A stretch of 64,000 nucleotides of DNA from IMG/VR virus record IMGVR_UViG_3300005288_000003, positions 33,841 to 97,840 of that record, one strand, 5' to 3'. Below are positions 1 to 64,000 of this stretch, in pieces. The notes beneath the pieces were generated by a model that had not been told where the DNA came from, ran no database searches, and saw nothing but the letters and a program-made list of their open reading frames with translations. Each line of letters opens with the position of its first letter. Positions within the stretch are counted from its first letter, which is position 1. The DNA comes from a virus. Both the position numbers and the translations under genes were made by a program.

Positions 1-674
1 CCGATACCACCGGGAAAACCCTCAGTAGCAAATACACGATCAGATTGGAACTCAGAGTAGGAGTATTCAACACCAACAGTTTTAGGAAGAAGGTTCCCAA
101 CGCCACCAAGCCCGAACAGAAGTCCTCGCTCGACAGCGGATAGAATTTTACCGATACCAATACGGGCACGAGCGCCCGTAAGTTCGGTGATTGTTACTTG
201 CGAAGCTCCGAAGAGGAACTTGTAAGCTTCAATGACATCCTCTGGAGTTGCCATTGTTCTGTTCTTGATGATCTTGGCCTTGAGCAGCAATCTATATTCA
301 TCATCAGATGGTTCACGGCTCAATCCAGTTGGAGCGCCAATAGAGTACCAAGGGGCACCAATGGAAGGGTCTGTAAGAGAACCGAAGCTCCCACCTTGTG
401 TTGCACCTTGGAACCCGAAGTATTCAAATAGCTCAGAGTAGACAAGACCGCGTGGGCGCCCAATGATGATGCCAATGACATCCAACTGAACTCCTACCGC
501 TGTATCCAGAGAGCGAAGAGTCATTACATCTTCCATTACTTCCTGTAGTTCGCTCTTGCCTTCGATAAGCAGTTTCAGGTACTTGTCCATAACGGGCTTA
601 CCACGGAACTCATCGGTGATCCGCGCTCTTGCAACGTCTAGAAATTGTTCAGTTTGAAATTCATTAATAGCCAT
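1..674 (-). CDS. Tail/baseplate protein, DUF2612 type (3' end cut by window)
   Basis: At least 224 codons are readable, from an ATG at 674 down to the window edge, so the C-terminus is missing. A GGAGG-like site lies just upstream. The translation begins MAINEFQTEQFLDVARARI and contains LDTAVGVQLDVIGIIIGRPR, the pattern of DUF2612 tail proteins, which follow the gpJ-like wedge gene in many contractile-tail phages. It starts 13 bases after the stop of the gpJ-like gene, on the same transcript. The role is probably baseplate or fibre attachment at the tail tip. The family is recognised from memory of its N-terminal pattern; the exact role is unknown. Confidence 0.75.
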   Translation of the reverse strand, partial: MAINEFQTEQFLDVARARITDEFRGKPVMDKYLKLLIEGKSELQEVMEDVMTLRSLDTAVGVQLDVIGIIIGRPRGLVYSELFEYFGFQGATQGGSFGSLTDPSIGAPWYSIGAPTGLSREPSDDEYRLLLKAKIIKNRTMATPEDVIEAYKFLFGASQVTITELTGARARIGIGKILSAVERGLLFGLGGVGNLLPKTVGVEYSYSEFQSDRVFATEGFPGGI

Positions 675-687
675 CTTGCCTCCTGCG

Positions 688-2142
688 TTATGAAATTGTT
701 ACGGTGATGTTAGCTGGAAGGAAGGTAGCAACTTCGTCGAAGTCGATAGCGATGTTACTTGTTCCAGTTGGACTTGGACTTGTGCCGATGTACAGCGAGT
801 TGACCATGTGTCCCGGTACAGCGTTGATCGGAGTGTAAAGACGTGAATAAACTACATCGTCACTGATGAAGTTACCTGCCTCGCCGAAGTCAATCAAGTT
901 CTGTCTGATCTGTGCAGTAGCATCACCCGCCAAAGTCCCCAAGCTTGTGATGTCTACGGAGATATAGATTGGAACCTCTGTAGGACGCTTGTACGAAACG
1001 TTATGTACAAATCCAATGCTGTCTACAATCTGCACCGTAGTTTCGCCGTAAGAAAGAATACCCGTTGGCTTGTTTGTCCAGATGGCTTTACCGATATCAG
1101 TTGGAAGTCCACCAAGAACAATCGGCATGAACGCTTTAGGCGGAACACCTTCTGCGCTTGTGAACTCTGTGTCGTTCTCGTAAACGATAACGTCTGTGAC
1201 ACCTGCAACGTTACGAAGGGCGTCGATCAGGGCTTCAAGGATATTGGTCGATTGAACGAACTTGCTGTTACGGAAGCGCTCGCGAAGCTCAGGGTCAGTT
1301 TCTTGGAGACGACCTGTAGTCGCAGCTACTGGGTTGACGATACTATCCCAGCCAGAGATAGGCACGGAGATTGTGTCGATGGACATTGTAGGTTGCGGGA
1401 ACGGGCCAACCTGATCATCCTGTGCAATCCCAAGCTTAATCACTTTCTCAATGCGAAGGTTCAGGCTAACAGAGAACGTGGCGATCTGGAATGGATCTGT
1501 ACGTGATACGAATAGTCTACCATCCTGATAGTAAGTTGTAAAGAGGGAAGAGAACAAAGTATCGATTTCTGCCTTCAAAAGTGCCAAAATAGATGATTGT
1601 GTCGCTCCAACTCCAGAGTTTACCGTTGCATCGATATAGTTCACACCGTCTGTTGAGTAGCTGAATGTGTAGTCTGTGTTGTCCAATGTTGAAAGAACTA
1701 CCAGACCGACGCCAGAAGCATTCTGCGGAGACAGCACTACTGGGTTGAGGATGCTGAACACACGCTGTGTAGTGCTGCTGTAAGCCTTCCCAAGCGGGCT
1801 TGAGATTATAGCGTTGATATCCCCTTCCAACAGCACTTGGGCACGAGTAGGCTGAGCAACAAGGCGGTTGATGCCTGACAAAGCAACGATGTTATCCAGC
1901 GATACACCGATGGCTGTGTTTGGGTTGAAGCTGTTGTAGATTTGTTGAAGAGCTTCCCATAGAGAAGCTTCCGATGGTGCCATAACGCCGATCATACGAC
2001 CGAGAGCAGAGTTGTCACTTACGTCAACAACATCCCCAGCAGGTACAAGGTCAGCGAAGATATCTGCTGCACGTGTACGGCTGTCGTTAAGTACATCATC
2101 AATTGTTTTGATTTCCAAGCCAGTTGCGGACAAACCTGCCAT
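688..2142 (-). CDS. Baseplate wedge protein, gpJ-like (Baseplate_J family)
   Basis: 484 aa. The N-terminus (residues 10-75) has the layout of the Baseplate_J family: a short helical segment, then DLVPAGDVVDVSDNSALGRM, NTAIGVSLDNIVALSGINR and a turn into the beta-rich part (TRAQVLLEGD). The middle contains TDPELRERFR, a typical motif of P2 gpJ/Mu gp47-like wedges. The family forms the wedge segments of the baseplate around the central hub. It lies between the gp25-like gene and the DUF2612 gene, the usual order. The start at 2142 is one base from the stop of the upstream gene, so translation is probably coupled. Confidence 0.85.
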   Translation of the reverse strand: MAGLSATGLEIKTIDDVLNDSRTRAADIFADLVPAGDVVDVSDNSALGRMIGVMAPSEASLWEALQQIYNSFNPNTAIGVSLDNIVALSGINRLVAQPTRAQVLLEGDINAIISSPLGKAYSSTTQRVFSILNPVVLSPQNASGVGLVVLSTLDNTDYTFSYSTDGVNYIDATVNSGVGATQSSILALLKAEIDTLFSSLFTTYYQDGRLFVSRTDPFQIATFSVSLNLRIEKVIKLGIAQDDQVGPFPQPTMSIDTISVPISGWDSIVNPVAATTGRLQETDPELRERFRNSKFVQSTNILEALIDALRNVAGVTDVIVYENDTEFTSAEGVPPKAFMPIVLGGLPTDIGKAIWTNKPTGILSYGETTVQIVDSIGFVHNVSYKRPTEVPIYISVDITSLGTLAGDATAQIRQNLIDFGEAGNFISDDVVYSRLYTPINAVPGHMVNSLYIGTSPSPTGTSNIAIDFDEVATFLPANITVTIS

Positions 2143-2143
2143 G

Positions 2144-2512
2144 TTAGACTCCTACGTCGATGGTAATTGGAAGCGATGCCGTGTTATCTGACACTCGCAC
2201 TTGGAATGTCATGGAATAGCCACGGTCGCTTGGTGATAGTGAGGATTCAAACGATAGGATTTCAATTACGTCGGTATCCGTAGAAATGATCCGTTGGAAG
2301 ATCAAATCGATTGTTACCTTGCTTCGAATCTTACCGAAGATTTGTTGGAAGTATGGAACCCCGACTGTTGTGTCAAGGAACCATTCCCCGAGGAACGTGT
2401 ACATTGTGATCTTTAGGCGCTGTGCCACAACATCAACAAGAAGCTGTGTAACTGGGCACTTACCGTTCACGAACACAATGTCGTGTGTATCTTTGTTGAG
2501 TAGCAAATCCAT
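2144..2512 (-). CDS. Baseplate wedge subunit, gp25/DUF2634-like
   Basis: 122 aa from the ATG at 2512, chosen because AAGGAA lies 6 bases upstream; the frame is open further up but overlaps the upstream gene. The protein starts MDLLLNKDTHDIVFVNGKCP and contains AQRLKITMYTFLGEWFLDTT, the pattern of small wedge proteins (T4 gp25-like, Mu gp46-like, DUF2634) that lock the sheath to the baseplate. Position between the spike and gpJ-like genes supports this. The exact family among these related ones is uncertain. Confidence 0.7.
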   Translation of the reverse strand: MDLLLNKDTHDIVFVNGKCPVTQLLVDVVAQRLKITMYTFLGEWFLDTTVGVPYFQQIFGKIRSKVTIDLIFQRIISTDTDVIEILSFESSLSPSDRGYSMTFQVRVSDNTASLPITIDVGV

Positions 2513-2522
2513 CTTGTATTCC

Positions 2523-3284
2523 TTATGCGGTTGGGATGCCAGAAGTACCAGACCCCGGAGTGACGCCAATGTGTTTGTGCGTTGCGAACACAATACCGTT
2601 GAAGGTCGATGTACCAGTCTGTGTATAGTTGCCAGAGTGAGTGATGTTACCCGCCCATGTCGTTGTGTCTGCGTTGATGTTCAACTGTGGTGTGTTGATT
2701 GTGTATGACTCTGTTGCGTTGATAACACCAGTCTTACAGTTGACAGTAACAGCCTGTTCGGTGTTGATGATCAGTTGTCCATCTTGTTTCAACTGGATCA
2801 TCACTTCTGTTCCAGAAGCAAGGTTGTGAGCAATTACCAAGTCTGTCTTTGGGTTGTGTGGATACTTGCGGATCGATGGTCTGTTTGGACTACGGGAGAA
2901 CGAGAACAGGCCGGGAATAGCTACAGCATCTTGGTCAGAGAACTTTCGGTAATCGTTTGGTGTTGTTGGTTGTCCGTTGCCAATCTTGAAGTTATCCATT
3001 GAGCGTTGGGAGAAGACACACATTACTGTATCACCAACATTAACTGGAAAGCTTACAAGGCTTGTGGACGAACCGGGAAGAAGAACAGGTACACCAAGAA
3101 TCTGTGTGTGTTCATCAGATGTACCGTCTTTGTATAGGGTGTTGATGCTTGGTTGGACATCAACCCGTTGGTTTTCAAATGTACCGCTTACATTCGTGAC
3201 CACGCATGGCAGAGCTGTGTAAATCTCTGCCATGTTAATCTGGAACTGAGTCTGAATGAAGTCGGTCAATAGAGCTTCCATCAT
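2523..3284 (-). CDS. Baseplate spike / puncturing protein, Gp138-like
   Basis: 253 aa. The N-terminal half contains an OB-like segment with VDVQPSINTLYKDGT and GDTVMCVFSQRSMDNF, which resembles the Gp138 N-terminal domain of phage spike proteins. The C-terminal part is beta-helical in character, with repeats of short strands ending in HKHIGVTPGSGTSGIPTA. The HxH-containing tail resembles metal-binding spike tips. The gene lies between the hub and gp25-like genes. The family forms the membrane-piercing needle below the hub. Confidence 0.75.
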   Translation of the reverse strand: MMEALLTDFIQTQFQINMAEIYTALPCVVTNVSGTFENQRVDVQPSINTLYKDGTSDEHTQILGVPVLLPGSSTSLVSFPVNVGDTVMCVFSQRSMDNFKIGNGQPTTPNDYRKFSDQDAVAIPGLFSFSRSPNRPSIRKYPHNPKTDLVIAHNLASGTEVMIQLKQDGQLIINTEQAVTVNCKTGVINATESYTINTPQLNINADTTTWAGNITHSGNYTQTGTSTFNGIVFATHKHIGVTPGSGTSGIPTA

Positions 3285-3300
3285 AGTAGGAATTCCTTCT

Positions 3301-4221
3301 TCATAGGAGGTCTTGTGCCTCTACTTCGGATGTGAAACATTCAACATACCAATCGTTCCCACGGAAGTCTCCAGAGAAACGAGTAGAGTTGATACGGTAG
3401 ACGCCAGTGATAAAGTCAGATTCGATCTTCACGATTCGTCCGGGGATGCACTCTGTGTTCAACAGAGCTTTGAATTGCACACCTTTACGGCGCTTCTTAT
3501 CCTTCTTCATCTTTCTACCTTGTTCAGTTGTATGGAACGGAGCATCGATCAAGCCAGTCTGTTCGCTGATGACAGGAGCAAGGACAGTATCTTTTGTGTA
3601 GAGTCCGTTTTCATCTGAGACGCTGAGTACGCCACCAGAGACAGTGAACTCCATATTCTGTGCTTCACAGAGCTTCCGCAGCATCTGTGCAGGCGTTCCG
3701 TTGAGAGTCCAGCCAAACACGATAGGGTTGTTCAAGTTCGTGCCTGTGTAAGCTCCACGAGCGACGTTAGGCATCTGCTTACGAATCTCTTCGATCACTT
3801 GTTCAACTGTCTCACCGGGAGATACCAGACCCTTCAACTTCTCATGGTTGAGGTCGCTGTAACCTTCACCCATCCGCACCTGAGTTACAAACTCAGTGCC
3901 ATGCTTTACTGTCTTCACTTCTACTACATTTCCTTGTGCAACTACCCTTGCACCTTCATCCTCATACCCGACAGAGAAAGTGCATTCGAGGTAATCGCCT
4001 TGCAGAAGCTGGATATGATCACGAGACAGATTGTAGATTTCGATTGTGGCTGAATTACCGTTGGTGCGTTTTGAGTCGGATGTTTTGGAAATGTCGAAGG
4101 TGATTTGAAGTCCTGTGTTAACGGCACCATCCGCATCAGGGATTCCACCAGTGATTCGAATACCATTACCAGTTTTATAGTCACCAACAATCAGGTCATA
4201 CACTCTGTTTCGTTGTGTCAT
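3301..4221 (-). CDS. Baseplate hub-like tail protein
   Basis: 306 aa, no signal peptide. The N-terminal region contains LQITFDISKTSDSKRTNGNSA and NLSRDHIQLLQGDYLECTF, which is the pattern of hub proteins (gpD/XkdQ-like). The central portion is variable. Position between the plug protein and spike supports a role as the hub that joins tube to spike. The assignment rests on synteny and general pattern, not on a full domain match. Confidence 0.65.
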   Translation of the reverse strand: MTQRNRVYDLIVGDYKTGNGIRITGGIPDADGAVNTGLQITFDISKTSDSKRTNGNSATIEIYNLSRDHIQLLQGDYLECTFSVGYEDEGARVVAQGNVVEVKTVKHGTEFVTQVRMGEGYSDLNHEKLKGLVSPGETVEQVIEEIRKQMPNVARGAYTGTNLNNPIVFGWTLNGTPAQMLRKLCEAQNMEFTVSGGVLSVSDENGLYTKDTVLAPVISEQTGLIDAPFHTTEQGRKMKKDKKRRKGVQFKALLNTECIPGRIVKIESDFITGVYRINSTRFSGDFRGNDWYVECFTSEVEAQDLL

Positions 4222-4222
4222 T

Positions 4223-4567
4223 TTATACCTCCGTTAGATAGACGTAGTAGAGTTTGAAGAACTCCGGTACGACACTGGAGTCCTGTGTGATTTGTACATC
4301 GATAGCTGCGTTAACTGGCATCAACAGGAAGTAACCAGTAAGGCCACTCTCTTCGAGGCTATAATCGACCAGCATAGGATACTGAGCAACTAGAGCAACA
4401 CCAAGAACAAGCGGAGTCTGATCCTCTCTTCGGATATCCATGTGCCACTGTCCAGCTCTTCCATTCCAATAGAATGTGAACTGCCATGAAACACCTTCAA
4501 GAGAGATACCGTAGCGGTACTTATCTTCATCGTACAACGGCATTTCAACGTATACGGTACTTGTCAT
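4223..4567 (-). CDS. Small baseplate plug protein (Pam3 gp18-like)
   Basis: 114 aa, beta-rich, with GISLEGVSWQFTFYWNGRAG, WHMDIRREDQTPLVLGVALV and DYSLEESGLTGYFLLMPV. This matches the pattern of the short baseplate plug proteins described for cyanophage Pam3 gp18 and found beside Dit-like genes. Its start overlaps the stop of the Dit-like gene by four bases (ATGA), so the two are translationally coupled. It probably seals the tube end inside the baseplate hub. Confidence 0.65.
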   Translation of the reverse strand: MTSTVYVEMPLYDEDKYRYGISLEGVSWQFTFYWNGRAGQWHMDIRREDQTPLVLGVALVAQYPMLVDYSLEESGLTGYFLLMPVNAAIDVQITQDSSVVPEFFKLYYVYLTEV

Positions 4568-5310
4568 GGTGTTCTCCCGTCGTCAAAAATCTTAGCAGCA
4601 CTAGATTTCTTGGCGTTTTTAGTTGGACCGTTCGCAGCGTCGTCACCAGACTTAGTTGAAGTCTTTGTTGTCGCTCCAGTCTTACGTCCCTTGTTTGGTG
4701 TTGTCTTGATCTTGATGACTACGTTCTCGACATTCGTGTAGACAGCTTGCTCCATTGTCATGTTGGGGAACAAACCTTCACCTGTGTCAGTGTCCTCTGC
4801 AAAAGAGAGCGATGTAAACGAGACATTAGCCCAAGAGCGAGATACAAGGTTGGTATTGTACTCTACCAAAGTGAACGACTCTTTCTTCTCGAACATGTCG
4901 ATGAGGTCGAATCGAACAGCATGTGCCGTCTTCACTTTTGTCTGCGGAGTTACTGTGACAGTTGGGATTGTGTTTGCTGTAAACTGCGATACAATCTCAG
5001 GAAGAAAACTTCGCCACTTAGCGCCTTCGTTGGTAATCTTAACTGGAATCGTTGTTTGTGTGTTGTTTGTAAACTGCTTATCTGTAACACTTACCCAACC
5101 TTCATCGGATGGTCTGTTCAAATTGAAGTCAGCATCAGACAATACAGCTTTCAGTGTAAACTTCTTGTTATCCGTAATCGTGTGGTCAGAAATAAATGCA
5201 CCCCTTGCCAATGGATGCTTTGTGATTGTGGCGTTGTACTGTTCCTCGACGTTTGTAATAGCGTCGAAGTAGAGCACATCGCCGTTGTCACGGCGAATAG
5301 CGTAAGTCAT
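4564..5310 (-). CDS. Dit-like tail protein
   Basis: 248 aa. The N-terminus (MTYAIRRDNGDVLYFDAITN, then a strand-rich segment with ARGAFISDHTITDNKKFTLK) is the pattern of Dit-like tail-protein N-terminal domains, which form the ring connecting tail tube to hub. The C-terminal 50 residues are Lys/Thr/Ser rich and look disordered. The start codon directly adjoins the stop of the tape measure gene at 5310, and its stop overlaps the plug gene. Confidence 0.7.
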   Translation of the reverse strand: MTYAIRRDNGDVLYFDAITNVEEQYNATITKHPLARGAFISDHTITDNKKFTLKAVLSDADFNLNRPSDEGWVSVTDKQFTNNTQTTIPVKITNEGAKWRSFLPEIVSQFTANTIPTVTVTPQTKVKTAHAVRFDLIDMFEKKESFTLVEYNTNLVSRSWANVSFTSLSFAEDTDTGEGLFPNMTMEQAVYTNVENVVIKIKTTPNKGRKTGATTKTSTKSGDDAANGPTKNAKKSSAAKIFDDGRTP

Positions 5311-7664
5311 TATTTGGTTTCCTTGGTGTTGATCATCGCGTCACGAAGAACGTTAGCCATAGCCTCTTTAACCATTCCGGGCATCAGTGCCATGTTACTG
5401 GTCAGCTCTTGTGCGTTAGCACCCCCGATGGTTACAGGCATTGTCACTTCGATTGGAGGAATACGCATAGCATCTTGCACAATGAATGCTTGTTTCAGTT
5501 CTTCCAGTTTCGCCACCAGCTCTTCCGGGTTGAACGAGTTAGTTGGAACATCTGTCTGCCCCGGCAATGAAGCTGCTGATTCTGCTGTGTACTTCTCTTG
5601 CAGTTGAGCGTCTACCCACTCTGGCCCCATTACAGTAGCTAGCATGTTACGGGCGTTGGCCTCGACTGTTGTACCAGAAGAGTTTGTTTGCTGAGCGTAT
5701 TGTCCGGCCTTCACAAATCGAGTAACAGCAGCGTTGAAAGTTTCCATCAAGGCCGTCAATTCACGCATTGTGTTGACCAGCATTTCAGGGAAGCTCAATC
5801 CCTGCAAGCCGCCAGCAAGTTCTATCGCCATGTCCAGTGCAGCTTTCAGGTTGTCTCCGAAAGTCTTAGCAGCAGTTGCCATATTGTCCATAGCAGTCTG
5901 TGCTTCTGGCGACTGAGAAAGCCAACGGCCAAACAGGGAATCACCTCCCTCTGAATAAGTGATCAAGTCGTCCAGTGCAAGAGCGATCAATCCGATAGCA
6001 GCAGCGACACCACCAAATGGCATCATTACAACTCCGGCTGTTACGCCTAGAGCTGCAAGTTGCCCACCAGTCATTCCAAACAAGGCAGCGATACGTGGAA
6101 GTTGTCCAAGCAAAGTACCACCAACGTTGATAACTGCGTTGATAGGTTCGATCAGCAAGTTGAATGCTTCCCCTAGTGCTTTCACACCCGGCTCTGCGTC
6201 CCGCATACCATCTGCCATTGCTCTAAAGAACTTACCCATACCCTTGTCGAAGCCAGCGTCGGAGAAGACCGCTACAGTGTCAGAGAAGGCGTTGTTCATA
6301 CGGGCTTGTTCAGCAGCCGTAGATTTCATAGCCTTTTCAAGAGCACCACCCTGACGGGCACGAGCAGCAAGAATAGCAGCAAACTTCTCTAGAACGGCGC
6401 CAGACTTAACGTCACCATTCTTCATTGCATCCATCAACTTACCAACAGCCTTATCATCTGTACCGAATCCAGCAGCCTCGGCCATCGCTGACTCTGCCCC
6501 CGGCATACGTTCCGAAAGTTGTCCTTTCAGTTCTTCGGACATTACTTGGCCTTTGTTCATCATCTGTTCAATGGCTTTCATCGAACCTTTCATGGACTCT
6601 GTATCAAGACCCATTACACGTCCGTATTCAGAAACACCTTGGAATACAGATTGAACACCTTCCGTTGACATGCCAGATGTTTTACCAGAAGCAAGCATCT
6701 TGTTATACGATGGAGCGGTTTGACGGTAGTCCATACCAATCTTATTGGACAGGTCTTTCACCCACTTGCTTTGTTCCTGACCAGCTTCCTCGCTGCCCAT
6801 TACGGCAGTCATGGCGTTCTTCTGGCCTTGCATTTGTTGGTTGATCTGGTTGAGCTGACTGAATGCGAATGCAGCACCAAGGCCGGGAATCGCTCCACGC
6901 ATGAAGCCCATACCTGCACCAGCGATACCACCGCCTAGAGCGCCTTCACGTGCGACTCTACGGGCAGCTCCAGCCTTACCACCGCCACTGCCCCCACCAT
7001 TAACTACTTTCGTGCGAACAGTGAACTCGTGGTTGCTGATAGCTGCTCTGATTTGGGCACGTAGTGCTTGTTGGTCAACAGCCAGTTTCAGTTTCGGGTC
7101 TTTCAAGTCGATTGTCATTGCACCGACCTTGCCCTTCGCTGCCATCAAACTTCTACGGACGTTGGCAATGAAACGAGCTTGGCTAATGTCAGCATCGATC
7201 TTGAGTTTGTATTTAGATTCAGTACCTTTCTTCCAGCTACGAAGTGTAGCGTCTGCCACCTTTGTATCGATCTGTAGAGGAATCTTAACTTGCATCTGGC
7301 TAAGTAGGGTACGGATGAAACGCTTCTGTCCTACAAGGTCTGCCACATCAACTTTGATGTTGGACAAACGGATCGGAGTCTTGTCGAGGCGATCACAGAT
7401 TTTCTTGCTGGCCGCCATCAGAGCTTCTTCGCTTACAGCGAAGTTTCTGAAAGTGATCTTAGCATTGGTAGCCTTTTCCAGTTGGGCACGTAGCGTTCTT
7501 GAGTCGAGGCTGACCTTGATGTTGAATTTCTTATTTGCTGCAACTCCGAATTGTTGGAGCATGGTTGTTACACCAGCCAATCTCTTTTCGAATGCAGCAA
7601 GAGGACGGGCGTCTACGTTAAACTTCAACGTACCCGTTAGTCTTGCGATTTCTTCTTGGATCAT
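5310..7664 (-). CDS. Tail tape measure protein
   Basis: 784 aa, the longest tail gene in the window. The N-terminal third is a repetitive, helical, Lys/Arg-rich region. Residues about 220-280 are Gly/Ala rich (VARE-GALGGGIAGAGMGFMRG), followed by the tape-measure core GVQSVFQGVSEYGRVMGLD and a hydrophobic segment (GQLAALGVTAGVVMMPFGGV) typical of the membrane-active part. It sits directly after the chaperone genes. It sets tail length and is ejected before DNA. Confidence 0.9.
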   Translation of the reverse strand: MIQEEIARLTGTLKFNVDARPLAAFEKRLAGVTTMLQQFGVAANKKFNIKVSLDSRTLRAQLEKATNAKITFRNFAVSEEALMAASKKICDRLDKTPIRLSNIKVDVADLVGQKRFIRTLLSQMQVKIPLQIDTKVADATLRSWKKGTESKYKLKIDADISQARFIANVRRSLMAAKGKVGAMTIDLKDPKLKLAVDQQALRAQIRAAISNHEFTVRTKVVNGGGSGGGKAGAARRVAREGALGGGIAGAGMGFMRGAIPGLGAAFAFSQLNQINQQMQGQKNAMTAVMGSEEAGQEQSKWVKDLSNKIGMDYRQTAPSYNKMLASGKTSGMSTEGVQSVFQGVSEYGRVMGLDTESMKGSMKAIEQMMNKGQVMSEELKGQLSERMPGAESAMAEAAGFGTDDKAVGKLMDAMKNGDVKSGAVLEKFAAILAARARQGGALEKAMKSTAAEQARMNNAFSDTVAVFSDAGFDKGMGKFFRAMADGMRDAEPGVKALGEAFNLLIEPINAVINVGGTLLGQLPRIAALFGMTGGQLAALGVTAGVVMMPFGGVAAAIGLIALALDDLITYSEGGDSLFGRWLSQSPEAQTAMDNMATAAKTFGDNLKAALDMAIELAGGLQGLSFPEMLVNTMRELTALMETFNAAVTRFVKAGQYAQQTNSSGTTVEANARNMLATVMGPEWVDAQLQEKYTAESAASLPGQTDVPTNSFNPEELVAKLEELKQAFIVQDAMRIPPIEVTMPVTIGGANAQELTSNMALMPGMVKEAMANVLRDAMINTKETK

Positions 7665-7679
7665 AACAGCCTCGCTGAA

Positions 7680-7948
7680 TTATCTCTGTGCCGCTTGAGC
7701 CTGTTCTGCTTTGATGCGAGCTAGTTCATCAAACTCCATCTTCACTTCAAGGATTTCAAGCATGTTGTGTAGGTCTTCCACGTTGCAAACTGTGTCAAGC
7801 TCCACGTAAGTTGCCATCGGTCTTTCGGCAGTCAGGACAAGATAGATTTCCCAGTCTTGTCCGAACTTCTCTTGTAGCCGAGCTACACGGGGATGAACAG
7901 TCTGTGGCTCCCCGCTATTTACACGGCGGAACCGAGTAGAGTAAAAAC
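7680..7948 (-). CDS. Tail assembly chaperone, -1 frameshift extension
   Basis: This frame lacks its own plausible start and ribosome site but is open from inside the end of the upstream chaperone gene down to a TAA at 7680. It reads EPQTVHPRVARLQEKFGQDW and ends MEFDELARIKAEQAQAAQR. The frame is -1 relative to the gene at 7919-8275, and a TTTTT run (7943-7947, minus strand GTTTTTAC) near that gene's stop offers a slip site. Tail chaperone pairs (G and G-T) upstream of the tape measure are almost always made this way. The left boundary of the slip is inferred. Confidence 0.65.
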
Positions 7949-8275
7949 CGAGCCGAAGTTGAATTCGACTACCTCCTTCACCAACAGGAATAGTTTGTCG
8001 TACTCACCAGCAAACTCCATGTCGAAGTTGATGCCAACACTGCCCTTCGAGCATGTGCTAACCAGTTCAACGATCAGTTGTTCAACGTTCTGGTCGAGAT
8101 TATCGAACAGGATATTCAGAGCTGCACCAAGATCACCACCACCTTGCAATGTTGCAAAGGAAGGGCCGATCAGTTTGGTAAGTTGTTTCAGTACGCGAGT
8201 ACCACGCATTGCAGGGAAGTGTGTGAGTAGGTATTCTGTGCCAAGGATGGTCACGTGTTTTTGGCCGATTGCCAT
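7919..8275 (-). CDS. Tail assembly chaperone (G-like product)
   Basis: 118 aa, start ATG at 8275 with GGAGAA upstream. It contains GTEYLLTHFPAMRGTRVLKQ and a helical body with LIGPSFATLQGGGDLGAALN, the pattern of tail chaperones of DUF3383-sheath phages. It lies directly before the tape measure gene with one short frame between. It binds the tape measure during tail assembly and is not part of the virion. A -1 frameshift near its end would add about 85 residues (see 7680-7948). Confidence 0.7.
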   Translation of the reverse strand: MAIGQKHVTILGTEYLLTHFPAMRGTRVLKQLTKLIGPSFATLQGGGDLGAALNILFDNLDQNVEQLIVELVSTCSKGSVGINFDMEFAGEYDKLFLLVKEVVEFNFGSVFTLLGSAV

Positions 8276-8289
8276 ATTATGTTCTCCTG

Positions 8290-8820
8290 TTATAAATTAA
8301 GGAAGTCAGTAGCTGAATCGACAAGCTCAGCGCCTTTGCCAGAGATATAGTCGATAGCACCAGATGCAGTGTCGAGTAAGTCGAATCCTTGTCGTGCGTT
8401 ACCGCCAATACCACCTGCGAGGAAGTCTAGGCATTCGATTTCCCACTTGTATGTCGCCATGTCACCACACAATCCGATGTCTGGATAGGCGCCAAGGAAG
8501 CATTCCGTGGATTGGTAATACGTTGATCCACTTTTGTCGCTCACAGCGAACTCAAGGCGTGCAGATTGTGTGCGACGGTCTTGGACAAGGATCGAGGTAA
8601 AGATGTCGTTCGTGATGGAGGTTTGCAATGTTTCGACAGTAACAGTTGCATACAGGTCGCGGTTATACACACGGGTGTGTTTCCCACGGATTCCACGGAC
8701 CACTCTGAAAGGGCGGGCGCCCTTCCATTGAAGATTTACAGACACAATGCCTGTGAGAATGTAACCGCAAAGGATGAGTTTAACATCCGCTGGGCTATAT
8801 GTCAAGATATCAGAAGCCAT
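8290..8820 (-). CDS. Tail tube-like protein, paralogue 3 (DUF3277-like)
   Basis: 176 aa. The N-terminus ILTYSPADVKLILCGYILTG and the middle (LQTSITNDIFTSILVQDRRT) align by eye with the two genes upstream (8821-9324 and 9380-9907). Phages with a DUF3383 sheath carry a DUF3277-like tube protein here. This copy is the most divergent, with a C-terminal helix (GFDLLDTASGAIDYISG) not seen in the others. It may be a tube variant or tail terminator/initiator ring. Start and stop are nearly contiguous with its neighbours. Confidence 0.6.
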   Translation of the reverse strand: MASDILTYSPADVKLILCGYILTGIVSVNLQWKGARPFRVVRGIRGKHTRVYNRDLYATVTVETLQTSITNDIFTSILVQDRRTQSARLEFAVSDKSGSTYYQSTECFLGAYPDIGLCGDMATYKWEIECLDFLAGGIGGNARQGFDLLDTASGAIDYISGKGAELVDSATDFLNL

Positions 8821-9324
8821 TTAAAATACCCCGAACTGTTTAAGGATTGGAAGGGTGCTGCTGGCAACCAACAGGGAATCTTCGATAGCGCTGGTGTCTT
8901 CGTTACCGCCGATGGTGAACACCACATCTGAGCAGCCGAATACCCATTTACGTTCTGACATTTCAGTTCCAAAGTCTACGTCTGGAATCGATTCTACCCA
9001 CGCCGAAGCTGCTAGGAAGTTTGTCTGTCCACGTCCATCTTTGATGAACAATGGGAATTTACCCATGTGGGTAGTTGAGTCAATGTTGTAAAGCATGGAC
9101 AGGATGTTGTTGCTGGATGATGATTGCATCAGCGTCAGTTCAACTCTGTATCCTGTGTCGTCGAAGTACATGCGGGCAATCTCACCGTCCATAGCTCTTA
9201 CCTTATAGAACGGTTTGCAGTCTTTTATAATTCGAATGAATGTGCCGTCAATGTATCCTGTAACGGAGTGCATCCCCGCGAGGGTAACTGTTACGTCGGA
9301 AGGCGAGTATGTCGATAGTGCCAT
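8821..9324 (-). CDS. Tail tube-like protein, paralogue 2 (DUF3277-like)
   Basis: 167 aa. STYSPSDVTVTLAGMHSVTG at the start and VELTLMQSSSSNNILSMLYN in the middle match paralogue 1 (9380-9907: ATFAPNDVNVVI, LSLQQTSASNDILSLLY). The shared order of motifs indicates tandem duplication. A terminator-like hairpin separates it from paralogue 1, so the two can be expressed at different levels. It is probably a minor tube or tube-end component. Confidence 0.6.
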   Translation of the reverse strand: MALSTYSPSDVTVTLAGMHSVTGYIDGTFIRIIKDCKPFYKVRAMDGEIARMYFDDTGYRVELTLMQSSSSNNILSMLYNIDSTTHMGKFPLFIKDGRGQTNFLAASAWVESIPDVDFGTEMSERKWVFGCSDVVFTIGGNEDTSAIEDSLLVASSTLPILKQFGVF

Positions 9325-9339
9325 TTTATTTTCTCCAAT

Positions 9340-9372
9340 AAAAAGGGGCCGCCATCGTTAGATGGAAGCCCC
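9340..9372 (-). terminator. Rho-independent terminator after tube gene 1
   Basis: The stem GGGGC/GCCCC with an inner CCATC/GATGG helix and a GTTA loop is followed on the minus strand by TTTTT. It lies just past the stop of the gene at 9380-9907. It would allow partial read-through and give higher expression of the upstream tube gene than of the two downstream paralogues. Confidence 0.75.
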
Positions 9373-9379
9373 AGCGATG

Positions 9380-9907
9380 TTAACCAATCCACTTAGCGTC
9401 GATTGAACCACCCAGTGTCGTAATAACGTCTTGGTCTTCTGGTGAGAGAACCGCGTTACCACCGATGTAGGTGTCAAGGTTGTGAGCGTGCAATACCCAG
9501 TCACGTGTCTGCATCGAGTTAGCGAATGCAGAGTTTGGAACTACACCAACATAAGCGTCGTCGCTAAAGAAGCGGCTACGGCCAGAGGCGTCTGAGATTT
9601 GCAGAGAGAACAAACCAGAGCTGTTACGGGTAGCCGCGTCGTTTGCGTAAAGCAAAGACAGGATATCGTTAGAAGCAGAAGTTTGTTGCAGGCTCAAAGT
9701 GACTTTAGCACTTTTGTTTGCGTTGTAAATACGTGTCGATGTGTTGTCAGCACCAGTGTACATGGTGAATGTTTCAGCAACACGTTCGATTTGTACAATG
9801 CTGTCTTCACTGTACCCGCTCACAATGTGAGCAATACCCGAAGAGCGTTGTGTGATAACGACGTTCACATCATTTGGAGCGAACGTTGCTAGACGTTGAG
9901 TAGCCAT
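9380..9907 (-). CDS. Major tail tube protein candidate, paralogue 1 (DUF3277-like)
   Basis: 175 aa, beta-rich, lying directly after the sheath gene, the normal place of the tube gene. Motifs are RLATFAPNDVNVVITQRSSG, GYSEDSIVQIERVAETFTMY and SASNDILSLLYANDAATRN. It is followed by a strong terminator, which suits the most abundant of the three paralogues. It polymerises around the tape measure to form the DNA channel. The family assignment is by synteny and pattern. Confidence 0.7.
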   Translation of the reverse strand: MATQRLATFAPNDVNVVITQRSSGIAHIVSGYSEDSIVQIERVAETFTMYTGADNTSTRIYNANKSAKVTLSLQQTSASNDILSLLYANDAATRNSSGLFSLQISDASGRSRFFSDDAYVGVVPNSAFANSMQTRDWVLHAHNLDTYIGGNAVLSPEDQDVITTLGGSIDAKWIG

Positions 9908-9938
9908 TGATTATCTCCTGTTAGGGATGTAACCGTAA

Positions 9939-11225
9939 TTAAACGGTTACAGTTCCACGGATTTTGACGAAGTGGATAGCACCAGCCAGACGTGCTTCGA
10001 ATGTGATGCCGTCGAAGATACGCTGCGCTCGCAGGTTAGCCGAAACAGACAGTACATCTGGAACAGTAACGATTGGAGCTGGGCTTTCGGCCAGACCACC
10101 TGCACGAATACCATCATTCAACTGGGCACGGATTTCGGCCTCGATGATTGCAGCACCGGCTGATGTGTAAGGGATTTTCTTGCTGTTTGCCATACGGAAC
10201 CACAGGCGTTCTTTCATGCGTTGTTCCAGCCAGTCAACGAAGACCATAACGTCGATCCACTCACCACCGAACATCTTACCGCCGATAGTTGTGTTCAGAC
10301 CACCAACAGTTTCGTAGGTGTTCCCGTTTTTGCCTTGGATGTGCTGTGCTTCGGTATCCGACAACTTGCTGACCGAGAAGCCGCTCAGTGTCTTATACGC
10401 CCATGTGTTCGAGCCCGGTTGTTCTTGCAGTTGGTATCCGACCCACGAGCATTCAGGGAACATTGTATCAGCGTCAGCCGACCATAGTCCGAATGTACGT
10501 TGGTATGTCAGAGCTTTCAACTTGCTGAATACATCGTCTGTAGCAGTTCCTTTGACATCTAGATCAGCAGATGAAGTACCGAATACTTTCTTCTGTGCTT
10601 CGATAACACCAGCTACGGCCAGTACATCAGCTTCGAGGTGAGATTCGATTGTCAGAGCATACCAAGTGTTGTTAGCACTTTGAACTGCTGAGATGGTGTC
10701 TGGCCAGCTTTCAGTAGATGGCTGCGAAGACTTGCTCAGGTTAGGTGAGACTTTCAACGACCAATCCACAGTCGAAGTGATTGTCAGAGTACCGTCGAGG
10801 TTGTCTACAACACTAACGCCAGTAACTGGAGTAACAGTGTAGGCTGCTTTCAAACCTGTAGCGATCTGAATAGCTGTGTCAAGTGCTGCTGCTGTGTACG
10901 AGATAGTTACGCCACTGATTGTCAGAGTGTAGCTAGTCGAAGCGATAACGCTTACCACGTTAACAGTTGCACCCGGAATCTGACGACGACCGATTACAAT
11001 GTTGGCAGGCTTGAGGGTTTGTCCGAACAGTTTGCTAGCCGCGATGTAAGCTGTGTCCGTCGAGGCGAAGTCATCAGCTACAGCAAGCAAGCTGCTGTAT
11101 ACACGGGCACGTTCAACAAAGTTGGTGTGTGCAGAAATGAATAGAGGGACGTTGAAATTGGTCTGAGCAACCGCAGCAGTTTCGCGGCTGATCTGGATGT
11201 CAATGATGTCCGTAAGTTGAGTCAT
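9939..11225 (-). CDS. Tail sheath protein (DUF3383 type)
   Basis: 428 aa. It begins with LTDIIDIQISRETAAVAQTN followed by FNVPLFISAHTNF, and contains TVSYTAAAL-like and VDWSLKVSPN segments. The C-terminal half includes FGLWSADADTMFPECSWVGY and ends with IRAGGLAESPAPIVTVPDVL. This is the DUF3383 structural protein of Felix O1-like and related myoviruses, which is the contractile sheath. It lies between the neck proteins and tube gene. Start at 11225 has GGAG about 8 bases upstream. Confidence 0.8.
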   Translation of the reverse strand: MTQLTDIIDIQISRETAAVAQTNFNVPLFISAHTNFVERARVYSSLLAVADDFASTDTAYIAASKLFGQTLKPANIVIGRRQIPGATVNVVSVIASTSYTLTISGVTISYTAAALDTAIQIATGLKAAYTVTPVTGVSVVDNLDGTLTITSTVDWSLKVSPNLSKSSQPSTESWPDTISAVQSANNTWYALTIESHLEADVLAVAGVIEAQKKVFGTSSADLDVKGTATDDVFSKLKALTYQRTFGLWSADADTMFPECSWVGYQLQEQPGSNTWAYKTLSGFSVSKLSDTEAQHIQGKNGNTYETVGGLNTTIGGKMFGGEWIDVMVFVDWLEQRMKERLWFRMANSKKIPYTSAGAAIIEAEIRAQLNDGIRAGGLAESPAPIVTVPDVLSVSANLRAQRIFDGITFEARLAGAIHFVKIRGTVTV

Positions 11226-11239
11226 GTTGATGCTCCTGA

Positions 11240-11818
11240 TTATGGATTAGGGTTTGTTGTAACGTCAATGTCATTGATGATGATATGATCCGGTTCTCGC
11301 CCAGCATCATGGTAGATGCCTGTAAGTCCAGTGAACTCAATCCAGTCAATGTCATCTACTGTCATCGAGCAGTATGCGAATGTCACGTCCAGTTGATAGA
11401 CCATGTACATATCTGTTTCGCGTCTGACGGGCAGCCGTCTTGCTGACATCTTCTTGTGCAAAGACAAGTTGTTCAGCTTCATCAGCTCAAACCCTTTCGG
11501 GGTTCTCATTGCTAACTCAAGTTGCTGTGCCATTTCCGCAGTTGTAGTGTTTGCATCATACTTCCCATGGAACTCGAACCTGACTTGCGTCAAACTGTCC
11601 TGAATGGTTGTAGTGATGGCATCGCCTGTGAGCGGGTTGATCTTCCCAAGGTGGGATGTGTATTGCTGTCCAATGACATCAAGCTTTCGCACGTTAATTA
11701 CGCAATAAGGCGTCGTGGGTTCAGGGCCGTTGGTGTATGCAAAGATCGTTGTCCACGTAGGGAACAATCCATTCACAAGTTTGTATAGAGCGTCTTCGAG
11801 GTCTTGATAGATGTTCAT
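11240..11818 (-). CDS. Neck / tail terminator protein (LIC_12616-like)
   Basis: 192 aa from the ATG at 11818, which overlaps the upstream stop (ATGA). The frame is open further but would run into the upstream gene. It begins MNIYQDLEDALYKLVNGLFP and contains PTTPYCVINVRKLDVIGQQY, the pattern of phage neck terminator proteins (LIC_12616 family). It lies between the head-completion genes and the sheath, where the tail terminator is expected. Confidence 0.6.
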   Translation of the reverse strand: MNIYQDLEDALYKLVNGLFPTWTTIFAYTNGPEPTTPYCVINVRKLDVIGQQYTSHLGKINPLTGDAITTTIQDSLTQVRFEFHGKYDANTTTAEMAQQLELAMRTPKGFELMKLNNLSLHKKMSARRLPVRRETDMYMVYQLDVTFAYCSMTVDDIDWIEFTGLTGIYHDAGREPDHIIINDIDVTTNPNP

Positions 11819-12183
11819 GTCAGTTCCACCCGCATGCAAATTGCTTTGTAGTGGTTAAGGACACCCATCGCGTAGTTGATGACTTTCATCACCTCGTATT
11901 TATCGCCTTGCCAAATGAACTGGTCAGCAGCGTGACCGTTTGGCCCCTCTTTCAGTTCGAACAGTTCAGTCCCTTTAGTGTAAATCTTCAAGCAGGCTTT
12001 CGATCTGTCCGACTCTGGAAGTAGGATGGTGTCGGATGATTTCAACACCGGCTGTACGTTGCATACAACCTGAACAAGCGAATCAGTACCGGGGACAGGA
12101 CGACCGTTGACATACGTCGTAGATGTTCTGCGGGTAATGTCGAGTGTTACTCGCCCGGTAGAGAGCAATGGTGGGTAAAGCAT
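11815..12183 (-). CDS. Head closure / stopper protein
   Basis: 122 aa, beta-rich, starting LYPPLLSTGRVTLDITRRTS and containing QFIWQGDKYEVMKVINYAMG. The last motif (a W or Q before GDKYEV and a short strand) is usual in head-closure proteins of the SPP1 gp16 kind. Order in the operon (after the capsid and gp10-like genes, before the tail terminator) agrees. The family match is by general pattern only. Confidence 0.55.
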   Translation of the reverse strand: MLYPPLLSTGRVTLDITRRTSTTYVNGRPVPGTDSLVQVVCNVQPVLKSSDTILLPESDRSKACLKIYTKGTELFELKEGPNGHAADQFIWQGDKYEVMKVINYAMGVLNHYKAICMRVELT

Positions 12184-12193
12184 GGTATCACTC

Positions 12194-12658
12194 CTATCGG
12201 TGGATTTGGAACTTGACCGAATTCATCATGAACTCTGTGTCTCGTAGTGGCGTGTTACGTCCACCTTTCTTCTCGATAGTCTTCGGAGAGTTGCTACCGG
12301 GATAGTTGAGGATCGTTGTTTTCATTTGCTCGGCAACACCGTCACCAAGTTGTTGAAGCAATCTTTGAATTGCACGACCGTTAGTCAATGCACTCTCGAA
12401 GATGGCCTTCATCATGCTAGTCATGTGCTTCTGTGTTGAGGCAGCCATGAAAGTCTCTTCCATAAATGGTCGAGTTGGGTTATGTACAGTACCGAATTCG
12501 TTGTAGTAGGCAACTTGAGCGACAGGCAGGTTATCATTCTCAGGACCGTATCTGTCTTCCTCAAAGAAACCGATATCGACTTCCGTACCATTTAATTGGG
12601 CCAGCCGCTTTTGCAGGGCTGGAAGCTTTCGAGTTTCTACTTTAAAAGTAAAGCCCAT
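12194..12658 (-). CDS. Neck protein, HK97 gp10-like
   Basis: 154 aa from the ATG at 12658, which has AAGGAG eight bases upstream; an upstream extension would overlap the preceding gene by far more. It begins MGFTFKVETRKLPALQKRLA, has VDIGFFEEDRYGPENDNLPV, then VAYYNEFGTVHNPTRPFMEE. The EFGT...PxRPF motif is diagnostic of the HK97 gp10/virion-morphogenesis family of neck proteins. It overlaps the upstream gene by 17 bases. Confidence 0.75.
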   Translation of the reverse strand: MGFTFKVETRKLPALQKRLAQLNGTEVDIGFFEEDRYGPENDNLPVAQVAYYNEFGTVHNPTRPFMEETFMAASTQKHMTSMMKAIFESALTNGRAIQRLLQQLGDGVAEQMKTTILNYPGSNSPKTIEKKGGRNTPLRDTEFMMNSVKFQIHR

Positions 12659-13097
12659 TGCAGGCTCCTTCGCAGTTTCCCGAAAGCAGGATGTTTCGTT
12701 GTTCGATCTTGTAGACACCAATTCCAATACGGAAGTTGTCAGGATCGTTTCTGTTAGCTAGCATGTCTGAACGAGAGATACCACCAGCATATGGAACAGC
12801 TAGGCTGATCGCAATGTTCGGGTCTTTCAGAATCAGTTGCAATGCTTTCATGTAGTTGCTGAACCAGTCACCACCATAGACTTCAATGTCTCCAGTGCGT
12901 TCACGGGTCATGCGAGTTAGTTTGAACAGGATGGCCCGTACAGCATCCATCGTTGCTCTGTTCTCATTCCCGTTGGCTGCGTCCAAGAAGTATTGGTAAT
13001 CAGCATCCGTCAGGTATTCGATGTCATCCCAAATATCTCCGACATTCAAACGAATGCGGTCAACTGGGTTGTTCTGTGGATCGCCTGTATATGGCAT
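12642..13097 (-). CDS. Head-tail adaptor protein (gp6/gp15-like)
   Basis: 151 aa. It starts with NNPVDRIRLNVGDIWDDIEY then LTDADYQYFLDAANGNENRA. This mostly helical N-terminus with RLxxGD and LTDxxYQxxL is the pattern of the adaptor that sits under the portal (HK97 gp6, SPP1 gp15 class). It is the first gene after the capsid gene. Start at 13097 has GGAGAA six bases upstream. Confidence 0.65.
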   Translation of the reverse strand: MPYTGDPQNNPVDRIRLNVGDIWDDIEYLTDADYQYFLDAANGNENRATMDAVRAILFKLTRMTRERTGDIEVYGGDWFSNYMKALQLILKDPNIAISLAVPYAGGISRSDMLANRNDPDNFRIGIGVYKIEQRNILLSGNCEGACNGLYF

Positions 13098-13119
13098 GGT
13101 GTTCTCCTAAAACAATGAA

Positions 13120-13140
13120 GGGGCGCTACAAGAGCGCCCC
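13120..13140 (-). terminator. Hairpin terminator after the major capsid gene
   Basis: A perfect GGGGCGC/GCGCCCC stem with a seven-base loop lies between the capsid stop (13147) and the next gene. The following T stretch is short (TTCATT), so it may be a partial terminator or an mRNA-stabilising hairpin. Either would favour high capsid expression. Confidence 0.65.
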
Positions 13141-13146
13141 GTTCAA

Positions 13147-14205
13147 TTAGGCACCAACGATACCCTTAACGATCAACTGTGGGCGACGTAGGACGCTCAG
13201 GAAGTTGGACTCGGTTTGGATTTCGATCATTTGACCACGACCGTCACCGTATTCAAAGGCGTACATTTCTTGCCCTTGGGTGTTGATGAAGTCGAAGTGA
13301 TCCGCTGGAGCGTGGTAAGTAACGAAGTTGTCGCTCGAACCTTGGTTGCTTGGCAGGAAGTAGCACTCGCCAACTGGGATGTAACGCACGCCATCTGGAC
13401 CAACACCACGGTATTCCACGTAGGTGATGTTCGCGATAGTGAACTCACGGTAGCGGTCGTCGTAGCCATTGGCTTTCAGACGATCTTTCAGGATTTGTGG
13501 CGATTGCTGGTGAGCAAGGTACAAAGCCTTCATGGTTGGGTGGCCGATCAACTTCGAGAAGAACTCTGGCGAAGCGATAGCGTAGATGTCACCACGGATT
13601 GAACCGTCGTGTGCGTTGTCCTGAATCGCAGCGAAGACTTGTTCGGTCTTGGCGATGATGTCAGTTGTTGCTGTGTTCAGTTCGAAGTCAACAGTTGTAC
13701 GTGTTGCACCGAATTGAGTGTACCAGTCGTAAGTGACTGTGCCGTTTGGAGCGTAGGCAGTACCAGTTGTGATGGTGTGCCAGATAGCTTTTTCTTTTGT
13801 AGCCGACCAGCTTTGACGGATGGTTTCCAGTTTACGGGCACGAACTGCTGCCAGTGTTTCCAGAACGTCTTGACCGAACGCACGCTTACCTTGGATGTCA
13901 CGCGGGGTGATAGCATCGTCAAGTGTGAAGTGTGGAACAGCAAAGCTCATCATACGACGGCTGTGGTCTGCCGACACTTGGTGACGTTGGCCACGGTGTA
14001 CGTCAGTTACCAGACCGAAGCCCTTGGTGATTTCTTCCAGAGTGATCGACTCTTGGTTAGTCGTATCCATGTTGAAGATACCGAGTTGTTGGCCCAGTCC
14101 CCAAACGTTCGGGATGATCATCAGTGGAGCTGTCAGGTCGGTGTATTCGTAGTTGTCGCCATTGAAGCTACGAACTGCGGCCTTAGCGATTTGAACTTGA
14201 GACAT
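13147..14205 (-). CDS. Major capsid protein (lambda gpE type)
   Basis: 352 aa. It has the features of the Phage_cap_E family: IIPNVWGLGQQLGIFNMDTT, then GLVTDVHRGQRHQVSADHSR, FAVPHFTLDDAITPRDIQG and, near the end, GECYFLPSNQGSSDNFVTYH and APADHFDF. It lies after the decoration gene and before the adaptor, the lambda-like order D-E. It forms the HK97-fold shell. It is followed by a hairpin, consistent with strong expression. Confidence 0.9.
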   Translation of the reverse strand: MSQVQIAKAAVRSFNGDNYEYTDLTAPLMIIPNVWGLGQQLGIFNMDTTNQESITLEEITKGFGLVTDVHRGQRHQVSADHSRRMMSFAVPHFTLDDAITPRDIQGKRAFGQDVLETLAAVRARKLETIRQSWSATKEKAIWHTITTGTAYAPNGTVTYDWYTQFGATRTTVDFELNTATTDIIAKTEQVFAAIQDNAHDGSIRGDIYAIASPEFFSKLIGHPTMKALYLAHQQSPQILKDRLKANGYDDRYREFTIANITYVEYRGVGPDGVRYIPVGECYFLPSNQGSSDNFVTYHAPADHFDFINTQGQEMYAFEYGDGRGQMIEIQTESNFLSVLRRPQLIVKGIVGA

Positions 14206-14221
14206 TTATATGCTCCTTGAA

Positions 14222-14605
14222 TTAGTGGATTGCAACGTCGATTTGATCGACAGCGAAGATTTGCAGGGTAGCCAGCTTGGTGAAAGCCGTTGCCTTGTTG
14301 GCGTCCGATACACCAGCTCCGAATACCAAAGCACGCTTACCAACTTTCGCTTTACCGCGAGCCAGTAGCAAGGCTTTGCTGAATTCAGCAGCAGATGGAC
14401 GAGTCAGGTCGTCGATCAGAATGTAAGTTGCGTCACCTACAGTTGCAGGAACAACCAGTTGGAAGGCGCTGTCCAATACCGAACCAGTGAGGGTGGCGTT
14501 GGTTTGTGACTTGTTGATCACTTCGCGAGTAGTACCGCTGTCAGGGAATTCTTCCCATTTCAGCCAGTTGCTCAGACGCTGAGTGTCAGATGCGTAAATA
14601 GCCAT
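14222..14605 (-). CDS. Head decoration protein (lambda gpD-like)
   Basis: 127 aa. It begins YASDTQRLSNWLKWEEFPDS and continues with beta segments and RPSAAEFSKALLLARGKAKV. Head decoration proteins of this size lie directly upstream of gpE-type capsid genes. It probably caps capsid trimers to stabilise the filled head. Assignment is by size, position and overall resemblance. Confidence 0.65.
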   Translation of the reverse strand: MAIYASDTQRLSNWLKWEEFPDSGTTREVINKSQTNATLTGSVLDSAFQLVVPATVGDATYILIDDLTRPSAAEFSKALLLARGKAKVGKRALVFGAGVSDANKATAFTKLATLQIFAVDQIDVAIH

Positions 14606-14624
14606 TGTTTATTCTCCGTAGAAA

Positions 14625-15509
14625 TTATTTGCCGTATTTGGCTTTGAGGATGCGAGTTGTTGCGTCAACTTCATCGGCAGTTTTTGCACCGTCACCAGCA
14701 ACGCCAGCTTCGTTAAACATTTCCGACTCGGATTCAGCAGCTTTTTGTACAGCGAAAGTTTCAACAACAGCAGCGAATGCTTCTGCGTCCAATGGAGCCA
14801 GAGACTTCATCAGTGCTTCAACTTTGTCAGCAGCGACTACAGCAGCTAGTGCTTCTTGACGTGATTTTTGAACAGCGGCAACAGCAGCAGTTTCGAATTC
14901 AGCAAGTTTGGCTTCGGCAGCTTTCAGCACTTCTGCTTGAGCGTCCAGCGACTTCTGTACTTCGGCAACAGCATCAGCCACAGCTTTGGTCACGAATTCT
15001 TCGTGAGCCGATTTCAGGATGGTTTCCAAGGGAGTGTCCTCTTGTTCGATTTGGGTTTGTTCTGGAAGAGCAGCGAACGCTTTCTCCAGCATTTCTTGAT
15101 CAGCCATAAGGGCCAGATGTTGTTCTGGAGTCAGAGCTGCAAGAGCCTTCTCCACGTCTTGAGCTTTGTATACCGATTTCATAATGCTGATGGATTCAAC
15201 ACGAGAGTCGATGTAATCTTTCTCGTTGGTATCAGGATACTCGGTGCGGCCATAGCCCATAACAGCAGAAAGAACTTCTGCATCATCCCAGTAGAGTCCG
15301 AAGAACTTACGAAGGAATTCAGGGAATTGCATTTCGACAGTAACCGATGTGGCCTTGTCTACTTGCTCTTGTGTAATGTCGAATGTCGCTTTGGTGATAA
15401 GAGTTGTGATCCCATTGGCTGGGCCACCTTGGTGCTTACCGACCAGAGCTACGTGAGCGCCTTCGTGTTCGAACTTGATGTCCGTTAGGCGACGTGTGGC
15501 TTTTGTCAT
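14625..15509 (-). CDS. Capsid scaffold-like protein
   Basis: 294 aa. The first 110 residues include LTDIKFEHEGAHVALVGKHQ and LVGKHQGGPANGITTLITKA, resembling the N-terminal part that often belongs to XkdF-like proteins. The rest (about 120-270) is an Ala/Glu/Lys-rich coiled coil, as expected of an internal scaffold. It lies directly next to the protease gene. The two may be a split form of a single protease-scaffold protein. The stop of the protease gene overlaps its start by four bases. Confidence 0.6.
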   Translation of the reverse strand: MTKATRRLTDIKFEHEGAHVALVGKHQGGPANGITTLITKATFDITQEQVDKATSVTVEMQFPEFLRKFFGLYWDDAEVLSAVMGYGRTEYPDTNEKDYIDSRVESISIMKSVYKAQDVEKALAALTPEQHLALMADQEMLEKAFAALPEQTQIEQEDTPLETILKSAHEEFVTKAVADAVAEVQKSLDAQAEVLKAAEAKLAEFETAAVAAVQKSRQEALAAVVAADKVEALMKSLAPLDAEAFAAVVETFAVQKAAESESEMFNEAGVAGDGAKTADEVDATTRILKAKYGK

Positions 15510-15967
15510 TCTGTAAGTTCCTCTACGGTTGCCATAGCGCCAATAGAGACGCCATTGATATCACCTGTCTTCACACCTTCCCACATAGCATCAGAGGCTT
15601 CTGTACCTTCGGGGAAGTGCCACCATTGCAGCCATGTACCCTTCTGTACAGTCACTCCGTTATCCAGATTGAAAGTTGCAGGGGCGATGAACGATTGAAC
15701 AATGTCAGCAGATTGTGTTTCGATCTGGTGGAAAAGGTTAGCTACTTGACAGTGTGTGTTGAAGTTGTTGCAAGCCTTCTCTACTTCGACTGCGGTATAT
15801 GTATCACCGTGCAAGTCTACAGTGTCAGGCTCCAACACAACAAAGAGCGCCATGCGCTTTTCATCATCAAGTGCTTTTGTAACTTCTACTTGAGGCTCTT
15901 CTTTGGCTGAACCGCCGAAGTGCTTCTCAATGAGGGCTGCGATGCCCTCAATAAGTGCGTTGCTCAT
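15506..15967 (-). CDS. Prohead protease-like (XkdF family)
   Basis: 153 aa. It contains VVLEPDTVDLHGDTYTAVEV, then EKACNNFNTHCQVANLFHQI and WLQWWHFPEGTEASDAMWEG followed by VKTGDINGVSIGAMATV. This is the pattern of XkdF, a putative serine protease involved in prohead maturation. The His in NLFHQ and the Ser in GVSIGA are candidate catalytic residues. It lies between portal and scaffold as in other phages. Confidence 0.7.
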   Translation of the reverse strand: MSNALIEGIAALIEKHFGGSAKEEPQVEVTKALDDEKRMALFVVLEPDTVDLHGDTYTAVEVEKACNNFNTHCQVANLFHQIETQSADIVQSFIAPATFNLDNGVTVQKGTWLQWWHFPEGTEASDAMWEGVKTGDINGVSIGAMATVEELTE

Positions 15968-15975
15968 GATAACTC

Positions 15976-17418
15976 CTATGCGTTATTCGCGGCAGAGTTA
16001 TCTCGGCCACTAGCTGTTTTGGATGCACCATTACCAATTCCGGCTTGTCCAGCTTGGCTTTGTCCGCCCATGATTTCATCTTCCTTTACAGGAGCGTCAT
16101 CAGGACGACGAACGATCTTGAGACTATCGCGAATCTTGTTCATAACAGGACGGTCGCGTTCAAGACCACCAACACTGCCAATACGTTGAATGGCTTTGGA
16201 GAACTCATCAAGGTCAACTTCGTCAAGATCACCGTAGACTAGCTTTGGAAGCTTAACGTCTGGAGATACACCGTTCATTGCGAACAGTTGTTTAACGAGG
16301 TCGTTGTTCAGCACATCTTGGATTTCTTGTAGGCGGGCTTCGATAGCCATCGCCATGATGTTTGTTTTTGCACCAGCCAGAGAGTAAGAACCAACTTGGT
16401 CTTGACCCATCTTCAACATGTCAGCAAACAAGACCATTAGGATTTTGTTGTCCCAACGCTTGATGATTGCGTCCGTGTCGTACATCTTCCCGCCCATAGT
16501 CGAAGTTAGTTCGAACTTGAACAGAGGTTGACGTGAATCAGGATCGAATGCTTGGGGAAGGATCAAACCACTTTGTTCGTTCATCTGGATATTCCGAATG
16601 ACGTTCTTGTAGTATTCGTAGATCGCTTTCTCAGCGTCAGTTGCGTCTGCACTCATGTAACGTGGCGGAAGATACAGGGTTGGCATACCGTTCATGTCAC
16701 GGGTCACACCAACTGCTTCCTGTTCTTCGATCAGGGTACGATATTTCCAAGCGTGGTATGCAGCACGGAGAGGACTATTTCCTTCCGGGTTGTCACGCTT
16801 TACATCGACTCTGAAATGCAGGAATTTCTTGCGAGGGATGTCAATTGTTCCCGTTGCGTTCAGTAGCTTGGCATAACGGTCTGTACCGTCTGTGATGCAC
16901 GCTAAGCTCTGCTGGACACCGATAAGGTCACGCCCGTCATCCGAGTATAGCCATTTGTTTACCGTTGCCTGTGAGCGAACTGGGAGCTTCTTGAAGCCTA
17001 CCTTGTTGTCGTTGTATTGGGAGCCATTGTCCCATGTGCGACGGCGGTAGACTTTCTCGTTAATGCAATACCCGTAGGTAAATGCACTGGTAACTTCTTG
17101 GATGAAAGATCGCCAACTGTGATCCATGTCGTGCATGGCTTCTTCGAGGAATTTGGCATTGGCTTTCATTTCAGCGGATGGGTCGATTCCAGTATCAACG
17201 ATCCATTCAACGCGGCTCACCATCATTTCGAACAACGAAAGAGCGGCTGCGATTGTGGCATCTTGTGCCATAAGTTGGAAAGTTCTGTTGGCTTCGGGGA
17301 AGCGAAGTTCTTTACGAGCTTCTTCCTGAATTCGACCACCGTGTTGTTTGAGTCCTACGACACCCAACTCACCCAGTCGAAGACGGGGGATAGATGCCTT
17401 TTCGATAACTTCGGTCAT
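15976..17418 (-). CDS. Portal protein (DUF935/phage portal family)
   Basis: 480 aa. It contains DATIAAALSLFEMMVSRVEW and HDMDHSWRSFIQEVTSAFTY, then YCINEKVYRRR and the helical stem region FLHFRVDVKRDNPEGNSPLR with AAYHAWKYRTLIEEQEAVGV. These are typical of portal proteins close to the Mu gp29/DUF935 class. It forms the dodecameric vertex for DNA packaging. It is nine bases downstream of the terminase gene. Confidence 0.85.
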   Translation of the reverse strand: MTEVIEKASIPRLRLGELGVVGLKQHGGRIQEEARKELRFPEANRTFQLMAQDATIAAALSLFEMMVSRVEWIVDTGIDPSAEMKANAKFLEEAMHDMDHSWRSFIQEVTSAFTYGYCINEKVYRRRTWDNGSQYNDNKVGFKKLPVRSQATVNKWLYSDDGRDLIGVQQSLACITDGTDRYAKLLNATGTIDIPRKKFLHFRVDVKRDNPEGNSPLRAAYHAWKYRTLIEEQEAVGVTRDMNGMPTLYLPPRYMSADATDAEKAIYEYYKNVIRNIQMNEQSGLILPQAFDPDSRQPLFKFELTSTMGGKMYDTDAIIKRWDNKILMVLFADMLKMGQDQVGSYSLAGAKTNIMAMAIEARLQEIQDVLNNDLVKQLFAMNGVSPDVKLPKLVYGDLDEVDLDEFSKAIQRIGSVGGLERDRPVMNKIRDSLKIVRRPDDAPVKEDEIMGGQSQAGQAGIGNGASKTASGRDNSAANNA

Positions 17419-17427
17419 GGCCTCGCC

Positions 17428-18903
17428 TTAATAAAGTCTGAATGGGTTCGTCTGTGTCATCACTGGAACAGTGAAGTCAGGCAAGTGAATGTCTGTAGAC
17501 AAGTTGTTGAATGCGTCCGATGTGGCGTCCACCATGTCGTCTTTGATGTTGCGAGAACCGTCAAAGCGAACTAGCTCAGAAATGTAATCTCCGTTCCATT
17601 CTCCAACTACCATCTGCACGCCACCAGCTTCTGCAACAGCAGCGAAGGGAGCGAATCGGGTAACTTTGGATTTGTTGGTGGCTTTCATTCGAGCGTAATA
17701 GCCATAGTCGGCCAAGTCTCGAATCAACTGGGCAGCATAAGCTTTACCAGCAGCACCGGGGTCTTGCGGAATGATGATAGTTACATCGTCGCCATCTTGT
17801 TTGGCAGTTTCAAGGATGAGGTCGAATACGCCGCCATGCCTGCGTCTGTCACGCACCACATGTTCGATGGTATACATACCGGATCGATCTTTCGACATCA
17901 ATACACCAGCAGTCCAGTCGGGCTCAGGGTTCGTGTCGGAAGGCATTGTACCGCTAATGTCCCAAGCTCTTACACGCTTACCTGCGTTCAGGGGCGGCAT
18001 TGGAATCTTGTGAACCCACTCTTCTTTGAAGTATCCGCTACCTTCTTCTCGGGCAAGCCAACTACCGTGAAGTAGACGTGCTTTCTCTACACGACCCAAA
18101 CCTTTGAGCATCGCAACATAGCCGGGATCGGCTTTGCACAATACAGGGTTGTCGTATACGTTACCTGAAATGAAGCAGAAACTAAGAGGTTGACATTGAT
18201 CGTGGTGATCGACTGGAAGGCCGGGAGTGTGATACTTCTCATACACTTCTTCCCATGAAGCACCCCAGTGCATCTTGTCGTTCAAACGGACAAACCATCT
18301 TGTAACGCCGTCACGTTCGGGGATTGGAATTCCAGTATCTGGATCAAGCCACCATTCGAGCCAATGACGCAAGAAGCTGTCATAGTCCGGGTTACATGTG
18401 ATTTTCATGTGTGGTTTTACGGAACAAGCCGGGTTACGCATACGAGATAGCAAGTATACGACCATAGCTTCTTCGAATTGTTGTCCTTCGTCAACGAGGA
18501 ACTTACTTACCTCCCAACCTTGGAAGTTGTCCTTGGCTTTGAGGTCTTGGAAGTGACGGAGGAATACCTTAGCTCCGCTAGAGAAAGCGAAGTGGTCTTG
18601 TTTTGCTCTCCACTTAACCTTCGGATCAATCAACGAGAAAAGAGCCATTGCTTTTTCTAGAAGACCACCGGGGCCAGTGAGTTGTGGGGTTGTTCTACGA
18701 ACGAGAACGCCACGGAAATTTGGATCGTGGACATGTTTCAGAAAGTCCATTACGCCTAAGTAGGATTTACCTGCCCCAGCCGCTCCACCAAATACAGTGA
18801 TGTTTGCGTCTGCGTGCATGAAGTCATATTGCTTTGGTGACTTTGGCCCGATGATGTTTGGGTTCAAATCGAATACTGGATATTCTTTTGGCTTGAGAAC
18901 CAT
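17428..18903 (-). CDS. Terminase large subunit
   Basis: 491 aa. Walker A is GGAAGAGKS (residues about 39-47), followed by RRTTPQLTGPGGLLEKAM. Walker B is VDEGQQFEEAMVVYLL. The C-terminal nuclease domain begins with RVRAWDISGTMPSDT and includes IIIPQDPGAAGKAYA. It is the ATP-driven DNA packaging motor and headful or site-specific nuclease. It is the first gene of the virion operon after the promoter at 18,953-18,980. Start at 18903 has GGAGGC seven bases upstream. Confidence 0.93.
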   Translation of the reverse strand: MVLKPKEYPVFDLNPNIIGPKSPKQYDFMHADANITVFGGAAGAGKSYLGVMDFLKHVHDPNFRGVLVRRTTPQLTGPGGLLEKAMALFSLIDPKVKWRAKQDHFAFSSGAKVFLRHFQDLKAKDNFQGWEVSKFLVDEGQQFEEAMVVYLLSRMRNPACSVKPHMKITCNPDYDSFLRHWLEWWLDPDTGIPIPERDGVTRWFVRLNDKMHWGASWEEVYEKYHTPGLPVDHHDQCQPLSFCFISGNVYDNPVLCKADPGYVAMLKGLGRVEKARLLHGSWLAREEGSGYFKEEWVHKIPMPPLNAGKRVRAWDISGTMPSDTNPEPDWTAGVLMSKDRSGMYTIEHVVRDRRRHGGVFDLILETAKQDGDDVTIIIPQDPGAAGKAYAAQLIRDLADYGYYARMKATNKSKVTRFAPFAAVAEAGGVQMVVGEWNGDYISELVRFDGSRNIKDDMVDATSDAFNNLSTDIHLPDFTVPVMTQTNPFRLY

Positions 18904-18952
18904 CGTGCCTCCTTGCTGTAAGGTTAATGGGAATGTCCCGCTTTATGTGAGT

Positions 18953-18980
18953 AGTATAACCCGGAAGTTGAGTTTGTCAA
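18953..18980 (-). promoter_or_regulatory. Sigma70-type promoter of the virion operon
   Basis: Minus-strand TTGACA, a 16-base spacer and TATACT lie about 50 bases upstream of the terminase start. This is the only consensus-quality promoter seen in front of the structural genes. A short GTTGA/TCAAC inverted repeat overlaps the -35 region. Confidence 0.75.
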
Positions 18981-19012
18981 CCCCCGAGTGTAACATTTAT
19001 CCAATCAGACTG

Positions 19013-19225
19013 TCAAGCCTTCAATGCAGCAATAATTGCGTTAATAGCAACCTTGTTTGCATTCGCCAAAGCTTGTGCCGTTGGTAGGTCAGTAGCGTTC
19101 GCAGTTGTAACTGGAGTTAGGGCAGCAACAGCAGCAGCCACTCCAGAGTCGATGAACGCTCCAGCTTTGATACCTTCAAGCAGTCCAAGTTGTGCAACCA
19201 GTGCGTATTGTTCCGATGTAGTCAT
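19013..19225 (-). CDS. Small Ala-rich protein of unknown function
   Basis: 70 aa from the ATG at 19225 with AAGGAA nine bases upstream. It reads MTTSEQYALVAQLGLLEGIK and is then Ala/Thr/Val rich with a helical end (NANKVAINAIIAALKA). It sits between a terminator (19,274-19,296) and the terminase promoter. No domain is recognised. The composition resembles small virion-associated proteins, but this is a guess. Confidence 0.6.
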   Translation of the reverse strand: MTTSEQYALVAQLGLLEGIKAGAFIDSGVAAAVAALTPVTTANATDLPTAQALANANKVAINAIIAALKA

Positions 19226-19273
19226 TTTGATTTCCTTGAGTTGAGTGTGCCGTGATGGCAAATTGTAGAAACG

Positions 19274-19296
19274 AGAAAACCCACGCGAGGTGGGTT
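19274..19296 (-). terminator. Terminator at the end of the tRNA array
   Basis: An AACCCAC/GTGGGTT stem with a CTCGC loop is followed on the minus strand by TTTTCTCG. It lies downstream of tRNA-Gly and would end the leftward tRNA transcript. Confidence 0.7.
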
Positions 19297-19300
19297 ATCT

Positions 19301-19358
19301 TGACAAGACGTATCGGCTAAGGTAGCTCTTGGCTACATGCGAGTGCTCCGATTGTCTA
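19301..19358 (-). other. Nested hairpin element after tRNA-Gly
   Basis: On the minus strand, GACAA pairs with TTGTC, ATCGG with CCGAT, and an inner GTAGC/GCTAC stem has a CAAGA loop. It lies between tRNA-Gly and the terminator, with no reading frame. It may be a processing signal, a small stable RNA or a tRNA remnant. Transcription is assumed from the array. Confidence 0.4.
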
Positions 19359-19362
19359 TGTT

Positions 19363-19434
19363 TGGAGCAGAATGTCAGAATCGAACTGACCTCATCAGCT
19401 TGGAAGGCTGGGCGCTCACCTTGAGCAATCCTGC
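19363..19434 (-). tRNA. tRNA-Gly (TCC)
   Basis: The acceptor GCAGGAT pairs with ATTCTGC, followed by T and an encoded CCA. The anticodon loop CTTCCAA sits between CAGC and GCTG, giving TCC. The T-arm is TCAG-TTCGATT-CTGA. It is overlapped by the 3' end of the HNH gene at 19375-19788. It is the last tRNA of the array in transcription order. Confidence 0.88.
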
Positions 19435-19788
19435 ATGAATTTCTCTATGACAGTTGGCACAGACCAGAATACACTTATCAACTTCTGCTAGCATCCTTTC
19501 GACGGTAGAGTAGTTGTTGATCAGACTCGATGGTTTGTTCTCTTTAACAGACGGGTCTACATGATGGAACTCCAGAGCCGCACTGCACTTATCGTATCCA
19601 CAGATAGAACAACTATCTCCGAACAGCTCGTACAGAATGCGACGCTTTTCTTCCACAAAAGAACGTCTGTTGTTTTCCTCGCAAGGTATGCACAAAGGTT
19701 TGTACTTTTGCTTACCGGAGGTTTGTTTGCCATTTGTATAGAACTCTGTCAAAGGTTTCACATCGAGGCAGGTTTTACACTGCTTCAT
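19375..19788 (-). CDS. HNH endonuclease in the tRNA array
   Basis: 137 aa from the ATG at 19788 (GAGG nine bases upstream); a longer frame would run into tRNA-Phe. It has an N-terminal zinc pair (CKTCLDVKPLTEFY ... CIPCEENNR), a second one (CSICGYDKC), and the HNH core ALEFHHVDP ... ILVCANCHREIHAG. The last about 20 codons overlap tRNA-Gly, and the final residues after HAGLLK look like read-through of tRNA sequence. It is probably a mobile, free-standing homing-type nuclease. It is likely transcribed with the tRNAs. Confidence 0.85.
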   Translation of the reverse strand: MKQCKTCLDVKPLTEFYTNGKQTSGKQKYKPLCIPCEENNRRSFVEEKRRILYELFGDSCSICGYDKCSAALEFHHVDPSVKENKPSSLINNYSTVERMLAEVDKCILVCANCHREIHAGLLKVSAQPSKLMRSVRF

Positions 19789-19812
19789 GTTTACCTCATT
19801 CAGTTTGTAATT

Positions 19813-19889
19813 TGGTGGGGCCGGAACGAATCGAACGTTCGACCTGTGGGGTTTCAAGCCACCGCTCTAACCTACTGAGCTACAACCCC
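19813..19889 (-). tRNA. tRNA-Phe (GAA)
   Basis: The acceptor GGGGTTG pairs with CGGCCCC, followed by A and an encoded CCA. The loop TTGAAAC gives anticodon GAA. The pair at positions 31-39 is C-C, a mismatch in the anticodon stem; the other stems are normal. Confidence 0.88.
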
Positions 19890-19894
19890 TTGTG

Positions 19895-19970
19895 TGGAGC
19901 CATCTATGGGAGTTGAACCCATCTATTACTGGTTTGCAATCAGCACCCTAGCCGCTCAGGCAAGATGGAC
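19895..19970 (-). tRNA. tRNA-Cys (GCA)
   Basis: The loop TTGCAAA gives anticodon GCA, the T-arm is ATGGG-TTCAACT-CCCAT, and CCA is encoded. The acceptor pairs CCATCT with AGATGG but the outermost pairs are poor, and the anticodon stem has one A-C mismatch. It is still the clear Cys gene. Confidence 0.78.
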
Positions 19971-19976
19971 ATAATT

Positions 19977-20053
19977 TGGTGGATACAGGTGGGGATCGAA
20001 CCCACGACATCCGCATTGCAAGTGCGGCGCTCTCCCATCTGAGCTACTGACCC
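19977..20053 (-). tRNA. tRNA-Ala (TGC)
   Basis: The anticodon arm CCGCA-CTTGCAA-TGCGG gives TGC, and CCA is encoded. The acceptor GGGTCAG pairs with CTG-ATCC if one T is bulged on the 3' side. The G3-U70 pair that AlaRS recognises is kept. The bulge is unusual. Confidence 0.82.
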
Positions 20054-20060
20054 ATGTGTT

Positions 20061-20134
20061 TGGGGTGACGCAGAGATTCGAACTCTTTCAACCGGGTCAC
20101 AACCGGAAGTCTCAGCCAGAGAGAACGACGCCAC
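20061..20134 (-). tRNA. tRNA-His (GTG)
   Basis: The loop TTGTGAC between CCGG and CCGG gives anticodon GTG. The acceptor GTGGCGT pairs with GCGTCAC and is followed by C73 and CCA; C73 is typical of tRNA-His. The T-stem is short (AGAG/CTCT). Confidence 0.82.
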
Positions 20135-20328
20135 AGTCAAGCGTGTTGCTTATCGCGTTTGCTGCCGCTTTCTCCCAGCGATACCCGAAGGCTTGATAGG
20201 ACGGTACGATGTCTGCCCTCACTGCACGAATGCTTTCGGGTATAACACCTTTTCAACAAAATTGGGTGCAGGACCGGGAGTGCATGCCCGAATTTCCCAA
20301 CCGTCTCCTTGACAGTTGCCTACATAAT
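20135..20328 (-). other. Gene-free stretch with a long inver­ted repeat between tRNA-His and the Pro-like tRNA
   Basis: No convincing gene is seen. ATACCCGAAGGC at 20181-20192 pairs with GCTTTCGGGTAT at 20232-20243 (11 of 12 Watson-Crick pairs plus one G-U when read on the plus strand). A CGGG/CCCG hairpin and a CCTGCACCCA-like end at 20265-20320 suggest a decayed tRNA. Function is unknown. Confidence 0.4.
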
Positions 20329-20402
20329 TGGTCAGGGTGGAAGGTAACGCTCCTTCTTCTCAGGATTCCAAATCCAGCACATCACTTTAATGCTTCACCG
20401 AG
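20329..20402 (-). tRNA. Degenerate tRNA-Pro-like gene (TGG)
   Basis: The 74-nt element has an encoded ACCA end and an anticodon loop TTTGGAA (TGG, Pro) with a weak stem. The D-stem AGCA/TGCT is present. The acceptor (CTCGGTG against CACCCTG) has two central mismatches, and the T-loop AGCGTTA lacks the usual TTCRA. It may be a pseudo-tRNA or a strongly deviating functional one. Confidence 0.45.
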
Positions 20403-20407
20403 ATAAA

Positions 20408-20533
20408 TCATTTCGTGATTCGAATACCGAACCACCAGAAGTCGATCCTTACGGACCAACGAGAATCGTTTTGTCCAAAGCCAACTCGCACCATACGGTT
20501 GTTGGGTTCCATTTGCACTTTATTGAATCTCAT
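20408..20533 (-). CDS. Small basic protein inside the tRNA array
   Basis: 41 aa from the ATG at 20533, with AGGAG seven bases upstream. It begins MRFNKVQMEPNNRMVRVGFG and ends with an aromatic, basic stretch (RIDFWWFGIRITK). It fits exactly between tRNA-Tyr and the Pro-like tRNA, so the space is used by this gene. No family is recognised. Confidence 0.6.
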   Translation of the reverse strand: MRFNKVQMEPNNRMVRVGFGQNDSRWSVRIDFWWFGIRITK

Positions 20534-20552
20534 TTCATACTCCTGTTTAAAT

Positions 20553-20637
20553 TGGTGGTTGTTCAAGGACTCGAACCTTGGATGTATCATTGTGCCGGGT
20601 TACAGCCGGTTCTCTTCGCCGCTAGAGTAAAACAACC
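20553..20637 (-). tRNA. tRNA-Tyr (GTA)
   Basis: The acceptor GGTTGTT pairs with AACAACC, followed by A and CCA. The loop CTGTAAC gives anticodon GTA. A long variable arm is present, as expected for bacterial-type tRNA-Tyr, and the T-arm is CAAGG-TTCGAGT-CCTTG. Confidence 0.9.
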
Positions 20638-20645
20638 ATTTAAAT

Positions 20646-20722
20646 TGGCAGGCAATAGAGGACTCGAACCTCCCATCTGCTGGTTAACAGCCAGCGACCC
20701 ACGCCCGGTGAGATCATTGCCT
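20646..20722 (-). tRNA. tRNA-Asn (GTT)
   Basis: The acceptor AGGCAAT pairs with ATTGCCT, followed by G and CCA. The anticodon arm GCTGG-CTGTTAA-CCAGC gives GTT. All arms pair well. Confidence 0.9.
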
Positions 20723-20823
20723 AGAAATCTTCCACGTATGTTTTGGCTCGCCGTGGAACGAGGGGCCGAGATTTTTATTCCGCTTCGGACGCAGAGCGGT
20801 ACAGTGGGGAGCAACCCAGTGTT

Positions 20824-20904
20824 TGGTTGCGAAGGGTGGAATCGAACCACTTGCGTCCGGTTATGAGCCGGTTGACACTTGCCTTGCGTCTTAGCGCCCT
20901 CGCA
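20824..20904 (-). tRNA. tRNA with CAT anticodon (Met, or Ile2)
   Basis: The acceptor TGCGAGG pairs with CTTCGCA, followed by A and CCA. The loop CTCATAA between ACCGG and CCGG gives anticodon CAT. The D-domain is several bases longer than usual (GACGC/GTGTC stem). Whether it reads AUG or, after lysidine modification, AUA cannot be told from sequence. Confidence 0.8.
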
Positions 20905-20910
20905 TTTGTT

Positions 20911-20986
20911 TGGTTGCCGGAGCAGGGCTTGAACCTGCGACCTACCGCTTATCAAGCAGTTGCTCTACCAACTGAGCTATCCGGCA
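20911..20986 (-). tRNA. tRNA-Ile (GAT)
   Basis: The acceptor TGCCGGA pairs with TCCGGCA, followed by A and CCA. The arm ACTGC-TTGATAA-GCGGT gives GAT. The D-arm AGCTCAGTTGGTAGAGC is canonical. Confidence 0.92.
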
Positions 20987-20992
20987 TTAAAT

Positions 20993-21066
20993 TGGTGCCC
21001 CATCACGGAATCGAACCGCATTCTCAACGTTACAAAGGTCATGTAATACCAATATACTAAAAGGGC
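20993..21066 (-). tRNA. tRNA-Thr (TGT)
   Basis: The acceptor GCCCTTT pairs with ATGGGGC (one T-T mismatch), followed by A and CCA. The loop TTTGTAA gives anticodon TGT. The anticodon stem is weak, with two G-U pairs and a C-C mismatch at 31-39. Confidence 0.78.
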
Positions 21067-21210
21067 ATGTAGCCCCTTACGAGGGCCATGCGGGCGTAGT
21101 TGCATCATGCTTGAGCCTTACCACAGGCCCACTTTACCGCGTTGATGTTTGCGGGATAAGCCTACCGAGATGGCTTTCTCATTGCGACATTTCTGTCCTC
21201 GGGCAACAAA
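21067..21210 (-). ncRNA. Candidate structured RNA between tRNA-Thr and tRNA-Asp
   Basis: About 144 bases with no plausible gene. Read on the minus strand it forms GACA-GAAA-TGTC inside TTGC/GCAA, a CCGC/GCGG stem, GCC/GGC hairpins, and a GCATG-GCCC ... GGGGC-CATGC stem at 21065-21091. GNRA tetraloops are typical of stable RNAs. Phage T4 also has stable RNAs of unknown function within its tRNA cluster. It is probably processed from the tRNA transcript. Confidence 0.5.
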
Positions 21211-21211
21211 T

Positions 21212-21286
21212 TGGCGGTTTATAAGGGAGTTGAACCCTTCCCTCTGGCGTGACAGGCCAGTGTACTAACCGATATACTAATAGACC
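21212..21286 (-). tRNA. tRNA-Asp (GTC)
   Basis: The acceptor GGTCTAT pairs with ATAAACC (one mismatch), followed by G and CCA. The arm CTGGC-CTGTCAC-GCCAG gives GTC, and G73 suits tRNA-Asp. Confidence 0.9.
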
Positions 21287-21290
21287 AAAT

Positions 21291-21367
21291 TGGTACTCTG
21301 CCGGGGACTCGAACCCCGTTCATGAGGGTGAAAACCTCATATCCTAAACCGCGTAGACGAGCAGAGC
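21291..21367 (-). tRNA. tRNA-Glu (TTC)
   Basis: The acceptor GCTCTGC pairs with GCAGAGT, followed by A and CCA. The arm TGAGG-TTTTCAC-CCTCA gives TTC. The T-arm is CGGGG-TTCGAGT-CCCCG. Confidence 0.92.
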
Positions 21368-21377
21368 ATTTGTTTCT

Positions 21378-21503
21378 TTACTTGGCAGAAGGTGGTTTAC
21401 CCGGCTTGCCTTTGTTCGGATGACGACCTTTAGGGTCTTTGCGAGAAGCCTTGTCAACCGGAGCGTGTTCTTTTGTAGCATCGTAATACTTCGACATCTT
21501 CAT
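21378..21503 (-). CDS. Small Lys/Pro-rich basic protein inside the tRNA array
   Basis: 41 aa from the ATG at 21503, preceded by AAAGGAGAA. It starts MKMSKYYDATKEHAPVDKAS and ends GRHPNKGKPGKPPSAK, strongly basic and probably disordered. It fills the gap between tRNA-Arg(ACG) and tRNA-Glu. The strong ribosome site and the tight fit support it as real. It might bind RNA, but no family is recognised. Confidence 0.7.
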   Translation of the reverse strand: MKMSKYYDATKEHAPVDKASRKDPKGRHPNKGKPGKPPSAK

Positions 21504-21522
21504 TTCTCCTTTGTTTTGAATT

Positions 21523-21598
21523 TGGTACAGATGATAGGATTCGAACCTATCTGGTACGCCTTCGTAGGGCGCTGCCTATCCAATCGAGCCACACCTGT
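21523..21598 (-). tRNA. tRNA-Arg (ACG)
   Basis: The acceptor ACAGGTG pairs with CATCTGT, followed by A and CCA. The loop CTACGAA gives anticodon ACG, which would be deaminated to ICG by host TadA. Confidence 0.9.
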
Positions 21599-21662
21599 AT
21601 ATCTTGTTGCTATAAGGAGGATTCTACACGACATTTGCACAATGTCAAGCGTTTATTTAAAA

Positions 21663-22113
21663 TTATTTTAGATTGTGATCAAATTCCCAATGGCAGTTCG
21701 GACAAAGAAGCATCAGGTTACTGCGGGCATTGATCACACTCAGCATCGTATCGTCAGGGAAGTCAGCCACTGCTCTGATATGTGCAACCTCTACGTGCTT
21801 ATCATATCCACACTTTTGACATAAAAACAGGCTCAGCAGCTACAGAGGCTCTTGCTCGACTGCGAACTAAAGCATAGGCGGAAGACCTATGATGTTTCTC
21901 GTAGATAGCTTCTGCAAGCGTCATATCCTTCACGATGTGAGCACTATGTTCATCACAGACAGTTCTTCGACCGCTTACAGGGATTGAACATACTTTACAC
22001 GCTCTTTGTACTCTGGCTCTCTTCGGCGTCTTGTTCGTCACTGTTGTGGCACAAGTCCTACTGCAATATTTTCTATTCTTTGTGGGCGTTCCACAATTTC
22101 CGCAATCGATCAT
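21663..22113 (-). pseudogene. HNH endonuclease gene with a frameshift
   Basis: The first frame starts at 22113 (MIDCGNCGTPTKNRKYCSRT) with two zinc pairs (CGNC ... CSRTC and CKVC) and runs into a stop near 21802. The +1 frame then continues the protein as CQKCGYDKHVEVAHIRAVAD ... LMLLCPNCHWEFDHN, a typical HNH end, to 21663. The join is at a run of five T on the minus strand; one T fewer restores the frame. Either the gene is a decayed homing nuclease, or the site slips during translation, or it is a sequencing error. Confidence 0.75.
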
Positions 22114-22126
22114 GATGCTCCTTATT

Positions 22127-22201
22127 TGGTAGACCTGCTTGGGATCAAACCAAGACTAACTCTTTAGAAGAGAGTTGTGCGATTCACTACACTACAAGTC
22201 C
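22127..22201 (-). tRNA. tRNA-Arg (TCT)
   Basis: The acceptor GGACTTG pairs with CAGGTCT, followed by A and CCA. The arm ACTCT-CTTCTAA-AGAGT gives TCT, which reads the rare AGA/AGG codons. Confidence 0.9.
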
Positions 22202-22349
22202 AGAAGGCTCCTGCACATCCACTGTACCAATCCAGCATGCTGCTATCACAATCAAGACCCTTAATTCGAGGACGACATTTATAGCACGCAGTCGTCTGTG
22301 CGTCAACACCCTGAGTTGGTTTCAGAGTCATACCAAGGCGCGGTACGTT
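22202..22349 (-). other. Spacer between tRNA-Arg(TCT) and tRNA-Gln
   Basis: No tRNA is seen here. It holds the promoter at 22278-22306. A 55-codon Cys-rich frame (22164-22331, MTLKPTQGVDAQTTACYKC...) crosses the promoter and tRNA-Arg and lacks a ribosome site, so it was not called. Confidence 0.4.
22278..22306 (-). promoter_or_regulatory. Promoter inside the tRNA array
   Basis: Minus-strand TTGACG, a 17-base spacer and TATAAA lie 77 bases upstream of tRNA-Arg(TCT). It could drive the left half of the array independently. An ACGCA/TGCGT inverted repeat lies within the spacer. Confidence 0.6.
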
Positions 22350-22425
22350 TGGAAGAGGATACTGGAATCGAACCAGTCTAAACGGAGTCAAAGTCCGGTG
22401 CCTAACGCCAATCGGCCAACCCTCA
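22350..22425 (-). tRNA. tRNA-Gln (TTG)
   Basis: The loop CTTTGAC between CCGGA and TCCG gives TTG. The acceptor GAGGGT pairs with ATCCTC, the first position is an unpaired T as in tRNA-Gln generally, and CCA is encoded. Confidence 0.88.
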
Positions 22426-22567
22426 ATTAAATAGTACCGGCCATCAGGAAAGACATGGCCATGCCCTCCATCCGACCTAGTTGACTTCCTCTGTATTCTT
22501 TGTAGGCTCCAATACCCAGTATCACCTGCCGGGGCTCGAACCCGGTATACAGTTACTCATCAATGTT
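22426..22567 (-). other. Gene-free stretch with a tRNA T-arm remnant
   Basis: About 140 bases without a gene. CCGGG-TTCGAGC-CCCGG at 22532-22548 (minus strand) is a perfect T-arm, but no acceptor, anticodon arm or CCA accompanies it. It is best read as the relic of a lost tRNA gene. Confidence 0.45.
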
Positions 22568-22654
22568 TGGTGCCCCCAGTCGGACTCGAACCGACACGCA
22601 TATTTCAGCCACAGGGTCTAAGCCTGCTACGTCTACCAATTCCATCACAGGGAC
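22568..22654 (-). tRNA. tRNA-Leu (TAG)
   Basis: The acceptor GTCCCTG pairs with TGGGGGC region, CCA is encoded, and the loop CTTAGAC between CAGG and CCTG gives TAG. It has a long variable arm, as expected of tRNA-Leu. Confidence 0.9.
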
Positions 22655-22668
22655 GTGATATTTCAATT

Positions 22669-22742
22669 TGGTGCTTCTTGATGGAATCGAACCACCGTAG
22701 CCACCGTGTAAGGATGGCGTTCTACCATTAAACTAAAGAAGC
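22669..22742 (-). tRNA. tRNA-Val (TAC)
   Basis: The acceptor GCTTCTT pairs with AAGAAGC, followed by A and CCA. The arm CCATC-CTTACAC-GGTGG gives TAC. Confidence 0.92.
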
Positions 22743-22743
22743 T

Positions 22744-22828
22744 TGGTCGGGATAGTGAGACTCGAACTCACATGGCCGAAGCCCACAGGGTTTGAACCTG
22801 CTGCGAATACCAGTTCCGCCACATCCCG
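22744..22828 (-). tRNA. tRNA-Leu (CAA)
   Basis: The acceptor CGGGAT pairs with ATCCCG, followed by A and CCA. The loop TTCAAAC between CAGG and CCTG gives CAA. A long variable arm with a TTCG-type loop (GGGCTTCGGCC) is present. Confidence 0.9.
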
Positions 22829-22834
22829 TTTATT

Positions 22835-22923
22835 TGGAGGCTAGTGTGAGATTCGAACTCACGAGCCGTTTCCGACTGTCGGTTTTCAAGACCGGTGCTT
22901 TTTATCCACTCAGCCAACTAGCC
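22835..22923 (-). tRNA. tRNA-Ser (TGA)
   Basis: The acceptor GGCTAGT pairs with ACTAGCC, followed by T and CCA. The arm CCGGT-CTTGAAA-ACCGA gives TGA. A long variable arm (GTCGGAAACGGC) is present. Confidence 0.92.
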
Positions 22924-22929
22924 ATGTTT

Positions 22930-23019
22930 TGGTAGCGGATGTAGGATTCGAACCTACGGGGCCATTTCTGACCCGACGCTTTAGCAAAGCGTTAGATTAA
23001 GCCACTCTCTCAATCCGCT
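22930..23019 (-). tRNA. tRNA-Ser (GCT)
   Basis: The acceptor AGCGGAT pairs with ATCCGCT, followed by A and CCA. The arm ACGCT-TTGCTAA-AGCGT gives GCT. A long variable arm is present. Confidence 0.92.
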
Positions 23020-23026
23020 ATAAATT

Positions 23027-23103
23027 TGGTCGGACGCCTCGGACTTGAACCGAGTAAGGCCGGATTAAAAGTCCGGTGCCGGGACCACTTTAGCTTGCGT
23101 CCA
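23027..23103 (-). tRNA. tRNA-Lys (TTT)
   Basis: GGACGC pairs with GCGTCC in the acceptor, followed by GA and CCA. The arm CCGGA-CTTTTAA-TCCGG gives TTT. It is the first tRNA of the array in transcription order. Confidence 0.9.
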
Positions 23104-23137
23104 ATGTGGAGCATTAAATCACATGGGATATATCGTG

Positions 23138-23455
23138 TCAACCATGTAGTTGGAAAATTGTTGCTGATGGTGCTTCACCGTTGCCGACATCTTCACCCTC
23201 GCCACGAGCGATAGCCTTCAAAGCCTTGTCAGCCTTCAATAGAGCTACATACATGTTGGCGATGTCCTGTGCCATTTTGAATTGCTTCTCTGGCGTCAGG
23301 TTGTCTGCGGTTGCTGCTTCGACCATACGATTCAGAGCAGGGCCAAAGGCGCGCTTGAGGATTCGTAGGCCACCATCTAGTTCTGAGCGTTCTGCTGACT
23401 TCGCTAGAGCTTCCTCTCGCGTCGGTCTGCCACCCTTGTTTGGTGTTGTTGACAT
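23138..23455 (-). CDS. Small helical protein, possible small terminase
   Basis: 105 aa. It starts MSTTPNKGGRPTREEALAKS and continues as a helical protein (GGLRILKRAFGPALNRMVEA, then EKQFKMAQDIANMYVALLKA). The GRPTxxEA start is common in small terminase subunits and in other small DNA-binding phage proteins. It heads the tRNA transcript, behind a structured leader and the promoter at 23569-23597. A terminase role would fit the phage, but separation from the large subunit makes this uncertain. Confidence 0.65.
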   Translation of the reverse strand: MSTTPNKGGRPTREEALAKSAERSELDGGLRILKRAFGPALNRMVEAATADNLTPEKQFKMAQDIANMYVALLKADKALKAIARGEGEDVGNGEAPSATIFQLHG

Positions 23456-23562
23456 ATGTCATCGTTCCTTCAAATAGGTGTGATCCGTGGAATTACTCGG
23501 TGAAAGGAGGAGAACACCAAAACCCGGATCACATAAACTGTAGAGACATTATCTGTCTGTAT
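23456..23562 (-). promoter_or_regulatory. Structured leader of the tRNA-array transcript
   Basis: On the minus strand the leader folds as CACATA ... TATGTG with an inner AGACA-GATAA-TGTCT hairpin, then TGTGATCCG ... CGGATCACA (9 bp). Inside the latter, a GGTG/CACC stem displays the loop TTCTCCTCCTTT. That loop resembles the 16S anti-Shine-Dalgarno sequence. It may control translation of the 23138-23455 gene. The folding is by eye. Confidence 0.5.
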
Positions 23563-23568
23563 GTGATG

Positions 23569-23597
23569 ATTGTAACATCAGTTCTTGCACCTGTCAA
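23569..23597 (-). promoter_or_regulatory. Promoter of the tRNA-array transcript
   Basis: Minus-strand TTGACA, a 17-base spacer and TACAAT match the sigma70 consensus. A TGATG/CATCA inverted repeat flanks the -10 element. It lies between two leftward genes and drives 23138-23455 and the tRNAs. Confidence 0.75.
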
Positions 23598-23618
23598 TAG
23601 CACAGAAGAAATATAATG

Positions 23619-23819
23619 TCAATAATCTGTTGTTGATGATTTCATGGCTGTCACACCATCGATGGGATACCGCCCGCCTACATACTCTCTTTCAGGTGCG
23701 GAATGCTTGCTCATAAATTGGCATGCAAAACACAAATCTTCTTCTTGTTTTGTATCTGGATTATATCGAGGGATTTCATGTTTTGTTAGCGCGTTATTAC
23801 ATGCTCTGCATCGGGACAT
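23619..23819 (-). CDS. Zinc-ribbon protein of unknown function
   Basis: 66 aa, start ATG at 23819 with AAGGA eight bases upstream. Two Cys pairs (CRACNNALTKHE and LCFACQFM) form a treble-clef or ribbon; the tail (YVGGRYPIDGVTAMKSSTTDY) is short. Similar small zinc proteins are common in phages, with unknown roles. It is downstream of the structured RNA at 23.9-24.2 kb and could be translated from the same transcript. Confidence 0.7.
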   Translation of the reverse strand: MSRCRACNNALTKHEIPRYNPDTKQEEDLCFACQFMSKHSAPEREYVGGRYPIDGVTAMKSSTTDY

Positions 23820-23909
23820 GGATTGGTTCCTTCTATTGGTTTGTTATTTCACATAGTCTCCTTCTATATTTCATATGATGATGGATTGTATGTGGATGGG
23901 TTAAGTGGT

Positions 23910-24223
23910 TGATTTATAAGATGTTGATCTTATGGGGATAGATTCTTAACGGAAGGTAGACTCAGCCCAAGGGATCGCCATACACAAAAGTGCCTAAGAC
24001 GAAACCTTGGTCTACCTTCCACAAGTTCTCATGAGGATGAGTTCTTGAACGGCCTGTATGGACAGGAGACAGCGTTTGCTGTCAGGTTCTGGTCATTCCC
24101 TCCGAAGAGGTCAGCTCCACGCTATAACCAGATGAGACTCAGCTTGCCCGTGTGGAATCCTCTTCATGGGCTACATCGTTGGCCGGTGAGTGATGCTTTC
24201 GCAGACATATCTCTCCAACGACA
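23910..24223 (-). ncRNA. Candidate large structured non-coding RNA
   Basis: A minus-strand promoter at 24230-24258 predicts a start near 24223, three bases before the first helix. Helices in order are CGTTGG/CCAACG (24215-24220 with 24077-24182) enclosing TGC-GAAA-GCA; GCCC/GGGC; CTGGT/ACCAG enclosing CCTC-TTCG-GAGG; GACAGC-AAAC-GCTGTC; CCTGT-CCAT-ACAGG; a two-part hairpin at 24022-24047; GGAAGGTAGAC/GTCTACCTTCC with CCAAGG/CCTTGG (23951-24020); and ATAAGAT-CAAC-ATCTTAT (23916-23933). No reading frame with a ribosome site lies inside. It is next to the tRNA array. No known family was recognised. Confidence 0.65.
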
Positions 24224-24229
24224 TTCACG

Positions 24230-24258
24230 ACTATAACCGACAAGCGGCTTAATGTCAA
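24230..24258 (-). promoter_or_regulatory. Promoter of the structured RNA
   Basis: Minus-strand TTGACA (24253-24258), a 17-base spacer and TATAGT (24230-24235) make a near-consensus sigma70 promoter. It points away from the early genes, divergent from the plus-strand promoter 24 bases to the right. Confidence 0.75.
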
Positions 24259-24281
24259 GCAATATATCTCATTCCAGTGTA

Positions 24282-24310
24282 TTGACAACTCAGATAGGCA
24301 GTGTTACTAT
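24282..24310 (+). promoter_or_regulatory. Early plus-strand promoter
   Basis: TTGACA, a 17-base spacer and TACTAT precede the first rightward gene by 32 bases. A GATAG/CTATC inverted repeat overlaps the -10. It drives the operon beginning at 24342. Confidence 0.78.
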
Positions 24311-24341
24311 CGAGCTTCAATTCACAGAAAGGAGAACTACA

Positions 24342-24776
24342 ATGACAGAATTCGTTGATGTAGTAGAAGTCAATCCGATAGTGTTTGTCAACAAAATTGT
24401 TGAACAGATTGCGAAAGGCTTCTACGTGCAGAACACAATCGCTGGATACCCGCTGGTTGGCCTGCCTTACCAAATCCGGCTCTTCGAGACTGACGAACCA
24501 GAAGTCCGCAACAAACTGGACAGCGAGGTTCACACAGTCGTCGTTGAAGGCTACGACATCATGCGTTGGTTGCTCGACGTGCAAGACGTGGCCCTGCAAG
24601 GATTCGTTATGTCGCTCACAGGAGCCTCTGTAGACAACTACAAGAGCGTTACGATGTCCAAGCCTGCACCCGTCAAGTTCGACCTCGGAATCGTCGCAGA
24701 GAAGCCTGTAGAAGCTCCAGCAGCTAAACCGAAACGTACAACCAAATCTAAACCAACTCAAGGAGAAACAGAATGA
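24342..24776 (+). CDS. Early protein of unknown function with basic tail
   Basis: 144 aa from the ATG at 24342, which has AAAGGAG seven bases upstream and follows the promoter. It begins MTEFVDVVEVNPIVFVNKIV and ends with a Lys/Pro/Thr-rich tail (PAAKPKRTTKSKPTQGETE). No domain is recognised. It is the first gene of the rightward operon and overlaps the next start by four bases. Confidence 0.75.
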   Translation: MTEFVDVVEVNPIVFVNKIVEQIAKGFYVQNTIAGYPLVGLPYQIRLFETDEPEVRNKLDSEVHTVVVEGYDIMRWLLDVQDVALQGFVMSLTGASVDNYKSVTMSKPAPVKFDLGIVAEKPVEAPAAKPKRTTKSKPTQGETE

Positions 24777-25165
24777 CCGAACAAACCAAGCCAGTAAAAC
24801 TGACCAAAGCTCAGAAAGAGTTCTTCGGAACTTTCGCATCTAATGCTGTCGAGAACATCCTCGGCCCAGTGCTGGAATTCAAAGGTGTTGAAATTACCGC
24901 TGAACAAGTGCGTGAAGTTGTTAAGACTTTGGATCTGACCGACCTGACCAACGCAATTGGCCGTGCATTCATCGAACGTGTGGACTTCAAAACCATCCTG
25001 AAAGTTGACAAGTTCATGAAGAGCGAAGAGTTTGCCAGTGTTGTTGCAGCTTCTACCGAAGTGAACGGATTGGTGCAAGGTGAGCTGGTACAAGTTGTTG
25101 CTCCGCTCATCCCAAGTGATGAACCCGAGCCAAGTGCAGAAGAACTGGCCGATCTGGCCGCGTAA
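24773..25165 (+). CDS. Helical early protein of unknown function
   Basis: 130 aa. It is mostly helical (LTKAQKEFFGTFASNAVENI, then EQVREVVKTLDLTDLTNAIG) with an acidic C-terminus (SDEPEPSAEELADLAA). ATGA coupling joins it to the gene before, and a terminator hairpin follows. It is highly expressed by position. No family is recognised. Confidence 0.75.
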   Translation: MTEQTKPVKLTKAQKEFFGTFASNAVENILGPVLEFKGVEITAEQVREVVKTLDLTDLTNAIGRAFIERVDFKTILKVDKFMKSEEFASVVAASTEVNGLVQGELVQVVAPLIPSDEPEPSAEELADLAA

Positions 25166-25171
25166 TCCATA

Positions 25172-25192
25172 AGGGCGCTTCGGCGCCCTCTG
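25172..25192 (+). terminator. Hairpin terminator before phoH
   Basis: A perfect AGGGCGC-TTCG-GCGCCCT hairpin is followed by TCTGTT. The UUCG tetraloop makes it very stable; the U stretch is weak, so read-through into phoH is likely. Confidence 0.7.
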
Positions 25193-25204
25193 TTCGGAGG
25201 TGAC

Positions 25205-25963
25205 ATGAAACGCAATCAACAACAAGTCAAAAGTCGTCGTGAAGCAACCAAAGAAGAACGTGGCCGCACCGTCAAAGAGAAGTTTGTAGAAGCTCGTGAA
25301 GATGGACGCACCAAAGCCAACACCAAGCCTCTGGTTCCACGCAACGAGAAACAAGCACACTACATCCGCTCCATCAACGAAAACCCGCTCACCATCGCCA
25401 CCGGCTACGCTGGTACTTCCAAGACCTATATCCCTACTGTCATGGCCTGTGACGCCTACCTGAAAGGCGAAATCGACAAGATTGTGTTTGTTCGTCCGAA
25501 CGTATCCAACTCCAAGTCGCTCGGTATGTTTAAAGGGTCGGCTGTAGAGAAGATGGAAATGTGGCTGATGCCTGTTATCAACATCCTCCGTGATCGTTTG
25601 ACCGCTGGTGGACTTGAAACAGCAATCGAGAATGGCAACATCCAGTATGTTCCTCTGGAAGTTATCAAAGGTTTCAGTGCTGAGAATTGCTTCTTTATCG
25701 TAGACGAAGGTGAAGACATCACCATCGAAGAAGCGATCAAGATCGTAACTCGCCAAGGCCGTAACTGCAAAATGGTTATCTCGGGTGACGTTGGACAATC
25801 TGAACTGAAAGAACGCAGTGGTTTGAAATTCATCACGCACATGGTGCAAAAGTACAGCAACTTGAAGGCTGGCTTTGTTGACTTCAACCACGTAAACGAT
25901 ATCGAACGTGATGATTCCTGCAAACAATGGATCATCGCTCTGGCGAAGGAGGGTGTACAATGA
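25205..25963 (+). CDS. phoH: PhoH-like ATPase
   Basis: 252 aa. The N-terminal 50 residues are basic. Walker A is ATGYAGTSKTY (residues about 66-76), IVFVRPNVSNSKSLGMFKG follows, and Walker B is FFIVDEGEDITIEEA. The sensor region (MVISGDVGQSEL) is the typical PhoH motif. PhoH proteins are P-loop ATPases, often with RNase/helicase links, and are widespread in phages. Start at 25205 has GGAGG. The 3' end overlaps the ClpP-like gene. Confidence 0.9.
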   Translation: MKRNQQQVKSRREATKEERGRTVKEKFVEAREDGRTKANTKPLVPRNEKQAHYIRSINENPLTIATGYAGTSKTYIPTVMACDAYLKGEIDKIVFVRPNVSNSKSLGMFKGSAVEKMEMWLMPVINILRDRLTAGGLETAIENGNIQYVPLEVIKGFSAENCFFIVDEGEDITIEEAIKIVTRQGRNCKMVISGDVGQSELKERSGLKFITHMVQKYSNLKAGFVDFNHVNDIERDDSCKQWIIALAKEGVQ

Positions 25964-26541
25964 GTGAGAAACCAAGTCGTATTCTTGTAAAAGAACACAT
26001 CAGCAACGAATACAATTGCCGTATCGCACGGTACATCACAGACGCAGACGACTTCGATGATGAATTCGCCCTGATGTTCGGTGCTGGCCCTAACGATAGC
26101 ATCAAGTTCATGATCACTTCTGGTGGTGGTAGCCTTGACACGTGCAACCTACTGACCAAAGCAATCCGTGAAACTCAAGCTCACACCATCGCGTATATCG
26201 GCTCTACCTGTGCTTCTGCTGCTACCGCTATCGCCCTCGCGTGCGAAGAGTGGGAAGTGGACAGCCAATCGAGCTTCATGATCCACACCGCTTCGCTGGG
26301 TGTGTTTGGTAAGGCTCCAGAGATTGAAGTGGAACTGGCTCACAAGCTCAAACTGGTCCGTCGTTTCATCGAGGACACCTACACAGGCTTCTTGACACCA
26401 GATGAAATCGAGGAAGTGCTGCGTGGACAGGACAAATACTTCGAAGGCGATGAGCTGGTAGCTCGCCTGACAGGGTACGCCGAATACCGTGATGCTCTTC
26501 GTGAAGCACAACGGCTTGACAGCCAAGCAGAAGCAGCATAA
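25960..26541 (+). CDS. ClpP-like serine protease
   Basis: 193 aa from the ATG at 25960, coupled to phoH by a four-base overlap. It has FMITSGGGSLDTCNLLTKAI (the Gly-rich oxyanion strand), IAYIGSTCASAATAIALACE with the nucleophile Ser in CASAA, and SSFMIHTASLGVFG with the catalytic His. The third residue (Asp) is probably in the helix beginning LTPDEIEEVL. ClpP-like proteins in phages act as capsid or regulatory proteases, or partner the host ClpX. A terminator follows. Confidence 0.85.
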   Translation: MSEKPSRILVKEHISNEYNCRIARYITDADDFDDEFALMFGAGPNDSIKFMITSGGGSLDTCNLLTKAIRETQAHTIAYIGSTCASAATAIALACEEWEVDSQSSFMIHTASLGVFGKAPEIEVELAHKLKLVRRFIEDTYTGFLTPDEIEEVLRGQDKYFEGDELVARLTGYAEYRDALREAQRLDSQAEAA

Positions 26542-26553
26542 GATGCGCCCCAT

Positions 26554-26588
26554 AGCTCGTTACCTACAAGGTAGCGGGCTTTCTTTAC
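26554..26588 (+). terminator. Terminator after the ClpP-like gene
   Basis: AGCTCGTTACC pairs with GGTAGCGGGCT around a TACAA loop and is followed by TTCTTT. It separates the operon from the inserted HNH gene. Confidence 0.75.
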
Positions 26589-26607
26589 GCCTTTAGAAGA
26601 GGTACAG

Positions 26608-27081
26608 ATGCAGTATTGTGAAAACAGTCCGAGTGGATTGGTAGATAACTCCGGTAACGTTATTGGTTGGCAGAAAAGCCGAGGAAATTGGCACGTAAAA
26701 GTGGATGGCGTAGATACAGAAGCACATAGAGTTATATGGGAAATGTTCCATGGGCCTATTCCTGACGGGATGGTGGTAGATCATGAAAACAGGGATGCTT
26801 CTGATAACTTAATCTCGAACTTGAGAATTGTGACTCAAGCAGTTAATACTCGAAACCGTAGAATGAGTAAACGGAATGTATCCGGTCACACGGGAGTATT
26901 TCACAATGAAAAGAGAAATCGATGGGAAGCCTCGTGGCGAGAGGATGAAAAGACTCGCACAAAGACGTTCTCATGTTCCACGTATCATGATGCAAAGGAG
27001 AGAGCGATTGCTTACAGAATTATGCAGATTGACAGATTAAATACATTAGGGTATGGTTACACCGCCACACATGGCGTATAA
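26608..27081 (+). CDS. HNH homing endonuclease with AP2-like domain
   Basis: 157 aa. It has AHRVIWEMFHGPIPDGMVVD then HENRDASDNLISNLRIVTQA, the HNH_3 core, and NVSGHTGVFHNEKRNRWEAS followed by AYRIMQIDRLNTLGY, an AP2/intron-nuclease DNA-binding module. Such genes are mobile and insert between host genes. The codon use (many A/T-ending codons) is different from the neighbouring genes, which suggests recent arrival. It lies alone after a terminator. Confidence 0.85.
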   Translation: MQYCENSPSGLVDNSGNVIGWQKSRGNWHVKVDGVDTEAHRVIWEMFHGPIPDGMVVDHENRDASDNLISNLRIVTQAVNTRNRRMSKRNVSGHTGVFHNEKRNRWEASWREDEKTRTKTFSCSTYHDAKERAIAYRIMQIDRLNTLGYGYTATHGV

Positions 27082-27107
27082 TTCTCACCTGTAATATAGG
27101 AGTAGGC

Positions 27108-27377
27108 ATGAGCAAGCAGAAAATCACCACCGTAACATTCGCTGAGTTCGCACATTATGAGTTCATTCCACCAGCCACGTTCTTCATTCAGAACGCACTG
27201 GGCGAGTACATCTTCATCCATACAGCAAATCGTGCAACAGCACAAGCATGGGTCGACGAAAACTACGGCAAGGGTCGCTACACTGTGAAAGCTTCGAAGC
27301 TCCAGAAAGGCAAAGAACTTGGGGAAGGCAGCAAACCTGCTTTCGGAACCGCAACCCGCAGAGGGCAAAAGAAATGA
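27108..27377 (+). CDS. Small conserved-looking phage protein
   Basis: 89 aa. It contains FFIQNALGEYIFIHTANRAT and AQAWVDENYGKGRYTVKASK, ending in a basic tail (GTATRRGQKK). Proteins with this WVDENYGKGKYxVKA motif are known in other phages, without function. The start at 27108 has TAGGAG eight bases upstream. It heads an overlapping gene string. Confidence 0.75.
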   Translation: MSKQKITTVTFAEFAHYEFIPPATFFIQNALGEYIFIHTANRATAQAWVDENYGKGRYTVKASKLQKGKELGEGSKPAFGTATRRGQKK

Positions 27378-27583
27378 TCCTGATCGACGACGCAATTCAA
27401 CAACTGCTTGACGTTCGTAAAGAACATGGTAACATCCCGCTGATCTTCGGTGACTGCAATGCGATGCACAAGGTCAACTGGATCGAACCCGTCGCTATCG
27501 AAGACCTGAACGAGTTTTACCTCGAAACAGCACCAGATGATGGCGAAGACGAAATAGAAAAGAACGCGGTACTGATCGGATGA
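27374..27583 (+). CDS. Small acidic protein of unknown function
   Basis: 69 aa from the ATG at 27374, overlapping the previous stop (ATGA). It reads MILIDDAIQQLLDVRKEHGN followed by IPLIFGDCNAMHKV and an acidic end. No family is recognised. The overlap on both sides marks it as an operon member. Confidence 0.7.
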   Translation: MILIDDAIQQLLDVRKEHGNIPLIFGDCNAMHKVNWIEPVAIEDLNEFYLETAPDDGEDEIEKNAVLIG

Positions 27584-27783
27584 ACCGTGCCAAGGCAAAG
27601 CTCATGCGAGCCAGACGGAAGCGAGGACGCTGCCATTGCAGCGGCCCTGAACACTCGAATTGCGAAGTGACTCAGGAAATCCGACAGCCGGGAACCCGTG
27701 ACATGGATCGCCGCGACTACGAGAAAGACCTCGCAGAAGCAGAGCGTGAAATGGAGGATACATTCAATGATGAACAAGTATGA
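27580..27783 (+). CDS. Small charged protein of unknown function
   Basis: 67 aa, overlapping the genes before and after. It starts with a very basic stretch (MNRAKAKLMRARRKRGRCHC) and ends acidic. A possible metal site is CHCSGPEHSNC. The role is unknown. Confidence 0.65.
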   Translation: MNRAKAKLMRARRKRGRCHCSGPEHSNCEVTQEIRQPGTRDMDRRDYEKDLAEAEREMEDTFNDEQV

Positions 27784-28180
27784 CAAGCTCTACATGTCGT
27801 TTGCCGAGGCGGCAGCCTCTGAGTCTCACTGCCCTCGCACGCAGGTTGGCTGTGCTGTGGTATTGGACTCGGGAGTCGTCAGTCCCGGTTTCAACGGTCA
27901 CGCCTCGGGTGGCCCTAACGTATGGGAATATTCAGAAACTGGGAATCCAGAGGTCGTCCATGCTGAGCTTAATGCTTTGGGAAAATGCTTGGAGCAGGGA
28001 CTCTCCGCGAAAGGTGCAAGTGTCTATGTCACACTCAGTCCTTGCCTCCCTTGCGCGATGCTGCTAGTCCGTGCAAAAGTTAAGCGAGTGGTGTATCGTG
28101 ACGATTACCGTCTGACCGAAGGGTTGGACTACCTGAAAAAATACAACGTGGAGGTGGATAAATATGTTGACCCTGAATGA
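27767..28180 (+). CDS. dCMP/cytidine deaminase-like enzyme
   Basis: 137 aa from the ATG at 27767 (GGAGGA eight bases upstream). It has SESHCPRTQVGCAVVLD, the zinc motif HAELNALGKCLEQG (HAE) and VTLSPCLPCAMLLVRA (PCxxC). These are the three zinc ligands and catalytic Glu of the dCMP deaminase family. The enzyme would convert dCMP to dUMP for thymidylate synthesis. No long extra domain is present. Confidence 0.88.
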   Translation: MMNKYDKLYMSFAEAAASESHCPRTQVGCAVVLDSGVVSPGFNGHASGGPNVWEYSETGNPEVVHAELNALGKCLEQGLSAKGASVYVTLSPCLPCAMLLVRAKVKRVVYRDDYRLTEGLDYLKKYNVEVDKYVDPE

Positions 28181-28688
28181 CCGCTGGGAAGCAATGACCA
28201 GCCAAGAGCAAGACGCTGTTCGTGCATTGCACGCTGTGTTGGCTCAAACGAAAGCACATCCAGAGCTGCATGCTGATCCTGTGCAAGTGATCGAAGATAT
28301 CGAGTTCACCCTGCAAGGGTTGTGGAAATTCGACCGTAGTGTTAACCACCACACTCACTGGCTCGACATAAAGGGCTGCAAATGTCCTAAAATGGACAAC
28401 CGTGATCACTGGGGCACTGGACGTATCACTGTCAGCAACTGCAAATGGCACTGGGAAGAACCAGAACCGAAGACCTATGTTGTTGCATTGATTTCCAGTT
28501 CGTGCGATCATTACCTCGACACCTTCAAAGTGAAGCACCCGAACGATCTGGTTGAAGCGATGAAGGAACACTACGGTGATGAGTTCTATCACATGGATCA
28601 AGTGGACATCACATCCCCTGACGGCGGTAACGCTGCTCGTGCAGAACGTGCTGTATTGAATGCAATTGAAGAAGGAGAAGACGAATGA
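28164..28688 (+). CDS. Hypothetical protein with Cys/His-rich centre
   Basis: 174 aa, with GGAGG upstream of ATG 28164. The N-terminus is helical (DRWEAMTSQEQDAVRALHAV). The middle has HHTHWLDIKGCKCPKMDNRD ... CKWHWEEPEP, a possible metal site. The C-terminus is acidic. No known family is recognised. It overlaps both neighbours. Confidence 0.7.
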   Translation: MLTLNDRWEAMTSQEQDAVRALHAVLAQTKAHPELHADPVQVIEDIEFTLQGLWKFDRSVNHHTHWLDIKGCKCPKMDNRDHWGTGRITVSNCKWHWEEPEPKTYVVALISSSCDHYLDTFKVKHPNDLVEAMKEHYGDEFYHMDQVDITSPDGGNAARAERAVLNAIEEGEDE

Positions 28689-28921
28689 TCGTTGTAGACG
28701 TTTCCGGCCAAGCACTGGCCGTTGGTGACAAGGTGGCATACTGCCTCGGCGGCAAGGGCACGCAAATGCGTGTTGGTGAAGTGTTGCGAATGACGACCAA
28801 ATCGGTTATCATCAGTGGTTCTGAAATGCGCTATCAGTGGGCAGACGGCAAGTACAATCACGTCCTCACGCCAGTTGAAACAGTGCGTGCGTTTGACGCC
28901 GTATCGAGGATCATCCAATGA
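28685..28921 (+). CDS. Small SH3/KOW-like protein
   Basis: 78 aa. It has a strand pattern ALAVGDKVAYCLGGKGTQMR-VGEVLRM, similar to KOW/SH3-like small barrels. It could bind nucleic acid or protein. It precedes the DNA ligase with a four-base overlap. Confidence 0.65.
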   Translation: MIVVDVSGQALAVGDKVAYCLGGKGTQMRVGEVLRMTTKSVIISGSEMRYQWADGKYNHVLTPVETVRAFDAVSRIIQ

Positions 28922-30120
28922 TGCTCGTTGAACTGTTCGGCAAAGACAAAGGTGGCAAGTACAAGGTTTGGGCTATCGGGACAACCGAAAGCGGCGACCT
29001 GACCATTGCCCACGGCCAAGAAGGCGGTAAGATGACCGTCAAGATGGAAAAGATCAAGCCGAAGAATGTGGGCAGAGCAAACGAAACCACGCCTGAGCAA
29101 CAGGCAGACCTCGAAGCTCAAGGTCGTATCAAGAAGCAGATCGACAAGGGCTATCGCCACACCAAAGAAGAACTGGAAAACCTCCCTGTTCTGGCTATGC
29201 TGTCGAAAGACCATACCAAAGACGGCAAGGAAGAAAACATCGACAAAGGTGTGTTCATTTCCGATAAGCTGGACGGTGTACGCTGCCTTGCGAAGTGCAA
29301 GCTGGCAGAAGGCATCAAGGTCGTCACTCTGGAAAGCCGTACCGGCCAACCCTACGATGTGCCTCATGTCGTCGAAGAGCTGATGAACATTATGGAGCCG
29401 GGGGACATTCTAGATGGCGAGCTGTACGTTCATGGCCCAAGCCTGCAAGAAATCACATCTGCTGTGAAGCGTACAGACCCTGAAAAGAAGATTGCTGCTG
29501 CCTACAAGAAGATGCAGAAGGCTTGCGGTGGAGACGGTTATGCTGATGCAGAGGCTGAATATGCCGAAGCGATTATGATCGAATCCTTGAGGAAGGACTT
29601 GGAATTCCACGTGTTCGATTTGGTTGTGATGGACACTCCGTTCGAAGAGCGGCTGGAAATGCTTACCGAGTATGCGAATAGCCGATTCCTCAATGATGTG
29701 TATTCCTATGTAACAATGGTCACATATCGGTACGTTGACAACCTTGCAGACCTGACAACACAGCTTCACTGGTGTATCGAACGTGGCTACGAAGGTATCA
29801 TGTATCGCACCAAAGACGGCCTGTACGAAAGCGGCAAGCGTTCTGCTGGTCTGTGGAAGTTCAAGCTGTTCATGGACTCCGAGTTCCTGATTCTGGACGT
29901 TGAACCGAAGAAAGATGACGGCTCTGCGTTTGTTGTGCGAAATGACTTGAATGAAAGAACGTTCTCGGTTACACTGGGCTCCATGCTTGAACGAGCTGAG
30001 TTCCTTGCGAACAAAGAGCTTTACACCGGTAAGCTGATTACTGTACAGTATCAGGCTCGCTACAAAGATACGCTCCTGCCACAGTTCCCGACTGGCAAAG
30101 CAATCCGTGACTACGAATAA
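28918..30120 (+). CDS. ATP-dependent DNA ligase with N-terminal WGR-like domain
   Basis: 400 aa. Residues 1-75 (GGKYKVWAIGTTESGDLTIA, HGQEGGKM) resemble a WGR domain. The adenylation motif is KLDGVR with the active Lys at 117, followed by ESRTGQPYDVPHV, a motif III-like LDGELYVHG, motif IV-like EGIMYRT and motif V-like GLWKFKL. The C-terminal OB part follows. It seals nicks in DNA during replication and repair. It is a fused form seen in other phages. Confidence 0.9.
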   Translation: MMLVELFGKDKGGKYKVWAIGTTESGDLTIAHGQEGGKMTVKMEKIKPKNVGRANETTPEQQADLEAQGRIKKQIDKGYRHTKEELENLPVLAMLSKDHTKDGKEENIDKGVFISDKLDGVRCLAKCKLAEGIKVVTLESRTGQPYDVPHVVEELMNIMEPGDILDGELYVHGPSLQEITSAVKRTDPEKKIAAAYKKMQKACGGDGYADAEAEYAEAIMIESLRKDLEFHVFDLVVMDTPFEERLEMLTEYANSRFLNDVYSYVTMVTYRYVDNLADLTTQLHWCIERGYEGIMYRTKDGLYESGKRSAGLWKFKLFMDSEFLILDVEPKKDDGSAFVVRNDLNERTFSVTLGSMLERAEFLANKELYTGKLITVQYQARYKDTLLPQFPTGKAIRDYE

Positions 30121-30130
30121 GGAGAAACAA

Positions 30131-30571
30131 ATGACTGATGCAAATGCTGTAATTGATACTGTAGCAGAAGAATTCATCCCGGTAGATACCACTGTAGTTC
30201 AAGTGCGTTCGATCCTGAACTTCATGTACGCACTCGGGTACGTTCTCGATGGGACTGTTAAGACTGCCCGCTTCTTCACAGAAGCTGCTGATGGTCAAGC
30301 TAACCGCTACCTGAGCGTGAACACAGCCATCCGCCTGCACAACATGCCAGCTCATGGTTGGGAGTTGGTTGAAGTGAAGGGCGACTTGGTTGCAAAGCCG
30401 AAGGGCGTGAATCTGAAAGCTGGCTACACTCCAATCGGTGTGCGTCTCGCTATCGCCAGTAAGCTGGTAGATAAGGCAAAAATCAGTGTTAACCGCACTG
30501 GACAGATCGTGACACAAGATGTTATGATCAAACCTCTGAACGTAGCTGTACTCCAGCTCGTAGAAGGTTGA
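30131..30571 (+). CDS. Hypothetical early protein
   Basis: 146 aa from the ATG at 30131 (AAGGAG nine bases upstream). It begins MTDANAVIDTVAEEFIPVDT and contains ILNFMYALGYVLDGTVKTAR and HGWELVEVKGDLVAKPKGVN. No family is recognised. A terminator follows. Confidence 0.7.
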   Translation: MTDANAVIDTVAEEFIPVDTTVVQVRSILNFMYALGYVLDGTVKTARFFTEAADGQANRYLSVNTAIRLHNMPAHGWELVEVKGDLVAKPKGVNLKAGYTPIGVRLAIASKLVDKAKISVNRTGQIVTQDVMIKPLNVAVLQLVEG

Positions 30572-30578
30572 TGCACAC

Positions 30579-30602
30579 GCCCGCCCACAAGGCGGGCATT
30601 CC
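30579..30602 (+). terminator. Terminator (GCCCGCC hairpin)
   Basis: GCCCGCC pairs with GGCGGGC around a CACAA loop, followed by ATTCCTTT. The same hairpin recurs at 38704-38729. Confidence 0.75.
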
Positions 30603-30627
30603 TTTGCCTATAGAAAAGGAGAGACAC

Positions 30628-31086
30628 ATGATCGAACTGACACCAGAAGTGATCCTGATCAATAAAGCCAAACGCTTCGCTACAGAGAGACACGCAGGGC
30701 AGATGTATGGCAATGAGAAGTACACGTACCATCTGGAGCAGGTTGTCGCCAACGTTGCAACTCGTATGAAGGGCGATCCTTTACTCTCGACGTATATTGC
30801 TGCGGCTTGGCTGCATGACGTCATGGAAGATTGTGGCGTAAAATACGACGAGATTAAAGAGCTGTTCGGGAGTACTGTAGCCAATGCAGTTTACCGCTTG
30901 ACTAGGACAGATGACCTGTCTTATAATGAATACTTAGTCCAGTGCATTGAGTTCCATGTGTCGCGGGAAGTGAAAATCTGCGACACTATGGCCAACTTAA
31001 CGGAGAGCTTCAAGAGTGGCAACGCCAAAGGGCTTGCGAAGTATCCGAAACAACTCGATATGCTGCTGAAAGGAGAAGTAGAATGA
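30628..31086 (+). CDS. HD-domain hydrolase, SpoT/MESH1-like
   Basis: 152 aa from the ATG at 30628 (AAGGAGAG upstream). It has KRFATERHAGQMYGNEKYTY-HLEQV and AAAWLHDVMEDCGVKYDEIK, which is the start and HD pair of the (p)ppGpp hydrolase fold. The downstream DTMANLTESFKS also fits. Only the hydrolase half is present. It might lower ppGpp in the infected cell or cleave another nucleotide. Confidence 0.8.
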   Translation: MIELTPEVILINKAKRFATERHAGQMYGNEKYTYHLEQVVANVATRMKGDPLLSTYIAAAWLHDVMEDCGVKYDEIKELFGSTVANAVYRLTRTDDLSYNEYLVQCIEFHVSREVKICDTMANLTESFKSGNAKGLAKYPKQLDMLLKGEVE

Positions 31087-31262
31087 GTGAACTGACAGAC
31101 GAAGAACGCGCAGTCTTATTGATGCAGCTTCGTACACAATTGAAACGTGCCCGAGAAGACTTCAAATACTTGGGCTTCGGCTATGAAGTGCTGGACGCCG
31201 TGAGCGAACTACGAGATTTCGTGGAATTTGAATTGGACGAAATGGAGGTGGAATATGAGTGA
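31083..31262 (+). CDS. Small helical protein
   Basis: 59 aa, coupled on both sides (ATGA with the HD gene; overlapping the next start). It reads MSELTDEERAVLLMQLRTQL and KYLGFGYEVLDAVSELRDFV. It is a helical, acidic protein with no recognised family. Confidence 0.65.
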   Translation: MSELTDEERAVLLMQLRTQLKRAREDFKYLGFGYEVLDAVSELRDFVEFELDEMEVEYE

Positions 31263-31830
31263 CGTACAAAAGTGGTGGACAAGTGACCTGCATGTTGACC
31301 ATCGAAACATTATCGAATACTGCAACCGTCCGTGGACGTTTGACCAGCAAGCAGAAGAAATCATCAAGCGCTGGAACAGCCGTGTCGGCCTGTACGATGA
31401 CGCATACCACTTGGGCGACTTCGTGTTCGCCGGTAGCAAGGGCTTGCAGAAGACTTTGGATGTCATTAAGGAACTGAACGGCAACATCACGTTCATCCGT
31501 GGCAACCACTGTCAAGATGGCCTGTGGGAACTGATCGAGCGTGCTAACCTGCCACACGTGAAGGAGATTTGCCACTACAAGGAAATCACCGTCGAGCGTA
31601 CCAAGATTTGTATGTTCCATTATCCAATGGAAACTTGGAACAAGGCACACCACGGTGCATGGCACTTGCATGGTCACTGTCACGGTAGCTTACCACCACG
31701 AGGAAAAAGATTGGACGTAGGGATTGACAACCACCCTGATCGTCAGATATTCTCGCTGGCTGAAATCAAAATTCACATGGCGAAACAAGAGTTCGCTGTA
31801 GTCGACCACCATACGGGAGAACGCGAATGA
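31255..31830 (+). CDS. Metallophosphatase (calcineurin-like)
   Basis: 191 aa from the ATG at 31255 (GGAGGTGGAAT upstream). The metal motifs are WTSDLHVDHRN, YHLGDFVFAG, FIRGNHCQDG, FHYPME and LHGHCHGSLP, all five expected for the family. Phage members hydrolyse phosphodiesters or nucleotides. It is within the operon beside an RNA ligase. Confidence 0.9.
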   Translation: MSDVQKWWTSDLHVDHRNIIEYCNRPWTFDQQAEEIIKRWNSRVGLYDDAYHLGDFVFAGSKGLQKTLDVIKELNGNITFIRGNHCQDGLWELIERANLPHVKEICHYKEITVERTKICMFHYPMETWNKAHHGAWHLHGHCHGSLPPRGKRLDVGIDNHPDRQIFSLAEIKIHMAKQEFAVVDHHTGERE

Positions 31831-32024
31831 ACGAATATGTCTACGTTGTAACTAGCGTTGAAATGGGTTGGGATTGCGTTTGCGGTGTTTACAAAACAGC
31901 AGAAGCAGCGTATCGTAGCTGCTTTCGCTACGACGAAACTGGCATGACGCTGGAAGAAATGGAAGCTCTCGTTGAAGATGGCGACACTTCCTATGTAGTC
32001 CACACCAAACGACTGGAGGCATAA
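31827..32024 (+). CDS. Small hypothetical protein
   Basis: 65 aa. It begins MNEYVYVVTSVEMGWDCVCG and resembles many small phage proteins that start with a YVV..xE..WDCVxGV pattern. Function is unknown. It overlaps the phosphatase gene by four bases. Confidence 0.7.
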   Translation: MNEYVYVVTSVEMGWDCVCGVYKTAEAAYRSCFRYDETGMTLEEMEALVEDGDTSYVVHTKRLEA

Positions 32025-32025
32025 A

Positions 32026-32925
32026 ATGTTTCAAGAACTGATTGACCAAGGGCTGGTAAAACAAAAGCGCTACGACAACGGTCTTTCCGTTTTCAAGTAT
32101 TCTCGTGAAGTGTTCTACCGTGCCCTGTGGAACACCAACCCTCTGCTGCTGGAAGCTCGTGGCATGGTGCTGGCGGACGATGGAACCAAGGTCATCTGGC
32201 CTTTCACCAAAGTCTTCAACCATCACGAGAACGGCACTGAGCTGGACTTGGATACTGTGGTCATTGCTCCACGTAAAGTGAACGGCTTCATGGCTGCTGC
32301 TCGTTACTGGAATGGTGAGCTGGTTGTCTCGACGACTGGTACACTCGATAGTGACTTCGCCAAACTGGCACGTACACACATCGAAGCGTTGCCAGAATTT
32401 GAATTCGTGAACGGTTTGGCTACAAACTATACACTGTTGTTTGAAATCTGTGATGTCTCTGATCCGCATATTATCGAAGAAGAGGCTGGTGCATACCTGA
32501 TCGGCGCTCGCGACATGGCAACTGGACAAATGCTGACAGAAGGGCATCTGGACATTATGTCTCGCGCTTGCGGTGCTAAGCGTCCTGCTCTGTTTCACGG
32601 TACGTTCCGCCAAGTGCTTGAACTGTTAGACGACTGCAAGCACGAAGGCTACATGGTAAGGCTGGCTACGCCAGAACAGACAACAGTCATGAAACTGAAA
32701 TCGCCACATTACCTCACGAAGAAATTCCTGATGCGGATGGGGCAAAAGAAAGTGGATGCGATGTTCGATGACAAGGAAGAATTCCTCAAGACGATTGACG
32801 AAGAGTTTTACCGTGTCGTGCACTTCATCACTCGCTGGTTCACAGCGGACAACTGGATAGCATACAGCGACCAACAACGTCGCGAGGTTATCGAAGCCTA
32901 TTTCGAAGGACTAAGGGGAGAATGA
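32026..32925 (+). CDS. RNA ligase, T4 Rnl1-like
   Basis: 299 aa. EARGMVLADDG precedes the nucleotidyl motif KVNGFM with active Lys 84. Later come LLFEICDVSD (motif III/IIIa), EGYMVRL (motif IV) and VMKLKSPHYL (motif V). The family joins RNA ends and repairs cut tRNA anticodon loops. At 299 aa it is shorter than T4 Rnl1 (374 aa), with a reduced C-terminal domain. A kinase-like gene is two genes downstream. Confidence 0.88.
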   Translation: MFQELIDQGLVKQKRYDNGLSVFKYSREVFYRALWNTNPLLLEARGMVLADDGTKVIWPFTKVFNHHENGTELDLDTVVIAPRKVNGFMAAARYWNGELVVSTTGTLDSDFAKLARTHIEALPEFEFVNGLATNYTLLFEICDVSDPHIIEEEAGAYLIGARDMATGQMLTEGHLDIMSRACGAKRPALFHGTFRQVLELLDDCKHEGYMVRLATPEQTTVMKLKSPHYLTKKFLMRMGQKKVDAMFDDKEEFLKTIDEEFYRVVHFITRWFTADNWIAYSDQQRREVIEAYFEGLRGE

Positions 32926-32926
32926 A

Positions 32927-33346
32927 ATGACTATCAAAATGCGTTTGGACACTGAAGGGTTGCGTGCCCTGATCAAAGAAAACCCGCAACTCGAAATCGA
33001 GATTGGCAAGGAAGTGCTGAATAATATCAACACTGACACCATCAAGGGCAAGATCGAAGGTCAGATTGAGTCCTGCCTGAAAGGCTTGGTTCAAAACGCT
33101 GGCACAAGCTGGACTCCGCGTTGGGTTGCGAAAGCCCCTGAGCTGACTCAGGCCGTGAAAGATGCTGCTCAAGTGGTTATCAACGAGCAACTAGAAGCGA
33201 GTATTGCTCGTGCAGTCGAACAAGCTGTCGGTCGTGAGATTGGTGTACAAACTGCCCGTCTCCGTCGTGAAATGCTCGATGCAATCCGTGAGCTGATCAC
33301 TCCAGAAGTGGCACGTGACATCGTTCGGGAGAAGATTCTGCCGTGA
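32927..33346 (+). CDS. Helical protein of unknown function
   Basis: 139 aa. It is a helical protein (RLDTEGLRALIKENPQLEIE, EKEVL-like helices and EQAVGREIGVQTARLRREML). No known family is recognised. It lies between the ligase and kinase-like genes and might assist them. Confidence 0.7.
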   Translation: MTIKMRLDTEGLRALIKENPQLEIEIGKEVLNNINTDTIKGKIEGQIESCLKGLVQNAGTSWTPRWVAKAPELTQAVKDAAQVVINEQLEASIARAVEQAVGREIGVQTARLRREMLDAIRELITPEVARDIVREKILP

Positions 33347-33573
33347 CCGTCCCGTTGGAAGAGCTGAAAGAATTCCAGAAGAAGTTGGCTGCTTCGGTAG
33401 CCTTCTCTGGTGATGTCGAATATGGGCTGATTGCAGCTGTGCTGCATCCCCTGAACAAATACGTGGAGGAAATTGAACGTGTCGAAGCTCTATTTGATTC
33501 GAGGGCTTCCCGGCAGCGGGAAGAGTACACTGGCTGCGGAACTGGCGACTGCCTTGGGTGTGCCACATTATGA
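33343..33573 (+). CDS. Small protein overlapping the kinase gene
   Basis: 76 aa from a GTG at 33343 that overlaps the previous stop. It starts with TVPLEELKEFQKKLAASVAF and ends with a Cys-rich part inside the kinase gene. The first half looks real; the last 32 codons overlap the kinase gene in another frame. No family is recognised. Confidence 0.5.
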   Translation: MTVPLEELKEFQKKLAASVAFSGDVEYGLIAAVLHPLNKYVEEIERVEALFDSRASRQREEYTGCGTGDCLGCATL

Positions 33574-33874
33574 GCATGACGCTTATCTGTACACAGACGA
33601 AGGTGAATACCTTTGGACAGAGGGTCGGATGGCTTACGCCTATCGGGCTTGCCTACGGGACACAGCGGCTGCGATGGGCACAGGTAATGACGTTGTTGTC
33701 TCGAACGTGTTCCCGACCAGCCGTTCCATGCGGAACTACCGCAAGCTAGCAGAGAAATACGGCTATGCCGTGGCATATGTCGTCGTCGAGAATCGCCGTG
33801 GCGGAATGAACATACACAATGTCCCTCAAGAAGCTCTTGACGGAATGCGTGCATCGTTTCAGGTGGAACTATGA
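33479..33874 (+). CDS. P-loop kinase, polynucleotide-kinase-like
   Basis: 131 aa from a GTG at 33479 (GGAGGA nine bases upstream; a TTG six bases earlier has poor spacing). Walker A is RGLPGSGKSTLA (about residues 8-19). A lid-like part with VVVSNVFPTSRSMRNYRKLA follows. It resembles the kinase half of T4 Pnkp. With the RNA ligase it could heal and seal broken tRNA. No phosphatase half is fused; the metallophosphatase nearby might serve. Confidence 0.8.
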   Translation: MSKLYLIRGLPGSGKSTLAAELATALGVPHYEHDAYLYTDEGEYLWTEGRMAYAYRACLRDTAAAMGTGNDVVVSNVFPTSRSMRNYRKLAEKYGYAVAYVVVENRRGGMNIHNVPQEALDGMRASFQVEL

Positions 33875-34083
33875 GCCAGAGTAAAGCACAGTCGCTGAAA
33901 GAGACGCTATCGAACACCTTCATTGGTACAATCGGCAGCTTCTTGATCACATGGGTGACGTTATTCTTCATCAAAGACATCGTTCTTGCCTCTGCAATCA
34001 CCACAATCGCTTGCACAGTCTGGAGTATCACACGCGGGTACGCTGTACGTCGCTATTTCAACAACAAACAGGAGGCAAAATGA
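33871..34083 (+). CDS. Small two-helix membrane protein
   Basis: 70 aa, ATGA-coupled to the kinase. It has two hydrophobic segments, FIGTIGSFLITWVTLFFIKD and IVLASAITTIACTVWSITRG, and a basic tail. It resembles small phage DUF7220-like membrane proteins. It may act on the cell envelope. Confidence 0.7.
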   Translation: MSQSKAQSLKETLSNTFIGTIGSFLITWVTLFFIKDIVLASAITTIACTVWSITRGYAVRRYFNNKQEAK

Positions 34084-34478
34084 GCATCGTAAGAACCCGC
34101 ACCGAACAAGTGATCGACGTTTCTGACTGGGATCAACTGGTAATCGACACCTACGGGCGTCCGTACAGCTTCCAGCAACAAGATGGCTGCAAATATCGTG
34201 GGCGTGAAACCCTGCACGTTGTATCCGATCCAGATCACGTTGACGAATACGAGAACGAAACTGTCCCCGAGATTGTAAACGGTGATGAAATGGGTGTAAG
34301 CTTTGCAGCATGGCTTGCCCGTGACCCGAAACAAGGCTTGCCGGGACGGGAAGACCGTTTTGGACTGGAGCTATGGTGGGAGCGTAACTTCTATCCGACT
34401 GCCGAGGCTATCGCTCACGACCTGTTCAAGCGCGGTTTGCTGCCAGAAGGTACTTACACAATCGACATCGATTGGTGA
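34080..34478 (+). CDS. Hypothetical protein
   Basis: 132 aa from the ATG at 34080 (GGAGG upstream, ATGA overlap). It begins MSIVRTRTEQVIDVSDWDQL and contains TVPEIVNGDEMGVSFAAWLA. It ends YTIDIDW. No family is recognised. It closes the operon before the Prs-like promoter. Confidence 0.7.
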   Translation: MSIVRTRTEQVIDVSDWDQLVIDTYGRPYSFQQQDGCKYRGRETLHVVSDPDHVDEYENETVPEIVNGDEMGVSFAAWLARDPKQGLPGREDRFGLELWWERNFYPTAEAIAHDLFKRGLLPEGTYTIDIDW

Positions 34479-34507
34479 TTGACAACAGGGGCCAGACTCG
34501 CTACACT
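34479..34507 (+). promoter_or_regulatory. Promoter of the Prs-like gene
   Basis: TTGACA, a 17-base spacer and TACACT precede the gene by 28 bases. A perfect GGGGCCAG/CTGGCCCC inverted repeat (34488-34495 with 34506-34513) spans spacer and -10. It could be a regulatory site. Confidence 0.78.
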
Positions 34508-34535
34508 GGCCCCCACACAAACAAAGGAGAACAAC

Positions 34536-35375
34536 ATGACAGACTTCAACGAAGACCTGTTCCACACAACCAACCTTGCACCACGTACACGAATCTCCAC
34601 TCGCCAATTCCTGTTTCCGGGCGGTGAAGTAGGGATCAACATGAACGTAGAGGCATCTGGCTTTACCTTAGTCACCGATGTCACCCTACACGCAAGAGCC
34701 TCTAGCTCGGACAACTTGATGGGTATGTTCATGGCTACTGACGCTCTTGAGCGAATCTACCCAAACGCACGTATCCACCTTGACCTCCCATACATTCCGT
34801 ATGCCCGTCAGGACCGCGTATGCAACGCTGGAGAGGCTTTGAGCATCAAGGCTGTAGCTCGGCTCATCAACGCACAGAACTACGCCTCAGTGACCGTTGT
34901 AGACCCTCACAGCCCCGTTAGCGTAGCGCTCATCGACCGTGTACGAGTGATGGATCAGTTCGAGGTATTCAGCAGCATCAAACAAGACTGGCACAACTGG
35001 ACAATCGTCGCTCCTGATATGGGTGCATCGAAAAAGGTCGAAGACTTCGCCAAGCGTGTCGGTGCAGCGGGCGTCATCTGCTTCAACAAGACGCGTGAAC
35101 TGTCAACTGGCAAAATCACCGGCATGAAATGCCTTGACGTGATCGAGCCAAATGGGCGATACTTGGTGCTCGACGACATCTGTGACGGTGGCCGGACATT
35201 CATTGAGCTGGCGGAACACTTCAACCACGGCATTCCTCTGGAACTGGCTGCAACCCACGGGATTTTCTCGAAAGGTGTTGACTGTGTGACTAAGGTGTAT
35301 GATAAGGTACACACCACCAACTCGTTCCACGGCGGTTTGCTCCCAGCAGACAAGCTGAACATCATCACTGTATAA
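34536..35375 (+). CDS. Ribose-phosphate pyrophosphokinase-like (Prs or ADP-ribose pyrophosphate synthetase)
   Basis: 279 aa from the ATG at 34536 (AAAGGAG upstream). It has LDLPYIPYARQDRVCNAG, the Prs ATP-binding part, VVDPHSPVS at the metal site, and LVLDDICDGGRTFIELAEHF, a PRPP loop. Prs makes PRPP from ribose-5-phosphate; phage relatives in NARP1 (Adps) act on ADP-ribose. The pair with the Nampt-like gene 1.5 kb downstream suits the second role. The substrate cannot be told from sequence. Confidence 0.85.
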   Translation: MTDFNEDLFHTTNLAPRTRISTRQFLFPGGEVGINMNVEASGFTLVTDVTLHARASSSDNLMGMFMATDALERIYPNARIHLDLPYIPYARQDRVCNAGEALSIKAVARLINAQNYASVTVVDPHSPVSVALIDRVRVMDQFEVFSSIKQDWHNWTIVAPDMGASKKVEDFAKRVGAAGVICFNKTRELSTGKITGMKCLDVIEPNGRYLVLDDICDGGRTFIELAEHFNHGIPLELAATHGIFSKGVDCVTKVYDKVHTTNSFHGGLLPADKLNIITV

Positions 35376-35385
35376 GGAGAGAAAC

Positions 35386-35886
35386 ATGCTCGAAGGTATT
35401 ATCGTTTGCGTAGTTCTGATTCTGGCTCTGGTTGTCGTGTATCTCTTCAACCGTCCGAAGATTGTCGTAGATAATCTGCCACCAGTGACTGTGAAAGTTC
35501 CAATGCCAGAAGTGAAAGCTCCGCGTCAACCTGCTGCAAGCACGAAATACGGAGTCCCTTATGGCACGTACAAGACTCCCGAGAAGATTCAGGAGGAACG
35601 TGAAGAGCGTGAGTGGATTCGTAGCTCGGCTCTGCGTCAACAACAACGCGAGGAAGAGGAAGATCGTCGCCGCCGTGACCGTTATGACGACATTGCGTAT
35701 GATTCGACTCCTGACCTGTTGACCACTGCCGTCACTGCAGCTGCTGCTGTAATCGTTGCAGAAACTTTGTACGATTCTTTTGTTGACACGAGTCCAGCGC
35801 AGGAGTACAGTTCTCCTACACCGGCTTACGAGCCAACTTACAGCGAACCATCTTCGAGCTACGACAGTCCGTCGAGCTGGGACTAA
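35386..35886 (+). CDS. Membrane-anchored charged protein
   Basis: 166 aa. One N-terminal transmembrane helix (IIVCVVLILALVVVYLF) is followed by a Pro-rich part, a long Arg/Glu helix (EREEREWIRSS ... REEEEDRRRRDR) and an Ala-rich segment with a Ser/Tyr/Pro-rich tail. No known family is recognised. It lies between the two NAD-related genes and the next secreted protein. Confidence 0.7.
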   Translation: MLEGIIVCVVLILALVVVYLFNRPKIVVDNLPPVTVKVPMPEVKAPRQPAASTKYGVPYGTYKTPEKIQEEREEREWIRSSALRQQQREEEEDRRRRDRYDDIAYDSTPDLLTTAVTAAAAVIVAETLYDSFVDTSPAQEYSSPTPAYEPTYSEPSSSYDSPSSWD

Positions 35887-35901
35887 CACAGGAGAAACAC
35901 A

Positions 35902-36678
35902 ATGTTCAAACGTACTGCACTGATTGCCCTCGCCGCTGCGGTTATTGGCTACGCTGCCATGCCGCACACGGCGGAAGCTGCTGGATACAAGAGCAGCCGT
36001 TCCAGTTCGTTCAGCTCTAGCCGTTCTTCGTCTTCGTACTCTCGCCCAAAGGCCATTGCACCTAGCCGCAGTTCAACACCGTATAGCCGGCCAACGCCAG
36101 TAACAACACCGATTCGTCGCCCAACAGCTTCGAGTCCATATCGTGGGCAATCAGCGACTGACGGCTATCGCAAACCGAGCACACCTTATGGCGGTCGTCC
36201 TGCCTATCGTGCCCCAGCTCGCCAAGTATCCTCGCCTTTGGCTCGGTCGCGGTCAAGCTACGCCCCGCGTACAACTGTGATCAACAACTACGGCTCACGT
36301 AATAGCTACAGCCGTGGATACGGTGGTTATGATCGTGGTCACTACGGCGGTGGTTACGGCGGTGGCATGATGGGTGGCGGTGGTCCCGGTCTTGGTTCGA
36401 TGTTGCTGGCTGGCGCTGGTGGTGCAATCGTAGGCAACATGCTCTACAATAGCTTCCATACTCCAACTGCAAGTGGAACAACCCGCACCACGGACACTGT
36501 AACTCCTGTGCAAGCTGACGAAATCCGTCAGGAACAACGCATCGAAGACAAGCTGGATCAAGTGAACGAGAAGTTGGACAACCAAGCAGCTCCGGCTGGC
36601 ACACAGGGCTATTCTCTGCCGTCTGATGCACCGTTGATGATGTCTCCATCGTTTTACCAACTGGGAGGTGGTCTGTGA
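35902..36678 (+). CDS. Exported Ser/Arg/Gly-rich protein
   Basis: 258 aa with an N-terminal signal peptide (ALIALAAAVIGYAAMPHTAE-A). It continues as a Ser/Arg/Tyr-rich low-complexity region, a Gly-rich section (GGYGGGMMGGGGPGLG) and a glycine-zipper helix (LLAGAGGAIVGNMLYNSF). The final part is helical. The composition resembles the DUF1190/YgiB class of envelope proteins. Its role is unknown. Confidence 0.7.
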   Translation: MFKRTALIALAAAVIGYAAMPHTAEAAGYKSSRSSSFSSSRSSSSYSRPKAIAPSRSSTPYSRPTPVTTPIRRPTASSPYRGQSATDGYRKPSTPYGGRPAYRAPARQVSSPLARSRSSYAPRTTVINNYGSRNSYSRGYGGYDRGHYGGGYGGGMMGGGGPGLGSMLLAGAGGAIVGNMLYNSFHTPTASGTTRTTDTVTPVQADEIRQEQRIEDKLDQVNEKLDNQAAPAGTQGYSLPSDAPLMMSPSFYQLGGGL

Positions 36679-36851
36679 TTATCCCAACAGCGCTTGCAAG
36701 TACACCAGCAAACGGTGAGATTGAAGTGAACAACTATCACGTCGATCCGAAGTACATTTCGCTGTGGCAAGACTCTGATCTGATCATTGTCTACGCTGAC
36801 CAAGTAGACTCTCTGATCGAAGAGCTGCAAAAGTTCAAAGAAAACGCTTGA
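36675..36851 (+). CDS. Small protein with GTG start
   Basis: 58 aa from a GTG at 36675, which overlaps the previous stop and follows GGGAGGTG. It reads MIIPTALASTPANGEIEVNN and ends VDSLIEELQKFKENA. No family is recognised. Its tail overlaps the next promoter. Confidence 0.6.
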   Translation: MIIPTALASTPANGEIEVNNYHVDPKYISLWQDSDLIIVYADQVDSLIEELQKFKENA

Positions 36852-36875
36852 CCTGACGGGCTAATCTGCTAAGAT
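36848..36875 (+). promoter_or_regulatory. Promoter of the Nampt-like gene
   Basis: TTGACC, a 16-base spacer and TAAGAT lie 30 bases upstream of the Nampt-like start. GGGC-TA-ATCT and AGAT-G-GCCC form an inverted repeat around the -10. Confidence 0.72.
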
Positions 36876-36904
36876 GGCCCAACACAAACACAAAGGAGAG
36901 ATAA

Positions 36905-38698
36905 ATGAAACCTTTTGCACCCCACATGGTTGACGTATACAAGATTGGTCATGCGGACATGTACACCGAAGGCACCGACTTCCTGTACAGCAACTTAACC
37001 CCGCGTTCTGACAAATACTTCCGTGCTTCTGGTGTCTCGAAGATGTACGACGGCAAGATGGTCGTCTTCGGTACTCAAGGCTCGATCATGGAAATCGCTG
37101 AAGACTGGAACGATTCGTTCTTCTCGCAACCAAAAGAGAAAGTGATTCGCCGCTACCGCCGCCGCGTCAATGGCGTGATCGGTGAAGGCAAAGTGTCTAC
37201 CGCTCGCATGGAAGCTCTGCACGACCTCGGCTACCTGCCGCTGGAAATCAAGACCATCGACGAAGGCGCTCGCATCGGGATGAAAGTTCCAATGCTGACC
37301 ATCAAGAATACCCTGCCTGAATTCTTCTGGCTGGTGAACTATCTGGAAACCGCTCTGTCCGATCAAATCTGGCAGCTCGCCACCAACGCGACTATCGCAT
37401 ACGAGTACAAACGTATTCTGATGGCAGCGGCTCTGCGTACTGGCGCTGCAACTGAAGGCGTGCTGTTCCAAGGTCACGACTTCTCGATGCGTGGCATGCC
37501 GGGTTACATCGCAGCTTCTCGTTCCGGTTCAGGTCACTTGGCCTCGTTCTCGGGTACTGACACTGTTGGTGCAATCGACTACATCGAAGACTATTACGGT
37601 GAAGGTCTGGATTTGGATGCCTACTTTATCGCTGGTTCGATCCCTGCAACTGAACACGCTGTTAGCTCTAGCAACATCCTGACTCGTGCTGCACGTCTGG
37701 AAGCTGCGTTCACTGGTGAGATGGGTGAAGAGTGCCGGGATCTGCGTCTGGAAGCTGAAACAGAGTTCCTGATTCACTACATCACCAAACTGAATCCGAA
37801 TGGCTTCTGCTCGTATGTAGCAGACACCTACGATTACTTCGGCGTACTGACAGAGGTGCTGCCACGGGCTTACCCTCAAATCATGGCACGTGATGGCCGA
37901 CTGGTGATCCGTCCTGACTCGGGTGATCCGCTGAGCATCATCTGCGGCACCATTGACAAGGTTTATGCGACACTGGGTGAAGCTCTCGACGAAGAGCGTG
38001 ACTCTCACTTCGAACGGGCTGCTGAAGACTGCGAAGGCTCGTATAATATGGGTGCAGACTACTACGAGACTCTGGTGTACATCACTGAAGAATCAAAGTA
38101 TTACAACATCAAGACTAAGTTCGAGTACAACCGTCACGACAAGCAATACTACTACATCGACAACTACAGTTCCGATTGTGGTGAGCCTGTTGCGACAGAA
38201 GTACAACCTTCGGCTGAAATGAAAGGCTCGATCCAACTACTGTGGGAAACCTTCGGCGGTACTGTGAACGAAGCTGGCTTCAAAGAACTGGACTCGCATA
38301 TCGGTCTGATCTATGGTGACTCGATCACTCTGTCACGTGCCCAAGCGATCACTGACCGTCTGGAAAAGCTGGGCTTTGCATCGACCAACGTTGTGTTCGG
38401 GATCGGTAGCTACACCTACCAGTGCAACACTCGTGATACCTTCGGTACTGCGATGAAAGCGACTGCCACTGCTATCAATGGTGAGCTGTTCGAGATTTAC
38501 AAAGATCCGGCGACCGGCGACAAACTGAAGCAATCTGCACGGGGGCTGTTGCGTGTTGATCTGATCGATGGCGAATACGTTCTCCGCGATCAAGTGTCTG
38601 CCGAAGAAGAGCATGGCGGTGAGCTGAAAGTTCGCTTCCGTGATGGCCACTTCTTCAACGTCACGAACATTGACACCATCCGCCAACGTTTGGCATAA
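36905..38698 (+). CDS. nadV: Nicotinamide phosphoribosyltransferase-like enzyme (Nampt/NadV or Namat)
   Basis: 597 aa. It has PHMVDVYKIGHADMYTEGTD at the start, YLPLEIKTIDEGARIGMKVP, FWLVNYLETALSDQIWQL, GHDFSMRGMPG and the catalytic RPDSGDPLSIICGTIDKV. These match Nampt. An insertion of about 80 residues follows the RPDSGDP motif and makes it longer than the usual 490 aa. Nampt makes NMN from nicotinamide and PRPP. In NARP1 the related Namat uses ADP-ribose pyrophosphate and yields NAD+ directly. Its own promoter and terminator isolate it. Confidence 0.9.
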   Translation: MKPFAPHMVDVYKIGHADMYTEGTDFLYSNLTPRSDKYFRASGVSKMYDGKMVVFGTQGSIMEIAEDWNDSFFSQPKEKVIRRYRRRVNGVIGEGKVSTARMEALHDLGYLPLEIKTIDEGARIGMKVPMLTIKNTLPEFFWLVNYLETALSDQIWQLATNATIAYEYKRILMAAALRTGAATEGVLFQGHDFSMRGMPGYIAASRSGSGHLASFSGTDTVGAIDYIEDYYGEGLDLDAYFIAGSIPATEHAVSSSNILTRAARLEAAFTGEMGEECRDLRLEAETEFLIHYITKLNPNGFCSYVADTYDYFGVLTEVLPRAYPQIMARDGRLVIRPDSGDPLSIICGTIDKVYATLGEALDEERDSHFERAAEDCEGSYNMGADYYETLVYITEESKYYNIKTKFEYNRHDKQYYYIDNYSSDCGEPVATEVQPSAEMKGSIQLLWETFGGTVNEAGFKELDSHIGLIYGDSITLSRAQAITDRLEKLGFASTNVVFGIGSYTYQCNTRDTFGTAMKATATAINGELFEIYKDPATGDKLKQSARGLLRVDLIDGEYVLRDQVSAEEEHGGELKVRFRDGHFFNVTNIDTIRQRLA

Positions 38699-38703
38699 TG
38701 AAC

Positions 38704-38729
38704 AGCCCGCCCACAAGGCGGGCTTTCTT
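38704..38729 (+). terminator. Terminator after the Nampt-like gene
   Basis: AGCCCGCC pairs with GGCGGGCT around CACAA, followed by TTCTTA. It is nearly the same hairpin as at 30579-30602. Confidence 0.8.
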
Positions 38730-38752
38730 ACCCCTAAATAAAGGAGAACACA

Positions 38753-38980
38753 ATGTCTGAAATGAAATCCCGTGTAAAACTGAAAGTAACTGGATTCGGT
38801 GATAACCATCGTTGCACAGTTCTCGGTCAAGTAAAGATCGGCTTCTTCTACGAGACAATCTACCAACGTGAGCTGACCTCTGGCGGGAATAACATCGATG
38901 TCCTAATCCAACGTGCGAAAGACGCTATCGCTGCCTTCAAGAGCGCGGGCTTCAACGAAGAAGGAGTGATCGACCTGTGA
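38753..38980 (+). CDS. Small hypothetical protein
   Basis: 75 aa with AAAGGAG upstream. It reads KSRVKLKVTGFGDNHRCTVL and GQVKIGFFYETIYQRELTSG, a small beta-rich protein with a helical end. No family is recognised. It is ATGA/GTGA-coupled to the macro-domain gene. Confidence 0.7.
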   Translation: MSEMKSRVKLKVTGFGDNHRCTVLGQVKIGFFYETIYQRELTSGGNNIDVLIQRAKDAIAAFKSAGFNEEGVIDL

Positions 38981-39450
38981 GCCTGACATACAAAGCTGGT
39001 TGCCTGATCGAAGCTCTGGACAAAGGTGAAGTGAGCGCTATCGCACACCAAGCCAACTGCCAGAACACCATGAAGAGTGGCGTTGCTAAAGCCATCGTAG
39101 AACGCTGGCCTGCTGTAGCAGAAGCTGACCAAGCCACGATCAAGGGCGACCCTGACAAGCTAGGTACTCTGAGCTTCACGCCTGTTTTCTGTGATGACTG
39201 CGAGATTCGTCCTGTGTTTAACCTCTACGGCCAGTACACCTACGGACGTGAGAAGGGCGTTGTCTACACTGACTTAAAAGCCCTCGGAAATGCTTTGCAT
39301 CAAATGAAACTTTTCCTTGACAGCATCGGCATCAAGCGCGTAGGATTACCGAAGTTGGGAGCAGGGTTGGGTGGTGCGAAGTGGGAGGATGTTGAATCCG
39401 CCATCATCACTGAACTCGCTGGTCTTGATGTAACCATTTATTCCAAATAA
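38977..39450 (+). CDS. Macro-domain protein (ADP-ribose binding/hydrolysing)
   Basis: 157 aa from a GTG at 38977. It has AIAHQANCQNTMKSGVAKAI, the ADP-ribose-binding start, then LYGQYTYGREKGVVYTDLKA and VGLPKLGAGLGGAKWEDVES. It is close to ADP-ribose-1''-phosphate phosphatases (Poa1p/TARG1-like). It would remove or recycle ADP-ribose products. Together with the neighbouring NAD genes it fits a module dealing with ADP-ribose. Confidence 0.88.
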   Translation: MSLTYKAGCLIEALDKGEVSAIAHQANCQNTMKSGVAKAIVERWPAVAEADQATIKGDPDKLGTLSFTPVFCDDCEIRPVFNLYGQYTYGREKGVVYTDLKALGNALHQMKLFLDSIGIKRVGLPKLGAGLGGAKWEDVESAIITELAGLDVTIYSK

Positions 39451-39460
39451 GGAGAACATA

Positions 39461-39811
39461 ATGAATCTGCAATCCATCCAAAAGCGTGTCGAAGAACTGT
39501 CAGCAGAGCTGATCACCATCAGCAACGATCTGTCCTTCCTGATTCAAGGCGATGTTCAACGCAATCCTGTAGAAGTCGAGCGTTTGCGTCACTTCTCCGA
39601 AGTCAAAGAGGGCGATAAGCTCCGCTTCGATGCCATCTTCAACGATATCTGCGGGCAACGCCACGATGCAGGAGAATACGAGGTATACGAAGTTGAAGAT
39701 GCAGGGTACGAAGGTTCCTATGATGTTGCACTTCGTCGAGGTGGCGGCCTCATGTGGCTGGACTTCTCGGACGTATCTTCTTCTGTCCGTGTAACCAAGG
39801 TGAGTGCATAA
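39461..39811 (+). CDS. Hypothetical protein
   Basis: 116 aa. The N-terminus is helical (LQSIQKRVEELSAELITISN) and the rest a small beta domain (DKLRFDAIFNDICGQRHDAG, YEGSYDVALRRGGGLMWLDF). No family is recognised. The beta part could be an SH3-like barrel. Confidence 0.7.
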   Translation: MNLQSIQKRVEELSAELITISNDLSFLIQGDVQRNPVEVERLRHFSEVKEGDKLRFDAIFNDICGQRHDAGEYEVYEVEDAGYEGSYDVALRRGGGLMWLDFSDVSSSVRVTKVSA

Positions 39812-39812
39812 C

Positions 39813-40391
39813 ATGAAACTGTTGAAATTTGCTGGTCTGGCTGGCGCTCTAGCTTTCTCCACTATCTTCCTAACTGGTTGTGAACAGGAGAATCCAGAAG
39901 AAACAGCGAAGGACGAAGCGGACATCGACGCCAATACGCGTGCTGCAATGAACCAAGAAGAAGTGGAGCTGAAAGAAGAGCTTACAAAGGCTCAAGCCAA
40001 AGACCCTTCGATCAAGGATATGTACTACGGCACTGACGACGAAGGTAATAAGGTGGTTCACGTCATCCGTGAAGTGAAAGACCCTGCTACTGGTCAAGCA
40101 CAGGCACATGACACCACCGCTCCAATGCTGCAAGGTATGGTGCTGGGTATGCTGATGTCGAACATGATGAACGGTGGTATGGGTGGTGGCTACGCCACTC
40201 GCAGCTACCCAATGAGCGAAAGCCGTAACTACCGTAACCAAGCGACCAGCCGTTACAGTGGCTACACCCGTTCGATTCAGGCTCGCTCATATGTGTCCGC
40301 ACGTCCGGGTAGCGCCTACAGCACACGCTCCGCTGGTGCATTCTCCAGCAGCAACTCTGCCCGCTCTGGCGGTTACTCGGCAGGTGGTTAA
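39813..40391 (+). CDS. YgiB/DUF1190-like lipoprotein
   Basis: 192 aa from the ATG at 39813. The signal is AGLAGALAFSTIFLTGC with a lipobox (LTGC, lipidated Cys about 22). An acidic helical part is followed by QGMVLGMLMSNMMNGGMGGG and a Ser/Arg/Tyr/Gly-rich tail. E. coli YgiB has the same layout, and its gene precedes ygiC. The gene here precedes a YgiC-like ATP-grasp gene. The match is by layout, not by close identity. Confidence 0.7.
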   Translation: MKLLKFAGLAGALAFSTIFLTGCEQENPEETAKDEADIDANTRAAMNQEEVELKEELTKAQAKDPSIKDMYYGTDDEGNKVVHVIREVKDPATGQAQAHDTTAPMLQGMVLGMLMSNMMNGGMGGGYATRSYPMSESRNYRNQATSRYSGYTRSIQARSYVSARPGSAYSTRSAGAFSSSNSARSGGYSAGG

Positions 40392-40453
40392 TGGAGTTCT
40401 GTATCTGGATGGCCTTAGCATTCTTCTGCGGATATATGATGGCGAAGGCTTGA
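40391..40453 (+). CDS. 20-residue membrane peptide
   Basis: The ATG at 40391 overlaps the previous stop (TAATG). It encodes MEFCIWMALAFFCGYMMAKA, a single hydrophobic helix. Its stop lies in the -35 element of the next promoter. Translational coupling supports it, but it is very short. Confidence 0.45.
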   Translation: MEFCIWMALAFFCGYMMAKA

Positions 40454-40478
40454 CACTAACCAAGGGATTCCGTAGAAT
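40450..40478 (+). promoter_or_regulatory. Promoter of the YgiC-like gene
   Basis: TTGACA, a 17-base spacer and TAGAAT. A perfect AGGGATTC/GAATCCCT inverted repeat (40463-40482) with a CGTA loop covers spacer and -10 and has no T tract, so it is not a terminator. Confidence 0.8.
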
Positions 40479-40502
40479 CCCTCTCACACAAGGAGACAAG
40501 AC

Positions 40503-40556
40503 ATGACTTTTGGTACTTTCCTGCTCATTCTTCTCATCATCGTCATCCTCTCGTAA
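40503..40556 (+). CDS. 17-residue hydrophobic peptide
   Basis: ATG at 40503 follows AAGGAG by eight bases and encodes MTFGTFLLILLIIVILS. It lies 24 bases behind the promoter and 13 bases before the YgiC-like gene. The good ribosome site and hydrophobic content suggest a real micropeptide or a leader that controls the next gene. Confidence 0.5.
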   Translation: MTFGTFLLILLIIVILS

Positions 40557-40569
40557 TAGGAGCCAGTAA

Positions 40570-41847
40570 ATGCAAGTAGTGACTAAGCCAATCAAGTTCG
40601 ATCTGGAAACTGTGGTAGCCGAGGAAGTTCCTTTTCTGTCCACGTTCTACCGCTATCGTGGCGAGCTGAACCAAGACGTTTGCGATCTGCTTGCATTTCC
40701 TGTGGCGAACAAAGCGGCTATGCCGTTCTACACCATCAAGGAATCGACCACATACACGCTGAACACGCAGTTCGAAGACTACTACAAAATGATGGTAGCC
40801 GCCCTCAAGATCGCTTTTGCGGATCGAGAGTTGATGGATAAGTATTTCGACTGCCACTTCTGGCGTAAACATGGTGATCGCTTCCTGCCTTATGCAAAGG
40901 CAACGTTTGACCGCAAGCATCCAGCCCTTTATGGCCGCTACGATGCCTGCTTTGATCCTGTAACCGAGAAACTGAAAGGTATCTACGAATTCAACGGTGA
41001 CACTCCTGTAATGCTGTTCGAGTCCGTAAACCTGCAAGCACGCTTGTCCAAGCAACTCGGGGCAGACCAATATAACAATTGGTGGGAAATCTTCGGACAT
41101 AAGTTCGCAGATGGTTATAAGAACGTGGCTGTAGCGTGTGGCACCGACTACGTTGAAGACATGGCAACCTGCGAAACCGTGGCACAAGCGTTTGGCGAGG
41201 CACGAAGCGACCGAAATGTCAGTTTCCTCGACCTGAAAGAGCTGGACTACGATCACATGAACCTGTCGAAGCCGTGGATCGCACGTGACAGCTTCAAACC
41301 GCTGGATGCAATCTATGTGCTGAGTCCATGGGAAGAAATGGTGGACAATTTCCCTACAATGTTAGATCACTGGGAACACTGGATCGACAATGTGCATCTG
41401 TTCGAGCCTGCATGGCGCTGGTTCTTGGCTCACAAAGGCATGACTGCCCTGTGTACCTACCTGTGCGATACACGTCCTGCTTTCTGCCGGGAACACCTTG
41501 CAGGGGCACGAATTCTACTACCGACCTACTTGAAGCGTCCTTCTGGTGCTTTGGGTAATCACTGGGTTGAAAAGCCTGTGGTTGGTCGTCTATCGAACAA
41601 CATCAGAATCTGGAAGGATGGCGTTGTTGTGAGTGACACTGGCGGATATTACAGCGACGAATGCACAGTGTTCCAAGAATACACGCCACCGCGTAAGGTG
41701 GAAGGCCGTAACAACTTCATCCTCGGGATGTGGATGTGTGGAGAGCATAGCGCTTCCCTGTGTGCCCGTGAGTTTGATAGTGAGGTTCTATCGATCAGCA
41801 ACGAACGATGGATTCCCCACATTGTGGTGCCAGATGCGGACGCCTAA
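40570..41847 (+). CDS. Glutathionylspermidine synthase-like ATP-grasp ligase (YgiC-like)
   Basis: 425 aa. It has CFDPVTEKLKGIYEFNGDTP, WWEIFGHKFADGYKNVAVAC, and ILLPTYLKRPSGALGNHWVE followed by VEKPVVGRLSNNI. This is the pattern of the YgiC/YjfC group of the GSP_synth ATP-grasp family, which makes amide bonds. The substrate may be the lipoprotein encoded two genes upstream, as proposed for YgiB/YgiC from genome context. No amidase half is present. Confidence 0.83.
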   Translation: MQVVTKPIKFDLETVVAEEVPFLSTFYRYRGELNQDVCDLLAFPVANKAAMPFYTIKESTTYTLNTQFEDYYKMMVAALKIAFADRELMDKYFDCHFWRKHGDRFLPYAKATFDRKHPALYGRYDACFDPVTEKLKGIYEFNGDTPVMLFESVNLQARLSKQLGADQYNNWWEIFGHKFADGYKNVAVACGTDYVEDMATCETVAQAFGEARSDRNVSFLDLKELDYDHMNLSKPWIARDSFKPLDAIYVLSPWEEMVDNFPTMLDHWEHWIDNVHLFEPAWRWFLAHKGMTALCTYLCDTRPAFCREHLAGARILLPTYLKRPSGALGNHWVEKPVVGRLSNNIRIWKDGVVVSDTGGYYSDECTVFQEYTPPRKVEGRNNFILGMWMCGEHSASLCAREFDSEVLSISNERWIPHIVVPDADA

Positions 41848-42169
41848 CTATCCGATCCCGCTCCTTGCTGAGATAGTGCGGAACAAGTGGAAGGCGACTC
41901 CCGATCAAGTGATGCAAGTGATATCTGCCTTCGGGGACTACAGAAGCGCTTGCAGTCATTTTGAATCACAGGTATACTCGCTGACTCACGAAAGGAACCG
42001 TCTCAGAGCTGAGAATGAGTTCCTGATTCGGTTGTTCAATGTCAAACAGGAGGAATTCGATGTATCGGGATGCAGTGGAATACAAGCCGGGACACTGGCT
42101 GGCGCCGGGGAGCGAAGCTCTGGAGCTGTACAAAGCGAAGAAGTGGAAGGAACTGGAAGCCCTTCTTAA
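41834..42169 (+). CDS. Hypothetical protein with overlapping 3' end
   Basis: 111 aa from the ATG at 41834, which overlaps the upstream gene. The first 75 residues (NYPIPLLAEIVRNKWKATPD, THERNRLRAENEFLIRLFNV) look like a normal helical protein. The last 36 overlap the 42060-42209 gene in another frame and are Gly/Ser rich. No family is recognised. Confidence 0.6.
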   Translation: MRTPNYPIPLLAEIVRNKWKATPDQVMQVISAFGDYRSACSHFESQVYSLTHERNRLRAENEFLIRLFNVKQEEFDVSGCSGIQAGTLAGAGERSSGAVQSEEVEGTGSPS

Positions 42170-42209
42170 ACAAACAGACGCTGCATGGCGTAAACTGGAG
42201 GGACGATGA
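42060..42209 (+). CDS. Small Trp/Lys-rich protein
   Basis: 49 aa from the ATG at 42060 (GGAGGAATTCG upstream). It reads MYRDAVEYKPGHWLAPGSEA and ends QTDAAWRKLEGR, overlapping the next gene by ATGA. It overlaps the upstream gene's 3' part by 110 bases. The strong ribosome site and coupling support it. Confidence 0.65.
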   Translation: MYRDAVEYKPGHWLAPGSEALELYKAKKWKELEALLKQTDAAWRKLEGR

Positions 42210-42778
42210 AGTTTTACACTGGCGTGGGGAGCCGCGAAACCCCTGACAACATCCTTGAAATGATGGAGAAACTGGGCAAGAAGCTCGCCACTGATGGCTG
42301 GACTCTTCGCTCAGGAGGCGCTAAGGGCGCTGATGCTGCATTTGAACTGGGATGGTTCGACTGGTATGCAAACCAAACTCCGTGGCCCGCTGCACCACAG
42401 GCAGAGATTTACATCCCGTGGCAAGGTTATAACGGCCATGATCGTGATGGTTGCTTTGGTGCGAACATCAACCCGGAACTGGACAGTCCAGAGCTGTACA
42501 TGGTAGCTACAGGCATTGCAGAGCATATGCACCCTAACTGGGCAGCTTGCAAGCGTGGAGCCAGAGCCATGCACTCACGTAACGTCTATCAGGTGCTGGG
42601 ACAAGACCTCAAAACTCCGAGCAAGATGCTTGTGGCATGGACGAAACTCACCCGTAAGGGCGAGCCAATGGGCGGAACAGCTACAGCGATCCGTTTGGCA
42701 GAAAGACACGGAATCGCTTGCTTCAACCTCAACAAAGAGGTAGACTTCGAGCGTATTCAAATTTACTTGGGAGGATAA
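42206..42778 (+). CDS. SLOG/Rossmann-fold nucleotide-binding protein
   Basis: 190 aa. It starts with KFYTGVGSRETPDNILEMME and has WTLRSGGAKGADAAFELGWF, the SLOG (DprA/LOG-like) glycine motif, then PWQGYNGHDRDGCFGAN and GEPMGGTATAIRLAERHGI. SLOG domains bind nucleotide-derived ligands and often serve as sensors or hydrolases. Phage members are of unknown role. With the macro domain it adds to a set of nucleotide-ligand genes. Confidence 0.8.
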   Translation: MKFYTGVGSRETPDNILEMMEKLGKKLATDGWTLRSGGAKGADAAFELGWFDWYANQTPWPAAPQAEIYIPWQGYNGHDRDGCFGANINPELDSPELYMVATGIAEHMHPNWAACKRGARAMHSRNVYQVLGQDLKTPSKMLVAWTKLTRKGEPMGGTATAIRLAERHGIACFNLNKEVDFERIQIYLGG

Positions 42779-42779
42779 C

Positions 42780-42941
42780 ATGCTACGACTGATCAAATTC
42801 CTGTTCACAGGCTCTTGGCACGAACACAGTTGGAAAGTGATTCATCAAGGGACGCTTGGGCGTGGAGGCAACGTGCGAGGTTATCGCCACATCCTGCAAT
42901 GCACTGGCTGTGGTAACGTTAAACACAAGGATTCCATCTGA
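42780..42941 (+). CDS. Small zinc-binding-like protein
   Basis: 53 aa from the ATG at 42780 with GGAGG upstream. It reads MLRLIKFLFTGSWHEHSWKV and ends YRHILQCTGCGNVKHKDSI, with an HxH and a CxxC that could bind zinc. This layout (short protein ending in xCxxCGxxK) is common in phages. It overlaps the next gene by one base. Confidence 0.65.
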   Translation: MLRLIKFLFTGSWHEHSWKVIHQGTLGRGGNVRGYRHILQCTGCGNVKHKDSI

Positions 42942-43201
42942 TGAGCCACGGTGGAATGACAGCAGAACAGGCGGAAGCCTACAAGATTCAACTCGGCAGC
43001 TACGTGAAGCCTGCAAGTCGTGATAGAATCCATGAAATCCGTAACCAAACGGGCGAAGGACTCATGGCCTGCAAGCGTATGGAAGAAAAGGAACGCATGT
43101 TGGCAGCCATCGAGGAAGTGAGATTCGAGGCTGGAACAGACTACAATAGTGCTATGCACACCGTGCTAGACGTGTTACAATACCTCGTGGAACGCACGTA
43201 G
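42941..43201 (+). CDS. Small protein with EF-Ts/UBA-like motif
   Basis: 86 aa. RIHEIRNQTGEGLMACKRME resembles the N-terminal UBA motif of elongation factor Ts (xLRExTGAGMMDCKKA). The remainder is a helical end. The motif could bind EF-Tu or another host factor. A terminator follows. Confidence 0.65.
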   Translation: MSHGGMTAEQAEAYKIQLGSYVKPASRDRIHEIRNQTGEGLMACKRMEEKERMLAAIEEVRFEAGTDYNSAMHTVLDVLQYLVERT

Positions 43202-43212
43202 CGTTCCGTTTT
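43189..43212 (+). terminator. Terminator
   Basis: GGAACGC pairs with GCGTTCC around ACGTA and is followed by GTTTTA. The stem begins inside the last codons of the preceding gene. Confidence 0.75.
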
Positions 43213-43224
43213 AGGAGAAACACA

Positions 43225-43551
43225 ATGGCTACTCGTATTATCGTCGCAATGTACGCATGGATCGCAGAAAGCACCAACCAAATGCCTTCGAGTAACTGGT
43301 GGATCAATGTCACTGATGGTGGCTTGCCAGCTTGCGATCAATACGTCATCGACCGTAACGCTTCAACACCTTCAAACGTCAAGGCAGCCGTCTCACAGTA
43401 CCACGTGTACTTTGCTGATGGTGGTCATGCACGTTACAAGCTGCGTTACGATATCGTGAACGCTTGGAACAGCTACAGCCCAATCCAAGCTAATCTGGCT
43501 CCAGTTCCGTTGCTTCCTAAGCCGGAATGGGAAGTGCAGGAAGGTATCTAA
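43225..43551 (+). CDS. Hypothetical protein
   Basis: 108 aa with TAGGAGAA upstream. It reads MATRIIVAMYAWIAESTNQM and has VYFADGGHARYKLRYDIVNA. It ends Pro-rich. No family is recognised. It is coupled to the next gene (TAATG). Confidence 0.7.
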   Translation: MATRIIVAMYAWIAESTNQMPSSNWWINVTDGGLPACDQYVIDRNASTPSNVKAAVSQYHVYFADGGHARYKLRYDIVNAWNSYSPIQANLAPVPLLPKPEWEVQEGI

Positions 43552-44054
43552 TGCTCAGTCCCGAGGAACTTGAAGCTTTAAGCGAGCGAATCGGGGCGAA
43601 TGCAGATAGAATGATCAGTAGAGTGACAAGAAAGCTCTATTCGTTCAGTGAAGGGAGCGCTGGCCCAAAGCCAGCCTCCTTTATCAACTGCATTCAGCCT
43701 GAAATGACAGATGTTGTGTACGAAGATGATGAAAGTTGGCCTTTGTGGCTGGATGATGCTGTTCAAGGCGTTGCACGGTTGGATTGGTACGGCTTAAGGG
43801 AAGAACAACGTCCCTTATCTACCAAGAAAATTGTTCAATGTTTCGCTTTACTTGAGACTATAAACACGAGTACAATCTCGCATCTGTTGAAAGTGGAACG
43901 TAGACAGGCAGCACGGTACTTCAAAGCTTGCGAGCTTTTGCACGAAAGGCTGATTGACAACTACTGCGACGACAGTGTAAGATCGATGCGCTACCCTGCG
44001 GTGTTCATTTACCCACGGGAGCAACAACAAATTACAGACTTAGGGGAGGAATAA
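43551..44054 (+). CDS. Possible DNA-binding protein with HTH-like segment
   Basis: 167 aa from the ATG at 43551. The N-terminus is helical. STISHLLKVERRQAARYFKA looks like a winged-helix/HTH recognition segment (INTSTISHLLKVERRQAARY). It could be a transcription regulator. No exact family is recognised. Confidence 0.6.
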   Translation: MLSPEELEALSERIGANADRMISRVTRKLYSFSEGSAGPKPASFINCIQPEMTDVVYEDDESWPLWLDDAVQGVARLDWYGLREEQRPLSTKKIVQCFALLETINTSTISHLLKVERRQAARYFKACELLHERLIDNYCDDSVRSMRYPAVFIYPREQQQITDLGEE

Positions 44055-44056
44055 CG

Positions 44057-44269
44057 ATGGAAGATTTATTTGGATGGTTAATTGGAGTGGTTCTGGGTTT
44101 TATTATTGGGGCCAGCGTTGTAATGGGCGTAAATAGCGTTGAAATCTCAAAGGCCCAAACTGCATGTGCAGACAATGGTGGCCTTAGTAAGATCACTGGT
44201 GCCTTGCTCAGCTCGACGAGCTGGAAATGCAATAACGGTGCTGTGTTCAGCCCTAAAGCGGAGGAATGA
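44057..44269 (+). CDS. Small membrane or exported protein
   Basis: 70 aa. One N-terminal helix (LIGVVLGFIIGASVVMGVN) is followed by a short outer part with two Cys (TACADNGG ... WKCNNG). It may be anchored in the inner membrane with a disulphide-bonded tail. Confidence 0.65.
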   Translation: MEDLFGWLIGVVLGFIIGASVVMGVNSVEISKAQTACADNGGLSKITGALLSSTSWKCNNGAVFSPKAEE

Positions 44270-44272
44270 AGA

Positions 44273-44563
44273 ATGAGTAAGCAAGTATTGGTACAGTTCT
44301 TTTGGGACTGCGGGCGCATGGGCGATGTTGAGGGTCTGTTCGTAACAACCGAAGAAGAGCTGGAGCGTGCCTATGGCAAGCAAGTCTATTTCGGTGAAAT
44401 CCTTGGCAAGCACAGTGAAGTGTACGGCACTCTGGATCGTGAAGACATCACTCTCGTGACTGATGATCAAGACTTCATCACTCGCATTGTAGACTTGCTT
44501 GGCACTGACCTTTCGGGCTACAATCCGCTCGATAAGCTTCAAGAGTCGGACGAAGAAGAGTAA
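44273..44563 (+). CDS. Small acidic protein
   Basis: 96 aa. It reads SKQVLVQFFWDCGRMGDVEG and ends KLQESDEEE. Similar acidic proteins with an FxWDCGRMGxxxG start are seen in other phages, without known function. Confidence 0.7.
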   Translation: MSKQVLVQFFWDCGRMGDVEGLFVTTEEELERAYGKQVYFGEILGKHSEVYGTLDREDITLVTDDQDFITRIVDLLGTDLSGYNPLDKLQESDEEE

Positions 44564-44591
44564 TTCGGAATCCCTTTCACGCAAAATTTTC

Positions 44592-44606
44592 GGGGCCAGT
44601 GGCCCC
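44592..44606 (+). terminator. Hairpin before the MazG gene
   Basis: GGGGCC-AGT-GGCCCC without a U tract. It may be a weak terminator or mRNA stabiliser. Confidence 0.5.
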
Positions 44607-44625
44607 CTCATAAAAGGAGAGAATA

Positions 44626-45150
44626 ATGATTCGATATTTCAACGTAGGTGATCGCGTAGAGCTGATCGAAGATTACGGCACCCGTAAACGCGGAGCGCGT
44701 GGAACTGTTCGGAAAGTAGATGGTCCGTATGATCACGACATCATCAGCGTAACTATGGACGAAGCCAACATCCACGGCGACTCTACTATGGATTGCTTTA
44801 ATCGTCGGTTGAAACTGGTGCCACAAGTGACTATTGCTCCAGCACCCCGTGCCCCTCTACCAGATGCCCTGTACCTCGTAACACAATCGGCTGATCGCAT
44901 CTTCCCACGCCGTTCGTATGATACCATCCTCAAATCGTTGATGGAAGAAATGGGCGAGCTGTCTACTGAAATTGCGATTGCACAGGGCACCAAGAAACGC
45001 GCTCCTTCTTCTGACGGTGTAAAGGGCGAAGCGGTTGATGTGTTCGTAGTTGCTGTAGACATGCTGCGTGCAGCTTGGGGCGATGAACTGTTCACCACGG
45101 CCTTCACTGATAAAGTGAAGAGCAAGCTTGCGAAATGGGAGCGTGTGTAA
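44626..45150 (+). CDS. MazG-like pyrophosphohydrolase with KOW-like N-terminus
   Basis: 174 aa. Residues 1-65 (NVGDRVELIEDYGTRKRGAR-GTVRKV) form a KOW-like barrel. The C-terminal part has LKSLMEEMGELSTEIAIAQG and VKGEAVDVFVVAVDMLRAAW, the ExxE and ExxD metal motifs of MazG-like NTP pyrophosphohydrolases. Phage MazG enzymes act on dNTPs and on alarmone-related nucleotides. It is coupled to the next gene. Confidence 0.82.
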   Translation: MIRYFNVGDRVELIEDYGTRKRGARGTVRKVDGPYDHDIISVTMDEANIHGDSTMDCFNRRLKLVPQVTIAPAPRAPLPDALYLVTQSADRIFPRRSYDTILKSLMEEMGELSTEIAIAQGTKKRAPSSDGVKGEAVDVFVVAVDMLRAAWGDELFTTAFTDKVKSKLAKWERV

Positions 45151-45575
45151 TGGTTGAAACAACCTACCGTCTCGCGCTGATGCTCTTGTTTGTCCTGATG
45201 TTCTTCGGCGGTGGAAGCATGCAATCGAAGACGTACAGATTCGAAGTGGAGAAGCCACGTCAGATGTTGATGGTGGACGCATTCGAATACTACAATGATA
45301 CGGGCAAGCCCGGTTGGACAGGTATCTTCCGCGATAAAGAGTTCAACACACGGATCGAGAATCCAATTGAGCCAAAGACATATCGTGACTTTGTAGCCAG
45401 CAACTCTGCACCAAGAGACATGGTAGTGAAGGCCAGCCTGATGGAAGTGAAAGATCCAAAGGCACCACACGCGAGTGCGGTGATTGCCAAGACATTCATG
45501 TTCTTCGGCTTCGTGGGTTTCTTCTGGAACCTCATTGCTGTATTCTTCTACCGTGATCCTTGGAGGTTTAACTGA
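45150..45575 (+). CDS. Membrane protein with two helices
   Basis: 141 aa from the ATG at 45150 (overlap TAATG). It has helices LALMLLFVLMFFGGGS and TFMFFGFVGFFWNLIAVFF. Between them lies a soluble part of about 90 residues. No family is recognised. Confidence 0.7.
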   Translation: MVETTYRLALMLLFVLMFFGGGSMQSKTYRFEVEKPRQMLMVDAFEYYNDTGKPGWTGIFRDKEFNTRIENPIEPKTYRDFVASNSAPRDMVVKASLMEVKDPKAPHASAVIAKTFMFFGFVGFFWNLIAVFFYRDPWRFN

Positions 45576-45625
45576 TAGTGCGTGCGTGTGCGGCACGCGT
45601 AAGCGTGCTGTGTAAATGAACAATA

Positions 45626-45649
45626 GGGAGGCATGGTGCCTCCCTTTTT
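45626..45649 (+). terminator. Strong terminator
   Basis: GGGAGGC pairs with GCCTCCC around ATGGT and is followed by TTTTTC. It ends the MazG transcript. Confidence 0.85.
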
Positions 45650-45664
45650 CAATGGAGAAATAAA

Positions 45665-46021
45665 ATGGCTATTCCAGAATTCAACTGTGTGGACATCGAC
45701 ACACCTATCTATCCGAACCCTTCAATGGGCCACTTCGGGCAAGTGATCAACCTGTATGTGGAAAACCCTGAATGCACAGATGCTGAACGCTCTGCCTTCT
45801 CTGCTCTGGTGCTACAGCTTCCACCACCAATGCAGCACGGAATCCGCACACGTGTATGGCGATTCTTCTACCCTGATGTTCCATATCCGGGCTTGACAGT
45901 GGGTATGCGTGATGTTACAGTGACGGCTTCAAACGAGGTGCTTGTCCCTTACGATGATTTCGTCATGGCTAACGTGCCGTGGGATAAGCTGGGGATGAAT
46001 CTTTGTGGAGGAATCTGTTAA
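45665..46021 (+). CDS. Hypothetical protein
   Basis: 118 aa with ATGGAG upstream. It reads AIPEFNCVDIDTPIYPNPSM and PPPMQHGIRTRVWRFFYPDV. No family is recognised. It is coupled to the next gene by TAATG. Confidence 0.7.
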   Translation: MAIPEFNCVDIDTPIYPNPSMGHFGQVINLYVENPECTDAERSAFSALVLQLPPPMQHGIRTRVWRFFYPDVPYPGLTVGMRDVTVTASNEVLVPYDDFVMANVPWDKLGMNLCGGIC

Positions 46022-46215
46022 TGACTACCGTGTGCTCAGTCTGTTCCGCGATTGAGCCAGAGCCGTGGTTTGAACAACCGATGAATGAGACTATACGTGC
46101 CTACGCACATGCATACGTGCTCCCTGTGTGCGTGTATTTTCCTTCAATGGAAGCGGCCCTTGCACACTGGGGCAATGATTTCAACAAGGAGGATTTCCCT
46201 GATGAGCTGGCTTGA
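46021..46215 (+). CDS. Small Cys-containing protein
   Basis: 64 aa from the ATG at 46021. It begins MTTVCSVCSAIEPEPWFEQP. A CSVC pair suggests a metal or redox site. It overlaps the next gene by 14 bases. Confidence 0.65.
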   Translation: MTTVCSVCSAIEPEPWFEQPMNETIRAYAHAYVLPVCVYFPSMEAALAHWGNDFNKEDFPDELA

Positions 46216-46447
46216 AGTAACATCCATGATGGCACCAAAAGAAGAACGTGCGTATTGGCTTGCACGTATCACCGAGGCAACAGAAGAGTGGGGAGGAATG
46301 CCTGTGAACTGTCGATACATGCCGTCCCTTGAACGCACTCCTGCATTGCGTCAGATGTTGAAAGATAAGGTGGTGGTACAAGTGCGACTCGAAAGGCAAT
46401 GGGCACGTAGTCGTTCCCGAAGAACTGTATTGAGGATTCCAGAATGA
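46202..46447 (+). CDS. Small basic protein
   Basis: 81 aa from the ATG at 46202 (AAGGAGG upstream). It reads MSWLEVTSMMAPKEERAYWL and ends with an Arg-rich tail (WARSRSRRTVLRIPE). No family is recognised. Confidence 0.65.
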   Translation: MSWLEVTSMMAPKEERAYWLARITEATEEWGGMPVNCRYMPSLERTPALRQMLKDKVVVQVRLERQWARSRSRRTVLRIPE

Positions 46448-46572
46448 AACAGGCAGGTGATACAATAGGTGGGTGGATGTGGTATGTCGCACAAGTGAAG
46501 GCAGCCAATCCAACAGCGATCATTGACTATAAAGTCTTAATGCAACAATACATAAAAGGAGTGAAACTGTGA
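46444..46572 (+). CDS. Very small protein, coupled
   Basis: 42 aa from the ATG at 46444, overlapping both neighbours. It reads MKQAGDTIGGWMWYVAQVKA and ends QQYIKGVKL. No family is recognised; the overlaps support it. Confidence 0.55.
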   Translation: MKQAGDTIGGWMWYVAQVKAANPTAIIDYKVLMQQYIKGVKL

Positions 46573-46751
46573 ACACTGTATACATCGTAGGTGAAGCTGA
46601 AATCGGCACAGAAGAAATCGTTGCAACCATCCGTGTTATGGATAGCGAAGAAGCAGCGGAGGCTGTACGCTTGGAATGGGTCGATCACTTGAAGCGACAC
46701 AATCTGAGTGACAAATACCAAGCTGTTGTGCAAGAATGGGCCATCCTGTGA
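46569..46751 (+). CDS. Small acidic protein
   Basis: 60 aa from a GTG at 46569 with AAAGGAG upstream. It reads MNTVYIVGEAEIGTEEIVAT and ends YQAVVQEWAIL. No family is recognised. Confidence 0.65.
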   Translation: MNTVYIVGEAEIGTEEIVATIRVMDSEEAAEAVRLEWVDHLKRHNLSDKYQAVVQEWAIL

Positions 46752-46969
46752 TGTGTCCTGAATGCGGCTTATCTGACACACACAAAATGTCTTGCAGTAA
46801 GAGACATGCGAGTCTGAAAGCTATCCGGGATCGTATCGCAGGTGCTGTGCAATTCATGCACCCAACACGAGGCATGGTGTGGCTGTTGAAAGACGGAAGC
46901 ATCATGTCAAAAGAAGAATACAAGAAGCTCATGAGACAGACGTGGGCTTTCTGGTTAGGAGGGAGATAA
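46751..46969 (+). CDS. Small zinc-binding-like protein
   Basis: 72 aa from the ATG at 46751. It begins MCPECGLSDTHKMSCSKRHA, a CxxC ... CxxxH motif that could bind zinc. The rest is helical. It is coupled to both neighbours. Confidence 0.65.
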   Translation: MCPECGLSDTHKMSCSKRHASLKAIRDRIAGAVQFMHPTRGMVWLLKDGSIMSKEEYKKLMRQTWAFWLGGR

Positions 46970-47187
46970 TGAAACATCCTGATATACGTGTGAACGGATA
47001 CCCTGTTGTCATGTCGTTGATGATGGTGACAGAACCGGGAGAGGGTTGGAAGGGCAGCACCTTCATTGGAGAATATCGCTGCACCAAAGACTTGAACGCT
47101 GCAATTGCGGAACACAAAGACAATGTACCAATCGGGTGGATGTTAGAAGTTGACTTTCAGGATGACATCGACTACCCTCTCTCCTGA
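46969..47187 (+). CDS. Last rightward gene, hypothetical
   Basis: 72 aa from the ATG at 46969 (GGAGGGAGATA upstream). It reads MKHPDIRVNGYPVVMSLMMV and KGSTFIGEYRCTKDLNAAIA. No family is recognised. It ends 29 bases before the terminator that closes the rightward gene block. Confidence 0.65.
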   Translation: MKHPDIRVNGYPVVMSLMMVTEPGEGWKGSTFIGEYRCTKDLNAAIAEHKDNVPIGWMLEVDFQDDIDYPLS

Positions 47188-47215
47188 TTTCTACCCCCCG
47201 CCGAAATTTTAAAAT

Positions 47216-47242
47216 AGCCTCCTTCATTGGGGGCTTTCTTTT
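47216..47242 (+). terminator. Terminator of the rightward gene block
   Basis: AGCCTCC pairs with GGGGGCT around TTCATT, followed by TTCTTTT. Confidence 0.8.
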
Positions 47243-48207
47243 GTCTGGTTAAAAAGTAACCACTGGCGTTTAGCTAGCCACCAAGGCCATTCCTCCCCAA
47301 ACCCAGTTTTACATTTCAGGTACTCTCCTAAATCCTAATCGGATTTATATTTTAGGGACTTAACAAAAGCTAAGCACCCCTATAGCTGGCCGCCGTAATT
47401 TGAAAATAAGTTGGCACGCATCCTGCATAAATCATCACTCATTCGCTAGTGGTTCGTTCCACGTGGAACATAGCCCGCCCGGTGATGCCTTCGGCGTCAA
47501 ACCTTCTGCCCTTTGCACACATACAAACACTTATAACAAAAGGGGTATATAAGAACTGATATTGTGGTCGCACTATATATAGAGAGCTGTACACCTCGGA
47601 TAGCTCGCACTCTGAGGGACATACACACCACACTACGGTAGCACACCATAGGACATTGCACACACAACATGGCACACTGTGTGCATCACTACACATGGCA
47701 TGCCCTATGCATAGCGTTTCATTTATCGTGTGCGATATTGCGATTGACATGCATATTATGTGCCACTCACACACCACACCCCTCCATAGGCTACCCCTAT
47801 CACCCTGTTCGCATCGATTGGAATGTATTTCTTGACACGCCAGTGTAAGTGTGATCGTTTTGCTTAGACATCACGTGGTGCTGCCCAAGCTCCGGCGAGT
47901 GAGAAACCCATATAGCATGTTTTGAAGGGTTATTGACCTATGGCCAGCCATAGGGCGAGATTCACTGTAGGCCACGGCCTACGGGGCTCACAGAGCTTTA
48001 TAGAGGGTTATTTAGGGCTCCGCCCTGATGGTCATACTCTGTCGTCTTCGACAGGTTTTGAAACCCTTTTCAAATGGTATAACAATATATTTATTTATAT
48101 GTATCCCTTCTATAGAGGGTAATGCTTTCGCCTTCGGCTTGTGGTGCAAAACCTACAGCGGAGCTGTGAGGGTATACCCTTTCACCTTCGGTTAATGTGC
48201 AAGAATG
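47243..48207. other. Gene-free region between convergent gene blocks, rich in hairpins
   Basis: No credible gene is seen. The left part has GGTTA/TAACC and TAAATCC/GGATTTA hairpins and the CA-rich stretch at 47.6-47.7 kb. From 47938 a chain of close hairpins follows: CTATGG-CCAG-CCATAG, GTAGGC-CACG-GCCTAC, AGGGC-TCC-GCCCT, CTGTCG-TCTT-CGACAG, GCC-TTC-GGC, ACAGC-GGA-GCTGT, AGGGTATACCCT and ACC-TTC-GGT. Both ends carry parS-like sites. It could hold an origin, a partition/anchoring region or structured RNA. Confidence 0.6.
47456..47469. promoter_or_regulatory. parS-like site 1 (perfect palindrome)
   Basis: GTTCCACGTGGAAC is a perfect 14-base palindrome. It is the core of the chromosomal parS sequence bound by ParB in Pseudomonas and many other bacteria. 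No parB gene is in the window, so the host ParB would be the reader. Confidence 0.7.
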
Positions 48208-48233
48208 CAAAAGCCCCGCACTAGCGGGGCTTT
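48208..48233. terminator. Bidirectional terminator at the end of 48251-48523
   Basis: AAAGCCCCGC pairs with GCGGGGCTTT around ACTA. On the minus strand it is followed by TTTTGC, and it can act in both directions. Confidence 0.75.
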
Positions 48234-48248
48234 GTTTCACGTGGAACA
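48233..48248. promoter_or_regulatory. parS-like site 2 (universal consensus)
   Basis: TGTTTCACGTGGAACA is, on the other strand, TGTTCCACGTGAAACA, which is an exact match to the general bacterial parS consensus TGTTNCACGTGAAACA. It lies 777 bases from site 1, directly before the stop of the gene at 48251. Confidence 0.75.
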
Positions 48249-48250
48249 TT

Positions 48251-48523
48251 TCAAGGCAAACGCAAACCCTTGCCATCGGTGATGATGATTTGAGAGCCAA
48301 ACCCAACGACACAACCTGTCTCGCCTTGCGAGTGTGCTTTAAGGCATGTTTCGATTACAGACATGCTATCTGAGGTTGTTGGCACTTCTTGCCATTTGGT
48401 TGTAGTCCAGCCGAAAGAGGAGTGATAGAAACCCTCCTTCACAAACCATACGCCATCCTCACGACGAGCGTATTTATAGCCGTCATTGCCGATGCGAGTG
48501 AAAGCTAAGTTTGCCTTTGCCAT
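48251..48523 (-). CDS. Hypothetical protein
   Basis: 90 aa. It reads MAKANLAFTRIGNDGYKYAR and VWFVKEGFYHSSFGWTTTKW. The promoter is at 48576-48604. No family is recognised; it is a small, probably beta-rich protein. Confidence 0.7.
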   Translation of the reverse strand: MAKANLAFTRIGNDGYKYARREDGVWFVKEGFYHSSFGWTTTKWQEVPTTSDSMSVIETCLKAHSQGETGCVVGFGSQIIITDGKGLRLP

Positions 48524-48575
48524 AACGTGCTACTCCGTCAAGGGGGCGAACCATTTCGCCTCTTCCTTGGTTAGC

Positions 48576-48604
48576 ATTCTACACACGTGCAAACCACTGT
48601 GCAA
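48576..48604 (-). promoter_or_regulatory. Promoter of 48251-48523
   Basis: Minus-strand TTGCAC, a 17-base spacer and TAGAAT lie 52 bases before the gene. Confidence 0.65.
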
Positions 48605-48613
48605 CATTCTTTT

Positions 48614-48898
48614 TCACGGAATGTCGTTATCTGCTACTTTCTCACAAGTGAAGTCATAGTCTGTCAACGTGCTAAGCTCTTCACGAACGCCGAAACGATC
48701 AAGGTATTTTTGGGCTAACTCTTGGTTCAATGCCTTGAGCTTGCCGGACTGTTCAAAGGTGAAAGCTTTCCCGAATAGGTCGCTTTCTACATACAATGTT
48801 TCATTGCATGGGGCTTGTGTGTGCCACTCTGTATCTGTGGCGATAACGTAGCCATTGCAGTTGGCGAAAGAGCACAGGGTAAGAATCAGAGCGTACAT
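48614..48898 (-). CDS. Exported or membrane-associated Cys-rich protein
   Basis: 94 aa, TAATG-coupled to the upstream 32-residue peptide. It begins MYALILTLCSFANCNGYVIA, a short hydrophobic start, and has four Cys. It is possibly exported, but the signal is weak. No family is recognised. Confidence 0.65.
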   Translation of the reverse strand: MYALILTLCSFANCNGYVIATDTEWHTQAPCNETLYVESDLFGKAFTFEQSGKLKALNQELAQKYLDRFGVREELSTLTDYDFTCEKVADNDIP

Positions 48899-48996
48899 TA
48901 TTTAGCCTCCTTTGAGCGAAGCGAAACACCTTTCGAAAGGTTGCACAGAGTCAGAAGGATGAAAGCCCCAAGACAGATAGCGATAATATCGTACAT
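48898..48996 (-). CDS. 32-residue membrane peptide
   Basis: The ATG at 48996 has GGAG nine bases upstream and overlaps the previous stop (TAATG). It encodes a single helix (MYDIIAICLGAFILLTLCNL) and a basic tail (SKGVSLRSKEAK). It is the middle gene of three coupled small genes. Confidence 0.6.
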   Translation of the reverse strand: MYDIIAICLGAFILLTLCNLSKGVSLRSKEAK

Positions 48997-49070
48997 TACG
49001 AAAGACTCCACAAGGTGAACAGGACAACAATGAAAGCGGGATAAAGGAGAATGGTACGTGTGGATAACAT
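48996..49070 (-). CDS. 24-residue membrane peptide
   Basis: The ATG at 49070 follows AGGAGG by seven bases. It encodes LSTRTILLYPAFIVVLFTLW plus three residues, a single hydrophobic helix. Its stop overlaps the next start, which supports it as a real gene. Confidence 0.55.
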   Translation of the reverse strand: MLSTRTILLYPAFIVVLFTLWSLS

Positions 49071-49134
49071 TTTGAAGCCTCCTAAGTGTGTGAAGCCATT
49101 GTACCAACTTCACACACAAGATGGAAGCTTTATT

Positions 49135-49332
49135 TCACACTACTCGCCAGCCTTCCAAGGTATGACGGCAAGACAGAGCGGCGGCGTTGTAGCCATTTGC
49201 TTTAGCTTCACGTTCGATAATGGCACGCACTTTGCGGGTATTTTCTTTGCTGTAGGTTGTACCAACTTCGGCAAGAATTTTTGCATCGGTGGCGTCTTTG
49301 AAGGCTTCGAACTTAGCGTGAGATTCGTTCAT
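49135..49332 (-). CDS. Small basic protein
   Basis: 65 aa. It is helical (SHAKFEAFKDATDAKILAEV, ENTRKVRAIIEREAKANGYN) with a short strand at the end (TLEGWRVV). The promoter at 49483-49510 may serve it. No family is recognised. Confidence 0.65.
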   Translation of the reverse strand: MNESHAKFEAFKDATDAKILAEVGTTYSKENTRKVRAIIEREAKANGYNAAALSCRHTLEGWRVV

Positions 49333-49482
49333 GTTCTTTACTCGTTTGTGTGTGGGTGTGCTAGGCGCTGTAACCGCTTTTCTGCCTAGCTCGCGGGATG
49401 GTTCTGACGGCCATCAAGTCGGAGGCTTCTGCCACCCTATCAGCGCTTTTTAAGAGTTATCGCTGCTTTCTCTGTATGGCCC

Positions 49483-49510
49483 ATTCTACAGGAACTAGAA
49501 TGGGCGTCAA
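49483..49510 (-). promoter_or_regulatory. Promoter upstream of 49135-49332
   Basis: Minus-strand TTGACG, a 16-base spacer and TAGAAT. A perfect 10-base inverted repeat (GCCCATTCTA/TAGAATGGGC) covers the spacer and the -10. Confidence 0.7.
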
Positions 49511-49522
49511 CCATTTATTTCA

Positions 49523-49768
49523 TCAACCCGAAACTATTTTACACAGCATTCCCCGAGGCATGATGAACTGCAAAGCGAATTGCTGTGCATCCTCAAGCTG
49601 TGCAAAGCTTTCAAACTTCCAACCAACATCAACGCCACCCGAAGAAGTCGAAACTTCATAGGATGGCACGTGGATTGCTTCCATACCCGGCTGTGCCGTT
49701 GTTTGAAAGATGTTCGCCACTTTGACGGATTCAAGGTTAGCGTTGGTGAACGTTTGAATCTTTTTCAT
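49523..49768 (-). CDS. Hypothetical protein
   Basis: 81 aa. It reads MKKIQTFTNANLESVKVANI and VDVGWKFESFAQLEDAQQFA. A promoter is at 49817-49844. No family is recognised. Confidence 0.65.
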   Translation of the reverse strand: MKKIQTFTNANLESVKVANIFQTTAQPGMEAIHVPSYEVSTSSGGVDVGWKFESFAQLEDAQQFALQFIMPRGMLCKIVSG

Positions 49769-49816
49769 GGCCCTAGCCTCATTGGTTGGGTGGCTGTTTG
49801 CTTCCCTATGTCGGCC

Positions 49817-49844
49817 ATTCTACAGGATTGGTCTACCCTGTAAA
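49817..49844 (-). promoter_or_regulatory. Promoter of 49523-49768
   Basis: Minus-strand TTTACA, a 16-base spacer ending CCTG and TAGAAT lie 48 bases before the gene. Confidence 0.7.
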
Positions 49845-50017
49845 CAACTATTTTCGTATAAGCACACGAAAAACCCAAACCCAAAAGCATAAGGCGAATA
49901 CAGCTAGAACAGGGTGCTCAATTCCACACATTTCAGAGTCTCACATTTTTCGATGTTGTGTCAATAGGCTTTTTAAACGCTCTGTAGTGCGTTCCATTCG
50001 TTTGCTTTTTTTTCATG

Positions 50018-50200
50018 TCACGCCTCTTTCGGCTCATAAGGCCAACCCTGTCTAGACCATGCTTTAAAGCGTTCCTCTGTAGCTAGAACATGGTTAGCGT
50101 CAAAGCATAAACCTTGCGTAAAGGGGGAGCCGTACAGGGTACGGCTGACAGTCAACCAAACCCCCGCCCTACGTGGCAACCGTTTAAAGACTAGCCCCAT
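50018..50200 (-). CDS. Small basic protein
   Basis: 60 aa. It reads MGLVFKRLPRRAGVWLTVSR and FDANHVLATEERFKAWSRQG. The start overlaps the previous stop (TAATG). No family is recognised. Confidence 0.6.
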   Translation of the reverse strand: MGLVFKRLPRRAGVWLTVSRTLYGSPFTQGLCFDANHVLATEERFKAWSRQGWPYEPKEA

Positions 50201-50658
50201 TACAGGGATTGGCCCTTGGCCCTTTCTGTGCCTTTCTTCGCTTCTGGCGTGGCCTTGGGGGCTTCTGGAACGTCGCCTAGAGCGTCGTCAAGCTTCTTTT
50301 CCAAGAAGTCTATGGCCTTACCGCCAATGCGTTGCCCTGTCTCACTGGTGACGGCCTTGTAAGTTACGCCACTGCCGACGATGATAGCCAAATCCTTTTG
50401 GGATGGCACAAGGTAAGTTAGGCAACCGAGGACTAGACCAACGATCATAGACCACTTAGACAACGTGGCAAACGTTTTAAATCCGGGTTGTTTCATCTGT
50501 TCGGCGGTTGTCCGCTTCGTGTCAATGGCAGAGAAAGAAGCGGCAAACAAGATGATACCGAACAACAAAGCGCCTCCCCAAAAGGCGCCCCAACCGAGGG
50601 CCAGCAACGCAGCAAGCTTTTCAACCATTACGAAAACATAGATTACAAACCATTCCAT
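50200..50658 (-). CDS. Membrane protein with three helices
   Basis: 152 aa. Hydrophobic segments are WFVIYVFVMVEKLAALLALG, ALLFGIILFAASFSA and WSMIVGLVLGCLTYLV. The C-terminus is soluble, charged and Pro/Lys/Glu rich. A holin-like role is possible but not shown. It is coupled to both neighbours by TAATG overlaps. Confidence 0.7.
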   Translation of the reverse strand: MEWFVIYVFVMVEKLAALLALGWGAFWGGALLFGIILFAASFSAIDTKRTTAEQMKQPGFKTFATLSKWSMIVGLVLGCLTYLVPSQKDLAIIVGSGVTYKAVTSETGQRIGGKAIDFLEKKLDDALGDVPEAPKATPEAKKGTERAKGQSL

Positions 50659-51173
50659 TACAGCAAACTCCTAAGGATTAGAGGGATAAAAGGTGTTACA
50701 GGGTAAAAGGTTTCACATTGGCACGCTTCAAAGCTTCCATTGCTACCAGCCTTACGGCGTGCTTGAGCTTCTGTCATACCGTAGTGGACTGCTGCCGTAG
50801 GTTGAACCCCAGCCACGTCAGACAATTCAGTGTATTGTGACGATGCTTGATAGGTGGCGAGAAACTGTTCAAGCGTTGTATATTTCCAGTTTGCACCACG
50901 TAGCGACCACGTTGGGCATTCGTTGAACATATCTTGATAGGTGCGGTTGTCACCTTGTACCAACTGCCAGCCTGTGCCAGTGCTACGGGGTTGGTCTGTC
51001 TTATAGTTGCCGGTAAAGTTGAAACCGCCCAAATCGAGTTGAAAACTCACAACCTTAGAACCTTCGGCGTCTGTGTAGAAGCCATAAGTGCCGCTCTTAG
51101 CGATGAACACGCGAAAGCCAGAAGCTTTGATGTTCTTTGCCAGTTCGCTGGTAGCTTCGATTTTCCAAGACAT
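50658..51173 (-). CDS. Hypothetical protein
   Basis: 171 aa from the ATG at 51173 (AAAGGA upstream). It reads MSWKIEATSELAKNIKASGF, GTYGFYTDAEGSKVVSFQLD and VHYGMTEAQARRKAGSNGSF. The repeated strand pattern suggests an alpha/beta protein. It is the first of three coupled genes. Confidence 0.7.
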   Translation of the reverse strand: MSWKIEATSELAKNIKASGFRVFIAKSGTYGFYTDAEGSKVVSFQLDLGGFNFTGNYKTDQPRSTGTGWQLVQGDNRTYQDMFNECPTWSLRGANWKYTTLEQFLATYQASSQYTELSDVAGVQPTAAVHYGMTEAQARRKAGSNGSFEACQCETFYPVTPFIPLILRSLL

Positions 51174-51224
51174 GATTGCGTTTCCTTTCAATTGGTAGAA
51201 GCTTATTCGCTTCTGATGTTGGTC

Positions 51225-51252
51225 ATTCTACAGGGTGTGACATCCGTGTCAA
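51225..51252 (-). promoter_or_regulatory. Promoter of the 51173-50018 operon
   Basis: Minus-strand TTGACA, a 16-base spacer ending CCTG and TAGAAT. TGACA/TGTCA forms a small inverted repeat at the -35. Confidence 0.75.
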
Positions 51253-51259
51253 CACAATT

Positions 51260-51355
51260 TTAAAGCGAAGTTGAAAACATTATGAACAGAGATATCAGCC
51301 ATACAATGAACAATGTTGTCAAGATGATTATTGTGATTTTCTCTATAAGCGTCAT
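51260..51355 (-). CDS. 31-residue membrane peptide
   Basis: The ATG at 51355 follows AGGGAGGT by six bases. It encodes MTLIEKITIIILTTLFIVWL and ends FIMFSTSL, one long hydrophobic helix. It lies between a terminator and the next promoter. The strong ribosome site supports it. Confidence 0.6.
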   Translation of the reverse strand: MTLIEKITIIILTTLFIVWLISLFIMFSTSL

Positions 51356-51377
51356 ACAACCTACCTCCCTAGAGACG

Positions 51378-51403
51378 AAAAAGCCCCGCTGGTTAGGCGG
51401 GGC
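51378..51403 (-). terminator. Terminator after the DGQHR gene
   Basis: GCCCCGC pairs with GCGGGGC around TGGTTAG; on the minus strand it is followed by TTTTTCG. Confidence 0.78.
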
Positions 51404-51416
51404 GAAGGGTTGTAGC

Positions 51417-52874
51417 TTATGCCGCTTCTGGTTTTTCAGCGGTGCGGCTTGGTAGTTTCAACATCCAGCGAATCATGTCACCGATGATCGGGTAGATATC
51501 GTTGTGGCGAGTGGCGAACCGCATCCACTTATTCTGGACATCAAAGACACCGATAGAGCGTGAACTGTCACCGCCATCCGGCAGGTAGTCACGAAGGCCG
51601 GTAAGCTTGGCTCTGATGCGTTCTTGCTCAGTCATTTCATAGAACCGCCATACCGGATTAGTGTGGCTGAAATTGACTTGACTCAAGTTTTGCAGAAGGC
51701 GTTCCAAGTCTTCTGTAGCTGTTTCATCCCGACGACGACCGTACCCAAGGTCGTACACGAGTTTTGCAATGGCCTTGACGACTACAGGCTGTGCTAGCAC
51801 CGTGTTAGCCTTTGCCCCTTGCTCACCAAACCCCGGAACGTTAGCAATAGCGCCCCACATACGGCACGCTGTAGCATATTTCTCTTCTACATCGGCAGGC
51901 GTGGCACTGGCGATGCTGGTTTTGTTCAGGAACAGGATAGCGTTTGTTGCTGCCAAGTCGCGGAACGTCCAGCGGCCTGTATCCTTTGCCCAGTTGGTTT
52001 GGTCGCCATCTGCTACATCGTCCCAATCCAGAATGTGAGGTAACAATTCACTCTGGATAAACTGGTTAACAGGGTTGGCGCTGTCAAACTTAAGTGCTAG
52101 ACTACGCTCCACCTTTTTAGCAAGGTTGTTCAGGTCGTGAAACAGTTGTTGCTCTTCCCGAACGCCAAGCCCTAGATGAATCTCGACAGCCACCTTACTG
52201 AAACCCCGTGCCACTTCGTCGCATTCGTCCCAAGCTGCCAGCACTTCGGTTGGAATGGTTTCCTTGAAATTACCTTCAAAGAGTTTCGGCTTGCGTGGAT
52301 ATTTCCGATTCAACCTGATTTCAGTCAGGAATTCGAAAACCAAATCCATCGCATAGCGTCTGTGCTGGCCATCGATCACGTACAGCATGTCACGTTGCCC
52401 GAGGAACACCTTGAAGCATGCGGTTTCGCCGTCCGCTTCCATTCGTTTACCTTCGATGCCAGCGCCACCGGGTTCAACGGTGCGAAGGTTGCACACGATA
52501 GGCTGCAAGCTCATGTAGGTTTGTGGCCCCATTACCCTTTGCAGTTCGTGCAGTGCCGGCGACTCAGGCTTGTGGAAGTTGCGACGGTATTCAATAGCCG
52601 CTGCAATCATGCCCCGAAGGATGTACTTAGCAAGGCCGGTGGCGTGAGCTTCGTTCAATGGCCGCTGTGTGGCTGGCGAGCCATCGGGTTGACGTTCGTT
52701 CGCTACCTTGCTCATAGCGTAGAAGTCTTTCATTGGAATCAGGGCGATAAAGGTACGGTGCCCCAAATTGTGACCAATGAACACCTTTTCAGGTCTGACT
52801 TGAGAGTCAGCTTCTTTCAACAGGTTGTCGATGGAAGTGAGTGGAGTAGGGAGCGATTCATTTGGCATGAACAT
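51417..52874 (-). CDS. DGQHR-domain protein (DndB-like)
   Basis: 485 aa. The signature DGQHRRYAMD is at residue about 170, inside a ParB/Srx-like fold. Other parts are ANERQPDGSPATQRPLNEAH and LFHDLNNLAKKVERSLALKF (the LNxxxKxV motif seen after DGQHR). DndB-like proteins occur with DNA phosphorothioation systems and in many phages and plasmids, where their role is unknown. It is preceded by its own promoter and followed by a terminator. Confidence 0.83.
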   Translation of the reverse strand: MFMPNESLPTPLTSIDNLLKEADSQVRPEKVFIGHNLGHRTFIALIPMKDFYAMSKVANERQPDGSPATQRPLNEAHATGLAKYILRGMIAAAIEYRRNFHKPESPALHELQRVMGPQTYMSLQPIVCNLRTVEPGGAGIEGKRMEADGETACFKVFLGQRDMLYVIDGQHRRYAMDLVFEFLTEIRLNRKYPRKPKLFEGNFKETIPTEVLAAWDECDEVARGFSKVAVEIHLGLGVREEQQLFHDLNNLAKKVERSLALKFDSANPVNQFIQSELLPHILDWDDVADGDQTNWAKDTGRWTFRDLAATNAILFLNKTSIASATPADVEEKYATACRMWGAIANVPGFGEQGAKANTVLAQPVVVKAIAKLVYDLGYGRRRDETATEDLERLLQNLSQVNFSHTNPVWRFYEMTEQERIRAKLTGLRDYLPDGGDSSRSIGVFDVQNKWMRFATRHNDIYPIIGDMIRWMLKLPSRTAEKPEAA

Positions 52875-52942
52875 GGCATTTCTCCTAGAACGTTTGGTTT
52901 GCCTTTCGGCTTGGGCTCGGCTGTTTGCCTTGCTTGATTAAG

Positions 52943-52970
52943 AGACTAGCACCCCTAGAATGAGAGTCAA
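52943..52970 (-). promoter_or_regulatory. Promoter of the DGQHR gene
   Basis: Minus-strand TTGACT, a 16-base spacer and TAGTCT lie 69 bases before the start. Confidence 0.65.
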
Positions 52971-53000
52971 GGATTATTTTCAATTATTTTCTATGGAATG

Positions 53001-53026
53001 AAAAAGCCCCGCTAGGCGGGGCTTTC
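53001..53026. terminator. Bidirectional terminator
   Basis: AAGCCCCGC pairs with GCGGGGCTT around TAG. A-runs and T-runs on both sides allow action in both directions. Confidence 0.78.
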
Positions 53027-53040
53027 CTCAGGCTATTGCA

Positions 53041-53328
53041 TCAATCATGCCAATCTACATCAACATCGTTCGAAGCGGCTAGCTGGCCCTGCAAGCTGTT
53101 TTGTAGCTCTTCTTGAAACTCTACCTTGATCGCCTCAAACATCCCCGGCGACAGTTGGCGAAGAGCGCCCCCCGGCTTGACGTTCAAACCACAAATCGTC
53201 ACTTCGCTATAAGTGGCGTTCAAATGCTCTTCAAGCTCCTGATCCGTCACTTGCACAACCCCCAGCTTCACGTCATACCCACGGAAAGCCTTAACAGCAC
53301 CTAACGACAGCAAAACAACCTTATTCAT
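53041..53328 (-). CDS. Hypothetical protein
   Basis: 95 aa from the ATG at 53328; a TTG at 53337 has better spacing to AGGAG and may be the real start. It reads MNKVVLLSLGAVKAFRGYDV and VQVTDQELEEHLNATYSEVT. No family is recognised. Confidence 0.65.
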   Translation of the reverse strand: MNKVVLLSLGAVKAFRGYDVKLGVVQVTDQELEEHLNATYSEVTICGLNVKPGGALRQLSPGMFEAIKVEFQEELQNSLQGQLAASNDVDVDWHD

Positions 53329-53400
53329 ACTGCCCAATCTATACAACTCCTATGGTTGCCGGTGGCTGCCTTTCTGGCTTATTCCTTCCCGGTGACGAAC

Positions 53401-53428
53401 ATTCTACAGGGAATCAGGGCCACGTCAA
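53401..53428 (-). promoter_or_regulatory. Promoter of 53041-53328
   Basis: Minus-strand TTGACG, a 16-base spacer ending CCTG and TAGAAT. Confidence 0.7.
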
Positions 53429-53469
53429 CTAGAAAAACTCTAATTAAATCAGTGGCCCTAGATGGTTAG

Positions 53470-53808
53470 TTAATCTTCTTTGTCGTCTTCAAAGATGTAT
53501 TCGGTGCCACCTACCTTGCAACTGGTCATTTTCGACAGCGTGACGTTAACCCAAGGATAGGGATTGCCCGCTGCGATTTTGTCCGGGTCGGCGGCGGTAT
53601 ACATGTCCGGGTTAGCTGCTACCGGGTTGGCCTTGACATCATCTTTCGTGCCGCTTGTCAAGGCTTTATTCATCCATTGTTTCAGAACCCGATGCGTGGT
53701 AGTGCCATCCTTTTTAATCCACGTCACACCCATCATCTGGCCTTTGTTGCCGTCCAGAATTTCCCGCTTCTGTTTGATGGTAGCGCCTTTGATAACTACT
53801 GTGTTCAT
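53470..53808 (-). CDS. SH3-like small-barrel protein (WYL_2-like), paralogue A
   Basis: 112 aa. QMMGVTWIKKDGTTTHRVLK resembles the strand pair of phage WYL_2/DUF2693-like proteins. The C-terminal half includes NPYPWVNVTLSKMTSCKVGG. The gene at 56542-56835 has the same layout. It may bind DNA or RNA. Confidence 0.65.
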   Translation of the reverse strand: MNTVVIKGATIKQKREILDGNKGQMMGVTWIKKDGTTTHRVLKQWMNKALTSGTKDDVKANPVAANPDMYTAADPDKIAAGNPYPWVNVTLSKMTSCKVGGTEYIFEDDKED

Positions 53809-53824
53809 GATCTGTAAGCCTCGG

Positions 53825-53971
53825 TTAGTCTTCGGAGTCAGCCACTAGCAGGATAGGGAAATCGAAGTTATCAGACTCGGCTTCGAAGACTTCCTGTGTG
53901 TCTGTGGTGAAAGGATACCACACCTTCGCCACCTGTACACAACTATTTTTACGGTAAATTTTCCAATACAT
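53825..53971 (-). CDS. Possible small acidic protein
   Basis: 48 aa from the ATG at 53971. It reads MYWKIYRKNSCVQVAKVWYP and ends FPILLVADSED. The ribosome site is weak and a TATCCT promoter-like element lies within, so either the gene or the promoter may be misread. The composition looks like a real protein. Confidence 0.4.
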   Translation of the reverse strand: MYWKIYRKNSCVQVAKVWYPFTTDTQEVFEAESDNFDFPILLVADSED

Positions 53972-53996
53972 TTTGTTATCTTATAACCTTTACATT

Positions 53997-54332
53997 CTAG
54001 GCGTAGCAGGCGGCTCCCGCTGGCGTTACATACTGTGAACTATGCCAGTATATGCCCCACACTGTTAGCAGGGCTTGTAAGTGGCGTGTAGTGCCTTGCC
54101 CGCGCATCTGTGGGCATGTTCTCTTATAGTAAATCTCGCCATCTGGATTCAGTAGAACACCGCTGTATCCGATGTTATGCGCTACTGACTTGAAAACTAC
54201 AATCCGATACCGCCCTACATGGTCACGAAAAAGCCTGATAACGCGGCCATCTGCTAGGGTAGAGACTCTTTGCAGGGTCTCAAGGCCGGTTAACATACAC
54301 TGATTCAGCGCGTTATAAACCGATTGATTCAT
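53997..54332 (-). CDS. Hypothetical protein
   Basis: 111 aa. It reads NQSVYNALNQCMLTGLETLQ and GYSGVLLNPDGEIYYKRTCP. No family is recognised. It starts 7 bases after the stop of the gene at 54339, on the same transcript. Confidence 0.65.
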   Translation of the reverse strand: MNQSVYNALNQCMLTGLETLQRVSTLADGRVIRLFRDHVGRYRIVVFKSVAHNIGYSGVLLNPDGEIYYKRTCPQMRGQGTTRHLQALLTVWGIYWHSSQYVTPAGAACYA

Positions 54333-54338
54333 GCCCTA

Positions 54339-55031
54339 TCAACCCCGTGCTATCACTTCAACGGACTTTGCCGCTGTACCATGAGCGCGAAAGCCGATAA
54401 TATAATCACGTTTTGCATCTTGACAAAGGCCACACTTAACGCAATTCACTTTGTCGGTATTCTCAGCAGGGCAGATAACAACCTTATTCCCGGCTGGAGT
54501 GTAGGACACTTTCTCAGCATCACGCGGCATAATTACAACAACTGGAGCAACATTTAAAGCTTTCAACTTATCAGCATGATTAACATCGTTGCCGCTTAAG
54601 TTGATTGTAAAGCCTTTAGCGTTTGCATCTTTCACACAAGCACGATTCAAACCATTTTCAAGTGTATCGTAGTGTGTATATGTAAAGCCACGTTTGCCCT
54701 TGTTTGCGTTTACAAGTTCAAGCAACTTGACATGATCGATACGGCCTGTACCTTCTACGCCGTTCAAATCACCGGCCTGATTGTGACGCCACAAACTGCC
54801 ACGCGACAGCGCTTTAACTTGCTTGATGAATTGCGGCCATTCTACAGCGTTCTTACTTTCACCAGCATCCAGCTTGCGCCAGTGCATACCGACAGGACCA
54901 TACTTTGCATAACAGCCTTTCACCTTAATAGGGCAAGCATCAGGGCATGTCGAACTATTCGAGGTGGATACTGGCATTGGACCGGTCTTAGTGTTGCCGC
55001 TAACTGGATTCAGAACGTAGAACGAAGACAT
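54339..55031 (-). CDS. Cys-rich protein of the DUF7227-like type
   Basis: 230 aa. The N-terminus has SSTCPDACPIKVKGCYAKYG, then SLWRHNQAGDLNGVEGTGRI, GFTYTHYDTLENGLNRACVK and a final VICPAENTDKVNCVKCGLCQ. This distinctive pattern (CPxxCP ... GCYAxxGP ... CxxCGLC) is known from many phages and plasmids, with unknown function. The Cys groups might bind metal or an Fe-S cluster. Confidence 0.78.
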   Translation of the reverse strand: MSSFYVLNPVSGNTKTGPMPVSTSNSSTCPDACPIKVKGCYAKYGPVGMHWRKLDAGESKNAVEWPQFIKQVKALSRGSLWRHNQAGDLNGVEGTGRIDHVKLLELVNANKGKRGFTYTHYDTLENGLNRACVKDANAKGFTINLSGNDVNHADKLKALNVAPVVVIMPRDAEKVSYTPAGNKVVICPAENTDKVNCVKCGLCQDAKRDYIIGFRAHGTAAKSVEVIARG

Positions 55032-55075
55032 TAAAGCGTTTCCCGTGCATTGCTGTGTGTTTGTTTATGTCGCTG

Positions 55076-55103
55076 ATTTTACAGGGTTTTTGTAGCTGGT
55101 CAA
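55076..55103 (-). promoter_or_regulatory. Promoter of 54339-55031
   Basis: Minus-strand TTGACC, a 16-base spacer ending CCTG and TAAAAT lie 45 bases before the gene. Confidence 0.7.
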
Positions 55104-55501
55104 GCTTTATTTACACACCAGAACCAGAACAGAACCACGATAAACAACAACCATTTAAAAGATTTGTCATTGACATTTGACAGCAGCCAGAAGCGGGCTA
55201 GAGTTACTTTAGAAGGTGACGGATAAAACGGCATGGCGTCATAATCCGGCTCTTCTACTGGCTTCCCTTTGTCACGCTTTCGAATGATTGCAGCTCTATC
55301 AGCTTGCAGCCTTTCGAGTAATTCAAAATACAACTCGGACGGCATACCTTTTGCATTGTCTCGCTCTAGCTCTCTTTCGAGTTTATCTAGATCATCCAGC
55401 TTTTTAGCGGTTGGATCGATTCGATAACGCAAGGGTAAGGGAGGAACCTTTGAAGACTCCCCACTTCGACGGATAGCAGCCACTAGATAGCGACGTACCA
55501 C
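55100..55501 (-). CDS. Hypothetical protein with C-terminal helix
   Basis: 133 aa from a GTG at 55501. The N-terminus is basic, the centre a charged coiled coil (DDLDKLERELERDNAKGMPS), and the end a hydrophobic segment (WLLFIVVLFWFWCVNKA). It is probably anchored by its C-terminus. No family is recognised. Confidence 0.65.
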   Translation of the reverse strand: MVRRYLVAAIRRSGESSKVPPLPLRYRIDPTAKKLDDLDKLERELERDNAKGMPSELYFELLERLQADRAAIIRKRDKGKPVEEPDYDAMPFYPSPSKVTLARFWLLSNVNDKSFKWLLFIVVLFWFWCVNKA

Positions 55502-55608
55502 GTGCCCTTCGACTTGTACAGTTTACACGGTGTGCCAGCCTGAGCGTGTGCGGCTGCTACTGTGAAAGCGGATACAGCGTTAGGGTGTGGAAGAATATTT
55601 GAGTACAA
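55483..55608 (-). CDS. Possible small protein with TTG start
   Basis: 41 aa from a TTG at 55608 with AAGG about nine bases upstream and a promoter 33 bases before. It reads LYSNILPHPNAVSAFTVAAA and ends KLYKSKGTWYVAI. It overlaps the next gene by 19 bases. The rare start keeps confidence low. Confidence 0.4.
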   Translation of the reverse strand: MYSNILPHPNAVSAFTVAAAHAQAGTPCKLYKSKGTWYVAI

Positions 55609-55640
55609 GCTGAGTACCTTGTCTAGTTGGTGTGCCGAAG

Positions 55641-55669
55641 ATTCTACAGAGACAAAGAAGCCCCGTCAA
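55641..55669 (-). promoter_or_regulatory. Promoter of the 55608-55100 genes
   Basis: Minus-strand TTGACG, a 17-base spacer and TAGAAT. Its -35 is inside the loop side of the terminator at 55657-55702. Confidence 0.65.
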
Positions 55670-55702
55670 CCTCTTATTTACAGGTTTGCGGGGCTTTCTT
55701 TT
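55657..55702. terminator. Terminator after 55701-55862
   Basis: AAGCCCCG pairs with CGGGGCTT with a 23-base loop. The stem is flanked by AAAG and TTTCTTTT. Confidence 0.65.
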
Positions 55703-55862
55703 ATTCTTCTATGCCCATTGCCGGGGCTACAGGTTGAAACTCAAACGAGCGGCGACCTGTTGAAGATTGGCGGCGTGTACGGCTAGCCTTGCGGGTCGCC
55801 TTCTTGTATTGTTCGTATTCACGAGCTGTAGCGAAATCGTTTACAGTTGCTTTGCGAGACAT
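55701..55862 (-). CDS. Small basic protein
   Basis: 53 aa from the ATG at 55862. It reads MSRKATVNDFATAREYEQYK then KATRKASRTRRQSSTGRRSF, strongly basic, with a short hydrophobic end. It may bind nucleic acid. Promoter and terminator enclose it as a single-gene unit. Confidence 0.65.
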   Translation of the reverse strand: MSRKATVNDFATAREYEQYKKATRKASRTRRQSSTGRRSFEFQPVAPAMGIEE

Positions 55863-55900
55863 TTAAAGCCCTTACTTCTATTTATGATTTGGTTGTGCCG

Positions 55901-55929
55901 ATTGTATAGGGAACCGGCTACCCTGTCAA
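55901..55929 (-). promoter_or_regulatory. Promoter of 55701-55862
   Basis: Minus-strand TTGACA, a 17-base spacer and TACAAT. Confidence 0.75.
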
Positions 55930-55932
55930 CGC

Positions 55933-56481
55933 TTAGAAGCGCTTTTGAACGCGGCTCAATACTTCCAATACCTGAGCTTTGTCGAGGTCGCCCATTCGCA
56001 ACTCTTGCTCAATGCGTTCTGCCTTGCTGTCCAGCTTCTGAGCTACCCGCACATTGATAAACGCACGAGTGAGAAAGGATTGTGCGGCCACTTCGTCGGT
56101 AATGCCAATCTTTACCAACTGGCTAGCTGCGTGGTCGAAAGTGGCTTGCACTTCTTTGCAAACTTTGCTAGCGACCGGCGTGAAGACTTTAGCAATTACC
56201 ACACCCTTACCGCCAGCCATCCGCACCTTATCTGCTGCTACTTGACGTTTGAACGTAGACAGGCGATGAAAGTGCATACCATGCGTGCCGCCGATTTCCT
56301 TTTCCAGAATGGTGGCCAGTTGGCTTGGGGTTTTCTTTACACTTTCCATCGCACCGGCCAACAAAGTACGATCGTCTTTCTGAAACGCCAACCCGGCACC
56401 GTTGCCAGACATTGGGGCATTGCATACAACAGCACGGGCTTGAGCTTGGGCGTACATTTTAACAAAGGTAACTACTTGCAC
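55933..56481 (-). CDS. Helical protein of unknown function
   Basis: 182 aa from a GTG at 56481 (AGGAG nine bases upstream). It contains AVVCNAPMSGNGAGLAFQKD, THGMHFHRLSTFKRQVAADK and a long helical C-terminal part. No family is recognised. Confidence 0.7.
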   Translation of the reverse strand: MQVVTFVKMYAQAQARAVVCNAPMSGNGAGLAFQKDDRTLLAGAMESVKKTPSQLATILEKEIGGTHGMHFHRLSTFKRQVAADKVRMAGGKGVVIAKVFTPVASKVCKEVQATFDHAASQLVKIGITDEVAAQSFLTRAFINVRVAQKLDSKAERIEQELRMGDLDKAQVLEVLSRVQKRF

Positions 56482-56516
56482 TTCTAAATTCTCCTAATGA
56501 ATGATTGTGTGTCGCC

Positions 56517-56545
56517 ATTCTATCGACGGCGATTCAGCATGTCAA
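56517..56545 (-). promoter_or_regulatory. Promoter of 55933-56481
   Basis: Minus-strand TTGACA, a 17-base spacer and TAGAAT. A TCGCC/GGCGA inverted repeat flanks the -10. Confidence 0.75.
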
Positions 56546-56835
56546 GCGAAAGTTATACGGCGCCCGCCAATCGACAGTGCTTTGATTGTTTCCATGTTGA
56601 CATTCCGCACCTGATCGCGGCCTTGATCATCCTTTCTATTCAGAACGACCTTGACATATTTTTCAATGTGTGCGGTAGTGTCAGCACCACCTTTACCTAC
56701 CTTGCGAACATGCCCGTTCAAGGTACGCTCTGTGCCGTCCTTTTTAACGAACGTCACACCCAACCATTTAGAACCATTCGCCTTGATCATCGCTGCGATT
56801 TGCTGTGAGACAACATCTGTTTTCACTACTTGCAT
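56542..56835 (-). CDS. SH3-like small-barrel protein (WYL_2-like), paralogue B
   Basis: 97 aa. ANGSKWLGVTFVKKDGTERT followed by LNGHVRKVGKG matches the motif of paralogue A (GVTWIKKDGTTTHR). The end RNVNMETIKALSIGGRRITF is typical for these proteins. It may be a DNA- or RNA-binding regulator. It has its own promoter at 56869-56896. Confidence 0.7.
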   Translation of the reverse strand: MQVVKTDVVSQQIAAMIKANGSKWLGVTFVKKDGTERTLNGHVRKVGKGGADTTAHIEKYVKVVLNRKDDQGRDQVRNVNMETIKALSIGGRRITFA

Positions 56836-56868
56836 TTGAAACTATTCCTCTTTGTTTGTGTGTGGCCC

Positions 56869-56896
56869 ATTCTACAGGGTGGCTTTACCTTGTAAA
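56869..56896 (-). promoter_or_regulatory. Promoter of 56542-56835
   Basis: Minus-strand TTTACA, a 16-base spacer ending CCTG and TAGAAT. Confidence 0.7.
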
Positions 56897-57002
56897 GCAT
56901 TATTTTCATTCTTTCTACATTCTTTTTCGCCTCCTTACATACCAGCTTACATACCAGCGTGAGCGCATGCGAATACCACGAGAAATTATTTTCTGCAAGG
57001 GG

Positions 57003-57031
57003 TTGCATCGCTACGCTTGCCTAGGTAGAAT
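57003..57031 (+). promoter_or_regulatory. Plus-strand promoter in the gene-free region
   Basis: TTGCAT, a 17-base spacer and TAGAAT. No gene follows on the plus strand. Confidence 0.5.
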
Positions 57032-57155
57032 CATACACAGCGGGCAACGGAGCACGGAGTGCGACCACCGGAGACAAACAGGGAGGGAGCCTGCGATTTA
57101 GGTTGGCATGGAAATTGCCTTGCTATAGTGTGCCAAAAGAATTTGAAAATAGTTG

Positions 57156-57183
57156 TTGACTCTGTGATTCAGGGGTGTAAAAT
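57156..57183 (+). promoter_or_regulatory. Second plus-strand promoter in the gene-free region
   Basis: TTGACT, a 16-base spacer and TAAAAT. It would transcribe about 390 bases of structured, non-coding sequence up to the terminator at 57555-57582. Confidence 0.6.
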
Positions 57184-57554
57184 TGGCCCATGATTTCAAG
57201 CTGGCCCTCGATGGGGTCGGTGCCCTCTCGCCTATAGCGCAGTCTAGCGAGGCGCATTCCTGCCCGAATGGTTTACATTCTGGCACGGGGATTGCTACCT
57301 CCTGTTCGTGACCAAAACGCTTTGTTCGGTCAAAAATAGATAGCTGCCTATTCAATTTAGTTAGCGGGCTAAGCAATTAGTTAGCTCCCTATCTACCGAA
57401 ATCTGCATATTATGCCCGTAATCTGAGAGGGCGTGTACAGAATTTCAGAAACCGTGAAACCCCTGTGAAAAACGCTTTAGTCCCCATTTTTCTGTAAAAA
57501 TCTGTCTAGTCCTAAAAATCTGCCCGGTCCCCATTTTCCTGAACAACACCCAAC

Positions 57555-57582
57555 AAAAAGCCCCGCAGTGCGGGGCTTCTCT
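57555..57582. terminator. Bidirectional terminator
   Basis: AAGCCCCGC pairs with GCGGGGCTT around AGT, with an A-run on the left and TCTCTTT on the right. Confidence 0.8.
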
Positions 57583-57590
57583 TTGTTCTG

Positions 57591-57800
57591 TCATCCGTTG
57601 GAACGCAGGCTCTCATCATAGGTATAGCCTGCTCCCAAAGCCACTGGAACACCGAAGCACAAGGCCAGAGTAACGAAGAGGAACCGACCTACCGGCTCCC
57701 ATGTCATTGGGTTCCAGACGCCACTGATGAAGGCACAGCAGAACCAGACGAAGACTACACAGGTAATTAAAGCGATGCCACAGACAGACAGAGTACGCAT
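57591..57800 (-). CDS. Small membrane protein with two helices
   Basis: 69 aa from the ATG at 57800. Helices are VCGIALITCVVFVWFCCAFI and LFVTLALCFGVPVALGAGY. The ribosome site is GGAG. No family is recognised. Confidence 0.65.
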   Translation of the reverse strand: MRTLSVCGIALITCVVFVWFCCAFISGVWNPMTWEPVGRFLFVTLALCFGVPVALGAGYTYDESLRSNG

Positions 57801-57831
57801 TGGGTTGCTCCTTGTTAAGTTGATGTGGAGC

Positions 57832-57860
57832 ATACTACAGGGTGTTAACGGGCTAGTCAA
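57832..57860 (-). promoter_or_regulatory. Promoter of 57591-57800
   Basis: Minus-strand TTGACT, a 17-base spacer ending CCTG and TAGTAT. Confidence 0.7.
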
Positions 57861-57940
57861 ACCTTTTGCGAAAATAATCTGAGCCACAAAAATAATCTGG
57901 ATAAATAATCGCTTTGCTCAAAGTAATCTTTTGGTAAAAA

Positions 57941-57971
57941 TAAAGCCCCACCATAAGTAATGGCAGGGCTT
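57941..57971 (-). terminator. Terminator after 57983-58159
   Basis: AAGCCC and CCAT pair with ATGG and GGGCTT; on the minus strand TTATTTTTA follows. Confidence 0.7.
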
Positions 57972-57982
57972 CAATGTGCGGC

Positions 57983-58159
57983 TCACGCCGCGTTCTTCTG
58001 GTTGACAATCTCTTGGACGGCTGCGATTCGAGCATCAATCCATCGACGGCGATAGAGATTGAAACACTTCACCAGTTCATCCTCTAGCGACTTGAGTTCC
58101 AGCTTCAAGTCTCGGATCGATTTCGCATGCAAGAGCGCCAACTCTCTTTCGGTTAGCAT
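57983..58159 (-). CDS. Small helical protein
   Basis: 58 aa from the ATG at 58159 (GAGG eight bases upstream). Longer starts are excluded because the promoter lies there. It reads MLTERELALLHAKSIRDLKL and ELKSLEDELVKCFNLYRRRW, a coiled-coil type protein. Confidence 0.65.
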   Translation of the reverse strand: MLTERELALLHAKSIRDLKLELKSLEDELVKCFNLYRRRWIDARIAAVQEIVNQKNAA

Positions 58160-58201
58160 ATCCGTTGCCTCTATAAAGAGAACATCATTGTCCTCGGGAG
58201 C

Positions 58202-58230
58202 ATGATACCACGATTGGATCACATCGTCAA
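58202..58230 (-). promoter_or_regulatory. Promoter of 57983-58159
   Basis: Minus-strand TTGACG, a 17-base spacer and TATCAT, which decides the start of the downstream gene. Confidence 0.65.
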
Positions 58231-58236
58231 GCTATA

Positions 58237-58419
58237 TCACATTTCCTTGACAATTGCAAAGCACATCAGACCAGATAGCACCATTAGCAACGAGCAGAAG
58301 CCAGCGACGATGAACTCTGCACCATACATTGCAGGCATTTCAGATGCGATAGCACCGCCGATGAAGACACAGAACGCTCCGAAGAGGATCATGATCAGTG
58401 CCATAATAACGTCCGTCAT
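58237..58419 (-). CDS. Small membrane protein
   Basis: 60 aa from the ATG at 58419 (TGATG overlap). Helices are ALIMILFGAFCVFIGGAIA and EFIVAGFCSLLMVLSGLMCF. It forms a pair with the next gene. Confidence 0.65.
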   Translation of the reverse strand: MTDVIMALIMILFGAFCVFIGGAIASEMPAMYGAEFIVAGFCSLLMVLSGLMCFAIVKEM

Positions 58420-58613
58420 CACAATCCCCAAATCAGTGCGATGATGCCAATGACACCAGCAGCGATGAATGTAATACCAGCGATTGCGCCCGGTGCTGCG
58501 ATCCACAGGGGACTGCGACTGTAGTACGTGCCGTTGGCGTCGTCTACGAACATGATAACCAGTAAGATTGCCAGTGCAGTCATCGAGATTTTCAAGCAAG
58601 TCAGTGAAATCAT
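58419..58613 (-). CDS. Small membrane protein, partner
   Basis: 64 aa. Helices are ISMTALAILLVIMFV and GAIAGITFIAAGVIGIIALI. It is coupled on both sides and, with the gene at 58237, forms a two-protein membrane pair of unknown role. Confidence 0.65.
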   Translation of the reverse strand: MISLTCLKISMTALAILLVIMFVDDANGTYYSRSPLWIAAPGAIAGITFIAAGVIGIIALIWGL

Positions 58614-58801
58614 TCTTTATCTCCTTCTAGATGTTGTTTGAGTGCCATGAGCGAGCTGAATTCCTCGCTGCGTATCTTTCCTTCACAACCACGTGGACGG
58701 TAATGCCACTTGCCATTCTCCTTGTATATCCGGCCTAGCTCTTTCTTGTGCCATTTGACCTTGATATATTCACCAGTTGGGATTGTTTGGTAGTTGATCA
58801 T
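58610..58801 (-). CDS. Small basic protein
   Basis: 63 aa. It reads INYQTIPTGEYIKVKWHKKE and GKWHYRPRGCEGKIRSEEFS, a strand-rich, basic protein. It overlaps the next gene by ATGA. Ribosome site GGAGAA. Confidence 0.65.
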   Translation of the reverse strand: MINYQTIPTGEYIKVKWHKKELGRIYKENGKWHYRPRGCEGKIRSEEFSSLMALKQHLEGDKE

Positions 58802-58822
58802 TCCGTTCTCCTTTCGTGAAGA

Positions 58823-58842
58823 AGCCCTGCGAAAGCAGGGCT
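58823..58842 (-). terminator. Terminator after the KOW protein
   Basis: AGCCCTGC-GAAA-GCAGGGCT on the plus strand; on the minus strand the stem is followed by TCTTCAC, a weak U tract. Confidence 0.65.
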
Positions 58843-58853
58843 CGTTGGGTTGA

Positions 58854-59846
58854 TTACGCTACGAGAGTGTAACCGGCCAGTTGTTCGTTCACCAGCCAGA
58901 AGCCGTAGCAATCGTTCGATTCCAGCTTGTAGGTGTGGTCGCTGTCATGGGCGTCAACACGAATCACAGCGTATTCCCGACCGTTGGTGTGCTCACTGCT
59001 ATCAGCAGTCGATACAGTCAGCAGCTTGGAACCCAGTTTCAGTACGCCAGCTTCGTGAGCTTGCAGACCAGTCAGAGTACCGGCAGACTCACCGATGAAC
59101 TGGATACCGTGCTTGGCCAGACGACCAACCAGAGCGATGCGACGAACTTCAACAGCATCCACCTTAGCTTGTGCAGCGGTTACAGCGGCTTCTGCTGCTG
59201 CCTTCTCGGCTTTCACACCGTCCAACTCGGTACGCAGTGCAGCCAGTTGTTCGTCGAGAGTTGGAGCTGGAGCTTCTGCAACCACTTCCCATACCCAGTC
59301 ACCCCAGTTCTGGCTACGGTGGATCACATCTTCTTTGGCAATGATTCCACCATCGATGCAATCATAAACCCCACCAATAACGAAGCCCCAGTGACGATGC
59401 CCACGGTTGTCGCTGACCAGTTTCACTTTCATGCCCTGCTTCACATCTTCACGCTTGATTCGACGAGCAGGGGCAGCGTCTTTCTCTACCACCAGTTCCA
59501 GTTCATCGATCAGACCGTAGTCACGACCACCTTCCTCGAAGACCACATAGATGGTACGCCCGGAAACTCGGTACACTTCGCCAATCTGGCCTTTGTACTT
59601 GCTCAGGAACACCACAGAGCGGATCACTTTCACTTTGGAACCTACGACGATAGAGGTCGAGGTTACACGTTCGAGGTCAACAGGACGACCGTAGTCTTCA
59701 ACACCATCGTCGAAACGGACGTGAACGATTTCATCACCGCGAGTCAGACGAGTAACAGTACCCAGTTTGCCTTTGTTACCCGAGTAGAACAGACTCCCGC
59801 CAGCGCCAATTACACGAACGCGAGTGCCAGTAGTGAATTGAGTCAT
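58854..59846 (-). CDS. Protein with three KOW/SH3-like modules and a coiled coil
   Basis: 330 aa. Three modules with the pattern GxxVRVI ... GxxGTVxxL occur at about 7-58, 68-118 and 135-190. An Ala/Glu-rich coiled coil (LDEQLAALRTELDGVKAEKA) follows, and a beta C-terminal domain. Related layouts are at 60357, 61395 and 63189. It could bind nucleic acid or the transcription machinery, but this is not shown. Confidence 0.72.
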   Translation of the reverse strand: MTQFTTGTRVRVIGAGGSLFYSGNKGKLGTVTRLTRGDEIVHVRFDDGVEDYGRPVDLERVTSTSIVVGSKVKVIRSVVFLSKYKGQIGEVYRVSGRTIYVVFEEGGRDYGLIDELELVVEKDAAPARRIKREDVKQGMKVKLVSDNRGHRHWGFVIGGVYDCIDGGIIAKEDVIHRSQNWGDWVWEVVAEAPAPTLDEQLAALRTELDGVKAEKAAAEAAVTAAQAKVDAVEVRRIALVGRLAKHGIQFIGESAGTLTGLQAHEAGVLKLGSKLLTVSTADSSEHTNGREYAVIRVDAHDSDHTYKLESNDCYGFWLVNEQLAGYTLVA

Positions 59847-59878
59847 TTGTAATCTCCTTTGTTTGTTTGTGTTGGGCT

Positions 59879-59907
59879 ATTGTGCCCGTTCAGATGTTTC
59901 GTGTCAA
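59879..59907 (-). promoter_or_regulatory. Promoter of the KOW protein gene
   Basis: Minus-strand TTGACA, a 17-base spacer and CACAAT. A GGGC/GCCC repeat flanks the -10. Confidence 0.65.
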
Positions 59908-59925
59908 CAACTTATTTCATGTTTC

Positions 59926-60360
59926 TTACTTTAGGTAAGAGAACTTCTCTTTGTACAGATGCACCAGACCATCTTGTGTTGCTGTGAGCTGGCTCATACA
60001 TGTGACGAACATGAAGCCCTTGGGACATACGACGTTGGTGGTGTCTACCAAAACTTCCACGGTGTTCTTGGTGCCGATATAAGTAATTGTAGTTTCCAAT
60101 TTCAAATTCATATCCCGTTCCAACATCGAGGTGCCTTCTACATCAGCCCAGCCAGCACTGATTGTACCAGCTACGTCAGCGATTGGATAGGTGCCCAGCT
60201 CATAACTTTTACCTTGAGTTTTGCCAGTGACTTTCACTACAGCTTGTTCTGCTGTAACTTCACCGACGTTTACAACACCAGAGTTGCTACGGATGATGAC
60301 ATCTTTTGTACAGGCTGTCAACATCAAAGCTGTGATGCCGATAAAGAGAAGACGTTTCAT
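59926..60360 (-). CDS. Lipoprotein
   Basis: 144 aa. The signal LLFIGITALMLTAC has a lipobox (LTAC) with the lipidated Cys at 17. The mature part is beta-rich (ELGTYPIADVAGTISAGWAD, VLVDTTNVVCPKGFMFVTCM). It may alter the envelope or exclude other phages. It is coupled to the next gene. Confidence 0.75.
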   Translation of the reverse strand: MKRLLFIGITALMLTACTKDVIIRSNSGVVNVGEVTAEQAVVKVTGKTQGKSYELGTYPIADVAGTISAGWADVEGTSMLERDMNLKLETTITYIGTKNTVEVLVDTTNVVCPKGFMFVTCMSQLTATQDGLVHLYKEKFSYLK

Positions 60361-60740
60361 GCGTCCAGCTCTTTCAACAGTGCAGCTACCAGAATCTGAC
60401 GCTGACGGTTCAGGCCGCTCTTCACGCGCTCAGCAGCTTCAATGGTAGCGTCTGCTTCTGCGATGCGAGTCTGCTCAGCCTTGATCAGTACGTTGATTGC
60501 ACGGATTTTGTCAGCGTTGCTCTCTGGCTTGACAGCTTCAAAGCTACGGCCATCTACACTTGTCTGGCGACCGACGTGCGGGAGTGTCGTGGTAGCGTCT
60601 GTTAGGGTTTCTTCGGTAGTGTACCGACCAGAGCCAGTGATGCTGTGGATGGTTACGATCTTGCCCTTGTGAACCGGATGGAAGCCCCAGCCACCAACAG
60701 TAATCTTTACTTTCTGTCCTACTGCGAATTGTTGAGCCAT
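60357..60740 (-). CDS. KOW-like protein with coiled coil
   Basis: 127 aa. The N-terminus AVGQKVKITVGGWGFHPVHK-GKIVTI is KOW-like and the C-terminus a coiled coil (LIKAEQTRIAEADATIEAAE). It resembles a shortened version of the protein at 58854. Confidence 0.68.
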   Translation of the reverse strand: MAQQFAVGQKVKITVGGWGFHPVHKGKIVTIHSITGSGRYTTEETLTDATTTLPHVGRQTSVDGRSFEAVKPESNADKIRAINVLIKAEQTRIAEADATIEAAERVKSGLNRQRQILVAALLKELDA

Positions 60741-60940
60741 TAGATTGTTTCCTCCATTAAATCGTTAAGTTCCGTTTCGATTCCCTTGAACTGTTCATGG
60801 GTAATCGTCATATCTGCGAACCAAGCACCAGCAGCTCCACGAGCCATGCTGATATAGTGTCGCTTTGTTTCTTCGATGTCTGATTTGACCACTTGATCAA
60901 TATACCAGCGAACATGTGCAATCTTTTGATCGGTTGTCAT
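60740..60940 (-). CDS. Small helical protein
   Basis: 66 aa. It reads MTTDQKIAHVRWYIDQVVKS and HEQFKGIETELNDLMEETI. No family is recognised. It is coupled to both neighbours. Confidence 0.65.
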   Translation of the reverse strand: MTTDQKIAHVRWYIDQVVKSDIEETKRHYISMARGAAGAWFADMTITHEQFKGIETELNDLMEETI

Positions 60941-61302
60941 TTCTTGCCTTCGATTCGTTTGATGGTCTTCGAGAATACACGAACGCCCATCTTGAGTCCA
61001 GCAACACCAGCCTTTTCGACTTGTGCTTTCAGTTGATTTGCAGCGTAGCTACACGCTACCACGTTCCCTTTGATGTAACCCTTGTTGCAATCGATGCGGT
61101 CAATGGTTAGATCGCTACCACGAAGAGGCAAGCCATGTCGCGGTTTAGTCAAGCCCAAGCCAGTGTAATGACACTTCTTGGCACTCAGGATGTTCTTCAT
61201 CGACTGGAAGGTCATGTTGAACTCGATACCACGTTCCTTGGCGTTATCTGCTTTGCGGCGGAGCTTGTCAGCTACATACAGGTCGAAGGATGCGTCGGTC
61301 AT
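60937..61302 (-). CDS. HNH-like endonuclease
   Basis: 121 aa from the ATG at 61302 (GGAGAA upstream). It has AKKCHYTGLGLTKPRHGLPL and LTIDRIDCNKGYIKGNVVAC followed by SYAANQLKAQVE. This is the short HNH type (CxYTG ... DRIDxxKGYxxGNVVxC ... N). It is coupled to the next gene and so seems settled in the operon, unlike the homing types. Confidence 0.78.
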   Translation of the reverse strand: MTDASFDLYVADKLRRKADNAKERGIEFNMTFQSMKNILSAKKCHYTGLGLTKPRHGLPLRGSDLTIDRIDCNKGYIKGNVVACSYAANQLKAQVEKAGVAGLKMGVRVFSKTIKRIEGKK

Positions 61303-61342
61303 TGTGTTTCTCCTAAGTGATGGTTGTTTGCGTATGCAGGCT

Positions 61343-61371
61343 ATCTTAATGGGAGCTGACATCCTTGTCAA
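61343..61371 (-). promoter_or_regulatory. Promoter of the 61302-59926 operon
   Basis: Minus-strand TTGACA, a 17-base spacer and TAAGAT. TGACA/TGTCA is repeated inverted at the -35. Confidence 0.75.
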
Positions 61372-61394
61372 CTACTTCTCCATTTATTTGTTGG

Positions 61395-62729
61395 TTATTT
61401 ACGAGCTACCAACTTGAACTCACTGGCTGGACGGCGACGTGGGTAATCAACATCGTCTTTGATGCGGATGTGTGGGCCGCTTGCGTTGCACATCGCAGTG
61501 ATAGTGTAGCGCTCGCCGTAGGTGATGTCCCAGCCAGCTTCCAGAGCCTGTACAGTGTCACCAGCTTTCCACTCGCTAGCTGGAACAGAAGCCAGATCAG
61601 GTGCAGCTTCGTGGAACTCAAAGCAACCACGCTCTACACAGCCACGCATTGCATCACCGCCGCCGTCAACAACACAAACAGCACCGTAACGCTTCGACAC
61701 TACATACACACCACCAACGGTGATGTTGGCAAGGCCCTTACCTTCACGGGTGATGCACTTCACTTTGTCGCCATCTTGCCATTCCGAGACTGGTTTACCA
61801 GTCTTCACCAGTTTGCCACCTTCGACCTTGAAACCACCGGCCTTGATTCGATCCAGCTTGGCTTGTTTCTCGATGTTCAGTCGAGCCACATCACGGTTCA
61901 GACCCTCAATGGTAGTCAGCCTGCCAGCAACTCGGCCTTCCAGAGCTTTCACTTCGTCCAGTACAGCGTTCAGTGGGTTGACATCAACCACAACACCCGG
62001 AATTGCAACCTGCGTCTCGGCGGTGGCGTAGCGTTGTTCACGATACGGTGTGAAACGACCACCATTGAAGTAGAACCAGTTGCCAGCTTCGTCCTGTTTG
62101 TGCCAATTAGAAGCGTGCTGTTCGTTCATGCTGTAGTGGGTTGCACCAACCGGAGCATCAGTCCATTTAACGCCAGCCTTCGGGCCTTCTGGAACCTTCT
62201 GTACATCGCTCAGTTTCAGCCACAGGCTCTTAGCACCTTCACCAAAACGCGGCGTGGTCGAACCATCGTCAAGCTTGAACTTGATATATTCGCTACCGAA
62301 GTAGGTGATGAACTCTTGATCCAACAGCTTCACGGTGTCGCCCACTTTCAGACCAGCTTTCTCGGCTGGAGTGCGAGTGTCTGGCTTGCGACCAATGGTG
62401 ATTTCGGTCAGGTCGAGGTATTGAGTCTCGCCATATTGTTCAAACAGTGGCGAACTCGAACGATCATCGCGTTTGAAGACAGCTTCTTCGCCAACTCGAA
62501 AGGCGTGTGGGCACTTGATGCCCACGCCAACAACAACGATGTCCCCGAGTTTCAGACCAGCACGAGTTGCTGGGGTTTGTTCCACCAGATCACTCTCATA
62601 CACAGCGTAGTAATTACGGTCTTTCATGCGGACGCCCCATAGGCCAGTACCAACGTCTTCAACGGTGCCGGTCATTGTTTCACCGTGACGACGGAAAGTG
62701 ATCGATTGGCCTTTTTCGAAAGTAGTCAT
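61395..62729 (-). CDS. Large modular protein with duplicated N-terminal domain
   Basis: 444 aa. Two similar modules, TPATRAGLKLGDIVVVGVGI (about 52) and TPAEKAGLKVGDTVKLLDQE (about 119), are each followed by a KF.xDD(R/G)S ... FxxY/GxG part, showing an internal duplication. A helical centre and two KOW-like modules (WQDGDKVKCITREGKGLANI; WKAGDTVQALEAGWD) follow. The role is unknown. Confidence 0.7.
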   Translation of the reverse strand: MTTFEKGQSITFRRHGETMTGTVEDVGTGLWGVRMKDRNYYAVYESDLVEQTPATRAGLKLGDIVVVGVGIKCPHAFRVGEEAVFKRDDRSSSPLFEQYGETQYLDLTEITIGRKPDTRTPAEKAGLKVGDTVKLLDQEFITYFGSEYIKFKLDDGSTTPRFGEGAKSLWLKLSDVQKVPEGPKAGVKWTDAPVGATHYSMNEQHASNWHKQDEAGNWFYFNGGRFTPYREQRYATAETQVAIPGVVVDVNPLNAVLDEVKALEGRVAGRLTTIEGLNRDVARLNIEKQAKLDRIKAGGFKVEGGKLVKTGKPVSEWQDGDKVKCITREGKGLANITVGGVYVVSKRYGAVCVVDGGGDAMRGCVERGCFEFHEAAPDLASVPASEWKAGDTVQALEAGWDITYGERYTITAMCNASGPHIRIKDDVDYPRRRPASEFKLVARK

Positions 62730-62743
62730 GTATTTCTCCTTTG

Positions 62744-62971
62744 TTAGTTAGTTTGGATTGTTACGTTGATGCCGAGATTGTACGTCCATTTCAGAAGTTG
62801 GTCAACAGAAAACTTGTCTAATTTCTCATTGAACAAGTCGCTAACACGGGGTTGGGAAGTCTCCAACAGATAGGACATATCCGTTTGATTCATCCCGTGC
62901 TTTACTGCATAACGTATGATCGAGTGTATCAGGTTCGATTTGGTGATGTCAATGAATTCTTCGACAATCAT
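62744..62971 (-). CDS. XRE-family regulator (HigA-like)
   Basis: 75 aa. YAVKHGMNQTDMSYLLETSQ then PRVSDLFNEKLDKFSVDQLL is the helix-turn-helix of the XRE/HigA type, with the recognition helix SQPRVSDLF. Such proteins act as antitoxins or repressors. No toxin gene adjoins; the neighbour is a membrane protein. Confidence 0.8.
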   Translation of the reverse strand: MIVEEFIDITKSNLIHSIIRYAVKHGMNQTDMSYLLETSQPRVSDLFNEKLDKFSVDQLLKWTYNLGINVTIQTN

Positions 62972-63189
62972 TTATGCTCCTGATATACATGAGTGTCAAC
63001 CGTCAAACTGAATGGTGACACTTTACACACGTTGTACATGCCTGTCAAGGCACACGCTAGAACAATTACACCAATGATCGATGTAATGCCTTCATTGAAT
63101 AGCTTGCCTGCGAAAGCCAGAGCGCCGCCGAGGATGATGAAGTACAGACAGACAACTACCAGTACGAGCCAGCCAAGGATAGCGAGCAT
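62968..63189 (-). CDS. Small membrane protein with two helices
   Basis: 73 aa. Helices are LGWLVLVVVCLYFIILGGAL and GITSIIGVIVLACALTGMYN. It is ATGA-coupled to the XRE gene and one base from the KOW gene. Confidence 0.68.
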   Translation of the reverse strand: MLAILGWLVLVVVCLYFIILGGALAFAGKLFNEGITSIIGVIVLACALTGMYNVCKVSPFSLTVDTHVYQEHK

Positions 63190-63467
63190 TAGCCCACCAG
63201 TGCCTTGAGAGCAGCCAGAGCTTGCTCCACGTTAGCGATTGCAGCTTTGACAGTCTTCGCTTCAACAGCGGATTGTGCTACCAGTTCCAGTTCGCTTGCT
63301 GCACCGTAATCCCGTTCACCATCGTGGTCAAAACGGACGTAGACAGCGGAGCCACTCAGTTGTTCGACGGTGCCAACTTTACCGAAGTTACGATCATAGA
63401 ACGCACCCCCACGGTCGATCACTTTGACACGTTGGCCAACTTTCACATCACGGATATTCATGCTCAT
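63189..63467 (-). CDS. Small KOW-like protein
   Basis: 92 aa. KVGQRVKVIDRGGAFYDRNF and KVGTVEQLSGSAVYVRFDHD form one KOW-like module close to those in the 58854 protein, followed by a short helix (IANVEQALAALKALVG). Confidence 0.72.
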   Translation of the reverse strand: MSMNIRDVKVGQRVKVIDRGGAFYDRNFGKVGTVEQLSGSAVYVRFDHDGERDYGAASELELVAQSAVEAKTVKAAIANVEQALAALKALVG

Positions 63468-63479
63468 TGTATTTCTCCT

Positions 63480-63704
63480 TTAAAGTGATTTGAGGGTTTC
63501 GATGGTGATTTGCACACCGTCTTGTACAATCAACGGGAAGCTCCGCAAGAAGCCGATTCCCATTTCAGAACACAAGTCTACCAATTGATCGACGTTGAAG
63601 TCAACATCCAATTGCTTGTATTCGTAGCTTACGCCCTTGGCGTCGAGGACGCTCTTTGCAGTGGTGCAAGAAGGGCAGTTTGTTTTACCGTAAATCGTAA
63701 TCAT
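63480..63704 (-). CDS. Glutaredoxin-like protein
   Basis: 74 aa. It starts MITIYGKTNCPSCTTAKSVL, with the CPSC redox site, and has the cis-Pro motif RSFPLIVQDG. It would supply electrons to a ribonucleotide reductase or reduce other proteins; a reductase gene is not in the window. Confidence 0.88.
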   Translation of the reverse strand: MITIYGKTNCPSCTTAKSVLDAKGVSYEYKQLDVDFNVDQLVDLCSEMGIGFLRSFPLIVQDGVQITIETLKSL

Positions 63705-63718
63705 TTATTTCTCCTGTG

Positions 63719-63934
63719 TCAATCGTTTTCTTGATCTTCATTTTCGCCTGCCATTTCTAGCAGATCGTTTATATGACGATCACCCAACCAAGTGCGAAGG
63801 TAGTGCAGCTCCTTGGCATCAGCGATCAATTGAACCACATCTTCGGGATCAATGCAACCGATTGCGTTGTAGTTATTTTCGACGGTTTCAATCGTCCATT
63901 CTTTCGTCCAGTGGCTCATACTAGCGTGGCTCAT
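63719..63934 (-). CDS. Hypothetical protein with a duplicated start region
   Basis: 71 aa from the ATG at 63934. A second ATG lies 15 bases further (63919) because the unit GTGGCTCATACTAGC is repeated in tandem at 63911-63940. The protein has YNAIGCIDPEDVVQLIADAK and HYLRTWLGDRHINDLLEMAG and an acidic end. The frame is open upstream to 63994, so the start is uncertain. Confidence 0.6.
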   Translation of the reverse strand: MSHASMSHWTKEWTIETVENNYNAIGCIDPEDVVQLIADAKELHYLRTWLGDRHINDLLEMAGENEDQEND

Positions 63935-63940
63935 ACTAGC
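63911..63940. repeat. Perfect tandem repeat of 15 bases
   Basis: GTGGCTCATACTAGC occurs twice in a row. It duplicates the start codon and five codons of the gene at 63719-63934. Confidence 0.9.
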
Positions 63941-64000
63941 TTGCCAACGAGGCAGATAGTGAGGACACATGCAGCGAAGGTGTTTGCAACCCACGCCTTG

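Follow-up and report, generated by a model that had tools for sequence, protein, structure and literature searches.

A conserved, previously uncatalogued structured RNA with matched loops in Pseudomonas phages and divergent relatives

The Locus

The window (the whole 64,000-nt stretch of viral DNA that was analyzed) carries on its minus strand a promoter, a structured RNA of ~300 nt from its predicted start to the R2 hairpin, and a small gene:

24230..24258, minus strand: sigma70-type promoter TTGACA-17-TATAGT, 11/12 matches to the consensus
23924..24223, minus strand: structured RNA, with a predicted 5' end at ~24223 and an approximate 3' boundary (the end of the R2 hairpin), supported by folding, covariation, and homology in 183 phage records
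23619..23819, minus strand: small CxxC (zinc-ribbon-like) gene of PHROG 10364, unknown function, the first long open reading frame (ORF) of the same transcript

Downstream of the RNA on the same strand, ARAGORN placed 18 tRNAs at 19363-23019, and it detected no tRNA or tmRNA in 23900-24260.

A sequence-only reading of this DNA had described a ~310-nt RNA with its own near-consensus minus-strand promoter and a predicted start close to the first helix. The promoter is borne out: at 24258-24230 (−), it is the joint best in the 6.3 kb scanned. The RNA is predicted to start at ~24223, and the first paired base of helix P1 is 24221, two bases on. Moreover, in 18/18 copies from the nine phage genomes examined, a sigma70-like promoter is placed such that the end of its −10 box lies 7 to 9 nt before the first P1 pair, and P1 is therefore the 5' end of the predicted transcript. 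Homology detected by blastn also begins close to the predicted start. What does not clearly stand is the free-standing status of the RNA, because no terminator precedes the next gene.

Two further observations concern promoters. Within the operon, at 23597-23569 (−), there is another near-consensus promoter, TTGACA-17-TACAAT with TG, upstream of the gene at 23138-23455 and the tRNA array. Also, in a podovirus-like group (L101, L105, L108, L110, and L111), no sigma70 promoter is evident before the RNA, which begins shortly after a terminator-like hairpin (AGCCAGYC...GGGYTTTT).

Fold and Covariation

Thermodynamic folding of minus-strand 23900-24223 (324 nt) gave −105.6 kcal/mol (z = −3.33 versus dinucleotide shuffles, with 0/100 shuffles as good). 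The hairpin-packed fold and the long-range stem that had been read from the sequence are both recovered in about eight helices, with a GAAA loop, a UUCG loop, and a long stem of 10 + 6 bp (24020-23951). The earlier reading missed the P3 pseudoknot, which is an addition of the present analysis. The parts of the RNA are as follows:

24215..24221, minus strand: P1 5' strand UCGUUGG, pairing with 24176-24182
24176..24182, minus strand: P1 3' strand CCAACGA, pairing with 24215-24221
24183..24213, minus strand: P1 head, a near-invariant internal loop GAGAUAUGUC ... CACUCACCGG with a GAAA hairpin cap, from invariant alignment columns
24146..24171, minus strand: P2 (24171-24168 with 24149-24146) around a conserved AUGAAGAGG loop; 100% of cells paired, two-sided changes at 3/4 pairs
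24116..24156, minus strand: P3 pseudoknot, UCCAC (24156-24152) with GUGGA (24120-24116); 5/5 pairs in 30/30 sequences
24088..24132, minus strand: P4 (24132-24127 with 24093-24088), a UUCG-capped hairpin; two-sided changes at 6/6 pairs, 97.8% paired
24053..24083, minus strand: P5 (24083-24068) and P6 (24066-24053) hairpins; two-sided changes at 3/3 P6 pairs
24022..24047, minus strand: R1 hairpin, with repeat R1 = AUCCUCAUGAGA at 24038-24027; its loop equals the R2 loop within each RNA
23951..24020, minus strand: terminal long stem with the conserved internal loop GUC-UUAGGC...GUAUGGC; covariation in helices 7-9 of the scored set
23924..23944, minus strand: R2 hairpin, with repeat R2 = AUCCCCAUAAGA at 23939-23928; 10/12 positions identical to R1 here

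About 50 positions are invariant in the RNA alignment, and the P1 head is common to Pseudomonas, Vibrio, and metagenomic members. The P5 hairpin is variable among homologues and absent in some.

Covariation, which had been proposed as a check on the fold, was examined in an alignment of 30 divergent homologue sequences and supports it strongly. RNAalifold predicted 40 pairs, 29 of them with compensatory two-sided changes. For scoring, the pseudoknot was added and two uncertain pairs were dropped, giving a set of 42 pairs in which 96.2% of cells are paired, versus 78.7% when shuffled and 34 to 46% when partners were slid by 1 to 3 columns. Two-sided changes occur at 32/42 pairs (0/500 shuffles), and the covariation score is 0.51, versus 0.18 for shuffled and at most 0.11 for slid partners. 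The P3 pseudoknot is formed by eight different helices, with all five pairs kept throughout the alignment, versus 12% in the swapped control. Across the wide family, P1 takes the form of 29 distinct helices, with 6.86/7 positions paired, versus 3.79/7 with strands swapped. Paired alignment cells include 106 G-U but only 9 A-C combinations, and the minus strand is therefore the RNA.

Divergent promoter regions are frequently conserved, and so conservation on its own would be compatible with a chance fold or with a conserved DNA element, such as a promoter or origin, that has no RNA role. The two-sided changes refute this explanation, and the G-U to A-C asymmetry fixes the strand; we give it practically no credence.

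As the sequence-only reading had stated, there is no gene inside the RNA: overlying ORFs are short, lie on both strands, and are not conserved, and no coding match was found. Public annotations of L006 (phage Bitten), L010, L030, and L121 put several hypothetical proteins over the RNA, and these ORFs are probably spurious.

A search of 4,227 Rfam 15 families, counting covariance-model scores at or above the gathering threshold, returned only tRNA matches in the window and in 13 divergent loci. When E values up to 5 were admitted for 23400-24700, there were three subthreshold chance matches, none of them on the RNA strand inside the RNA. The earlier statement that the RNA resembles no recognized large RNA is thus upheld, and a literature search found no paper describing it. 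We regard it as nearly certain that the RNA is real, conserved, and uncatalogued.

Distribution and Copy Number

By blastn, the RNA occurs in about 183 phage records, nearly all from Pseudomonas phages (Pakpunavirus, Otagovirus, Flaumdravirus, and relatives). A scan of viral contigs for the P1-head pattern recovered divergent relatives, and divergent members are present in phiPMW and in Vibrio and metagenomic phages. When the 5' domain was modeled from 20 Pseudomonas-phage-like sequences alone, the resulting covariance model matched most of the untrained divergent members at E values of 1e-8 to 1e-30, Plaisancevirus phiPMW at 2e-6, and Vibrio phage 1.133.O at 3e-5. The family criteria (the P1 head, P2 with a GAAGA loop, and P4) are met in members outside the model training.

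Applied to whole records, the covariance model detected exactly two copies in 12/12 Pseudomonas phages of the group, including the genome of the window; PAK_P4, Ab1, phiPsa374, and ventosus are among the two-copy phages. The second copy in the genome of the window lies outside the window, at about G000:C1 22308-21990 (−) (L120:1993-2311), where it has its own TTGACA-16-TAGAAT promoter and heads a DUF4326 gene. Neither the covariance model nor the pattern found a copy in PAK_P5 (Nankokuvirus). Matches in genome contigs, sought as chromosomal carriers, are at chance level except for L087, and 118 Vibrio genomes gave no match in a search that lacked a positive control. L087 (contig JAHFOH010000003.1) is assigned to a Thaumarchaeota metagenome-assembled genome (MAG), and its RNA is accompanied by tRNA genes and by genes for PhoH-like and ClpP-like proteins; the contig evidently stems from an Otagovirus-like phage and entered the archaeal MAG through a binning error.

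These data establish a family of pseudoknotted ~300-nt RNAs, conserved and uncatalogued, that start directly after a strong sigma70-type promoter, each genome of these Pseudomonas phages having two. The original claim of an undescribed structured RNA, having passed the Rfam, coding, covariation, and promoter tests, therefore holds and extends to a family that was previously uncatalogued.

Two Loops That Match Each Other

The R1 and R2 hairpins flank the terminal stem, and the repeats are spaced about 93 to 106 nt apart in the Pseudomonas-phage copies and 75 to 90 nt apart in several other groups. Within one RNA, both loops carry the same ~6- to 12-nt sequence, which differs between RNAs; loop sequences seen twice within one RNA include AUCUACGAGA, AGCGUCAUGAG, and CCAGCCUAAUUGAAUU, and the Vibrio phage RNA also carries a repeat (UAGAGCAGU). 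In most genomes, the R sequence differs even between the two copies, as in the genome of the window, where the repeat of copy 2 is AUCUACAC, unlike that of copy 1. R1 and R2 are identical at 12/12 positions in ventosus and UAVern. Single-base differences between relatives occur in both repeats (e.g., AUCUAC to AUCUGC and GCGUC to GUGUC), and in L004 and L023, the downstream protein is unchanged although R differs.

Because searching for the best-matching R pairs gives high scores by chance alone (10-mers reach 8), the identity of R1 and R2 rests on an anchored test and on the constant spacing. In the anchored test, 26 distinct R1/R2 pairs agree at 7.35/9 positions, versus 4.28 when swapped, and the former figure is depressed by a few mis-anchored rows.

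No consistent complement of R exists within the RNA, which led us to reject a cis switch based on competition between R1 and R2 for an anti-R sequence. There is no exact third copy of R in the window's own genome, phiPMW, or G003. An 8-mer complement of copy-1 R is absent from genomes W08 and W13, and a trans target in the phage genome was rejected accordingly; other genomes contain only scattered 8-mer matches to the complement of R, for which a shared position was not assessed. The matching, fast-changing loops suggest a mechanism that nobody has described. It is possible, though we doubt it, that this is a class of phage RNA that depends on two loops identical to each other and otherwise free, a self-matched address (RNA-guided, template-switching, or paired-docking) unseen in known noncoding RNAs.

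Position in Operons

Scanning the 450 nt 3' of the RNA revealed no terminator-like site in any of the 18 copies, and in the window, the minus strand has none from 24223 to 21891. Copy 1, which lies ahead of the tRNA array, begins a same-strand run of 18 to 37 kb in 9/9 genomes according to a crude ORF count. The same count for copy 2 gave a clear run in two of the nine (W08 and W11), a partial one in another, and short or zero runs in six, which we attribute to spurious ORFs from noisy ORF picking. The annotation of phiPsa374 shows copy 2 at the head of a run that extends from 60.2 kb to at least 75 kb and takes in primase/helicase and DNA polymerase genes. Copy 1 thus demonstrably stands at the start of a long series of codirectional genes, as does copy 2 where annotation is clean; for copy 2, this rests on a small number of genomes, since most of the nine gave a failed or short automatic count. 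Because no terminator precedes the next gene and the RNA heads long operons, the RNA is no less likely to be a 5' leader than a free-standing molecule.

The surroundings of the RNA are otherwise not fixed. It lies at divergent gene junctions in phiPMW, L038, and L048; in the L045/L059 group, the upstream genes are on the same strand, and so a divergent junction is not a constant feature. The next gene encodes the small CxxC protein after copy 1 and a DUF4326 protein after copy 2, and in other phages, it encodes a helicase, an EF-Ts-like fragment, an HNH protein, or a GIY-YIG protein. The CxxC gene was found in 184 records by tblastn, versus 183 records with the RNA. Because the next gene varies, the RNA, and not one neighbor, is the constant element. 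In most genomes, the gene after copy 1 starts about 60 to 130 nt after R2. Many members of the copy-2 and phiPMW types have a Shine-Dalgarno sequence and start codon immediately after R2.

Known Systems and Possible Functions

A leader acting in cis on transcription fits an RNA that begins at the +1 of long operons, occurs twice per genome, lacks a terminator, and is indifferent to the next gene. We tentatively propose, at somewhat less than even confidence, that the RNA is an operon leader that modifies transcription by put-like antitermination; this is inferred, as there are no transcript or antitermination data. A 2017 transcriptome study of PAK_P4 (Blasdel et al.) might show a transcript of this RNA. 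As a 5' leader, the RNA would fold on leaving RNA polymerase, its invariant P1 head and P2/P3 pseudoknot would bind either the elongation complex or an elongation factor of the host, and transcription would thereby continue across the tRNA array, which is not translated, and the remainder of the operon. Such RNA-encoded processive antitermination would work like that of HK022 put, with an RNA that is far larger and unrelated. The identical R1 and R2 loops may serve as two docking sites for one partner, which is a guess.

Operon-head RNA hairpins are familiar from the lambdoid nut sites (boxB), whose loops are alike at the sites within a given phage but vary from one phage to another. Here, by contrast, the matching loops sit within one RNA and differ between the two RNAs of one phage, and a single phage-wide loop-reading protein therefore does not fit. 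The put RNAs of HK022 occur twice per genome, downstream of early promoters (putL just after its promoter), have no dedicated protein partner, and share a fold despite their differences (PMC9378689). Like putL and putR, the phage RNA heads operons and is present twice per genome, with the copy-2 run clear in some genomes only. However, put is ~70 nt with two stem-loops, whereas the phage RNA is ~300 nt with nine or more helices, a pseudoknot, an invariant P1 head, and R1/R2, and there is no sequence or structural relation. Also, put suppresses termination by binding the zinc-binding domain of the RNA polymerase β' subunit, whereas antitermination by the phage RNA is only inferred. The fourfold difference in size and the lack of a common sequence or fold weaken the leader reading, as does the fact that antitermination predicts no pair of loops that match each other yet are free in sequence.

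Alternatively, the RNA could be a stable noncoding RNA that acts in trans, possibly as an RNA-only or RNA-protein particle like GOLLD and ROOL, and is freed by processing from the beginning of the operon transcript, with the downstream gene merely next to it. We consider this unlikely, but it cannot be excluded. The ornate fold, the pseudoknot, and the many invariant positions speak for it, as do copies that adjoin unrelated genes and the retention of the RNA in KIL1, Y1-MI, and 16Q, where homing-endonuclease genes lie between it and its usual neighbor; conversely, there is no terminator or evident processing site, and many copy-2 members have the Shine-Dalgarno sequence of the following gene immediately adjoining R2. 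GOLLD and ROOL are ornate phage RNAs that often lie close to tRNA islands; pseudoknots occur in ROOL, and Rfam holds profiles of both (PMC12286853). Assembly into a homo-oligomeric nanocage is a further mark of GOLLD and ROOL. The parallel that had been drawn to them holds insofar as the window has an ornate, pseudoknotted RNA beside a tRNA array; nevertheless, copy 2 and most divergent members have no nearby tRNA, so that the analogy rests on location only and the tRNA neighborhood is not a defining trait. Moreover, many GOLLD members exceed 800 nt (PMC12286853), and the Rfam models gave no match here. The related Pseudomonas phage PAK_P3 expresses two intergenic RNAs, sRNA1 and sRNA2, one of them between tRNAs, that are abundant late (PMC4933390); these are likewise intergenic, but they are ~100 nt, and sRNA1 lies in a 200-bp gap. 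Identity with them was rejected, as PAK_P5, classed in the same species (Nankokuvirus PAKP3), has no matches by pattern or model; PAK_P3 itself was not in the search.

A translational or ligand-responsive, riboswitch-like leader for the adjacent gene, with R2 beside its ribosome-binding site, appears improbable. The near-invariant P1 head does resemble a binding pocket, the Shine-Dalgarno sequence follows R2 in many copy-2 and phiPMW-type members, and copy 1 co-occurs with the CxxC gene. However, the genes downstream of members differ in kind (CxxC, DUF4326, HNH, GIY-YIG, helicase, and EF-Ts-like), a variety that speaks against regulation of any single gene, the copy-1 gene lies at a distance from R2 in most genomes, and the RNA offers no consistent R complement for an R1/R2 switch. 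More improbable still is a guide or template RNA, in which R1 would recognize DNA (its own flank being R2) or R1 and R2 would be matched ends for a template jump, such that identity matters and sequence is free. This would account for the identity of the loops, their divergence between RNAs and genome copies, and their shared single-base changes without a third partner, and the absence of a complement in W08 and W13 and of an exact third copy in phiPMW and G003 is in its favor. Nevertheless, the RNA itself shows no sign of mobility, and no reverse transcriptase or TnpB partner was detected in these phages: PF00078 (with control genomes positive, although divergent reverse transcriptases could escape) and PF07282 (TnpB/Cas12f-like) were found in 0/8 phage records.

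Whichever function applies, the predicted transcripts of major operons in Pseudomonas aeruginosa phages (Pakpunavirus and relatives) begin with a large conserved RNA that is mostly unannotated or hidden under spurious ORFs. Should this RNA control transcription, it would provide RNA-encoded antitermination by an element several times as large as put. The R1/R2 loops, which change in concert, pose a sharp puzzle that is easily tested genetically, and a searchable model now exists for the family, whose members extend to Vibrio and uncultured phages.

The Region Past R2

Several observations concern the region between the RNA and the gene that follows. In the window, a start-stop minimal ORF (ATG TGA, 23849-23854, minus strand) with a strong AGAAGGAG ribosome site lies between the RNA and the CxxC gene; many Otagovirus relatives have ATG AAA TAA at this place, and in Pakpunavirus, the real gene begins there. 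Homing-endonuclease-like genes (HNH and GIY-YIG) occur soon after the RNA in both copies of KIL1 (copy 1 being L028), in copy 2 of Y1-MI, and in L027 (16Q), and one such gene is fused to a DUF4326-like tail. The region past R2 looks as if it were an insertion hot spot. Finally, the small protein encoded after the RNA in L048 (4942-5259) weakly matches the N-terminal domain of EF-Ts (E = 0.011).
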